Below, in pieces: positions 1 to 33,964 of a stretch of 33,964 bases of DNA. The stretch is from Nanobdellota archaeon (lineage in GTDB: Archaea; Nanobdellota; Nanobdellia; SCGC-AAA011-G17; UBA489): the NCBI GenBank assembly GCA_030699455.1, contig JAUYMN010000023.1:1-33964 (forward strand). The letters run 5' to 3'. The notes under the pieces are model-generated. The model searched no databases. It had not been told where the DNA came from and saw nothing but the letters and a program-made list of their open reading frames with translations. Positions within the stretch are counted from its first letter, which is position 1. The number at the start of each line of letters is the position of its first letter. Position numbers and translations under genes: made by a program.

Positions 1-293
1 ACCATCTTTTTAAATAATTCAGAATCTTCAGGCAATTCCTTCTTATCTTTGCTCATGTTTCCAAAATACAATTCATGAAGCCTCATTCCGTTAAACTCCC
101 AGCCCAATCTCCTTTTAAGTTCAGCAAATTCTGGTGTCCCCATTTTATCTTCCTTTGTCATATTCATCAACAAATCAAGAACCTTATTTGTATTGGCAAC
201 ATATCCATTATACAATGTAAAATGATTTCTCAGTAATTCTTCGCTAAACCCATTCGTTCCGATTAAATATTCAAAGTTTTTTGCTTCATACAT
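1..293 (-). CDS. Fe/Mn superoxide dismutase, N-terminal part (cut by window edge)
   Basis: The reverse strand from 293 reads MYEAKNFEYLIGTNGFSEEL and stays open to the window edge (about 97 residues). Superoxide dismutase converts superoxide to hydrogen peroxide and oxygen in the cytoplasm. The stretch HFTLYNGYVANTNKV matches the N-terminal helical hairpin of Fe/Mn SODs, where the first metal-binding His precedes a (H/N)xxYV motif, and WEFNGMRLHELYFGN matches the second helix with the second metal ligand. The C-terminal alpha/beta domain with the remaining ligands lies outside the window, so the metal cannot be judged. The start codon lies 1 nt after the stop of the peroxiredoxin gene, so the two are surely cotranscribed as a superoxide-to-peroxide-to-water detoxification pair. 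The family call is mine from motif memory. Confidence 0.85.
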   Translation of the reverse strand, partial: MYEAKNFEYLIGTNGFSEELLRNHFTLYNGYVANTNKVLDLLMNMTKEDKMGTPEFAELKRRLGWEFNGMRLHELYFGNMSKDKKELPEDSELFKKM

Positions 294-294
294 C

Positions 295-885
295 TTAAAT
301 CTTCCCAACCAAGTCCAAACCAGGTTTCAAGGTTTCCTTGCCGGGCTCCCAGTTAACAGGACAGACTTCACCGCCATGTTCCTGAACAAATTGTGCGGCT
401 CTTACCTTTCTCAATAATTCATTAGTGCTTCTCCCAATAGAGTTATCATGAATTTCATAGGCCTTCAAATTTCCCTCAGGATCTATAATATATGTTCCTC
501 TAAGAGACAACCCCTCTTCATAAATATAAGTTCCATAACTCCTGCATATATTACCCGTAGGATCTGCCAGCATTGGAAATTTAATTTTCTTAATTGTATC
601 TGAATTATCATGCCATGCCTTGTGCACAAATGGCGTATCTGTGCTTACGCTAAGCACTTCACAATTTAATTTTTCAAACTCATCGTATTTATCGGCAATA
701 TCTCCCAATTCAGTGGGGCATATAAACGTAAAATCAGCAGGATAGAAGAATAGTACTACCCATTTGCCCTTGTAATCTTCAAGGCTTATTTTCTTTATTT
801 CCCCATTTACAAAGGCTTCAGCAATAAAAACTGGTGCTTTTTTGCCAATAACTGGGTGCATTTCCTCATTAATCTTGTCAACCAT
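295..885 (-). CDS. 2-Cys peroxiredoxin (AhpC/Prx1 type)
   Basis: A 196-residue thiol peroxidase that reduces hydrogen peroxide and organic peroxides in the cytoplasm. The peroxidatic motif FYPADFTFICPTE puts the reactive Cys at residue 56, with the conserved Pro and Thr of the PxxxTxxC active site. GGEVCPVNWEPG near the C-terminus supplies the resolving Cys at residue 175, so this is a typical 2-Cys enzyme of usual length. The C-terminal tail after the resolving Cys ends in KPGLDLVGKI. It is the first gene of a two-gene unit with superoxide dismutase immediately downstream. An AGGGG stretch about 10 nt before the ATG can serve as ribosome-binding site. A TATA-like element and a 10-bp palindrome lie upstream. 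The reductant partner is not obvious here; the thioredoxin-like protein at about 6 kb is one candidate. Confidence 0.95.
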   Translation of the reverse strand: MVDKINEEMHPVIGKKAPVFIAEAFVNGEIKKISLEDYKGKWVVLFFYPADFTFICPTELGDIADKYDEFEKLNCEVLSVSTDTPFVHKAWHDNSDTIKKIKFPMLADPTGNICRSYGTYIYEEGLSLRGTYIIDPEGNLKAYEIHDNSIGRSTNELLRKVRAAQFVQEHGGEVCPVNWEPGKETLKPGLDLVGKI

Positions 886-905
886 TTTAAACCCCTAGAA
901 GAGTA

Positions 906-915
906 TTCACGTGAA
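906..915. promoter_or_regulatory. Palindrome TTCACGTGAA between TATA and peroxiredoxin start
   Basis: A perfect 10-bp palindrome lies 21-30 nt upstream of the peroxiredoxin ATG, and an AT-rich TATA-like stretch (AATATTAATATATGG on the minus strand, about 930-945) lies further upstream. The placement between the core promoter and the gene would suit a repressor operator controlling the antioxidant pair. No regulator is identified, and short palindromes are common in AT-rich DNA, so this is a weak call. Confidence 0.3.
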
Positions 916-967
916 ATTAAGCAGAAACCACCATATATTAATATTTGTATTGTCCAGTAAACAATAG

Positions 968-1567
968 TTAATTATTTCTTTTTAACCCCAAACGTAAAAA
1001 TATTATGGCCACCAGAGAGCCGAGCGAGTTATAAAACAAATCAAAAATTGTATTAAACCACTCAGAATCTATCCACTCTGTATTGATATCACCCACACCA
1101 TGCCCAAATACACCCAATCCGTCACCATAATATAAATATCCCATAAATTCGATAAATTCGACCAAAACTCCCACGCCAGATGCAGCTAAAAAAATAAACA
1201 GCAACATCACAAATCTCTCATTTTTATTTCTCAAAAATCCACTTTCCTCAAAATAATTGTAAATAATCACAGTAGCAACAGCTATGCCAACGAAATGTGT
1301 GACATGATCCCATTGTATCAATATAGGAGATATGTTGTAAAATCCAAATACTCCCATGTTGTGCAGAATAAATGCAAAGGTTATAGACAAATAAATCCAT
1401 GGCTTTAACCTGAAAGAATGATACATCAGCATAAGAATAGTTAACAAAACAAGCATAAAGATACTGTCATTAATATAATCACTCACACCAATGAATTTAG
1501 CAAGAACAATAAAAGATAAAAATACCACAAAGGATATCCAATATGCCCACCAAGGTCTTTTCATCAC
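968..1567 (-). CDS. Multi-pass membrane protein, DUF2238/YjdF-like
   Basis: A 199-residue protein with about six hydrophobic segments and the conserved polar pieces WDHVTHFVG (near residue 87), FIEFMGYLYYGD (near 138) and an IDSEWFNTIFDLFYNSLG segment before the last helix. Asp/His and Asp-x(4-5)-Asn-x-x-G placements of this kind are typical of the DUF2238 (YjdF) inner-membrane family, whose function is not known to me. Its ATG overlaps the stop codon of the E2 gene by four bases (ATGA), so it is translationally coupled as the last gene of the 2-oxoacid dehydrogenase operon. That position does not by itself show a role in the complex. The family assignment is from pattern memory; the membrane call is firm. 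Confidence 0.6.
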   Translation of the reverse strand: MMKRPWWAYWISFVVFLSFIVLAKFIGVSDYINDSIFMLVLLTILMLMYHSFRLKPWIYLSITFAFILHNMGVFGFYNISPILIQWDHVTHFVGIAVATVIIYNYFEESGFLRNKNERFVMLLFIFLAASGVGVLVEFIEFMGYLYYGDGLGVFGHGVGDINTEWIDSEWFNTIFDLFYNSLGSLVAIIFLRLGLKRNN

Positions 1568-2901
1568 ATTTCCACCAATAATAAGTCTGGATCTTCTAAA
1601 TAATCAATAACTTTATTCATAAATTTTGCTGCTTCAGCACCATCCAATATTCTATGGTCAAAAGACAAAGTTAAATAGATGATTTTCCTTATTGCAACCT
1701 TGCCATCAATAACAGTGGCTTCATCCTTCATCCTCCCTAATCCAACAATTGCAGCCTCTGGATAATTAATAATGGGCGTGCCAAACATCCCGCCTAAGCT
1801 GCCATAATTAGTAATTGTAAATGTTCCACCTTTCATATCACTTAAATTTATGTTTTTATTCCTTGCTTTGTCTGCAAGGTCTGCTATCTCCTTTGCAATA
1901 TCCAATATGCTTTTTTTATCAGCACTTTTAATCACAGGAACCATCAATCCATCTGAAGTGTCAACAGCAATCCCAATATTATAATATTTTCTCATAACTA
2001 TCTCTTCATTTCCAAATTCATCGGATTCCAAAACAGAATTCAATGTTGGATGTTCTTTCAGTGCAGCAACAATAGCTTTGACTATAAATGGCAGATAAGT
2101 CAGCTTAATCCCCTCTTTCTCAGCTTTTTCTTTTTCAACACTCCTAATTTCAGATAGTTTTGTCAAATCAGCCCTGTCAATATGCGAAACATGGGGAATT
2201 TCTGTTGCACTTCTTGTCATGTTCCTTGCAATTGTTTTTCTTATGCCCTTCAGTGGAGCCCTTTCAACATAGCCATAATTATCATACTTTCGAACATGTT
2301 TTACATTTTTTTCAACTTCAGAAGTTCCTGAGCCACTGCTCACTCTGACGTCGCTTTCAGTTATCTGCCCATGTTTTCCAGTAGCGTTTAGCTTTGTCAA
2401 ATCAGCACCAATTTCCTCTGCAAACTTTCTTACTTTGGGCATAGCCAAAACTTTTCCAACAATTTTGTCAGCCTTTTCAACAGAGCTTTCTTCTCTCTTA
2501 TTGACTGCAGGTCTTATCTCTTCTCTAGCTTCCTTTATATTTTTATCAACATAATCTGCATCTTCAAGGTCACCTACAACACCCACAGAGCCCTTTTTAA
2601 CAGTCTCAGCATCCCTTTTGACCACTCTGTCTTCAAGGTTTTTTTCTTCAGGAGCAGCTTCCCCTTTCTGTCCAATAACCACAAGAACATCACCAACATG
2701 GACTGTTTCGCCTTCATTAAAATTTAACTTCAGAACAATGCCATCAACTGGACTCGGAATTTGAACAACCGCCTTATCAGTTTCAATATCAGCTAAAGTA
2801 TCATCCTCTTTAATATTATCGCCAACCTTAACTTTCCATTTTACGATTTCACCTTCGGTTATTCCTTCGCCTACATCCGGAAATTTAAATTCATAGGCCA
2901 T
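1564..2901 (-). CDS. pdhC: 2-oxoacid dehydrogenase complex E2, dihydrolipoamide acyltransferase
   Basis: A 445-residue E2 core protein that carries the acyl group on a lipoyl arm and passes it to CoA. Residues 1-80 are a lipoyl domain with the ETDKAVVQIPSP motif, placing the lipoylated Lys at 43. A long charged linker follows (about 85-150), then a peripheral subunit-binding domain around 153-190 (MPKVRKFAEEIGADLTKLNA, then GKHGQITESDV). The catalytic acyltransferase domain fills the rest and ends with SFDHRILDGA, giving the catalytic His416 and Asp420. All key residues are present. One lipoyl domain only. The gene abuts E1beta (shared base at 2901) and overlaps the next membrane gene by 4 nt. 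The E1 and LipB neighbours fit. The acyl substrate (pyruvate or branched-chain oxoacid) cannot be told from the sequence. Confidence 0.95.
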   Translation of the reverse strand: MAYEFKFPDVGEGITEGEIVKWKVKVGDNIKEDDTLADIETDKAVVQIPSPVDGIVLKLNFNEGETVHVGDVLVVIGQKGEAAPEEKNLEDRVVKRDAETVKKGSVGVVGDLEDADYVDKNIKEAREEIRPAVNKREESSVEKADKIVGKVLAMPKVRKFAEEIGADLTKLNATGKHGQITESDVRVSSGSGTSEVEKNVKHVRKYDNYGYVERAPLKGIRKTIARNMTRSATEIPHVSHIDRADLTKLSEIRSVEKEKAEKEGIKLTYLPFIVKAIVAALKEHPTLNSVLESDEFGNEEIVMRKYYNIGIAVDTSDGLMVPVIKSADKKSILDIAKEIADLADKARNKNINLSDMKGGTFTITNYGSLGGMFGTPIINYPEAAIVGLGRMKDEATVIDGKVAIRKIIYLTLSFDHRILDGAEAAKFMNKVIDYLEDPDLLLVEM

Positions 2902-3878
2902 TAAAATTCCACCACTTTTTTTATTGCATTAACAATCCTGTGTTCTTCAGGCAGGTAATGGTTCTCATTTTGAAAATATGGAAATACTGTGTCAAATCCT
3001 GTAACCCTTTCAACTGGTGCTTCTAATTCCAATAGCATATGGTCATTTATCCTTGCAATTATCTCTGCACCAACACCGCCGGTCCTTGGACCTTCATGCA
3101 CAATTACGCATCTTCCAGTTTTTTTAACAGAATTAAATATTGTTTCATTATCCATTGGTTTTATTGTTCTTAAATCAATTAATTCACAGCTAACATTTTC
3201 TTTTTCAACTGCATCAATGGCTTTTTGTGCTTCCCTCAGCATCGCACCATATGCAATAATTGTAACATTATTTCCTTCTTTGACAACTTTAGCCTTGCCA
3301 ATTGGAATTGTGTAATCATCTTCAGGAACTTCATTTTTAATTGCCCTGTAAACCCTCTTAGGCTCCATAAAAATTACAGGGTCATCATCTCTTATTGCAC
3401 TAGTTAACAACCCCTTTGCATCATACGGATTTGAAGGGATAACAACTTTCAGCCCAGGAATATGCATAAACAAACTTTCCATGCTTTCGCTATGGTGCTC
3501 CAAAGCTCTTATCCCACCGCTGTAAGGCATTCTAATAACCAACGGACAATTAAATCTTCCTCTGGATCTATTTCTTATTCTTGAAGCATGTGACACAATT
3601 TGTTGAAAAGCAGGATAAACAAAACCACTGAACTGTATTTCTGCAACGGGTCTTAAACCTCTAACTGCCATTCCAATTGAAGTGCCAACAATACCATTCT
3701 CGCTTAATGGTGTATCATAAACCCTATCTTTTCCATATAATTTTTGCAATCCGGCAGTAACTCTAAACACACCGCCTTCTTTTCCAACATCTTCGCCTAA
3801 TAATATAACATTCTTGTCCCTTTTCATCTCCTGCTTCAAAGCTAAGTTAATAGCATCAACCATATTAAGTTCTGCCAA
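2901..3878 (-). CDS. pdhB: 2-oxoacid dehydrogenase E1 component, beta subunit
   Basis: A 325-residue E1beta that pairs with E1alpha to bind thiamine diphosphate and decarboxylate a 2-oxoacid. The N-terminal LLGEDVGKEGGVFRVTAGL and TPLSENGIVGTSIGMA match the transketolase pyrimidine-binding fold, with the cofactor-activating Glu at residue 60. RMPYSGGIRALEHHSES and VIPSNPYDAKGLL are E1beta hallmarks, and the C-terminal transketolase-C domain (GRCVIVHEGPRTGGVGAEI) is complete. Length is normal for the family. The first 14 nt overlap the 3' end of lipB, and the stop touches the E2 start, so it is tightly coupled within the operon. E1 genes of pyruvate and branched-chain enzymes look alike at this level; pyruvate is only the default reading. 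Confidence 0.95.
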   Translation of the reverse strand: MAELNMVDAINLALKQEMKRDKNVILLGEDVGKEGGVFRVTAGLQKLYGKDRVYDTPLSENGIVGTSIGMAVRGLRPVAEIQFSGFVYPAFQQIVSHASRIRNRSRGRFNCPLVIRMPYSGGIRALEHHSESMESLFMHIPGLKVVIPSNPYDAKGLLTSAIRDDDPVIFMEPKRVYRAIKNEVPEDDYTIPIGKAKVVKEGNNVTIIAYGAMLREAQKAIDAVEKENVSCELIDLRTIKPMDNETIFNSVKKTGRCVIVHEGPRTGGVGAEIIARINDHMLLELEAPVERVTGFDTVFPYFQNENHYLPEEHRIVNAIKKVVEF

Positions 3879-4704
3879 TTTTTGCCTCCTGAATGATTCC
3901 AGTTTTTTTCTTTAATTCCTCGACAGACATATTATTTATTTCTGTATAACCAAATTTATTTTTTATGGCAGATCTAACGGCAGAGTCAACTTCAATTGCA
4001 CCAACACTTCTCCCTAAAAAATATTCAACAGAACACACTATAACCTCATCAGGTTTATATCCGCACGGATTAACCATCCAAAAATTTTCAACACCTCTTT
4101 CCTGAGCATAAAGAACAAATCCATGATGTGCTACCTTTCCAGAAATTCTAATTCCTTTTGACCCCATTTTTAGTGACTTGCCGTCCCTTTGAACCCAGAT
4201 ATCTTTCCTTTCCCTTCTGCTTGCATAGCTATTATCAGAGCCAATATTCAGACCAGCAACCCCAAGATTTTTCAAAGAATCAAACATAACTTGATATATT
4301 TTTGTTTTATAGCTTGCAAGATCTAATACCTTGCCAGTAATCTCAGAATGCAAAACTATTGGATAATAAACAAACTGACCAGGAGCAAGCACTGTAGCTC
4401 CACCCCCGCGCAATACCTGAGAAAATCCTGCACCATATCTGTGCATTAAATATTCAACAACATCATCATGTGTAAAACCATCACCATGGCTTTTTCTAAC
4501 TTGACCAAGCAGCAGATCACTAAAAATATTATTTGCTTTGTCACTGCCAAAACTAACTTCCAATGGATGCTGCACTGCTAAGATTATATCATCAACTGCA
4601 TCCTCCTTTCTCATTTTTACTAATTCTTCTTGTAGACTATATGTCTCCTGGTAAGACATCACTCCTAAGTCAATCCAGTTTGCAACCTTTTTTTCCAAAC
4701 TCAT
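3865..4704 (-). CDS. lipB: Octanoyltransferase LipB (lipoate biosynthesis)
   Basis: A 279-residue LipB-family protein. Known members move octanoyl from octanoyl-ACP to lipoyl-domain lysines, the step before sulfur insertion by LipA. The sequence shows the WIDLGVMSYQETYSLQEEL opening, the RGGGATVLAPGQFVYYPI motif at about 99-116, the catalytic Lys in MGSKGIRISGKVAHHG (Lys183) and the catalytic Cys in VNPCGYK (Cys214). It is longer than bacterial LipB because of an insertion around residues 56-98 and a C-terminal tail. It lies between E1alpha (4-nt overlap) and E1beta (14-nt overlap), so the lipoylation enzyme is made with its likely substrate, the E2 lipoyl domain. The acyl donor in an archaeon is unclear. 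A ligase-like or amidotransferase activity in the same superfamily is the alternative. Confidence 0.88.
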   Translation of the reverse strand: MSLEKKVANWIDLGVMSYQETYSLQEELVKMRKEDAVDDIILAVQHPLEVSFGSDKANNIFSDLLLGQVRKSHGDGFTHDDVVEYLMHRYGAGFSQVLRGGGATVLAPGQFVYYPIVLHSEITGKVLDLASYKTKIYQVMFDSLKNLGVAGLNIGSDNSYASRRERKDIWVQRDGKSLKMGSKGIRISGKVAHHGFVLYAQERGVENFWMVNPCGYKPDEVIVCSVEYFLGRSVGAIEVDSAVRSAIKNKFGYTEINNMSVEELKKKTGIIQEAKIGRT

Positions 4705-5789
4705 TCACCCTCACCTTTAGAAGTTTTCATAGACTTCAAATAATTTAACTGATCTTTTAATTCATCCGGCATCTCTTTGTACATATACTTAAACATATCA
4801 TCAATTCCCAACTTTGTAGATTCAGCCTTCTTTACCGCATCATCAACTTTCTGTTCAGCCCACTTCAAAACTTTTTCTTCATATTTCTTATTCCAGTATT
4901 TCTTCTTCAATAGATACTTTCTAAATCTTTCAATAGGATCATATTCCTTCCATTTCTTAACTTCCTTATCTTCCCTGTAAATTGTAGGATCATCTGCAGA
5001 TGTATGCGGCCCCATTCTATAAGTAAAAGCCTCAATCAGCGTAGGACCATTACCTTTCCTTGCTTTTTCTAAGGCCTCCCTAGCAATAACATATAATCCT
5101 AAAACATCATTACCATCTACCTTAACACCATCAAAGCCATAAGCATAAGCCTTTTCTGCAATCGTATCGGTAGCAGTCTGATTCTTAACAGGTAAAGAAA
5201 TAGCATACTGGTTATTTTGGCAGACTAAAACACAGGGAACATTAAAGACACCAGCAAAATTCATCGCCTCATGAAAATCACCTTCAGAAGTTGCACCATC
5301 GCCAAAGAACCCAACAGTACAATCTTTTTCTTTTTTAATTTTAGAAGCCCAAGCACTTCCAACAGCATGTAAAGCTTGACTTCCAACCGGAACAGACACA
5401 GTAAAATTATTTACATTTTCAGGCATCCTATTACCTTCTTCATTTCCCATAAAAACCATATAAAATAATTCAGGAGGCATCCCTCTCAGCATCATTGCCC
5501 CATGTTCCCTAAAAGACGGGAATAACCAATCTTCTTTTTTCATAGCTAATGCAATACCAACTTGTGCTTCCTGCCCAGAAGATTGTGCAAAAGTTCCCAT
5601 TCTTCCACTTCTTTGTAATTTAATTGCTTTCTCATCAGCAACTCTTGTGAGAATCATGTACTCATAAAGTTTAAACAAATCTTCTTTTTTTAATTTAGGT
5701 TCTGCACTTTTATTAACAACCTTGCCATCTTTGTCCAAAACCCTAAATACTTTTCCGTTCCTTGGATCATTCTTTTCTATATAACTCAT
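4701..5789 (-). CDS. pdhA: 2-oxoacid dehydrogenase E1 component, alpha subunit
   Basis: A 362-residue E1alpha subunit. The thiamine diphosphate motif is complete: GDGATSEGDFHEAMNF starts at 163 and closes with QNNQYAIS at 191-198. Before it come the substrate-side GSQALHAVGSAWA and the REHGAMMLRG stretch. YRMGPHTSADDPTIYR near residue 257 corresponds to the loop that carries regulatory serines in mitochondrial enzymes and binds the cofactor in bacteria. Family length is normal, and AGAGGTAAAAATG provides a ribosome-binding site. It follows the thioredoxin-like gene by 9 nt when that gene's shifted frame is used, and overlaps lipB by 4 nt. Together with E1beta and E2 it forms the decarboxylase-acyltransferase core. 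No E3 (dihydrolipoamide dehydrogenase) is in the window. Confidence 0.95.
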   Translation of the reverse strand: MSYIEKNDPRNGKVFRVLDKDGKVVNKSAEPKLKKEDLFKLYEYMILTRVADEKAIKLQRSGRMGTFAQSSGQEAQVGIALAMKKEDWLFPSFREHGAMMLRGMPPELFYMVFMGNEEGNRMPENVNNFTVSVPVGSQALHAVGSAWASKIKKEKDCTVGFFGDGATSEGDFHEAMNFAGVFNVPCVLVCQNNQYAISLPVKNQTATDTIAEKAYAYGFDGVKVDGNDVLGLYVIAREALEKARKGNGPTLIEAFTYRMGPHTSADDPTIYREDKEVKKWKEYDPIERFRKYLLKKKYWNKKYEEKVLKWAEQKVDDAVKKAESTKLGIDDMFKYMYKEMPDELKDQLNYLKSMKTSKGEGE

Positions 5790-5798
5790 TTTTACCTC

Positions 5799-6061
5799 TT
5801 AGGATAACACCTGCTCACTCAATTTATCGTAGCTACAACCACCACAAATCAATTTCTTAGATTTTTTGTTAATTGAACTCCACAACATTCCCCATCATCA
5901 TATTTTTTCAGCTCAGTCATATTTTTATCATCATGCCAAACTTCCAGTCTCCGAACAATAACTCCTTCCTTTTTCTCCAAATCATCTACCAAAGGATCCA
6001 TCTCGTGACAATGGGTACATACTATATCAAAAAACATAGCTAAATCAGAATTTCCTGCCAT
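5799..6061 (-). CDS. Thioredoxin-like CxxC protein, read through an apparent -1 frameshift
   Basis: The opening frame (5849-6061) encodes 70 residues with a thioredoxin-type CTHC at 15-18, followed by MDPLVDDLEKKEGVIVRRLE and EVWHDDKN, and stops shortly after GECCGV. Proteins of this look normally continue with a beta strand and a second Cys-Gly segment. That missing part is present in the -1 frame: SKKLICGGCSYDKLSEQVLS followed by TAA at 5799-5801. The two frames overlap at the heptamer A AAA AAT (5867 down to 5861), whose zero-frame codons are AAA AAT. Either a -1 ribosomal shift, a genuine one-base loss, or an assembly error in the A run would explain it. The gene starts the 2-oxoacid dehydrogenase operon. 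GGTGA before the ATG is its ribosome-binding site. A disulfide reductase role is inferred. Confidence 0.65.
5861..5867 (-). promoter_or_regulatory. Candidate -1 slippery heptamer A AAA AAT
   Basis: On the coding strand the codons ACA AAA AAT give the heptamer A AAA AAT in the zero frame, 10 bases before the zero-frame TGA (5849-5851). A -1 shift here continues into 20 residues that complete the thioredoxin-like protein. The same heptamer has been reported for programmed -1 frameshifting of an alpha-fucosidase gene in Sulfolobus. An indel in the six-base A run is the rival explanation. Confidence 0.4.
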
Positions 6062-6094
6062 TTTATCACCATCCTCAATGTTTTACTAATAAAA

Positions 6095-6108
6095 TTTCAA
6101 GTATTTAA
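6095..6108 (-). promoter_or_regulatory. TATA-like element for the thioredoxin-like/PDH operon
   Basis: The coding strand reads ACATTTAAATACTTG about 35-45 nt upstream of the ATG at 6061, followed by the leader with GAGGATGGTGA. This spacing fits an archaeal TATA box about 26 nt before a transcription start that leaves a short leader with a ribosome-binding site. It is the only promoter-like site I see ahead of the six-gene operon. Confidence 0.4.
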
Positions 6109-6131
6109 ATGTTGTTTTAAATGAGCTATAG

Positions 6132-7661
6132 CTAACCATATGCGATATCACTACCAAATCCACCCCCACCATATATGGAGGTTTTGTCAACTAAATCACA
6201 CTGCCAATTACCAACAAAAGACCTTGTCAAACCATCATAGCCACAATTACCACCGCTTCCAACATATTTAGCAATTTTAAAAACATTTCCGGCATATTCA
6301 TCATCCGCATATGCAACATAAATCTTGCCATCATCTTTTCCAAAAGTTATAGCACCGCCAGTACGCCAATAAGGAATATCATTGCTGTCAATTATGTCAC
6401 ATTGCCAATTATTATTCGTTCCACAATTACCACCGCTTCCAACAAGTACAGCAATTTTAATATCAGCACTAGTAGAAGTTAGACCATTACCTGCAACATA
6501 CATTATATATGGCTTGTCATCAATTTCAGTAGCAACATCAACTTGTGGATATGGAATAGATGCAGTTCTGTCTATACCACGTTCACATTGCCAATCATTA
6601 TTCGTTCCACAATTACCACCGCTTCCAACATATTCAGCAAACTGCAATACAGTTTGATGGACAGAATCATCGTTCACTAAATAACCAATAAAAGGAGCTG
6701 ATGAAACACCATAATATTCTGAAAAATGATTGGTCGCTGATCCAAAAAACCTTAGGCTTGTTCTGGTAAAATTGTCAACTAAATCACATTGCCAATCACC
6801 AACAAAAGACCTTGTCAAACCATCATAACCACAATTACCACTGCTTCCAACATGCGTTGCAAACATTAACATTGATGGCCAACCCACAAGACTATAACTA
6901 ACTCCCGCATCTGACTGATCAGAATCACTTCCATCACTAGAACCAAAAGAACCAATAGCATCACATTGCCAATCACCAACATGAGATCCAGTCAATTTAT
7001 CATAGCCACAATTACCACCGCTTCCAACATAAGAAGCATATTTCAAATTTTCATTATTAGCATCATAATAACTAATTTTAGGCACACCATTAGAAATAAT
7101 TATAGAAGGATTATAACCTACATCATTTGAATTATTTGTCGTTCCGTTAATCCCCTCCACCCCATAATCAACAATATGACATTGCCAATCACCAACATGA
7201 GATCCAGTCAATTTATCATAACCACAATTACCACTGCTTCCAACATACGTTGCATACAGCAAATTAACATCTGGAGGTATACCACCATAATAAGCTACAT
7301 GTGGAACACCCGTATCATCAACTGCAATGGAGGTATGATCTTCTATTTTTATCACAGAATCAACAATGGTAACATCCCATACACTGCTAATCTCATTCCA
7401 TCTTGCATATCTCAATCCCTCAGCATAATAACTTGCATGTATTGTAGGTGACAGTTTTGGTTTACTTTCAGATAATTGACTAACTCTAAAATTATCACTA
7501 ATATCTTTAATAAAAACTTGTTGTCCGGTCAATTGCTCATCAAGTCCCTCAGTGGCATAACTAAAAAGAGCCAATATCACAACAAATATAAAAAAATAAA
7601 TAAATTTCACCATAAAAATTGTTATACTAAGATTATTATAAACATTTCTATCTCTTTCCAA
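6132..7661 (-). CDS. Secreted beta-propeller-like protein with six NCG...WQC repeats
   Basis: A 509-codon frame. A likelier start is Met17 (7613), which begins a clean signal peptide (MVKFIYFFIFVVILALFSYA) followed by an LTGQQV motif. The body is built of repeats like PKISYYDANNENLKYASYVG, the pattern of BNR/sialidase-type propeller blades (hISYYD...LKYA). Each blade carries an insert with VGSGGNCG and WQC(D/H), four copies with a longer GYDxLTxSxVGDWQC insert and two short (NCGTNNxWQC). The Cys pair is always present, so an extracellular disulfide per blade is likely. The repeats are nearly identical at DNA level, pointing to recent expansion. The protein stops right after a strand (GGGGFGSDIAYG), so either the last blade is closed by the N-terminal strand or the gene is truncated. 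The ligand is unknown. The 5' end overlaps the TrmB-like gene by 14 nt if the long start is used. Confidence 0.75.
   Translation of the reverse strand: MERDRNVYNNLSITIFMVKFIYFFIFVVILALFSYATEGLDEQLTGQQVFIKDISDNFRVSQLSESKPKLSPTIHASYYAEGLRYARWNEISSVWDVTIVDSVIKIEDHTSIAVDDTGVPHVAYYGGIPPDVNLLYATYVGSSGNCGYDKLTGSHVGDWQCHIVDYGVEGINGTTNNSNDVGYNPSIIISNGVPKISYYDANNENLKYASYVGSGGNCGYDKLTGSHVGDWQCDAIGSFGSSDGSDSDQSDAGVSYSLVGWPSMLMFATHVGSSGNCGYDGLTRSFVGDWQCDLVDNFTRTSLRFFGSATNHFSEYYGVSSAPFIGYLVNDDSVHQTVLQFAEYVGSGGNCGTNNDWQCERGIDRTASIPYPQVDVATEIDDKPYIMYVAGNGLTSTSADIKIAVLVGSGGNCGTNNNWQCDIIDSNDIPYWRTGGAITFGKDDGKIYVAYADDEYAGNVFKIAKYVGSGGNCGYDGLTRSFVGNWQCDLVDKTSIYGGGGFGSDIAYG
6190..7256 (-). repeat. Six near-identical coding repeats in the propeller gene
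   Basis: The forward strand shows recurring blocks around 6191-6272, 6385-6452, 6578-6632, 6780-6852, 6958-7032 and 7178-7247. Each contains CACTGCCAAT or CACATTGCCAAT and the string CCACAATTACCAC(T/C)GCTTCC. The blocks are spaced about 170-220 bp apart, matching one protein blade. Between blocks the DNA diverges strongly, so the Cys-containing insert is either under strong selection or kept uniform by gene conversion. Confidence 0.85.
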
Positions 7662-8358
7662 TATCCCATAATAAATTAAAATAATTCCTGTAACCGTCAG
7701 CTATCTCTTTCTCTTTAATAACCACTGCAAAAGGCCTTTCCTCACTCCAATGGATTATAGCGACATTATCACCATATATGTTCATTGCGGCTGGATTTTG
7801 AAATTCCTTTGGCAGATATCTTATCTGGGCATATTTGAAATTTCTTTTCTTCCTATAGTTTTCACCATATAATAATTTAACATGAATACTTTTTTGAACT
7901 CTCCTCTTATCAAACCAGTTAAAATAATATTTCATCATCGTCTGTGCCAGTGGAGATGCACCAATAATTAATATTTCACCGCCGGTTTTTATCTGATCCT
8001 CAAAAACATTTTTTAGTCCGTTTTTTCCTTTAAAAAAAACAGTGGTTTGTTTTTCCATTCCACCTAAATATTTTGTTTTTAATTTTGGTAGTATATTATC
8101 CAAAGCTTCTTGTTTCTCTTCAAGTAATTTTTTTAGCTTTTCAGGATCAACAGCCTCAAAGTATCTTACATTATTTTGTAGCATATAGCCTATCAAACCT
8201 TTCTCAGTTAGCCTTGCAACTGCATCATAAACAGATCTCCTGTGCACCCCTGACCTTTTAGCAATCATTCCAGCTGTACTCGGACCTAAATTAAGCAGTT
8301 CGAGATAAACTTTAGCCTCAACATTAGTCAATCCAAAAACTTCCAACGCTTTTTCCAT
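7648..8358 (-). CDS. TrmB-family transcriptional regulator
   Basis: A 236-residue protein. Residues 5-70 form a TrmB-type winged helix: LEVFGLTNVEAKVYLELLNLG, then AGMIAKRSGVHRRSVYDAV as the recognition helix and LTEKGLIGY as the wing. A short coiled segment (PEKLKKLLEEKQEALDNILP) follows, and the rest (about 105-236) matches the PLD-like effector-binding domain of TrmB proteins (GEILIIGASPLAQTMMKYYF). Known TrmB proteins sense sugars and repress or activate transport and metabolism genes, but the ligand here is unknown. A TATA box 27 nt before the ATG indicates a leaderless mRNA. Likely targets by proximity are the divergent 161-residue gene and the downstream secreted propeller gene. The family call is firm and the targets are inference. 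Confidence 0.85.
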   Translation of the reverse strand: MEKALEVFGLTNVEAKVYLELLNLGPSTAGMIAKRSGVHRRSVYDAVARLTEKGLIGYMLQNNVRYFEAVDPEKLKKLLEEKQEALDNILPKLKTKYLGGMEKQTTVFFKGKNGLKNVFEDQIKTGGEILIIGASPLAQTMMKYYFNWFDKRRVQKSIHVKLLYGENYRKKRNFKYAQIRYLPKEFQNPAAMNIYGDNVAIIHWSEERPFAVVIKEKEIADGYRNYFNLLWDIGKR

Positions 8359-8379
8359 GCAAACACTATCTCAAACAAG

Positions 8380-8391
8380 TATATAAATATT
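8380..8391 (-). promoter_or_regulatory. TATA box of the TrmB-like gene (leaderless)
   Basis: The coding strand reads AATATTTATATA, centred about 27 nt upstream of the ATG at 8358. That is the distance expected when transcription starts at or next to the start codon, and no ribosome-binding site is visible before the ATG. Confidence 0.6.
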
Positions 8392-8465
8392 GAGGTAAAC
8401 TATTACACCACATTTTTTATTTAATAACCCTTACTTAAGAATTCTAAGATATTGGAGGTACTAAA

Positions 8466-8951
8466 ATGGTACAAAGAACAGAGCTTGAAACTACAATAAG
8501 AAGAATGGTAGCAAATGATATACTTTCTAAACCCCTTTCAAGCCTCGGGCAAAAAGCTGCGAGAAGAAGAGATAGCCTATCAAAAGAAGCAGAAAGACTC
8601 CTCAGAACAGGGGCAAGATTAGATCTAGAAAGGGCTTTTGTCAGGATGGAAAGAACATCTGAAGAAAAGGCAAGAACTATGAGAGAGGGTATTGAAGCAT
8701 TTCAAGAGACTCACCCGAGATACGGAGCCATCCTAGAAGGCTTAATTAAAGAAAAAAGATTAAAAAATAACACGCAATTGGTTTATGGGATAGCCAATGG
8801 ATTTAATTTAGGTCTTGAAGAGTATAGAGGTGTAATGAGAGATTTGGGCATGAGCACGCGCCAGGCAGATGCAATGTATACGCATCTATTGGATATTTCA
8901 GAACAGCTCGGTAAGGCAGGGGAATACGAAGAAAGGACTATCCTCCTTTAA
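8466..8951 (+). CDS. Hypothetical all-helical protein, 161 residues
   Basis: I do not recognise this protein. It is soluble, Arg- and Glu-rich and predicted almost wholly helical, with long amphipathic stretches such as SLSKEAERLLRTGARLDLER and ERTSEEKARTMREGIEAFQE, and no Cys, signal peptide or membrane segment. A strong ribosome-binding site (GGAGGT, 8454-8459) lies 6 nt before the ATG, unlike most neighbours, which look leaderless. It is transcribed divergently from the TrmB-like regulator, 107 bp apart, so it may be a regulated target. A DNA- or RNA-binding or chaperone-like role would suit the charge, but nothing in the sequence decides it. Confidence 0.7.
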   Translation: MVQRTELETTIRRMVANDILSKPLSSLGQKAARRRDSLSKEAERLLRTGARLDLERAFVRMERTSEEKARTMREGIEAFQETHPRYGAILEGLIKEKRLKNNTQLVYGIANGFNLGLEEYRGVMRDLGMSTRQADAMYTHLLDISEQLGKAGEYEERTILL

Positions 8952-8970
8952 TTCTTTTAAAATCCAAAAA

Positions 8971-8981
8971 GATTTATAAAC
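8971..8981 (+). promoter_or_regulatory. TATA box upstream of the 181-residue membrane protein gene
   Basis: GATTTATAAAC lies about 35 nt before the ATG at 9011, right after the previous gene's stop. It fits an archaeal TATA box with a transcript leader of about ten bases. Confidence 0.5.
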
Positions 8982-9010
8982 AACTAATCAGTCTTTCAGA
9001 TAGTCACAAA

Positions 9011-9556
9011 ATGAGCCTAAAAAACAAAATCAGAAATTTTCAGATATTTGGTTTGAGCAATTATCTGCCGAAAAAGACGCATAAAATAATGTTGATTATT
9101 ATTCTCATTGGAATTTCATTCGTGGCAGGAAAAATCATTATTGACGATACTCCAACCACTACAGGTCTTGCTGTTGATGATGCTACCGAGGAATTAAACA
9201 CAAAAGAGCTATTACCTGTAGAGAATACAAAAAGCATAGAAGATACAACAGATAAGCCAGATTATGAAGTGTATGATTACTATGAATATGGTGGAGAATG
9301 CTCCTATAATATAAAAAAAGCAGAAGATGATGTAAATGATATCATATCTTACATAGACAACAATGAGCAAAAGTACAAAGACCTTGAAAAAGAGTATAAC
9401 GACTTAATATTAGAATATACTAAAAAGCTGGAAATCCTGAAAGAAAACTACGAGCCAAGAATCCAGAGCGCAAAAGAAGAAACTGAGATAAATCAAAAAG
9501 ATTTAAATACTGCACAAGAGAGATTACAGGAGTTGCAGAAATCCTGCGCATTTTAA
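9011..9556 (+). CDS. Membrane-anchored coiled-coil protein
   Basis: A 181-residue protein of unknown family. Residues 1-25 are basic and cytoplasmic, 26-42 form one membrane segment (IMLIIILIGISFVAGKIII), and then comes DDTPTTTGLAVDD, a TG-containing turn seen after signals in other secreted proteins of this window. A short acidic, Tyr-rich linker (DYEVYDYYEYGGEC) leads into a coiled coil of about 80 residues (DVNDIISYIDNNEQKYKDLE to NTAQERLQELQKSC). Two Cys residues bracket the coiled coil (in GGEC and the final SCAF), suggesting a disulfide or dimer link outside the cell. It is followed 36 nt later by another single-span surface protein. It is likely a surface stalk or tether. No enzymatic motif is visible. 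Confidence 0.65.
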   Translation: MSLKNKIRNFQIFGLSNYLPKKTHKIMLIIILIGISFVAGKIIIDDTPTTTGLAVDDATEELNTKELLPVENTKSIEDTTDKPDYEVYDYYEYGGECSYNIKKAEDDVNDIISYIDNNEQKYKDLEKEYNDLILEYTKKLEILKENYEPRIQSAKEETEINQKDLNTAQERLQELQKSCAF

Positions 9557-9592
9557 AAAGAGGCGTATAGAGAACGATGGGGGGACTCTAAA

Positions 9593-10018
9593 ATGAGCCT
9601 TGAAAGAAAAGAAAATAAATTATACATAACACTTGGAATTATAGTATTGCTTACTCTGCTGTTAAGTGTATTTACGTGGGGCTATCTATCAACAGATGAC
9701 TCAAAAATAAGCCAAATTGCAACACAAAATGTTGTTCAATCAGCAAACACACTTGGTGCAAGAGAAGTTGTAACAAAAGAGCTTCCAATATTGCCTCAGA
9801 GCATGAGAGAACAGTACAGAACAAGTCCGCCTGGAACAATCTTCAATAATTATGATATTCAGATTAATAACAGGTACAGCTATAGTTATCCTTCGTATAG
9901 GACAAAGTATTACCCAATGCATAGGAATGTAAGGCCCTATTATCCCAGATATTATCCATCACATGGATTTTCATATAAAAACAGTTTTGGAGATACTTAT
10001 GTTTATCGTGAATGGTAG
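9593..10018 (+). CDS. Single-span membrane protein with Tyr/Pro/Arg-rich tail
   Basis: A 141-residue protein of unknown family. Residues 10-32 are one hydrophobic segment (LYITLGIIVLLTLLLSVFTW), so the bulk is probably outside. The C-terminal 50 residues are strongly enriched in Tyr, Pro, Ser and Arg (SYSYPSYRTKYYPMHRNVRP, then YYPRYYPSHGFSYKNSFGDT), a low-complexity composition typical of adhesive or cell-wall-contact proteins. A GGGGAC stretch precedes the ATG. Its stop overlaps the possible upstream ATG of the next gene. It sits in a small group of surface proteins with the coiled-coil gene upstream. Function is not known. Confidence 0.65.
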   Translation: MSLERKENKLYITLGIIVLLTLLLSVFTWGYLSTDDSKISQIATQNVVQSANTLGAREVVTKELPILPQSMREQYRTSPPGTIFNNYDIQINNRYSYSYPSYRTKYYPMHRNVRPYYPRYYPSHGFSYKNSFGDTYVYREW

Positions 10019-10626
10019 ATATGTCTAAAAAAGTAACTCATCCTAAGATATCAGTATATCGGCTCAATTCTGGGTGGTGTGCCACTCTTTACTCTAAAGA
10101 AAACCCATTAAGTGCAACCTATAATGATGGAGGAATATCTTACTTAAGATGGATTTCTGAAAAGGCAGATATCATAAATAAAGATAAATCCCTCTACTTG
10201 GAGCAGATATTAACAACAGATACACCCCCAGATATGTGGGTAGCAAACCATCCAACATTTAAACAGATAACAGATTCCGAACTAAAGGATATTATAAAAA
10301 ATATAAGGAGCTCTAACGGGAGGCTTCACACCATACTTCTTTATAGAATCAATAATGGTTTTGGAACGACATTAGAAAGAAGTGATGGTATTTCACTTTC
10401 ATCGTTTGACGGTGCGGAAAAAATAAGCAAAGCATACACTGAAATGGTGCAAAGACAGATGTTATACTTGAGAAAAGAAGAGCCATACGCCACGGCAATA
10501 GATAAAATCAGTGCAGGCATACCAAAAAGAATCAAAAATAGAAAAGATGCAATGCCCCTTTCAGAAAGAATGGTTAAAAAAATTATCAAAAAAATAAAAG
10601 GAGCTGATAAAACAAAGAAGATATAA
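10012..10626 (+). CDS. Hypothetical protein with two related halves
   Basis: A 204-codon frame; the fourth codon (Met, 10021, MSKKVTHPKISV) is as plausible a start and would remove the 7-nt overlap with the upstream gene. The protein has an internal duplication: ISVYRLNSGWCATLYSKENP near residue 13 resembles TILLYRINNGFGTTLERSDG near residue 106, each followed by a segment that ends in a helix (SLYLEQIL and QMLYLRKEEP). The last 40 residues are very basic (KRMKNRK-like, ending KKIIKKIKGADKTKKI), which suggests nucleic acid contact. No membrane segment is seen. I know no family for it. It ends 24 nt before the carbamate kinase ATG, and the kinase promoter overlaps its 3' end. Confidence 0.6.
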   Translation: MVDMSKKVTHPKISVYRLNSGWCATLYSKENPLSATYNDGGISYLRWISEKADIINKDKSLYLEQILTTDTPPDMWVANHPTFKQITDSELKDIIKNIRSSNGRLHTILLYRINNGFGTTLERSDGISLSSFDGAEKISKAYTEMVQRQMLYLRKEEPYATAIDKISAGIPKRIKNRKDAMPLSERMVKKIIKKIKGADKTKKI

Positions 10627-10629
10627 ATA
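10620..10629 (+). promoter_or_regulatory. TATA box of carbamate kinase gene (leaderless)
   Basis: GATATAAATA is centred about 26 nt before the ATG at 10651, overlapping the stop codon of the previous gene. No ribosome-binding site is visible, so a leaderless transcript is likely. Confidence 0.6.
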
Positions 10630-10650
10630 ATAACAAACTGATAATCCCAT

Positions 10651-11589
10651 ATGAAAAAGGGTGAAAAAATAGTGATAGCACTTGGTGGCAACTCACTCAT
10701 AAAAAAGGGGCAAAAACCAACAATTTCTAACCAATTCAAGAATACACAAAAAACATTAGAACAGCTCATTCCAATAATAAAAAATAATAAAGTTGTAATA
10801 ACGCATGGCAACGGGTTTCAGGTTGGAAACATCCTTATACGTGTCGAAGAATCCCTTGGAAAGGCTTACTCTATCCCTTTGGAAATTTGTGTAGCAGAAT
10901 CACAAGGAGAATTAGGATACATGATTGAACAGAATCTGCAAAATATCTTAAATGAGCAAAAAATAAAACGCCCCGTGGTAAGCATCCTTACACAAGTAAT
11001 TGTAGACAAAAATGATAAAGCTTTCAAGAACCCAACAAAGCCAATAGGTCCGTTTTACACAAAATCACAAGCTGAAAGATTAAAGAAAGATGGTTTTAGT
11101 ATAACAGAGCAAAAAGGAAGGGGCTACAGAAAAGTTGTTGCTTCTCCAATTCCAAAATATATTGACGATATTAAGATAATTGACACTTTGCTAAAAAATA
11201 ATATAATTGTCATAGCTGCTGGTGGTGGTGGCGTTCCTGTGATAAAAGAAAAAAATAAGCTTAAAGGCGTCCACGGTGTAATTGACAAAGATCTAGCATC
11301 TGCATGTTTAGCAACATCAATAAATGCATCGGTGTTAATAATCCTTACTGGTGAACCATGTGCCTATCTAAACTACAAAAAATCAAATCAAAAACAGATA
11401 AGGAATTTGACAATAATCCAAGCTAAAAGATACCTAAAAGAAAATCATTTCCCTCCTGGATCCATGGGGCCAAAAATACAGTCGGCAATAAATTTTATTA
11501 CTTCTGGTGGCAAAAAGGTAATAATAACTTCCTCAGGCAATCTAAAAAAAGCAATGAAGGGACAAGCCGGAACAACAATTACAGAATAA
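10651..11589 (+). CDS. arcC: Carbamate kinase
   Basis: A 312-residue amino-acid-kinase-fold enzyme that interconverts carbamoyl phosphate plus ADP with ATP plus carbamate. The sequence has the N-terminal VIALGGNSLIKKGQ phosphate loop, VVITHGNGFQVGNILIR (the family's THGNGPQVG motif with Pro replaced by Phe), GRGYRKVVASPIPKYI, the VIAAGGGGVPV loop, and GVHGVIDKDLASACLA for nucleotide binding. The C-terminal FPPGSMGPKIQSAINFI is also characteristic. Length is normal. In archaea this enzyme can make ATP from carbamoyl phosphate or supply carbamoyl phosphate for citrulline. It stands 48 nt before the cpgS-like gene, which has its own TATA box, and two genes before a carbamoyltransferase, so the module turns on carbamoyl phosphate. 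Confidence 0.95.
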   Translation: MKKGEKIVIALGGNSLIKKGQKPTISNQFKNTQKTLEQLIPIIKNNKVVITHGNGFQVGNILIRVEESLGKAYSIPLEICVAESQGELGYMIEQNLQNILNEQKIKRPVVSILTQVIVDKNDKAFKNPTKPIGPFYTKSQAERLKKDGFSITEQKGRGYRKVVASPIPKYIDDIKIIDTLLKNNIIVIAAGGGGVPVIKEKNKLKGVHGVIDKDLASACLATSINASVLIILTGEPCAYLNYKKSNQKQIRNLTIIQAKRYLKENHFPPGSMGPKIQSAINFITSGGKKVIITSSGNLKKAMKGQAGTTITE

Positions 11590-11607
11590 TACACACCCAA
11601 AAGATAC

Positions 11608-11617
11608 TTATATATAT
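11608..11617 (+). promoter_or_regulatory. TATA box of the cpgS-like gene (leaderless)
   Basis: CTTATATATATGG is centred about 26 nt before the ATG at 11638, in the short gap after the carbamate kinase stop. The lack of a ribosome-binding site supports a leaderless start. Confidence 0.6.
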
Positions 11618-11637
11618 GGGAAAAACGGCGTAAAAGT

Positions 11638-12957
11638 ATGCAAAAAAGGGTGGTGATAATGGGTGCAGCAGGCAGAGACTTCCATAACTTCTTGGTATAT
11701 TTTAAAGACAACCCACAATACAATGTCATATGCTTCACAGCAGAGCAGATTCCCGGGATATCTGACAGAAAATTTCCTGCATCGTTGGCAGGGAAAAATT
11801 ACAAGAAAGGAATTCCCATATATCCAGAATCACAGCTTTCAGGAATAATAAAAAAAAATAAGATAGATGAAGTATTTCTTTCATATTCTGATTTATCACA
11901 CTTGGATGTTATGCATAAGGCATCCATAGTTCAAGCAGCAGGTGCAACATTTATTCTTTTAGGCACAAAAGATACGCAGATAGAATCAAAAGTTCCAATC
12001 ATCTCTATAACTGCCGTAAGAACAGGGTGTGGAAAAAGCCAGACATCGAGAAAAGTTGCAGAAATCTTAAGAGATCAAAAATACAAAGTAGTTGCAATCA
12101 GGCATCCAATGCCATATGGAGACTTGAAAAAACAGGAAGTAGAAAGATTCTCAACATATGAAGACATGATAAATAATAAATGCACAATTGAAGAAAGAGA
12201 AGAGTATGACCCGTGGGTGCAGCTAGGCATTCCAGTTTATGCAGGTGTAGACTATAAAAAAATATTAATGAAGGCAGAAAAAGAAGCAGACATAATCATT
12301 TGGGATGGTGGCAACAATGACTTTTCATTTTACAAACCAGATATAAGCATAGTTGTGACTGATCCTCACAGGGTCGGACATGAATTATTATATTATCCTG
12401 GAGAAACAAATTTTAGGTCTGCAGACGTTATAGTCATAAACAAAGTAGATTCCGCACCTAAAGAAAAAGTAAAAAAACTAAGGGAGAATATAAGATTGTA
12501 CAATCCAAAGGCAAAAGTAATAACAGCTGCATCAGAACTGATAATCACCACACCCAAACCATTGAAAAACAAAAAAGTATTAATTGTTGGAGATGGACCA
12601 ACACTAACTCATGGCGGGATGTCATTCGGAGCAGGAACAATAGCAGCAAAAAGATACAAAGCAAAAATGTTAAGTCCATATAAGTTTGCAATAGGGACAA
12701 TAAAAGATACTTATGAAAAATATCCTCATTTAAAAAAGAGTTATGAGCTTCCAGCAATGGGATATAGCCGAAAACAAAATATGGATTTGCAAAACACAAT
12801 TAACAAATCAAATGCAGACATAATCATTGACGGAACACCTGTTAACCTGAAAAAGCAGATAAAACTAAAAAAGGAATTTGTAGAAGTAGATTACATATTA
12901 AAAGAAATAGGAAGACCAAATTTAAAAGACATATTAAAATCAATAAAGAAAAAATGA
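11638..12957 (+). CDS. P-loop NTPase of the cyclic 2,3-diphosphoglycerate synthetase-like family
   Basis: A 439-residue protein that resembles archaeal proteins annotated as cyclic 2,3-diphosphoglycerate synthetase (cpgS). It has an N-terminal Rossmann-like part (VVIMGAAGRDFHNFLVYFKD), then a P-loop at about 127-135 (VRTGCGKSQTSRKV), RHPMPYGDL, EREEYDPWVQLGIPVYAGVD, a Walker-B-like IIWDGGNNDFSFYKPD, and a GTPase-like NKVD (VIVINKVDSA). The last part (LIVGDGPTLTHGGMSFGAGT) is also family-typical. Whether members without thermophilic hosts make cyclic 2,3-diphosphoglycerate is doubtful in my view. Its 4-nt overlap with the carbamoyltransferase and its position behind carbamate kinase suggest a step linked to carbamoyl phosphate or a regulatory NTPase. 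The family call is good and the function is open. Confidence 0.75.
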   Translation: MQKRVVIMGAAGRDFHNFLVYFKDNPQYNVICFTAEQIPGISDRKFPASLAGKNYKKGIPIYPESQLSGIIKKNKIDEVFLSYSDLSHLDVMHKASIVQAAGATFILLGTKDTQIESKVPIISITAVRTGCGKSQTSRKVAEILRDQKYKVVAIRHPMPYGDLKKQEVERFSTYEDMINNKCTIEEREEYDPWVQLGIPVYAGVDYKKILMKAEKEADIIIWDGGNNDFSFYKPDISIVVTDPHRVGHELLYYPGETNFRSADVIVINKVDSAPKEKVKKLRENIRLYNPKAKVITAASELIITTPKPLKNKKVLIVGDGPTLTHGGMSFGAGTIAAKRYKAKMLSPYKFAIGTIKDTYEKYPHLKKSYELPAMGYSRKQNMDLQNTINKSNADIIIDGTPVNLKKQIKLKKEFVEVDYILKEIGRPNLKDILKSIKKK

Positions 12958-13883
12958 AACACTTAATATCTATAGCAGACATGACGCCAAAAGAATTCAG
13001 ATATCTTATTGATAAGGCTATTGAAATAAAGGCAAGACCAAAGACATATGCCCAGAAGTTATATGAAAAAACACTCCTTATGATGTTTGAAGCCCCGTCA
13101 TTAAGAACAAGAGTCTCGTTCGAAGTGGCCATGACACAGCTTCACGGACACGCTATAAACTACTATATGGAGCATTCTCCATGGGGATTAGGCAAGGAAT
13201 CAATGGAAGATGTTGCCAAAACAATAAGCCAGTATTGTGATATTGCCGCAGCACGAATATATTCGCATCAGGAATTAAAGAAGTTATCAAGAGAGTCATC
13301 AATACCAGTAATTAACATGATGACCAACAACGGGCATCCAAGCCAAATTCTCGGGGATTTTTTAACAATAAAGGAAAAATTAAACAAGCTGGAAAACTTA
13401 AAGATTGTATACTTAGGGGATGCAAAAAATAATGTAACATACTCCCTGATGAGAGCATGTGCATTAACAAAGAACAATTTTATAATAGCATGCCCTGCAA
13501 ATAAAGAATACCGTCCTGAAAAATATGTAATTGATGAAACAAAAAAGTTATCAAAGAAGTACAAGGGGGAAATTTCAATAACATCAAACCCTCTAAAAGC
13601 AGCAAAGGATGCCGATATAATTTACACAGATTCTTGGATGTCTTATCGCATACCAAAATCACAAAAACAGAAGAGACTAAAGGATCTTAAGAATTTTCAG
13701 GTAAACAAAAAACTATTTTCAGTAGCAAAAAAATCAGCATTATTCATGCATTGTCTGCCTGCAACGAGGGGAAATGAAGTAAGTAAAGAAATAATAGACG
13801 GAAAAATGTCTATTGTATTCCCACAGGCTCAAAATAGGCTACATATACAAAAAGCAATACTTCTAACCCTTTTGGGAAGATAA
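12954..13883 (+). CDS. argF: Ornithine carbamoyltransferase-like enzyme with altered motifs
   Basis: A 309-residue transcarbamylase that moves the carbamoyl group from carbamoyl phosphate to an amino acceptor. It opens with KHLISIADMTPKEFRYLIDK, as in OTCases, and has the HCLPA motif (266-270) typical of ornithine enzymes, NNGHPSQILGD for carbamoyl phosphate and acceptor-domain folding, and YLGDAKNNVTYSLM. Two sites depart from the textbook. The carbamoyl phosphate loop STRTR reads SLRTR (49-53), and the ornithine-binding SMG loop reads WMSYRIPK. Both affect substrate contact, so the acceptor might be ornithine or a different amine. It overlaps the cpgS-like gene by 4 nt and abuts the next membrane protein gene with no gap. 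With arcC it could run carbamoyl phosphate to ATP, or citrulline synthesis. Confidence 0.8.
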   Translation: MKHLISIADMTPKEFRYLIDKAIEIKARPKTYAQKLYEKTLLMMFEAPSLRTRVSFEVAMTQLHGHAINYYMEHSPWGLGKESMEDVAKTISQYCDIAAARIYSHQELKKLSRESSIPVINMMTNNGHPSQILGDFLTIKEKLNKLENLKIVYLGDAKNNVTYSLMRACALTKNNFIIACPANKEYRPEKYVIDETKKLSKKYKGEISITSNPLKAAKDADIIYTDSWMSYRIPKSQKQKRLKDLKNFQVNKKLFSVAKKSALFMHCLPATRGNEVSKEIIDGKMSIVFPQAQNRLHIQKAILLTLLGR

Positions 13884-15161
13884 ATGGCAGATAAAAAAGC
13901 TATAACTTATGCAAGAGAACTTCTAAAGAGGGGATACACAAAAGATGCAGCAAGAGATATTCTCTTTTCAAAAGGTATGAATGAGTCTGAAGCAAATATA
14001 ATTATTAGAAAAGCCTCAAAACCAGAGAAGAACATAAATATCTCCCATCTGCTCCTGATAGCAATTGCATTGATAATTATGCTGATTCCCATCATGTTTA
14101 TATTAACCAAGGGTGCAGTGGTCACAGAACCAGAAAACAGCAGCATAAATTCCGTACCGGCCAATTACCAAAAAACAGTAGAAAATTACAAATGTTCGAT
14201 AAATGAAGACTGTTTTTATGATGAGGTGTGCATTAATCAGCAATGCGTTAGAATATCCTGTAATGCTTGTGAATATCTTGTTGACCATTCATGCGTACCA
14301 ATGACATGCGATGACAGCAACGCCTGCACAGATGATTCATGTTCAGGAGGAATATGCTCAAACAATATAATAGAAAACTGCACAAAGATTGAAAGCAATA
14401 TTACATATGAATGTTTCTCAGATTTTGATTGTTCAGATGGCAATCTCTCAACATTAGACTTATGCAAGTCTCCAGAAGAAAACCAATCAAAAATATGTTT
14501 TAATATAATACCTGAATGTTCTAATAATGATGACTTCTGTCCTGAAAACTGTACATCCTCAAATGACAATGATTGTTCTGGTACATGCGGAAATAATATA
14601 ACGGAATCGCCAGAAACATGTGATGGAGACTGTCCTGTTAAAATAGAAGACTGTGATGACAGCAACGCCTGCACCATGGATACCATAATTGGTGTATCTG
14701 CATCTTGTAATTCACAGTGCATCAACACCGAGATAACAACATGCACAAATGATGATAATTGCTGTGCAATAGGATGCAATTTCACAGTAGATAACGATTG
14801 TCCGCCTTCCTACACAACCATATCGACAGGCAGTTTTGCATCAGTACAAAGAGCAACACAGGGAGAGGTAAAGATATATCATTATGAAGACAACACATAT
14901 GTTTTAGAATTTGGACAATTATTCTCAATATCAGATACGACACTGAGTCAGTCTCTAAAAGTCTATCTGGCAAAAAAACCAGTAATAGGCTCAAAAACTG
15001 ATTTGGATTATGGTAACTTTGCCCTTGGACAGCTGAAATCACTAAGCGGGAAGCAGGAATATGTAATATCCCCTTACGTAGAAGATATAAGCGCATATAA
15101 CAGCATAGCAATATATCATGAAACATATCAGGGAGTATTTGCATATGCAACAATAAGCTAA
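13884..15161 (+). CDS. Membrane-anchored Cys-rich protein with C-terminal DM13-like domain
   Basis: A 425-residue surface protein in four parts. Residues 1-45 form a short cytoplasmic helical domain (YARELLKRGYTKDAARDILF, then SEANIIIRKA) of the UBA-like kind. Residues about 53-75 are one membrane span (LLLIAIALIIMLIPIMFILT). Residues about 105-310 are Cys-rich, with repeated DSNACTDDSC and NDNDCS style motifs spaced like small disulfide or metal-binding modules. Residues about 315-425 match the DM13 pattern (TGSFASVQRATQGEVKIYHY, VLEFGQLF, LKVYLAK, FALGQLKSLSGKQEYVISPY). DM13 domains are proposed redox modules with a conserved Cys near the end; here that position reads AIYHETYQG, without Cys. 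It starts right after the carbamoyltransferase stop. It is probably a surface adhesin or redox protein. Confidence 0.75.
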   Translation: MADKKAITYARELLKRGYTKDAARDILFSKGMNESEANIIIRKASKPEKNINISHLLLIAIALIIMLIPIMFILTKGAVVTEPENSSINSVPANYQKTVENYKCSINEDCFYDEVCINQQCVRISCNACEYLVDHSCVPMTCDDSNACTDDSCSGGICSNNIIENCTKIESNITYECFSDFDCSDGNLSTLDLCKSPEENQSKICFNIIPECSNNDDFCPENCTSSNDNDCSGTCGNNITESPETCDGDCPVKIEDCDDSNACTMDTIIGVSASCNSQCINTEITTCTNDDNCCAIGCNFTVDNDCPPSYTTISTGSFASVQRATQGEVKIYHYEDNTYVLEFGQLFSISDTTLSQSLKVYLAKKPVIGSKTDLDYGNFALGQLKSLSGKQEYVISPYVEDISAYNSIAIYHETYQGVFAYATIS

Positions 15162-15162
15162 G

Positions 15163-15852
15163 ATGAAAAAATTCATAATAACAATAATCCTTGTATTGCT
15201 GATAACATCGTGTGTTGCGGAAAAAGAAGCTGGAAAAATTATCAAAAAGAAAGTTTCACTGACAACACCAGATAATGTAAAGATTTTTGGTGACTTTTAT
15301 CCTGGACCATCAATAAAGGGTATAATTCTTCTTCCAATGTTCAACAGCAGCAGAGAATCATGGAATGAAATCATAAAAGATTTACAAAAAGAAAAATATA
15401 ACATACTTGCAATAGATCCGCGCGGACATGGTGAGAGCACATATAATCTAAGTGAGCCAAATGAAATGGTCATTGACACTAAAACAGCATTTGAATATTT
15501 AATAGCCAACAACATAGAGCAGATATCAATAATAGGTGCATCAATAGGTGCAAACACTGCATTAAATTTTGCAATAGACGAACCAAGAATCCAGAGCATA
15601 ATTCTTATATCACCTGGACTGGATTACCAAGGTGTTTTAACCTCTTCAACAATTAGAGATTATAACAAGCCTCTACTGATTATAGCAGGTAAAAAAGATG
15701 TATATGCATGGGAATCATCACGAACATTATTCAACTCATCTCCAAGCAGAGTAAGATTGCAGGGCTATGAGACAGATGCACACGGTACAAATATTCTAAA
15801 GGAAATTCCAGAATCAAAGCAGTTCATAATAAACTGGTTAAAAACAAATTAG
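15163..15852 (+). CDS. Secreted or lipid-anchored alpha/beta hydrolase
   Basis: A 229-residue alpha/beta hydrolase. The N-terminus (MKKFIITIILVLLITSCVAE) is a signal with a lipobox-like ITSC, so the mature protein may start at a lipidated Cys outside the membrane. The catalytic triad can be placed: the nucleophile Ser in IIGASIGANTA, the Asp in IAGKKDVYAWESS and the His in ETDAHGTNIL. RGHGES follows the oxyanion strand (YNILAIDPRGHGES). The length is short but complete. It begins 1 nt after the DM13 protein stop, so it is cotranscribed with that surface protein. Substrate is unknown; esterase or lipase action on host or environmental lipids is a guess. It converges on the large minus-strand gene with a 33-nt gap. 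Confidence 0.85.
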   Translation: MKKFIITIILVLLITSCVAEKEAGKIIKKKVSLTTPDNVKIFGDFYPGPSIKGIILLPMFNSSRESWNEIIKDLQKEKYNILAIDPRGHGESTYNLSEPNEMVIDTKTAFEYLIANNIEQISIIGASIGANTALNFAIDEPRIQSIILISPGLDYQGVLTSSTIRDYNKPLLIIAGKKDVYAWESSRTLFNSSPSRVRLQGYETDAHGTNILKEIPESKQFIINWLKTN

Positions 15853-15885
15853 CCCTGTTCCATTTATATAATTTTAATTCTTAAA

Positions 15886-18800
15886 TCAATTATCCAAATA
15901 TCCTGACTTATCAGCCTCATACAACAATCCCTGCATTAATCCACTTCCAGGATTACCATATGAGCTGGATGCAGCCTGAGTCATATACCACATCAGTCCC
16001 TTTTCCAGCCATGCATCATCACCAGTACGTTCATATGCCCAAAGGAATGGCAAAGCAATCACATCATAATCGGGGAGATAAGGATCAGGATTATCTATTG
16101 CAAAGCAGTATGCATAATAAGATTTGGAATTTCCAGGATTGTTATAATCAAACCATACCGGATCATCCATATTGTCTATGTTTAGATATTTAGCAAGATC
16201 TTGAACCCTTGTACCAGTATCATCTTTCAATTGGCTTGCAGGTAAGGCAACTTCAGCAGCTTTAAGTGCACTAGCTAATTCTGCAACCTGCCATGGTCTG
16301 TTGTAATCCTGAACTGTTCCAGATATGCCACATGAATTTGCATAATTTTGTCCGTCAAAATATCCACAGGAAGGCACTGTAGCTTTGTCAACATGCTGGT
16401 CTACAGCACTTTGAACTTCCATCTCTTCAATATCATAATCTTCACCAGGATCGCACAACCATCCAGGTGTAAGCTGGCTCCACCACCTGCCGTCATAGGT
16501 AGTCCAGTTATATACAGTTCTTGAACTAATCATAGCCGGAAGTCTCTGTTGCATATGCTGCAAATCATTTGGATTTCCATATTCTAAATAACCATAAGCT
16601 AAAGATCTTAACAAACGGGCAAATCCTCTCAAATAACGACCATTCCAATAATCCTGTGCCTTGTTCCACTCCATTCCTTCAATAAAGCTCTCTTGTAATC
16701 TGTCTTCACCCAATAACTGTGCAACCTGATTTATAATTTGTATTTGGAAATGTCCTGGCTCTAAATTTTGGCTGTGAGACCCCCCATGTGGATTCTGTGC
16801 GTTAGTTCCATAACCTGAGTCTCCATAGTTTAAACCATCATTATGAACAACTCCTGTATCAGACCAGAACTCTGCAACATTCTGATAATTAAGCAACACT
16901 CCACCAGGGAATTGCCCTTCAGCTCCAGCTCTAAGCGCCATCAAAGGATAATTAAATGAATGTGAATTAGTAACACCTCCATATCCAGGCTGATTATTCC
17001 ATATCTGCAATATTGGTTTAAACCATGCATTATCAATCAATATATCATAATTGGCAACTTGCCCTAACTTATCAGATATTTTTGCATCAACGGCGCGCTG
17101 CTCATCAACGGTTATCGGTGTAATCAGTGGGTAGAATGTATTTGGCATCAAAATACTTCCATCATTACCTGCAAAGCCACCAGTTTTTCTATAATAATCA
17201 TAATCGCTTGCAAAACAGAATGGATAAAACTGTTTTGACTTTAATCTTTCTATCATGTCATTGTGCGCATTTATCATTGACCCAACTTCCCCTATCTTCC
17301 CAAGATGCATTGCAAACATCTTTGTCTTGTGTGCTGCATATTCAAGATGGAATTCTTTAGCAACACTTGGAGTTTCGTCCGCATAAAACTGGAATCTCAC
17401 ATCACCAAAACCAGTTGCTTTTAAGCCAACAGGCCAGTTATTACCGGGAGCATCTTTTGCTGATATTGCAAGATAAATATCTGAAGATGCTGGTGAATAA
17501 ACTGCAGTAAAATAGCGTGGATAAACACCCTCATTTTGTGTGTCCTGCAATACAGTTCCGCCCTTTAAAACCCTATATCCGCGATAATTATTAATGTATG
17601 GAACCCATCCATGCCCAGCTTCTGCATTATTAGTAACGTTGCCATAATGTGCAGACCCTGCATCATTTAATCCTAAATCTATGATGATTGGATTAGCCTC
17701 ATTATTTGCATTTGAAAATGAAGCCTGTCCACTATTGCCTTCCACACCAACAACAAACTCTGCATACTCAAATTCACGGTTAAAATTAAGTGTGTTAACA
17801 TCATTCTCATATGTAACATCAACGTCTATGTCAGCAGAACCCTTAACAAATGTTATGCTTGTGGAATAGTCCATATAATGGTCTGATCCATCGGTCAAAG
17901 GCCCATCCACAGTAATCTTACAGCTAACTGGACCATTGCGGGTTACTTCAACATTCCCGTGCTCAGAACTGTAAACTTTTCCAGATGGTCTATCTTTGAC
18001 AACAACACCAGCCCTTGCAAGTTTAGTAGAATCAATAACTTTCGTCAAAGAACCACCAGGATTTATCAAAGAAGCTTCCTCTATTCCATTTGAAAAGTCC
18101 TTATTTATTCTGGCTTTTATCTTTCCAGTATCAATTTCTATTGCACTGCCAACATCATTACATAGATAATTGCCAGTAGAAGCCCCATCACCACCCCTCA
18201 TAAGAGTAAATTCGTCTTCTCTTTGTGTTCCATCCAAATCAGCCAAAGTTTCAACTAAAACCCATCTAGCATATTCTTGCCCTTCATTTCCAGAGAAATA
18301 TTCACCAGCATACTCTGGATTATATCCAGGCCAAGAACTTGTAGTTGTTATCTGGTAAGGATAATTGCTATTGCTTTCAAGAGTCATAGAAGCATGACCT
18401 TGTCCGTTAGTTGTAATCAAACTTGGCTGTGCGATTGGCATGCCACACTTCACATATTCTCCTGGATCTGGCGAGGCAAAATCAGTAACAGGTAAACCAT
18501 AATACCTTGCAGGAACAGCACGTGCAAGAGTCATGTCAACAGGCAGTCCAATTTCAAATCCAAAGTCATCACTGTTTCCAGTAAGCACATTAAATTCAAA
18601 CGCATCAGAAACATAAGTTTTTTCATTAATCACATTATACATAAAAGCCTGAACACCCATGATGTCATTAACAGACCTGTCAGTATGAACTTCCACAGTT
18701 TCAGAATCAATGTAATCAAATGGAATAACCTGCAGTTCTTCTTCTCCAGGAACCATTAGTACCAATACAGAATATGGAATTCTCTCAACTACCCTCGGGG

Positions 18801-19899
18801 GATAAAAATTCTCCCCATTGAACAGCACAGTATAGGTTCCATCAGGATTTGGTGTCATAGCATTAAAATCAACAGGGTCAGGCGATACTGCCAGCAATTT
18901 CGGTCTATTGTTTTCCTCCAGTCCAAAAACCTGCAAAAATAATGTATTTGAACATGCAACATCTCCATTTAAATAATTACAAACTTTTACAGCAAATATT
19001 GAAGAGCTAAATGGAGTTAAATTATAAGTAAGCACATCATTCTCAGTGGAATCATCAAAATCCAGCAAAACTATGCTGTCACTCCATCTAACAGTCCAAC
19101 TGCCTGGTTCACCATATTCCAGGACATTCCCAACAATAAAGCTAAATTCACCGCTTCCGGAAACATACCTTGGATTAACATTGCTAACATACAACGATAA
19201 AGAACAGGTATCATCTTCAGAGTCTCCGATACACTCCTCAAAATTTAATGGATTGTGATTAAATCCGATTAACTTTGGATCCTGCACTGGAGAGAACCCA
19301 ATTTTTCTGAACCATCCCTTAAGCATATTTATTACAGGACCACTATCAGCAGAGTTATCCATTGTTTTTATAACGCTTCTTGGCACTTCAATATTTTTCT
19401 GCTCTCTTTTTTCTCTTTCATCATTAACTAACTCTTTTGTATTTTCTATGGCTTTCTTTCTGCCTTGAAGATTTATTGCCTGTTGTACAGCCTTATCCTG
19501 ATCTTCTTTCGTCTCCTTAAGCACCCCAATAGTCACAGAATCATCTCTCTTTCCGCTAATAATCCCACTTGTCCATTTTATTATCCTTTCACCAACAGCC
19601 CCAACAGCCCCCATACCACCAGATGGAGTTTCTTTGCCATCAATCTCATTTTCGAGTGGATCTACAATGGTGTCTATCAAATTATCTGTTTGCTCTTTAA
19701 TAGCATCAATCTCATCGCTAAGAGTTTCATCATTGATAGTATCAGCATTGGGAATCTCATCTTCCTTAACATCCCCAATCTTGCCCTGTGCACTAACCAA
19801 AAACACAGATAACACTAAAAGAAACAAAAAACTAATAGTCAGATAACTATTACCACCTCTTTTCATATGATTTATAAACAACAAACTCCTTAAAAACAT
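15886..19899 (-). CDS. Giant secreted protein, PcRGLX/YetA-like polysaccharide lyase architecture
   Basis: A 1337-codon frame; Met12 (19866) is the better start and begins a signal (ISFLFLLVLSVFLVSAQG). After an acidic coiled region (about 40-175) come two Ig/IPT-like beta domains (about 200-330 and 335-440, e.g. RPKLLAVSPDPVDF). Residues about 450-580 look like a RIFT-barrel start (RYYGLPVTDFASPDPGEYVK, then EYARWVLVETLADLDG). A beta-sandwich follows (DTGKIKARINKDFSNGIEEA, NGPVSCKITVDG, FVKGSADIDVDVTYEND). The last 450 residues are Trp/Tyr-rich and repeat-helical like an alpha/alpha toroid. This order matches the PcRGLX/YetA family of rhamnogalacturonan-lyase-like proteins. I see no proof of catalysis. 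It is likely a secreted or surface polysaccharide-active protein, by far the largest here. Confidence 0.65.
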   Translation of the reverse strand: MFLRSLLFINHMKRGGNSYLTISFLFLLVLSVFLVSAQGKIGDVKEDEIPNADTINDETLSDEIDAIKEQTDNLIDTIVDPLENEIDGKETPSGGMGAVGAVGERIIKWTSGIISGKRDDSVTIGVLKETKEDQDKAVQQAINLQGRKKAIENTKELVNDEREKREQKNIEVPRSVIKTMDNSADSGPVINMLKGWFRKIGFSPVQDPKLIGFNHNPLNFEECIGDSEDDTCSLSLYVSNVNPRYVSGSGEFSFIVGNVLEYGEPGSWTVRWSDSIVLLDFDDSTENDVLTYNLTPFSSSIFAVKVCNYLNGDVACSNTLFLQVFGLEENNRPKLLAVSPDPVDFNAMTPNPDGTYTVLFNGENFYPPRVVERIPYSVLVLMVPGEEELQVIPFDYIDSETVEVHTDRSVNDIMGVQAFMYNVINEKTYVSDAFEFNVLTGNSDDFGFEIGLPVDMTLARAVPARYYGLPVTDFASPDPGEYVKCGMPIAQPSLITTNGQGHASMTLESNSNYPYQITTTSSWPGYNPEYAGEYFSGNEGQEYARWVLVETLADLDGTQREDEFTLMRGGDGASTGNYLCNDVGSAIEIDTGKIKARINKDFSNGIEEASLINPGGSLTKVIDSTKLARAGVVVKDRPSGKVYSSEHGNVEVTRNGPVSCKITVDGPLTDGSDHYMDYSTSITFVKGSADIDVDVTYENDVNTLNFNREFEYAEFVVGVEGNSGQASFSNANNEANPIIIDLGLNDAGSAHYGNVTNNAEAGHGWVPYINNYRGYRVLKGGTVLQDTQNEGVYPRYFTAVYSPASSDIYLAISAKDAPGNNWPVGLKATGFGDVRFQFYADETPSVAKEFHLEYAAHKTKMFAMHLGKIGEVGSMINAHNDMIERLKSKQFYPFCFASDYDYYRKTGGFAGNDGSILMPNTFYPLITPITVDEQRAVDAKISDKLGQVANYDILIDNAWFKPILQIWNNQPGYGGVTNSHSFNYPLMALRAGAEGQFPGGVLLNYQNVAEFWSDTGVVHNDGLNYGDSGYGTNAQNPHGGSHSQNLEPGHFQIQIINQVAQLLGEDRLQESFIEGMEWNKAQDYWNGRYLRGFARLLRSLAYGYLEYGNPNDLQHMQQRLPAMISSRTVYNWTTYDGRWWSQLTPGWLCDPGEDYDIEEMEVQSAVDQHVDKATVPSCGYFDGQNYANSCGISGTVQDYNRPWQVAELASALKAAEVALPASQLKDDTGTRVQDLAKYLNIDNMDDPVWFDYNNPGNSKSYYAYCFAIDNPDPYLPDYDVIALPFLWAYERTGDDAWLEKGLMWYMTQAASSSYGNPGSGLMQGLLYEADKSGYLDN

Positions 19900-20084
19900 T
19901 TCTATTTAAAAGCATTAAAACAAGTAATTACATGTTGCCAGATTTTTTTAAAATTTCCACTCACCTGCACAGTCTTTACACTTTAAAACATTAAGTCTTG
20001 CGAATCTTCTAAGAATCTTATTGCATATTTTTTCTGATAAAATCTACAACATATAAAATTCAAAAAAACAAAGAGAAGAAAGCT
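19900..20084. other. Intergenic AT-rich gap upstream of the giant gene and behind EF-1alpha
   Basis: This gap holds the promoter of the 1337-codon gene. The coding strand reads CTTTTAAATAGAAATG, then AAGGAG and TTGTTTATAAATC just before the likely start. An open stretch without a start codon ends in LKCKDCAGEWKF on the minus strand, which I could not confirm as a gene. Archaeal EF-1alpha genes are often followed by S10; no S10 is seen here. Confidence 0.4.
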
Positions 20085-21368
20085 TTATGCTTTCTTAACC
20101 AACTCTATGCACATACCAGCTGCCACTGTTGCACCAGCATCACGGATGGCAAACTTAGACATCTGTGGTATTTCGCTGAATTTTTCAATAACAACAGGTT
20201 TTGTTGGTTTAATCTGTACAACTGCAGCATCACCAGTCTTTAGTGTGTCTGGTTTTTCTTTTATCACTGCACCTGTTGCAGGATCCAACTGCTGCTTCAG
20301 CTCACTAAACTGACAAGCAACCTGCGAAGTATGTATGTGGAATACAGGAGTATATCCCTGTGTAAGCACCGTTGGATGATTTAATATCATGATTCTTGCA
20401 GTAAACTCAGTTGCAACAACTGGTGGATTAGCTGCATCACCTAAAACATCACCGCGTGCTATATCTTTTTTACCGACTCCACGAACATTAAAGCCGACAT
20501 TATCTCCAGGAATTGCTTCCTGTATTTGTTCATGATGCATTTCAATACTCTTAACCTCTCCAGGAACGCCCTTGCCTTCCCTTCCAGGAACAAATACAAT
20601 CTTTTGTCCAACTTTCATCTTACCAGTTTCAACACGACCAACCGGAACCAAACCAATGCCAGATATATTATACACATCCTGAATTGGCAGTCTTAATGGA
20701 AGATCCACTGGCTTTTCAGGCTCATCAAAAAGGTCAATCTGTTCATTGACTGTAGGACCTGTGTACCATGGCATGTTCTCTGATTTTTTAAAAACATTAT
20801 CACCTTCAAATGCGCTTGCAGGTATGAAAGGCACTTTCTCAGGCTTGTAACCAGCTGTCTGGATTAATTTAGTTACTCCTTCCTTCACTTCCTTGAATTT
20901 TGCTTCATTATATTTCACTGCATCCATCTTATTTACTAATATACATAACTGAGTTACACCAAGTGTTTTTAGCAACCATAAGTGCTCCCTTGTCTGTGGT
21001 TGCACACCGTCTGTGGCTGCAACAACCAAGAATGCTACATCAGCTTGTGAAGAGCCTGTAATCATATTTTTAACAAAGTCTTTGTGTCCAGGAGCATCAA
21101 TTATTGTCGCTTCATATTTTTGACCCATATACCTTTTATAAGAAAGATCTATTGTGACTCCTCTTTCCTGCTCTTCTTTTAGATTATCCATGACAAAAGC
21201 GAATTCAAATCCTGCTTTTCCCAGCTCTTTAGCCTTTTCTTTTAATTTTCTCATTGCCTGTTCATCAACATTGCCTGAATCATACATGAGCCTCCCTACA
21301 GTAGTAGATTTGCCATGATCAACATGACCTACGAATATTACGTTTAAATGCGGTTTTTCCTTTGCCAT
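20085..21368 (-). CDS. tuf: Translation elongation factor 1-alpha (aEF1A)
   Basis: A 427-residue GTPase that delivers aminoacyl-tRNA to the ribosome. The start used is ATG at 21368 ([20 protein letters not shown]), which has GGAG 11 nt upstream; an in-frame GTG at 21380 is possible but less likely. The G motifs are intact: GHVDHGKST (G1), [11 protein letters not shown] (G2), DAPGHKDF (G3) and NKMDAVKY (G4). Domain II ([20 protein letters not shown]) and domain III ([18 protein letters not shown]) are complete, and the C-terminus [16 protein letters not shown] is typical of archaeal and eukaryotic EF-1alpha. In contrast to EF-2 in this window, the P-loop is uninterrupted. A TATA-like CATTTATAAATC lies about 50 nt upstream, divergent from the prepilin gene. 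Confidence 0.97.
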
Positions 21369-21416
21369 TTGTATATACACTCCAATTTATTGAGTAGGTT
21401 ATGTCTACTAAAATAT

Positions 21417-21428
21417 GATTTATAAATG
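21417..21428 (-). promoter_or_regulatory. TATA box for EF-1alpha
   Basis: The coding strand reads CATTTATAAATC about 50 nt before the ATG at 21368, followed by a leader that carries GGAG. The distance fits a transcript with a leader of roughly 25 nt. Confidence 0.5.
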
Positions 21429-21535
21429 TTGTGGTGATGTTTTGGTGTTGTAATATTCTATTGAATGCATCTTGATTGGTTTTTCAGAACGTGGTTACAA
21501 ACCTTTTTAAAGAAATATTAAGTTATAAATCATAG

Positions 21536-23095
21536 ATGTCCAATAGAAAGAGGTGTGACAGGAATGGCCAGATTGCTGTTGAGCATTTGGTTTTGACTGG
21601 ATTAATTTTAGTTGCATTGATACCGCTTACATATTATATAACACAAAATCAGTCCAAAACTCCTTATCTTTCTGATGCAATGGAAACATTAGATACTGCT
21701 GTTGAAGCTCTGAGCAATTTAGGCTCCGGCAGTACGGATACAAGAGTTGTGAGAGTTGCAAAAAATATAGTAAGTGCTGAATTTACAAACTGTGTAAGTC
21801 CTGGTGTTGGATGCAATGCTATTAAAGTTACATATGGTGATGGAACTTTTGATATTTTTTACATGGATTATTTTGTCGATGGAAGCTTGAATTTTTTGCT
21901 TGTTCCAGGAACACATTATGTTACACTATTTAATGATGGTGGAAATAATGAAATTGTTTTCCGAGAATGCGGCGATGGAATTGTAAACGGCGGTGAGCAA
22001 TGTGAACCCTGTCAAAATGATGGGGATTGTGATAGTGGGTCTTGTGTCAATAGAGATCCCCTTACAGGTTGGGGAACATGCACTATTGCAGGAGTTAGCC
22101 CGTGCAGTCAAAATTGTATTTTACCTGGTGAAGAATTTGCATGTTTCTGTTCCTGCAGTTCTGATAATGATTGTGGTTATGGTGTTTGTTTGGATGATGG
22201 TGCATGTGGCGGATGTGAGTCTGATGCTGATTGTGTTGGTGGTACAGTTGGAGCTACTTATTGTTCTGGTGGAACTTGTGTTTCATGTGATCAGGATGAA
22301 GATGGTGGGGATCATGTTACTGGTTGGCCACATAATGAGTACGGACCGCATAGTGTAAATTGCGAACAACCGACAGATTGCAATGATTATAATAATGAAG
22401 TAAACTTTGGCGGAAGCGAAAATACAGCTATTACTTGTGATGATGAAATTGATAACGATTGTGATGGTCTGATTGATTGTGATGATCCTGATTGCAGTGG
22501 TCATTGTGGGGGTGTTGCAACATGCGGCGATGGAAATCTTGATGATGGAGAAGACTGTGATGATGGATGTATTGGGCCAAATAATCCTCCCGGATGCGAC
22601 GCCACACCTTTGAATAATTTTGATGGTTGCAACTCTTACTGCCAAATTGAAAGCTGTAGTCTTCCCACTGATGGTTCTACTCCTGATGGCTCTGTATTAA
22701 TACATAAATTTTCAAATGATAACAGTCATGTTTCAGAATTTAATAGCGATCCCCAAACGGGATACTGCATCAGATTAAGTGAAAATCTGACAGATGAAAC
22801 TGCTAACAGACAATGCAATGTAGCAAATCCCAATACCGTTATGTATGCATTAAATCCTCAGGGAAATTCACATATTTATCCTCCGGATCAGGATCCACCT
22901 GGCTCTTTTGCTGAAATATGCTATGGAAATTTAGTGTGTGCTTCTGCTCCTGCTGAAACTTGTGCGTCCGCGCTTGGTCCTGGTTACGAATGTGTTGCTT
23001 CATTTGCTGGAAGTGCCGGTTCACAGTTTAATGCACATGTTGGACTCTGTGGAGCTACAGGACATAATTATGATATCTGTTGCAAGAAACCATAA
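21536..23095 (+). CDS. Class III prepilin-like N-terminus fused to a Cys-rich surface protein
   Basis: A 519-residue protein. Residues 1-35 are an archaeal class III signal: CDRNG, then QIAVEHLVLTGLILVALIPL. Cleavage after Gly11 would leave Gln at +1 and Glu at +5, the pilin pattern. A small beta domain follows (about 40-150). The rest is Cys-rich: CGDGIVNGGEQCE and CGDGNLDDGEDCDDGC resemble Myxococcus-type Cys repeats (DUF4215 style), and DEIDNDCDGLIDCDDPDC is the MopE/putative metal-binding pattern with alternating Asp. The C-terminal part (NAHVGLCGATGHNYDICCKK) resembles a module I recall in surface proteins of Woesearchaeota-like genomes. It is thus a pilin-anchored, probably Ca-binding adhesin. 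Its synonymous sites are T-rich. It is divergent from EF-1alpha and starts the surface-protein block. Confidence 0.8.
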   Translation: MSNRKRCDRNGQIAVEHLVLTGLILVALIPLTYYITQNQSKTPYLSDAMETLDTAVEALSNLGSGSTDTRVVRVAKNIVSAEFTNCVSPGVGCNAIKVTYGDGTFDIFYMDYFVDGSLNFLLVPGTHYVTLFNDGGNNEIVFRECGDGIVNGGEQCEPCQNDGDCDSGSCVNRDPLTGWGTCTIAGVSPCSQNCILPGEEFACFCSCSSDNDCGYGVCLDDGACGGCESDADCVGGTVGATYCSGGTCVSCDQDEDGGDHVTGWPHNEYGPHSVNCEQPTDCNDYNNEVNFGGSENTAITCDDEIDNDCDGLIDCDDPDCSGHCGGVATCGDGNLDDGEDCDDGCIGPNNPPGCDATPLNNFDGCNSYCQIESCSLPTDGSTPDGSVLIHKFSNDNSHVSEFNSDPQTGYCIRLSENLTDETANRQCNVANPNTVMYALNPQGNSHIYPPDQDPPGSFAEICYGNLVCASAPAETCASALGPGYECVASFAGSAGSQFNAHVGLCGATGHNYDICCKKP

Positions 23096-23152
23096 TTAAA
23101 TAGGAAATGTTTAAATATAACAAGAAAGGTTTAATTTAACAAGAGAGGTAAG

Positions 23153-24265
23153 ATGAAAAGAGGGTTAGTATTTTTGGTGCTGGTTTTTTTAGTTAGTGTT
23201 GGATTAGTTTATGCTGTTCCTATCCCTGGTCACGCAGGAATTGAAATCTGCGATAATAATTTATGTGTCAGTCCACCGGGCTATTCTGGGAAAGTTGGGA
23301 TTGGCACACAAACCCCAGCTGTTAAGCTAGATGTTAATGGTTATGTAAAAGGAACCCAGTTATGCATTGGTTCTGACTGCAAAAATGCATGGCCTGCTCC
23401 AGGTTTATGGAGTACTAATGCAAATGGAATCGATTACAACAATGGTAATGTTGGAATTGGCATTGCTATTCCCACTGTAAAATTAGATGTTGCTGGTAAT
23501 ATTAAAGGAACTATTGTTGAAGGTGGTACTGTGAAGGGCACTAATGAGTTATGTATTGGTTCTGATTGTAGAGGTGTATGGCCTGCTGCAGGTGGTAGTG
23601 TATGGGATCAGAACGGTGCTAAGATTTATTATGATACTCTTAATGGTAAGGTCGGAATCGGCACTTCAGATCCTGCATCTGAGCTGGATGTCAAGGGCAA
23701 TGTTAGAATTAAATATATCGCTGGCAGTCAAGGAATGGCTCTAGAAGATTCTGCTGGAATATCTACATTAAGATTTGATTCAGACAAATTTAGAATTTAT
23801 GAAGGCAAAGGTGGAATTGGAAATGAAAATGAACTGTTGAGTATTAATGCTGATACTAAAAAAGTTACTGCAACTGGTGATGTTTGTACAACTGGTGTGA
23901 ATGGAGTATGGATTAATGAGCTTTGCCTTAGCAAAGGAATTGATGTTGCAGTTGATGGAGCCTATCCAAGAGAATCTTGTGAACCTGCTAGCTGTGTTGC
24001 AGAAGATCAAAGTGCTGCTTCCGGTATTTTAAAAAAAGATTGTGATGATGGCATGATTCCAATTACTTGTGGTGGTGATGCTCGTGCTACTGGCGGTACT
24101 GGAAGTGATAAAAGGCTTAAAAGATTTTCTATTGAACCGTTTTATGGTACTGGTGCTGGAGCTAAATCTGGATGCAAAATAGAGTGGATTTCTAGTGCTA
24201 CTGGTGGTACACCTTCTACAGAAGCTGTTGTAAAAGCTTACTGTGTTAAGGCAAATCTTCAATAA
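23153..24265 (+). CDS. Secreted GIGT-repeat protein with C-terminal Cys domain
   Basis: A 370-residue protein with a clear signal peptide (MKRGLVFLVLVFLVSVGLVYA). It contains three repeats of the KVGIGTQTPAVKLDVNGYVK type, two followed by a conserved LCIGSDCKNAWP or LCIGSDCRGVWP with a Cys pair. GIGTxxPxxxLDV repeats are known from tail-fibre and fibrous adhesin proteins that form trimeric beta shafts. The last ~95 residues (from SCEPASCVAEDQ) form a separate domain with DDGMIPITCGG, GCKIEWIS and VVKAYCV, which recurs in the small protein at 26.6 kb. Gene order behind the pilin-like gene and a GAGAGGTAAG ribosome-binding site suggest a fibre or adhesin role. The shape is inferred; no enzymatic site is visible. 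Confidence 0.75.
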   Translation: MKRGLVFLVLVFLVSVGLVYAVPIPGHAGIEICDNNLCVSPPGYSGKVGIGTQTPAVKLDVNGYVKGTQLCIGSDCKNAWPAPGLWSTNANGIDYNNGNVGIGIAIPTVKLDVAGNIKGTIVEGGTVKGTNELCIGSDCRGVWPAAGGSVWDQNGAKIYYDTLNGKVGIGTSDPASELDVKGNVRIKYIAGSQGMALEDSAGISTLRFDSDKFRIYEGKGGIGNENELLSINADTKKVTATGDVCTTGVNGVWINELCLSKGIDVAVDGAYPRESCEPASCVAEDQSAASGILKKDCDDGMIPITCGGDARATGGTGSDKRLKRFSIEPFYGTGAGAKSGCKIEWISSATGGTPSTEAVVKAYCVKANLQ

Positions 24266-24557
24266 TTGCGGTAGATGTTGAAATTGTTTTATTGATGAAA
24301 CCGAATGTGTTGAAACCACCAAATAGAATGGAGGTTAAATTTTATTCAGGAATATTCTTTTGATTTTGTTAGGGAAGGTATTTTTCACTATCTTCCTTGT
24401 GCCTTGTTTTTAGGTTATTGCATAACCTAATGATGCCAGAAACAGGTATCAGGATTAATTTAATATTTTTTGGATGATTTAAGCGAAGCTAAAGGTATTA
24501 CTTTAGTTGTTTTGCGGAGATACTACAGAGATACTGGATGAATAGAAATATTTAAAT
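24266..24557. other. 292-bp intergenic region with three hairpins
   Basis: There is no gene here. Three stems stand out on the plus strand: 24370-24379 with 24388-24397 (10 bp with two G-U), 24409-24417 with 24421-24429 (9 bp, 3-nt loop TGC) and 24487-24494 with 24501-24508 (8 bp with one G-U). The first could be a terminator for the GIGT gene, but the spread over 140 nt also suits a structured RNA. A TATA-like GAAATATTTAAATATG lies at 24545-24560 before the protease gene. Confidence 0.4.
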
Positions 24558-24587
24558 ATGAAGTTAGTTGTTTATAAACAGGTAAAG

Positions 24588-26525
24588 ATGGTGAAGAAAG
24601 TGGTACGGCATAATACTCGTTTTAATATCATGGTGATTCTTCTTTTGTTAGCACTGCTGTTTGATATGGGCATTTTTAGTTATGGACTTACTGGACAGCA
24701 AACTGCTATTATAAAAACTACAATGAAAACTACAGTCAACCAAGTTGTGGAAGATGGAAATTCTCCTGTACATCCACCAATAACCAATATAGCTTCCAAA
24801 AACCAATTTGGGACTACGGAGGGTTTTTCTAATGAACCTTTGACAAACATCGATTTTGAAGATGAACCAGTTGAAATGGGCTTTTATGCTCATTTTAATT
24901 CTCAGGATAATTCTTGTGGACCAAGAGTTCTTTCTGAATTGAACAAGATTCCTGGAGTGGTAATAGATGATGGAATACTTGTATATGAGGATGATGAAGT
25001 ATCCTTACCTGTTAAGGTTGATGATTATGAAGGGAGTGATTATTTTTTTAGTGATGGGTTTATTAGTTTTGAAGCACCTTTTAATTCTGAAGAAGAAATG
25101 GAAATTATATTATTTGAGATTTATAAAAATGTTTATCCTTGTATGATTGATGAAACTATTTTGGAAATTTTTGATGGGATAACCCCCTCACTTGGAACAG
25201 ATTATCCTGAGGGTACTTTACAGGAAGATTTTTTTGAAGATGATGAAGAGGGTCCAACTTTTGATGAGCCTAATGAAGATTATAGTTGGAACTTTCAACT
25301 TTTTGAGAGTGTTCCATTGATTGAGGCAGATATTTTTAATGGTGGGTTGTATACTTTTGATACGGATGCAGTTATTTGTGTTATTGACTCTAAGATTCCA
25401 GCAGGAAGTAATGCTGAGTCTATTCTTGCCACTAATCTTTTGACATATACTAGTAATGGTAATGCCAAAGTTTACGCTTATGATGCAAAAAAGAAAAAAG
25501 AAGGAAATATTAATAAGATATTGACAACTGAGAGTTCGTCCCATGGGCAGGTGATGGTTGAGACGATAAATAGTATTTCTCCAAATGCATTTTATATGTA
25601 TGCTGCTGTTGAAGATAAACCAACTAAGAAGGCATTTAAGAATGCTGTTGATTGGTGTTTAGGTGGAAGTGATAAACGTAGAGGTCCTACCCCAGATGTA
25701 ATTCTCAGTGGTGTTAGTGCAGTTGCTTTTAATAAGAACAAAATGGTAGATCGTTTCTATCTTGTTACTAATCATCTTGATGCTATTAGCTCTGGAAATA
25801 AGAAAGGATGGAAAAGTGTAAAAGCTGTATGGAAAAAATTGAAGAAAGGGTTGGAAAGAACTAACCAATGGGATAGCCCTCAAACTACACCTTTTGTTAT
25901 GGGGGTGGGTAATTCATTTGGTGTTGGGGAAGCTAGTGTGGAAACTGTTCCAATTTTACAAGATGGTGTTCAAAGACTTGCTGCCTTAGATCATGTGTTT
26001 GGTGTTGGTTCTGGTTACGATGAAACGTTTAGTTATCCAACTGTGACATGGAATGGAGAGTTAGCTGATGGCTCTAGTATTTATTGTGGAGATGGACCTG
26101 AGATAGGATGTAGTATCAGTGGTACTTGCGTTCCTGGGATTTCCGAGAGAGATATAATGTGTTACAGTGCTTGTTATCATACTTCCACAAAGAACAATAT
26201 GATAGATATAATTGCTCCAGGACATGACATTGTAACTCCATGTGGGGATGCATTTAGTTGTGGAACTGACTGTTGTACTGATACAAATTATGGTGCTGGA
26301 ACATCTTTTGCTGCAACCCATGTTGCTGCTTCAATACTTTTGATGAAGTCTACAGGTGTGCCTTTTACTGTTGATGATATGCATACTATCTTTGAAAATT
26401 CTGCTGATCCAGTTGGTAGTACATCACACAATCCTTCTACAGATGTTGTTCCTGCTGGATGTTATGGCTATGGGTTTATTAACACTAAAAAAGCTGTTGG
26501 GGAACTGGTTAATCCTAGTCCCTGA
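24588..26525 (+). CDS. Secreted subtilisin-like serine protease (S8 family)
   Basis: The open frame begins at 24558, but Met11 (24588, MVKKVVRHNTRFNIMVILLL) is the likelier start: the earlier ATG lies inside a TATA-like stretch and AGGTAAAG precedes 24588. Numbered from 24558, residues 21-40 are the signal or anchor, followed by GLTGQQT. A pro-region of about 200 residues follows with an acidic linker (EDFFEDDEEGPTFDEPNED). The catalytic domain shows Asp277 (AVICVIDSKI), His329 (SSSHGQVMVE), oxyanion Asn452 (MGVGNSFG) and Ser583 (GAGTSFAATHVAAS), plus MIDIIAPG. A Cys-rich insert (CGDGPEIGCSISGTC, CYSACYH, CGTDCCTD) lies before the Ser. All catalytic residues are present. It probably processes surface or host proteins, perhaps its neighbours. 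Confidence 0.85.
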   Translation: MVKKVVRHNTRFNIMVILLLLALLFDMGIFSYGLTGQQTAIIKTTMKTTVNQVVEDGNSPVHPPITNIASKNQFGTTEGFSNEPLTNIDFEDEPVEMGFYAHFNSQDNSCGPRVLSELNKIPGVVIDDGILVYEDDEVSLPVKVDDYEGSDYFFSDGFISFEAPFNSEEEMEIILFEIYKNVYPCMIDETILEIFDGITPSLGTDYPEGTLQEDFFEDDEEGPTFDEPNEDYSWNFQLFESVPLIEADIFNGGLYTFDTDAVICVIDSKIPAGSNAESILATNLLTYTSNGNAKVYAYDAKKKKEGNINKILTTESSSHGQVMVETINSISPNAFYMYAAVEDKPTKKAFKNAVDWCLGGSDKRRGPTPDVILSGVSAVAFNKNKMVDRFYLVTNHLDAISSGNKKGWKSVKAVWKKLKKGLERTNQWDSPQTTPFVMGVGNSFGVGEASVETVPILQDGVQRLAALDHVFGVGSGYDETFSYPTVTWNGELADGSSIYCGDGPEIGCSISGTCVPGISERDIMCYSACYHTSTKNNMIDIIAPGHDIVTPCGDAFSCGTDCCTDTNYGAGTSFAATHVAASILLMKSTGVPFTVDDMHTIFENSADPVGSTSHNPSTDVVPAGCYGYGFINTKKAVGELVNPSP

Positions 26526-26562
26526 ACCACTTATTTGTGTGTTATTTAATAGTAGTAAAACT

Positions 26563-26580
26563 TATATACTAGAGTATATA
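26563..26580 (+). promoter_or_regulatory. TATA element overlapped by an 8-bp inverted repeat
   Basis: TATATACT-AG-AGTATATA is an inverted repeat with 8-bp arms lying about 40-58 nt before the ATG at 26621. The left arm doubles as a TATA box. A bound regulator would cover the core promoter. A GGTTAGGGGTT stretch before the ATG may be the ribosome-binding site. Confidence 0.4.
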
Positions 26581-26620
26581 CTATTTTAGCAGACCTTTTA
26601 GTAGGTTAGGGGTTAAAAAA

Positions 26621-27016
26621 ATGAATATATCAAAAAAATATGTTTATATGGTCAGTGCAATAATTGTGCTTTTGCTAAGTTTGGTGATTGTGCAAGGAAA
26701 ATCAAATGTAAACCACTGGACAGGAGATCTTCCTGTGAGGAAGTGTAATCCTGTTGACTGTACAACTGAAACAGTAAAAGATGGCAATATTGAAGTTTAT
26801 TGTGACTCTGGCATGATTCCAATTTCTTGTGGCTACCACATAGAAGATGATTATGGCAATAAAAAGGCAATAACCATGCAAGAAGTTCATCCATCTTATG
26901 GGTATTTAACACATCAGAATGGTTGTGAATTGAATTGGAAAGTTCCAAGCAATCATAACAAAGCAAATGTAAGAGTTGAAGCTTATTGTGTTCCTTGGTT
27001 GCAAACTGAAGAATAA
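26621..27016 (+). CDS. Small secreted Cys-domain protein
   Basis: A 131-residue protein with a signal (ISKKYVYMVSAIIVLLLSLV, cleaved around VQG). The mature part is a single domain with CNPVDCTTETVKDGNIEVYC, DSGMIPISCGYH, NGCELNWKVPS and VRVEAYCV. Six Cys residues are placed as in the C-terminal domain of the GIGT-repeat protein at 23.2 kb, where CEPASC, DDGMIPITCGG, GCKIEWIS and VVKAYCV correspond. The two share about the same spacing. This looks like a free-standing copy of a terminal fibre domain, possibly a lectin-like cap. It has its own promoter, so it is expressed separately from the protease gene upstream. Confidence 0.7.
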   Translation: MNISKKYVYMVSAIIVLLLSLVIVQGKSNVNHWTGDLPVRKCNPVDCTTETVKDGNIEVYCDSGMIPISCGYHIEDDYGNKKAITMQEVHPSYGYLTHQNGCELNWKVPSNHNKANVRVEAYCVPWLQTEE

Positions 27017-27060
27017 ACATAAAATTATTAATTGAGAGGTAAATCCTCTCTTTATTTTAT

Positions 27061-27198
27061 TTATATTACGGCACTGTTGAAAATCTAGATTTTAATAATT
27101 CCATGGATTCCTAAAATTAGAAAAAAACAGGGGTTTGGTGCTATATTCAAAACTCAGAATCGTACATTTCAGAGACTTTCAACAGCACCTTATATTAC
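27061..27198. mobile_element. MITE with TIRs and 9-bp target duplication
   Basis: The element spans 27070-27189 (120 bp). Its left end GGCACTGTTGAAAATCT matches the complement of its right end, GGTGCTGTTGAAAGTCT, at 14 of 17 positions. It is flanked on both sides by TTATATTAC (27061-27069 and 27190-27198), a perfect 9-bp target duplication. It holds no gene. A 14-bp palindrome AAAATCTAGATTTT lies at 27080-27093. The ends vaguely recall IS6-type termini, but the 9-bp duplication is not the usual 8, so I leave the family open. A full-length transposase parent is not in the window. Confidence 0.85.
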
Positions 27199-27248
27199 AT
27201 AATTTATTAAAAGATCTAAAATTAATTCCTACACTCTAAAAACAACAA

Positions 27249-29485
27249 TCAATCATCCTGTCCTTCTTCTTTCAAATCTTCAGCTTTCAAACCTTTGCGT
27301 TCTCTAATGCTATTAATCACTTTATCCTGTAACTCTCTTGGCAATTTCTCATAATCCTGATCTATCAGGAAAAAGTTACCACGCCCAGAAGTCATTGAAC
27401 GTATCTCATTGCTTAATCCAAACATTTCAGCAACAGGAAGCTTAGCCTTGATTATAATCTGGTCGCCTTCCTGATCCATCTCCAACAATTGTCCACGCTT
27501 GTTTGATATCAACCCCGACATGTCACCCATGTTTGAATGTGGAGCATCAATTTGAATAATCTGCATTGGCTCAAAAATAACAGCACCTGCCTGTGCCATT
27601 GCACCTTTTATTGCAGCCCTTACAGCTGGTAATACCTGAGCCGGTCCTCTGTGAATTGCATCTTCATGCAGTTTTGTATCTGTCAAAGTAACTTTCATAT
27701 TAATTCCTGGCTCTTTTGCCATTGGTCCCTGTTTCATGACCTGTTCAAAACCTTCATTCACTAATTCCTGAACTTCCCCTATATGAACAATACCCCTTGT
27801 GCCATCAACCAAAACATTTCCATTGCAGATATCCCTTATTTTTTTTCCTTCCTTAACAGAAATACCAATTGATTCTAACTTGTCATATAGAGCCTTATCA
27901 TTTTTCTTTAATCTTCCTTCAGGAATTAATCCTTCCTTAATTGCTTTTGCTAAGCTTTCTTCCAAGGGCTCAACCTTAATATAAAATTTATTATGTTTAT
28001 TCGGTGATTTTCCCTCTACTTCTGGAGACCCTTTTGAAATTGATTCTCTATAAATTACAATTGGCGGTGATGTTTTAACATTAACACCTTTTTCATCCCT
28101 TATGCGATTTTCTGTGACTTCTAAATGCAGTTCGCCCATTCCATGAATCAAATTCTCCCCTGTTTTTTCATTGATTTCAACTTTTATCGACGGGTCTTCC
28201 TTTGACATTTTTCTCAATGCTTCTATTAATTTAGGCAAGTCTGATGATTTTTCTGCTTCTATTGATTTTGTTACAACAGGTTCAAAAATGTGTTTTATTG
28301 ATTCAAAAGGTTCTATTGGATTCTTTGAAACTGTCTCGCCAGAAAATATTCCTTTCAGCCCAGAAATTCCAACTATGTTTCCTGCAATAACTTCCTCCAT
28401 CTGAAGTCTCTGCGCACCCTTGTAAATGCTTACCTGTTGAATTCTCACGTGCTTCTTGACTCCGTTGAGATATACTTCATCTCCAGGCTTAAATGCACCA
28501 GAAAACATTCTTCCTGCAGCAACTTCTCCCATATGAGGATCTATCACAATTTTAGTGCATACAAAAGTTGGTTCTCCCTCTGGATCACAGCTGAGGATTG
28601 CCTTGCCTTCTGGAGATTCTATATCTCCATGCCATATGTTTGGTATCCTATAATTTTGTGCTGTAATTGGATTTGGCAAATGCTTAACAACCGCACTAAG
28701 AACCACCTGATGCAATGGTGCTTTTTTTGCAAGTTCCTTGTATTTTAAATCATTGCTTGGATCTGAATAGTGCTCTATTATATCTCTAAATGAAATTTTC
28801 TTTTCCTGCATATAATCTATGCTCATTGCCCAATTATGGAATGCTGAACCAAATGCAACTGAGCCATCCTGCACATTTACACTCCATTTTCCCTTATGAA
28901 TTTCAGGAGCAATTTTTTCAATCAATTTGTTAACTGATGCAATTATTTTTACAAATCTTTCCTGCATTGCTTCAGGTGTCAATTTTACTTCCCTAATTAA
29001 ACGATCTACTTTATTAATAAACAATATTGGTTTTACATGCTCTTTTAATGCTTGTCTTAATACAGTTTCTGTTTGTGGCATTATACCTTCAACCGCATCA
29101 CAAAGAACTATACAACCATCAACTGCGCGCATTGCTCTTGTTACATCGCCACCAAAATCAACATGACCTGGTGTGTCAATAAGATTAATCAGATGCTCTT
29201 CATTTTTAATTGTGTGAACCATGGAAACGCTTGAAGAATCTATTGTGATGCCTCTGGCCTGCTCGTCTCCGTGAAAATCCAGTGCCAGCTGCTTTCCTGC
29301 ATGCTGTTCTGAAAGCATTCCAGCTCCTGCCAGAAGATTATCGCTAAATGTTGTCTTACCATGCAACCGTCTTTGAGATTTTTGACTTCTCAAAAGATAT
29401 CGATATGGGCACAAATAGCAATATTTCTTATGTGGGTTGGCTTTCTCATCAATTCCTTAACACTTGTTGCAAGATCTTTTGCCAC
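27249..29485 (-). CDS. fusA: Elongation factor 2 (EF-2), split by a 35-nt archaeal intron in the P-loop
   Basis: EF-2 moves tRNAs and mRNA on the ribosome. Exon 1 is 29485-29399: start GTG with GGAGG at 29500-29496, 29 codons ending NIAICAHID. Exon 2 is 29363-27249: HGKTTFSDNLLAGAGM to the stop, 704 codons. Joining them gives 733 residues, the normal archaeal length, with G1 AHIDHGKT, RGITIDSSSVSM, DTPGHVDFGG and NKVDRL. The diphthamide loop LHEDAIHRGPAQ puts the modified His at 600. Without splicing the frame reads AHIDIF-stop. An internal in-frame Met would give a protein with a scrambled N-terminus and no P-loop, which cannot be functional. The exon borders coincide with a bulge-helix-bulge (separate entry). 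A LAGLIDADG gene ends 4 nt upstream. Confidence 0.93.
29359..29408 (-). other. Bulge-helix-bulge splice motif and 35-nt intron (29364-29398)
   Basis: RNA of the minus strand. The outer helix pairs CCAU (29408-29405) with AUGG (29362-29359). The central 4-bp helix pairs AUCG (29404-29401) with CGGU (29369-29366), including one G-U. The 5' bulge is AUA (29400-29398) and the 3' bulge UGC (29365-29363). An inner stem follows: UCUUU (29397-29393) pairs with AAAGA (29374-29370), then after one unpaired U GAGA (29391-29388) pairs with UCUC (29378-29375), around a 9-nt loop (29387-29379). Cleavage between the second and third base of each bulge, as archaeal splicing endonuclease does, releases exactly 29398-29364 and joins GAU to CAU. 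The protein junction AHID-HGKTT agrees to the base. Confidence 0.93.
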
Positions 29486-29489
29486 GCTT

Positions 29490-30683
29490 TTATTTCCTCC
29501 AATTTTCATGTATAGTATAAACTCTTTGATTATTTTTTGTTGTTGAGGAAAAAATTCCCCATTTCTCTAATTTTCTCACATATTCATAGACAACAGTTTT
29601 ACCCCTTTTCAGTTCATGGCTGATATCATTTATCCCAATATTTTCATTTCTCGCAACTATCCTAATAACATCACTGAAGGTAACAGAATTCCATCTTTTC
29701 CTGGGATACAATCTGTCAATCTCATCAATGAATCCTTCCAATGTTTTTTGCTTTTTGACCCTATTTAAACTTTTTGATTGATTTAGACCATATAGGTGTT
29801 CCATTATCCTAAACCATTTTTCTGTGCCTTTTTCAAACAGTTTAAGACAAAGTTTTAACTTTTCTTTTTTTCTTATCCTTATCTTCCACCTGCCATATTT
29901 ATCTGGTTTTTTAGAACAATAGTCTGGCATAATTCCAATAGCATGCAATAATGGCTGCACTTCTTGAAACAAAGTAAAACTTCTTGTTATCAGATTAACA
30001 TATGCTGTACGATAGTCGACTCCACCATCAAACATATAAATTCCCTGCAAAAAAGACTTTTTTATATTTTTATTTGCAGATTTTATATATTCAGGCACAT
30101 ATGTAGTTTCTGTTTTTCTCCCATTTTTTAGTTCTAAAATTTTTGTAAAATACAGAAATATTACCTTATTGCTGATATAAAACTCATAATGATTTTTTCT
30201 ATCCTTTGGAAGAATGTTTACAAAAAAAGTCTTACTAAACCAATTTGAAAATGAATCTATAATTGATTTATATTCCTCTCTTATAATAAACTCATAATGC
30301 ATCGCATTTTTATTTTTATTCCATGTAGTCTTTCTCTCCCTTAAATGTCCATCTACCATATATGCGCCGATGATACTGCTCAATTCCGCAGTTATTTTGC
30401 GTGGCAATTTCACCCTATTTCGATTTGGGCCACTTTCAAACCAAATATTTTGAGGAATATTTATTTTCAACTCTTTAAATATCTCTAAGGGTATTGCTGT
30501 TTTATTTCTCAAATCCCTCCATAATGTAATGTAGCTTACTTTTATATTTTCAGATAGCTTTTTGATTCCGCCATGAGGCAATGATCTAATTTTTATTTCT
30601 AATCTTTTCCTCAATAATTTATTAGGTACTATCTTTATAGTGCGGTTATCACATAAATCATAAATATTACCAAATGTGCCCAT
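29490..30683 (-). CDS. LAGLIDADG homing endonuclease, free-standing
   Basis: A 397-residue protein. An N-terminal helix-turn-helix (GGIKKLSENIKVSYITLWRD) is followed by two LAGLIDADG motifs, LSSIIGAYMVDGH (101-113, Asp111) and SFLQGIYMFDGGVD (210-223, Asp219). Both acidic catalytic residues are kept. Between them lies a typical beta-rich DNA-contact region. The C-terminus holds a second winged helix (FSDVIRIVARNENIGINDIS, then RGKTVVYEYVRKLEKWG). It ends at 29490, just before the EF-2 GTG, and its last codons contain the EF-2 ribosome-binding site, so translation of the two is linked. It has no protein-splicing residues, so it is not an intein. Its likely target is the conserved EF-2 P-loop DNA next door, but that is inference. 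Confidence 0.85.
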   Translation of the reverse strand: MGTFGNIYDLCDNRTIKIVPNKLLRKRLEIKIRSLPHGGIKKLSENIKVSYITLWRDLRNKTAIPLEIFKELKINIPQNIWFESGPNRNRVKLPRKITAELSSIIGAYMVDGHLRERKTTWNKNKNAMHYEFIIREEYKSIIDSFSNWFSKTFFVNILPKDRKNHYEFYISNKVIFLYFTKILELKNGRKTETTYVPEYIKSANKNIKKSFLQGIYMFDGGVDYRTAYVNLITRSFTLFQEVQPLLHAIGIMPDYCSKKPDKYGRWKIRIRKKEKLKLCLKLFEKGTEKWFRIMEHLYGLNQSKSLNRVKKQKTLEGFIDEIDRLYPRKRWNSVTFSDVIRIVARNENIGINDISHELKRGKTVVYEYVRKLEKWGIFSSTTKNNQRVYTIHENWRK

Positions 30684-30739
30684 AGATTACCATATATTTT
30701 TCTTTTTTAAAACATTTCTTTCTTTTTTCCGAAAAACAT

Positions 30740-30748
30740 TTTAAATAG
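30740..30748 (+). promoter_or_regulatory. TATA-like element of the 185-residue membrane protein gene
   Basis: TTTTAAATAG lies about 24 nt before the ATG at 30767, with no ribosome-binding site, so a leaderless transcript is likely. The 83-bp gap also has to hold the divergent endonuclease promoter, for which only AT-rich runs are visible. Confidence 0.4.
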
Positions 30749-30766
30749 TTATATAATAGTATTTCA

Positions 30767-31324
30767 ATGAAAGTAAAAGAATTATTAATGGCGCTGGCTA
30801 TTGCAATAATGGCAGCCCTCTTTGTAGGATTGTTAATAGATGCAGTTTACTCTTCTCCGGAATATGAAGATTATTGTGACAATAATGAAAAAAGAGTTTC
30901 CCCATTACCTGAAAGAATAGGTGTTAATAAAACTGAATGCCCAGACCCTTATTTTACATATCAAAATGAAATAAATGCATGTTCAGAAGAGGAAGGATTT
31001 GCAGAATTCGAATATGATAAAAATGGATGCCAGATATATGGATCATGTAATTATTGCAGCAAAGATTTTAATGATGCAAATGAAAAATATAACAGAAATA
31101 TTTTCTTTATAATAACGCCAATAGCAATAGCGGCAATAATATTTGGGTTACTCTATGGGATGGAAGTAATAGGCAGTGGATTTATGTTTGCAGGAATACT
31201 TTTATTGATTTATAGCACAGGGAGATATTTTAGTGACATGTCAAAAACAATGAGGGTTGTTGTTATAGGCATAGAATTGTTGCTATTGCTTTGGATTACA
31301 AAGAAAAAATTAAGCAACAGATAA
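30767..31324 (+). CDS. Four-span membrane protein with Cys-containing outer loop
   Basis: A 185-residue protein of unknown function. One membrane segment (LLMALAIAIMAALFVGLLID, about 5-27) is followed by a loop of about 80 residues facing outside, with Cys at YEDYCDNN, KTECPD, INACSEE, NGCQIYGSCNYCSKD, i.e. seven Cys residues suited to disulfides. Three more segments follow (IFFIITPIAIAAIIFGLLYG, MFAGILLLIYS and VVVIGIELLLLLWI). The tail is basic (TKKKLSNR), so the C-terminus is inside. I believe similar proteins are common in DPANN genomes, without a known role. It is the only plus-strand gene in the information cluster and separates S7 from the endonuclease and EF-2 genes. Confidence 0.75.
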   Translation: MKVKELLMALAIAIMAALFVGLLIDAVYSSPEYEDYCDNNEKRVSPLPERIGVNKTECPDPYFTYQNEINACSEEEGFAEFEYDKNGCQIYGSCNYCSKDFNDANEKYNRNIFFIITPIAIAAIIFGLLYGMEVIGSGFMFAGILLLIYSTGRYFSDMSKTMRVVVIGIELLLLLWITKKKLSNR

Positions 31325-31361
31325 ATTATTTTCTGCTGGTTTATCATAAAAAGATTAAAAT

Positions 31362-31952
31362 TTATCTAGCAGCGTCTGCCATTCTTTCTAATTCTAATTT
31401 CTTTGAAACAGAGGCACTTTTCTGATCTAACTTGTAAGCAGATAATATTTCTTCTGCCAAAGCTTCAAACATTTTTTGCTTCTTGCCAAACGATTTTTGA
31501 TAAGCACCTTGAACCATCACCCTTAAAGCGATATCCACGCGTCTTTGTGGTGAAACGTCAACAGCCTGGGGGTATCTTGCACCACCATATTCAACCGTTG
31601 TAATTTCTTCCCTTGGCGCAGCATTTTCCAGTGCTGTTATAAATATTTGCAGTGGATTTGAAGATGTTTTTTTCTCAATCAGGTCAAAAGTATCTTTAAC
31701 GACTTTTGCATTGGTCATATATTTGCCGGAGTTTCTTCCTGAAGATGTTTTATGCTTCTTACCTCTATGACCAGGAACCATAAGTCGCGTTATCAAACGT
31801 TCTATAATATTTGTCCTATTTCTGTAGAATCTTTGTACTGCATTTCTTCCCTGAGATTTAGCAACTATAATTGGCTTAAGATTAATCATATTTTTCAATG
31901 AATAATCTGTGAGTGTAATATTTTGAGTATCCCACTGATCAAACAATTTCAT
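31362..31952 (-). CDS. rps7: Small ribosomal subunit protein S7 (uS7)
   Basis: A 196-residue archaeal uS7 that binds the 3' domain of 16S rRNA in the small-subunit head. The typical N-terminal extension (LFDQWDTQNITLTDYSLKNM) is followed by VERLITRLM-like NIIERLITRLMVPGHRGKKH, FITALENAAPREEITTVEYG, GARYPQAVDVSPQRRVDIAL and AEEILSAYKLDQKSASVSKK. Length is normal. Its ATG overlaps the S12 stop by 4 nt (ATGA), the conserved S12-S7 coupling. In most archaea S7 is directly followed by EF-2; here a membrane gene on the other strand and the endonuclease gene lie between. Confidence 0.97.
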   Translation of the reverse strand: MKLFDQWDTQNITLTDYSLKNMINLKPIIVAKSQGRNAVQRFYRNRTNIIERLITRLMVPGHRGKKHKTSSGRNSGKYMTNAKVVKDTFDLIEKKTSSNPLQIFITALENAAPREEITTVEYGGARYPQAVDVSPQRRVDIALRVMVQGAYQKSFGKKQKMFEALAEEILSAYKLDQKSASVSKKLELERMADAAR

Positions 31953-32386
31953 TTTCTACCCTTCTCTATTTTGCCTTTCAATAATGCATCCAATGACTGG
32001 TCATTAACCTTAATCACCTGCCACCTTGTTCCAGGAAGATCACCTTTTGATCTACCCCTTGACCCGCCAATACATTCAACAATAACCTCATCGTGCTCAT
32101 CAATTTTTTTAATAGCCTCATTTCCAGGAGCAAACGCCCTTATTTTTTTAGAGTTTTTTGTTAATTGAACTATTACACATTTTCTCATGGCCGAGTTAGG
32201 CTGCTTTGCCTCTACCTGCCTTTTTTCGAGAACTATCCCTTTTGCCTGCGAGGATTTTCCAAGAGGGTTTGATTTCCAGTATAATCCGCGTTTCTTTCTT
32301 TTATATAGTGGCTGGGACCATTTAAATCTTCTCCTTCTGGATAAAAGCTTTTTTTCAGATCCTAATCCTCTTGGTTTATTTGCCAT
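31949..32386 (-). CDS. rps12: Small ribosomal subunit protein S12 (uS12)
   Basis: A 145-residue archaeal/eukaryotic-type uS12 (S23e) of the decoding centre. It opens with MANKPRGLGSEKKLLSRRRR and carries KGIVLEKRQVEAKQPNSAMR, including the PNSAMRK signature, and CIGGSRGRSKGDLPGTRWQV. Length and ends match the family. A TATA box 27 nt ahead of the ATG indicates a leaderless transcript that starts the S12-S7 unit, separate from the polymerase-L30e-NusA unit upstream. Confidence 0.97.
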   Translation of the reverse strand: MANKPRGLGSEKKLLSRRRRFKWSQPLYKRKKRGLYWKSNPLGKSSQAKGIVLEKRQVEAKQPNSAMRKCVIVQLTKNSKKIRAFAPGNEAIKKIDEHDEVIVECIGGSRGRSKGDLPGTRWQVIKVNDQSLDALLKGKIEKGRK

Positions 32387-32408
32387 TGTATGAATTCTTC
32401 AATTCGGT

Positions 32409-32417
32409 TTTATAAAC
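32409..32417 (-). promoter_or_regulatory. TATA box of the S12-S7 unit (leaderless)
   Basis: The coding strand reads ATGTTTATAAAACC, centred about 27 nt before the S12 ATG at 32386. No ribosome-binding site lies between them, so transcription likely starts at the codon. Confidence 0.6.
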
Positions 32418-32482
32418 ATTATGGTTGCGCATAAGGAATCTCAACTGCCTTGCATGCCATATTTTGACAGTTTTTATCATTT

Positions 32483-32872
32483 TTAGATATAACCAAATCT
32501 TTTTATGATATATGCCTGATTTATTTTACACATTGAATTAGACAACATTTCTATCTCTTCGTTTTTCAAAATTTCATTGTCTGCCACTATACGCCCCATT
32601 ATTGTTGGGTCTATATCATATCTTTCAGGTGGCAAATATTTTAATTCAAGTGCACTTTTGTTAGTTGTTCTTCCAAAACCTCTGAAACTTCTTACCACTC
32701 CCTGTTCTGTTGCACCATTATAAAAATTAAAATCTACATCCCACCCCAAATCTTCAATAGCTGCTTCCAAATCACGCTTTAAATGTTCAAGTTTTCTCGT
32801 GAGGCATACTTCTTCTATCGGCAATCTCACAGTAAATGTTGCCTTTCCCCCAGTTAATGTTTCTTGATTCAT
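32483..32872 (-). CDS. Unknown 129-residue protein inserted between NusA-like and S12 genes
   Basis: I do not recognise this protein. It is soluble and alpha/beta, starting with a strand (GKATFTVRLP) and a long helix (LTRKLEHLKRDLEAAIEDLG), then DVDFNFYNGATEQGVVRSFR, RGFGRTTNKSALELKYLPPE and two C-terminal helices (ILKNEEIEMLSNSMCKINQA). It starts 1 nt downstream of the NusA-like stop and so belongs to the polymerase-L30e-NusA transcript. The same gap in most archaea is empty or very short. The location suggests a role in transcription or ribosome assembly, but that rests on neighbours only. Confidence 0.65.
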   Translation of the reverse strand: MNQETLTGGKATFTVRLPIEEVCLTRKLEHLKRDLEAAIEDLGWDVDFNFYNGATEQGVVRSFRGFGRTTNKSALELKYLPPERYDIDPTIMGRIVADNEILKNEEIEMLSNSMCKINQAYIIKRFGYI

Positions 32873-32873
32873 T

Positions 32874-33290
32874 TTATATTATTTTAAGTATCAGATTATA
32901 ATGCCTTTTTAACAAATTGTTGATGAAGCTTATTTTTGAAGCGCCTCTTCCAATGACTCTTGCCTTTTCCTCCTTTGAGTTAAGTTTTATTTTTAGCACA
33001 TTCTCAGTTTGTTCAATTGATTCCGGAACTAATGGGTAGATGAGGCTTGTTACAAACTTTTTTGGGTTTTTTGAAAGCTCAAGAATTACCACTTTTTGTT
33101 TTAATAGGTATGAAAGCCTTTTTATGTTTGCCCCATTTTTGCCAACTGCTTTTTTTGCAGAGTTTTCATTAACAAGAAACGTCAAATGACTTTTACTTTC
33201 TAAGAAATCAACTGCATGTATTCTTGTTATCTTGTCAAAAGTAGATATTATCCCCATAATTCGCATGTCTAGTTTTTGTTGGAGTTTCAT
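32874..33290 (-). CDS. nusA: NusA-like KH-domain protein
   Basis: A 138-residue archaeal NusA-like protein made of two KH domains and no S1 or N-terminal polymerase-binding part, as usual in archaea. The first KH domain holds THLTFLVNENSAKKAVGKNGANIKRL-type sequence, with the GxxG loop VGKNGANI; the second has KEEKARVIGRGASKISFINN, with GxxG in IGRGAS. It binds RNA and is taken to act in transcription termination or antitermination or rRNA maturation. It starts 1 nt after the L30e stop and is 1 nt ahead of the unknown 129-residue gene. Confidence 0.93.
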   Translation of the reverse strand: MKLQQKLDMRIMGIISTFDKITRIHAVDFLESKSHLTFLVNENSAKKAVGKNGANIKRLSYLLKQKVVILELSKNPKKFVTSLIYPLVPESIEQTENVLKIKLNSKEEKARVIGRGASKISFINNLLKRHYNLILKII

Positions 33291-33291
33291 G

Positions 33292-33546
33292 TTAATAACT
33301 AATCACGCTTACCGAGAAATTTTTCTTGCAGAATATGGATATTTCTGTTCTTGGCTTATCAAGTTTTATGATTTTTGCATTAGCCATGCCTGCATAATGG
33401 GATATTGTGTCTTCTATTTCCTTTCCACAGTCATTAGCCAGAAAAACAACTTCAGTTTTACCATTCTTCAGGTTCTTGATAGTGCTATTGCTGCCAAAAA
33501 CCAGGCTTTTTTTCTTTAACGCATCTTTTAAATCTTGAAGACTCAT
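33292..33546 (-). CDS. rpl30e: Large ribosomal subunit protein L30e (eL30)
   Basis: An 84-residue eL30/L7Ae-fold RNA-binding protein. Features are LQDLKDALKKKSLVFGSNST, VVFLANDCGKEIEDTISHYA and a C-terminal strand region. It is a little shorter than the usual 95-100 residues at the C-terminus. It overlaps the RNA polymerase A'' stop by 4 nt (ATGA) and is followed by the NusA-like gene, the conserved archaeal order. Confidence 0.9.
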   Translation of the reverse strand: MSLQDLKDALKKKSLVFGSNSTIKNLKNGKTEVVFLANDCGKEIEDTISHYAGMANAKIIKLDKPRTEISIFCKKNFSVSVISY

Positions 33547-33964
33547 TTTTTCTCCTTAACAGTTGTCTCTTCCTTTTTTTTAATAGTTTGGGCACCCATT
33601 TTTGCCACTAAATCAGGAAGTCCGGTACCTAAGGGCACAGGCTGATTAAGCATCACGTTTTCAATAACTGAGTTAAGCTCATCGCTTTCCCCTATTATTG
33701 CAGCTGCAATTATATGATTTAGCGGAGTTTCGAATGAAGCTTTTGCAAGCACTGATTTCTTTTCTCCTGTTATTCCGGATCTTGTTATTCCTTTTACACT
33801 CCCGCTCCTGCACATTGTATCAGCTACGCATAAAATATGCCTTATATCGACATCAAGACCCTGATCTTCGATAACTTTCTCAGCTTCTTTTATGATTGTG
33901 TTGCGAGCAGCTTCTATCCCAAGAACTTTTGCAGTCTCATGTATATCATTTGTTGTTGTTTTTG
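33543..33964 (-). CDS. rpoA2: DNA-directed RNA polymerase subunit A'', C-terminal part (cut by window edge)
   Basis: The C-terminal 140 residues of the archaeal A'' subunit. The reading frame is open to the window edge: TTTNDIHETAKVLGIEAARN, then DIRHILCVADTMCRSGSVKG, ITRSGITGEKKSVLAKASFE, TPLNHIIAAAIIGESDELNS and VIENVMLNQPVPLGTGLPDL. These match the conserved region of the jaw and cleft of A''. The rest of the gene lies beyond 33964. A Met at 33815 is internal, not the start. It ends with an ATGA overlap into L30e. Confidence 0.96.
   Translation of the reverse strand, partial: KTTTNDIHETAKVLGIEAARNTIIKEAEKVIEDQGLDVDIRHILCVADTMCRSGSVKGITRSGITGEKKSVLAKASFETPLNHIIAAAIIGESDELNSVIENVMLNQPVPLGTGLPDLVAKMGAQTIKKKEETTVKEKK

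What the first reader, a model, noticed from the sequence alone, without database searches (positions are those of the whole stretch)
29359..29485. A bulge-helix-bulge intron splits the EF-2 P-loop in mRNA
The EF-2 frame is broken between AHID and HGKTT by 35 nt that contain an in-frame TGA. Deleting exactly 29398-29364 restores a 733-residue protein, and the same two cut points are predicted independently by the RNA fold: outer helix CCAU/AUGG, bulge UGC, central helix AUCG/CGGU, bulge AUA, inner stem, with cuts after base 2 of each bulge. Archaeal BHB introns are common in tRNA and rRNA but rare in protein genes (cbf5 is the known case I recall). One in the GTP-binding loop of an essential translocase would tie translation capacity to the tRNA-splicing endonuclease and ligase. 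The 35-nt length also rules out a simple in-frame insertion.
Basis: partly seen in the sequence, partly recalled or inferred. Interest (0 to 1): 0.96.

Follow-up and report, generated by a model that had tools for sequence, protein, structure and literature searches.

The report
tRNA-type introns split translation GTPase genes
In a tiny uncultured archaeon the gene for the essential ribosome motor EF-2 is interrupted in its GTP-binding loop by a 35-base insert that looks like a tRNA intron, and the same kind of insert recurs, always at this loop, in EF-2 and in initiation factor aIF2-gamma of many relatives, so these cells probably must splice the messages for their own translation factors with the tRNA-splicing enzymes.

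Summary
The only EF-2 gene found in the genome (minus strand, 29485-27249) is broken by 35 nt (29398-29364) between AHID and HGKTT; removing exactly these restores a 733-aa aEF-2. The bulge-helix-bulge (BHB) reading is strongly supported by comparison. Twenty-four EF-2 genes (20 in the same order, 3 elsewhere in the class, 1 named Aenigmatarchaeota contig) carry 22-39-nt inserts in the same P-loop codons. Where checked, the frame-restoring cuts coincide with BHB cuts (one weak case), and helices covary. A second gene is hit too: aIF2-gamma, in this very genome and eight relatives. Same-genus relatives have clean empty sites. All 33 inserts have an in-frame stop 0-18 nt in. The genome encodes EndA, RtcB and at least four BHB-type tRNA introns. 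Purifying selection continues. Only the archaeal cbf5 mRNA intron is reported in the papers held; I found no report for EF-2 or aIF2-gamma. Splicing itself is inferred: no RNA data. New variant of a known kind.

The parts
29399..29485 (-). EF-2 exon 1 (GTG start; VAKDLATSVKELMRKPTHIRNIAICAHID)
   Evidence: GGAGG ribosome-binding-like motif at 29500-29496
29364..29398 (-). 35-nt BHB intron AUCUUUUGAGAAGUCAAAAAUCUCAAAGACGGUUG
   Evidence: absent from G001-G004
27249..29363 (-). EF-2 exon 2 (HGKTT... to the stop codon)
29405..29409 (-). BHB outer helix, 5' strand CCCAU (exon 1)
29401..29404 (-). BHB central helix, 5' strand AUCG (exon 1)
29398..29400 (-). 5' bulge AUA; predicted cut after the second base (29399^29398)
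29393..29397 (-). inner stem, 5' strand UCUUU
29390..29392 (-). in-frame UGA, read if the intron is kept
29370..29374 (-). inner stem, 3' strand AAAGA
29366..29369 (-). BHB central helix, 3' strand CGGU (intron)
29363..29365 (-). 3' bulge UGC; predicted cut after the second base (29364^29363)
29358..29362 (-). BHB outer helix, 3' strand AUGGU (exon 2; four of the five pair)
20085..21380 (-). EF-1A gene, uninterrupted at the same P-loop (GHVDHGKST): internal control

Best explanation
The 35 nt are a bulge-helix-bulge intron in the EF-2 pre-mRNA. The exon ends flanking the P-loop codons pair with the intron to form two 3-nt bulges around a 4-bp helix, the substrate of the archaeal tRNA-splicing endonuclease EndA. 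EndA would cut after the second base of each bulge and RtcB would join GAU to CAU, giving the AHIDHGKTT P-loop of an ordinary 733-aa EF-2. If the intron is kept, translation stops 6 nt into it, giving an inactive 31-residue stub. The intron belongs to a recurrent set of 22-39-nt BHB introns at this loop, in EF-2 and aIF2-gamma, gained and lost often in this archaeal order. Shown by sequence: the insert, the geometry, covariation, empty sites, the in-frame stops, presence of EndA and RtcB. Inferred: that cutting and joining happen, and by these enzymes.
For: Frame-restoring cuts equal BHB cuts in the window and nearly all of the first 20 EF-2 inserts. Across these 20, central helices pair in 71/80 cells (shuffled introns: mean 34, max 51 in 5000) and inner stems in 92/100 (mean 42, max 62). 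In 11 site-A genes exon AUCG always meets intron CG.., exon AUUG always CA..; covariation score 0.531 against 0.172 in shuffles and at most 0.131 in slid controls. Clean empty sites in the same genus. aIF2-gamma is split at nearly the same P-loop site in this genome and eight others, central helix 4/4 in all nine. EndA one copy, RtcB, and four tRNA genes whose best-scoring introns (22-39 nt) have 4/4 central pairs, three of them with a TA^N bulge as at position 37/38. Purifying selection: dN 0.037 / dS 1.26 and dN 0.104 / dS 2.22. In-frame stop in 33/33 inserts, 57 stops in the exon frame against 14 and 25 in the others.
Against: No RNA or protein data. The BHB fold is not the minimum-energy fold of the short segment. 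Five of 11 site-A relatives have a mismatch in the outermost central pair, outer helices are weak at the other sites, and one insert (L025) gives only 2/4 central pairs. The genome is a draft, 82.7% complete, so another EF-2 could be missing.
Confidence: 0.93

Rival explanations
1. Programmed translational bypassing: the ribosome hops over the insert.
For: The insert is short, has a hairpin and an in-frame stop early in it, as in known bypass elements (own knowledge of T4 gene 60; stops).
Against: Of 17 inserts lying between codons, the take-off codon matches the codon before the landing site in one only. Sites shift by several nucleotides between genes, and conservation is of the BHB rather than of a take-off signal.
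Confidence: 0.02
2. Assembly or sequencing artefact, or a chimeric contig.
For: The window's genome is a draft of 28 contigs.
Against: 24 EF-2 and 9 aIF2-gamma genes in 29 separate genomes have inserts of the same length class with covarying helices at frame-restoring cuts.
Confidence: 0.01
3. A decaying pseudogene, with the function carried by another copy or by the host.
For: The gene cannot be read as it stands; genome 82.7% complete.
Against: No second EF-2 or aIF2-gamma found; no other stop or frameshift; dN/dS far below 1.
Confidence: 0.02
4. The insert is removed by another RNA route (a self-splicing or otherwise unknown splicing system) rather than by EndA and RtcB.
For: No enzyme has been tested.
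Against: 22-39 nt is too short for a group I or II core; the geometry is the EndA geometry; EndA, RtcB and tRNA introns of the same geometry are in the genome.
Confidence: 0.02

Closest known systems
cbf5 pre-mRNA BHB intron of Desulfurococcales and Sulfolobales (Watanabe 2002, Yokobori 2009, PMC2738675)
   Same: BHB-like motif spanning exon-intron borders of a protein-coding mRNA, cut between residues 2 and 3 of the bulges, attributed to EndA; intron gained and lost between lineages.
   Different: Other genes (EF-2, aIF2-gamma), another archaeal lineage, two genes and several adjacent sites instead of one; the cbf5 intron was linked to a relaxed hetero-oligomeric EndA, here a single-copy short EndA is found.
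Archaeal tRNA introns at position 37/38
   Same: Same geometry and length range; four tRNA genes with inferred introns of 22-39 nt in this genome.
   Different: Host is an mRNA; exon sides are constrained by codons instead of an anticodon stem.
BHB site in the 5' UTR of Haloferax HVO_1309 mRNA (PMC7714728)
   Same: mRNA processed by EndA.
   Different: Processing in an untranslated leader, not an intron that restores a reading frame.
Inteins in the P-loop of EF-2 and aIF2-gamma
   Same: Occupy nearly the same codons (HGK|T) in related genomes.
   Different: In frame, hundreds of residues, removed from the protein; three EF-2 genes have both an intron and an intein.

Membership tests
Archaeal BHB intron | 4-bp central helix flanked by two 3-nt bulges across both exon-intron borders | tested here: met
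   window 4/4 central pairs; set-wide 71/80
Archaeal BHB intron | Cuts after the second base of each bulge restore the mature product | tested here: met
   single frame-restoring junction in the window, and it is the BHB junction
Archaeal BHB intron | Helices kept by compensatory change | tested here: met
Archaeal BHB intron | EndA and RtcB in the genome | tested here: met
   (TIGR00324 108 bits)
Archaeal BHB intron | Excision and exon joining in vivo | not testable with these tools
   no RNA data
cbf5 mRNA intron | Host gene is cbf5 | tested here: not met
   host is aEF-2
cbf5 mRNA intron | Hetero-oligomeric EndA | tested here: not met
   one PF01974 copy in the genome; one copy in 95 of the 96 genomes of the order with a match; subunit make-up inferred, not shown
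Group I or group II intron | Catalytic core | tested here: not met
   inserts 22-39 nt
Intein | In-frame protein insert | tested here: not met
   35 nt with an in-frame stop
Translational bypass element | Matching take-off and landing codons | tested here: not met
   1 of 17 match; the window does not (GAT/TTG)

The most novel reading that the evidence does not exclude
The coding sequence of the P-loop in translational GTPases is a recurrent landing site for tiny BHB introns in small-genome archaea. Introns are gained and lost repeatedly there, in two genes and several adjacent sites, next to the site used by inteins. Selection keeps an early in-frame stop in them, so that making the core translation factors depends on tRNA-type splicing and failed splicing aborts at once. 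This would imply a mechanism of intron gain (reverse splicing, copying between paralogues, or remains of homing elements) that has not been described.
Probability: 0.4. Interest if true: 0.95.

Novelty: new variant of a known kind. Interest (0 to 1): 0.9.

Why it matters
The papers held name one archaeal protein-gene BHB intron family (cbf5), and a 2020 paper still calls it the only one (PMC7714728). Here are 33 cases in two essential translation genes, with close relatives lacking them, so intron gain and loss in archaeal mRNA can be studied directly. It ties translation capacity to the tRNA-splicing enzymes, and it means that gene callers will miss or truncate EF-2 and aIF2-gamma in these genomes. 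The single-copy short EndA argues against the idea that only relaxed hetero-oligomeric enzymes permit mRNA introns.

Tried and rejected
Energy folding as evidence: weak. Model R1 hits L249-L257 were inspected: none shows a convincing frame-restoring P-loop intron. The idea that EF-2 and aIF2-gamma introns are copies of each other: G084 is suggestive (both carry CGAC as 3' central strand, which pairs fully with the aIF2-gamma exon GTCG but leaves an A.C mismatch with the EF-2 exon ATCG), but there is no clear sequence identity. Bypassing, artefact, pseudogene, group I/II and intein readings: see rivals. Intron as a shield against intein homing: not tested statistically, and three genes carry both. 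One paper look-up failed for an invalid search term, so the putative introns in other genes that PMC2738675 mentions were not traced to their sources.

Full report
What is there. The window is contig C21 of a 770-kb draft archaeal genome, 28 contigs, 82.7% complete. EF-2 lies on the minus strand. Exon 1 (29485-29399) ends ...NIAICAHID, exon 2 (29363-27249) begins HGKTTF..., and between them lie 35 nt in which the first frame meets TGA after 6 nt. The joined 733-aa product matches aEF-2 over its full length (TIGR00490, 1020.7 bits) and is 84-85% identical to EF-2 of four same-genus genomes that have no insert. EF-1A in the same window and aIF5B elsewhere in the genome are uninterrupted at the same motif.

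Is it more than chance? In the window only one junction restores the protein, and it is the BHB junction. Shuffling the insert gives 4/4 central and 5/5 inner pairs with probability 1.3e-4. Fold energy is weak evidence: the BHB fold is 1.1 kcal/mol above the minimum.

Comparison. EF-2 was collected from the 103 genomes of the order and scanned for frame breaks. Among the intron-type breaks all lie at the P-loop; one gene (L166) has an additional unexplained break between residues 183 and 210. Twenty genes in the order have short inserts; three more were found in the class with an RNA model and one on a named Aenigmatarchaeota contig, JAPLVB010000010.1. Fifteen are at the window's site (D|HGK), six in the lysine codon of HGK, three in the Ile codon or just before it. 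The first 20 were tested by script: central pairs 71/80 and inner pairs 92/100, none of 5000 shuffles reaching either. In 11 site-A genes the exon's synonymous choice AUC/AUU before GAU is matched by the intron's G/A in 11 of 11; covariation 0.531 against 0.172 in shuffles. The four added later (L158, L245-L247) were read from the sequence, not scored by that script. The weak case is L025, with 2/4 central pairs and ambiguous cuts in an A-run.

A second gene. The RNA model rang in aIF2-gamma of G084, at the homologous D|HGK site. This led to the window genome's own aIF2-gamma on C23: GLVGH and VDHGKTT are split by 31 nt, cut TTGGAC^A...CCAAAG^ACGTGG, central helix TTGG/CCAA. A search of the order gave nine such genes, all with 4/4 central pairs; restored aIF2-gamma matches TIGR03680 and PRK04000 above cut-off. 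Four genomes (the window's, G040, G084, G085) have both genes split. Inner stems next to the aIF2-gamma bulges are less regular (2-5 of 5 pairs).

History. On an EF-2 tree intron presence needs at least 14 changes and site A at least 11 (quick tree, one split gene, G040, entered with its second half labelled intron-less, so the counts are approximate). G084 and G049 share a genus; G084 has introns in both genes and G049 in neither, with clean boundaries. Window versus G001-G004 is the same. All six EF-2 genes of family f9 in the tree have introns, at three different sites. Gain and loss are therefore frequent; direction and mechanism are not resolved.

Host gene state. dN/dS is far below 1 for EF-2 (0.037/1.26; 0.104/2.22) and aIF2-gamma (0.076/0.997) in intron-bearing versus intron-less pairs; dS is near or at saturation.

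Machinery. One EndA (TIGR00324, about 175 aa with catalytic-type Tyr, His and Lys by eye), one RtcB, itself carrying an intein-like insert, and four tRNA genes whose best-scoring introns, of 27, 39, 28 and 22 nt, have 4/4 central pairs. In the order 96 of 103 genomes have EndA, almost always one short copy. From a review (PMC6379350), canonical BHB is the general EndA substrate and the (alpha-beta)2 and epsilon2 enzymes also cleave relaxed motifs efficiently; the mismatches in some relatives would be worth testing against this.

In-frame stops. All 33 introns contain a stop in the upstream exon's frame, starting 0-18 nt after the cut; 57 stops in that frame against 14 and 25 in the others, and shuffles give mean 27, max 48. 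Detection did not require a stop: frame breaks and in-frame insertions of five or six residues and more were both listed. The aIF2-gamma introns share a conserved start and are not independent. The simplest reading is selection to end translation early on unspliced message; this is inference.

Mechanism. Shown: insert, geometry, covariation, empty sites, enzymes encoded. Inferred: EndA cuts, RtcB joins. Open: whether splicing is regulated, and how the introns arise. The recurrence in P-loops, beside intein sites, is the most intriguing part.

Known or new? PMC2738675 and PMC7714728 name cbf5 as the reported archaeal mRNA intron; the former says others were only predicted. Eight searches of the held open-access library found no EF-2 or aIF2-gamma intron. 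Subscription papers and preprints are not held, so an earlier report cannot be excluded.

Noticed in passing
G000:C23, locus L003 (minus strand, around 2084-2052): aIF2-gamma of the same genome is split at the P-loop by 31 nt with a BHB-like central helix TTGG/CCAA.
   Followed up: yes
33 introns, EF-2 and aIF2-gamma: Every intron has an in-frame stop within 18 nt of the 5' cut, far more than in the other frames or in shuffles.
   Followed up: partly
L035, L037, L038: EF-2 genes with both a BHB intron after AHID and an intein after HGK.
   Followed up: partly
L046-L052, L054 (EF-2); L301, L302 (aIF2-gamma): Inteins or large in-frame inserts at HGK|T in the P-loop of EF-2 and aIF2-gamma in related genomes.
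   Followed up: no
G000:C28, loci L183/L184: RtcB, the presumed exon ligase, has a large intein-like insert (999-aa open frame) after GFDIN.
   Followed up: no
L245 (G324): EF-2 insert of only 22 nt, the shortest of the set.
   Followed up: no
L048-L052, L174, L175: A divergent EF-2 lineage; the intein-bearing members L048-L052 read AHIHHGK instead of AHIDHGK. No BHB introns were seen in it.
   Followed up: no
L166 (G097): EF-2 has an unexplained frame break between residues 183 and 210, besides a large in-frame insert at HGK.
   Followed up: no
1564-5789: Apparent pyruvate-dehydrogenase-type cluster (E2, E1-beta, lipoyl ligase, E1-alpha) in a small archaeal genome.
   Followed up: no
15886-19899: 1337-aa ORF without any Pfam match.
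   Followed up: no
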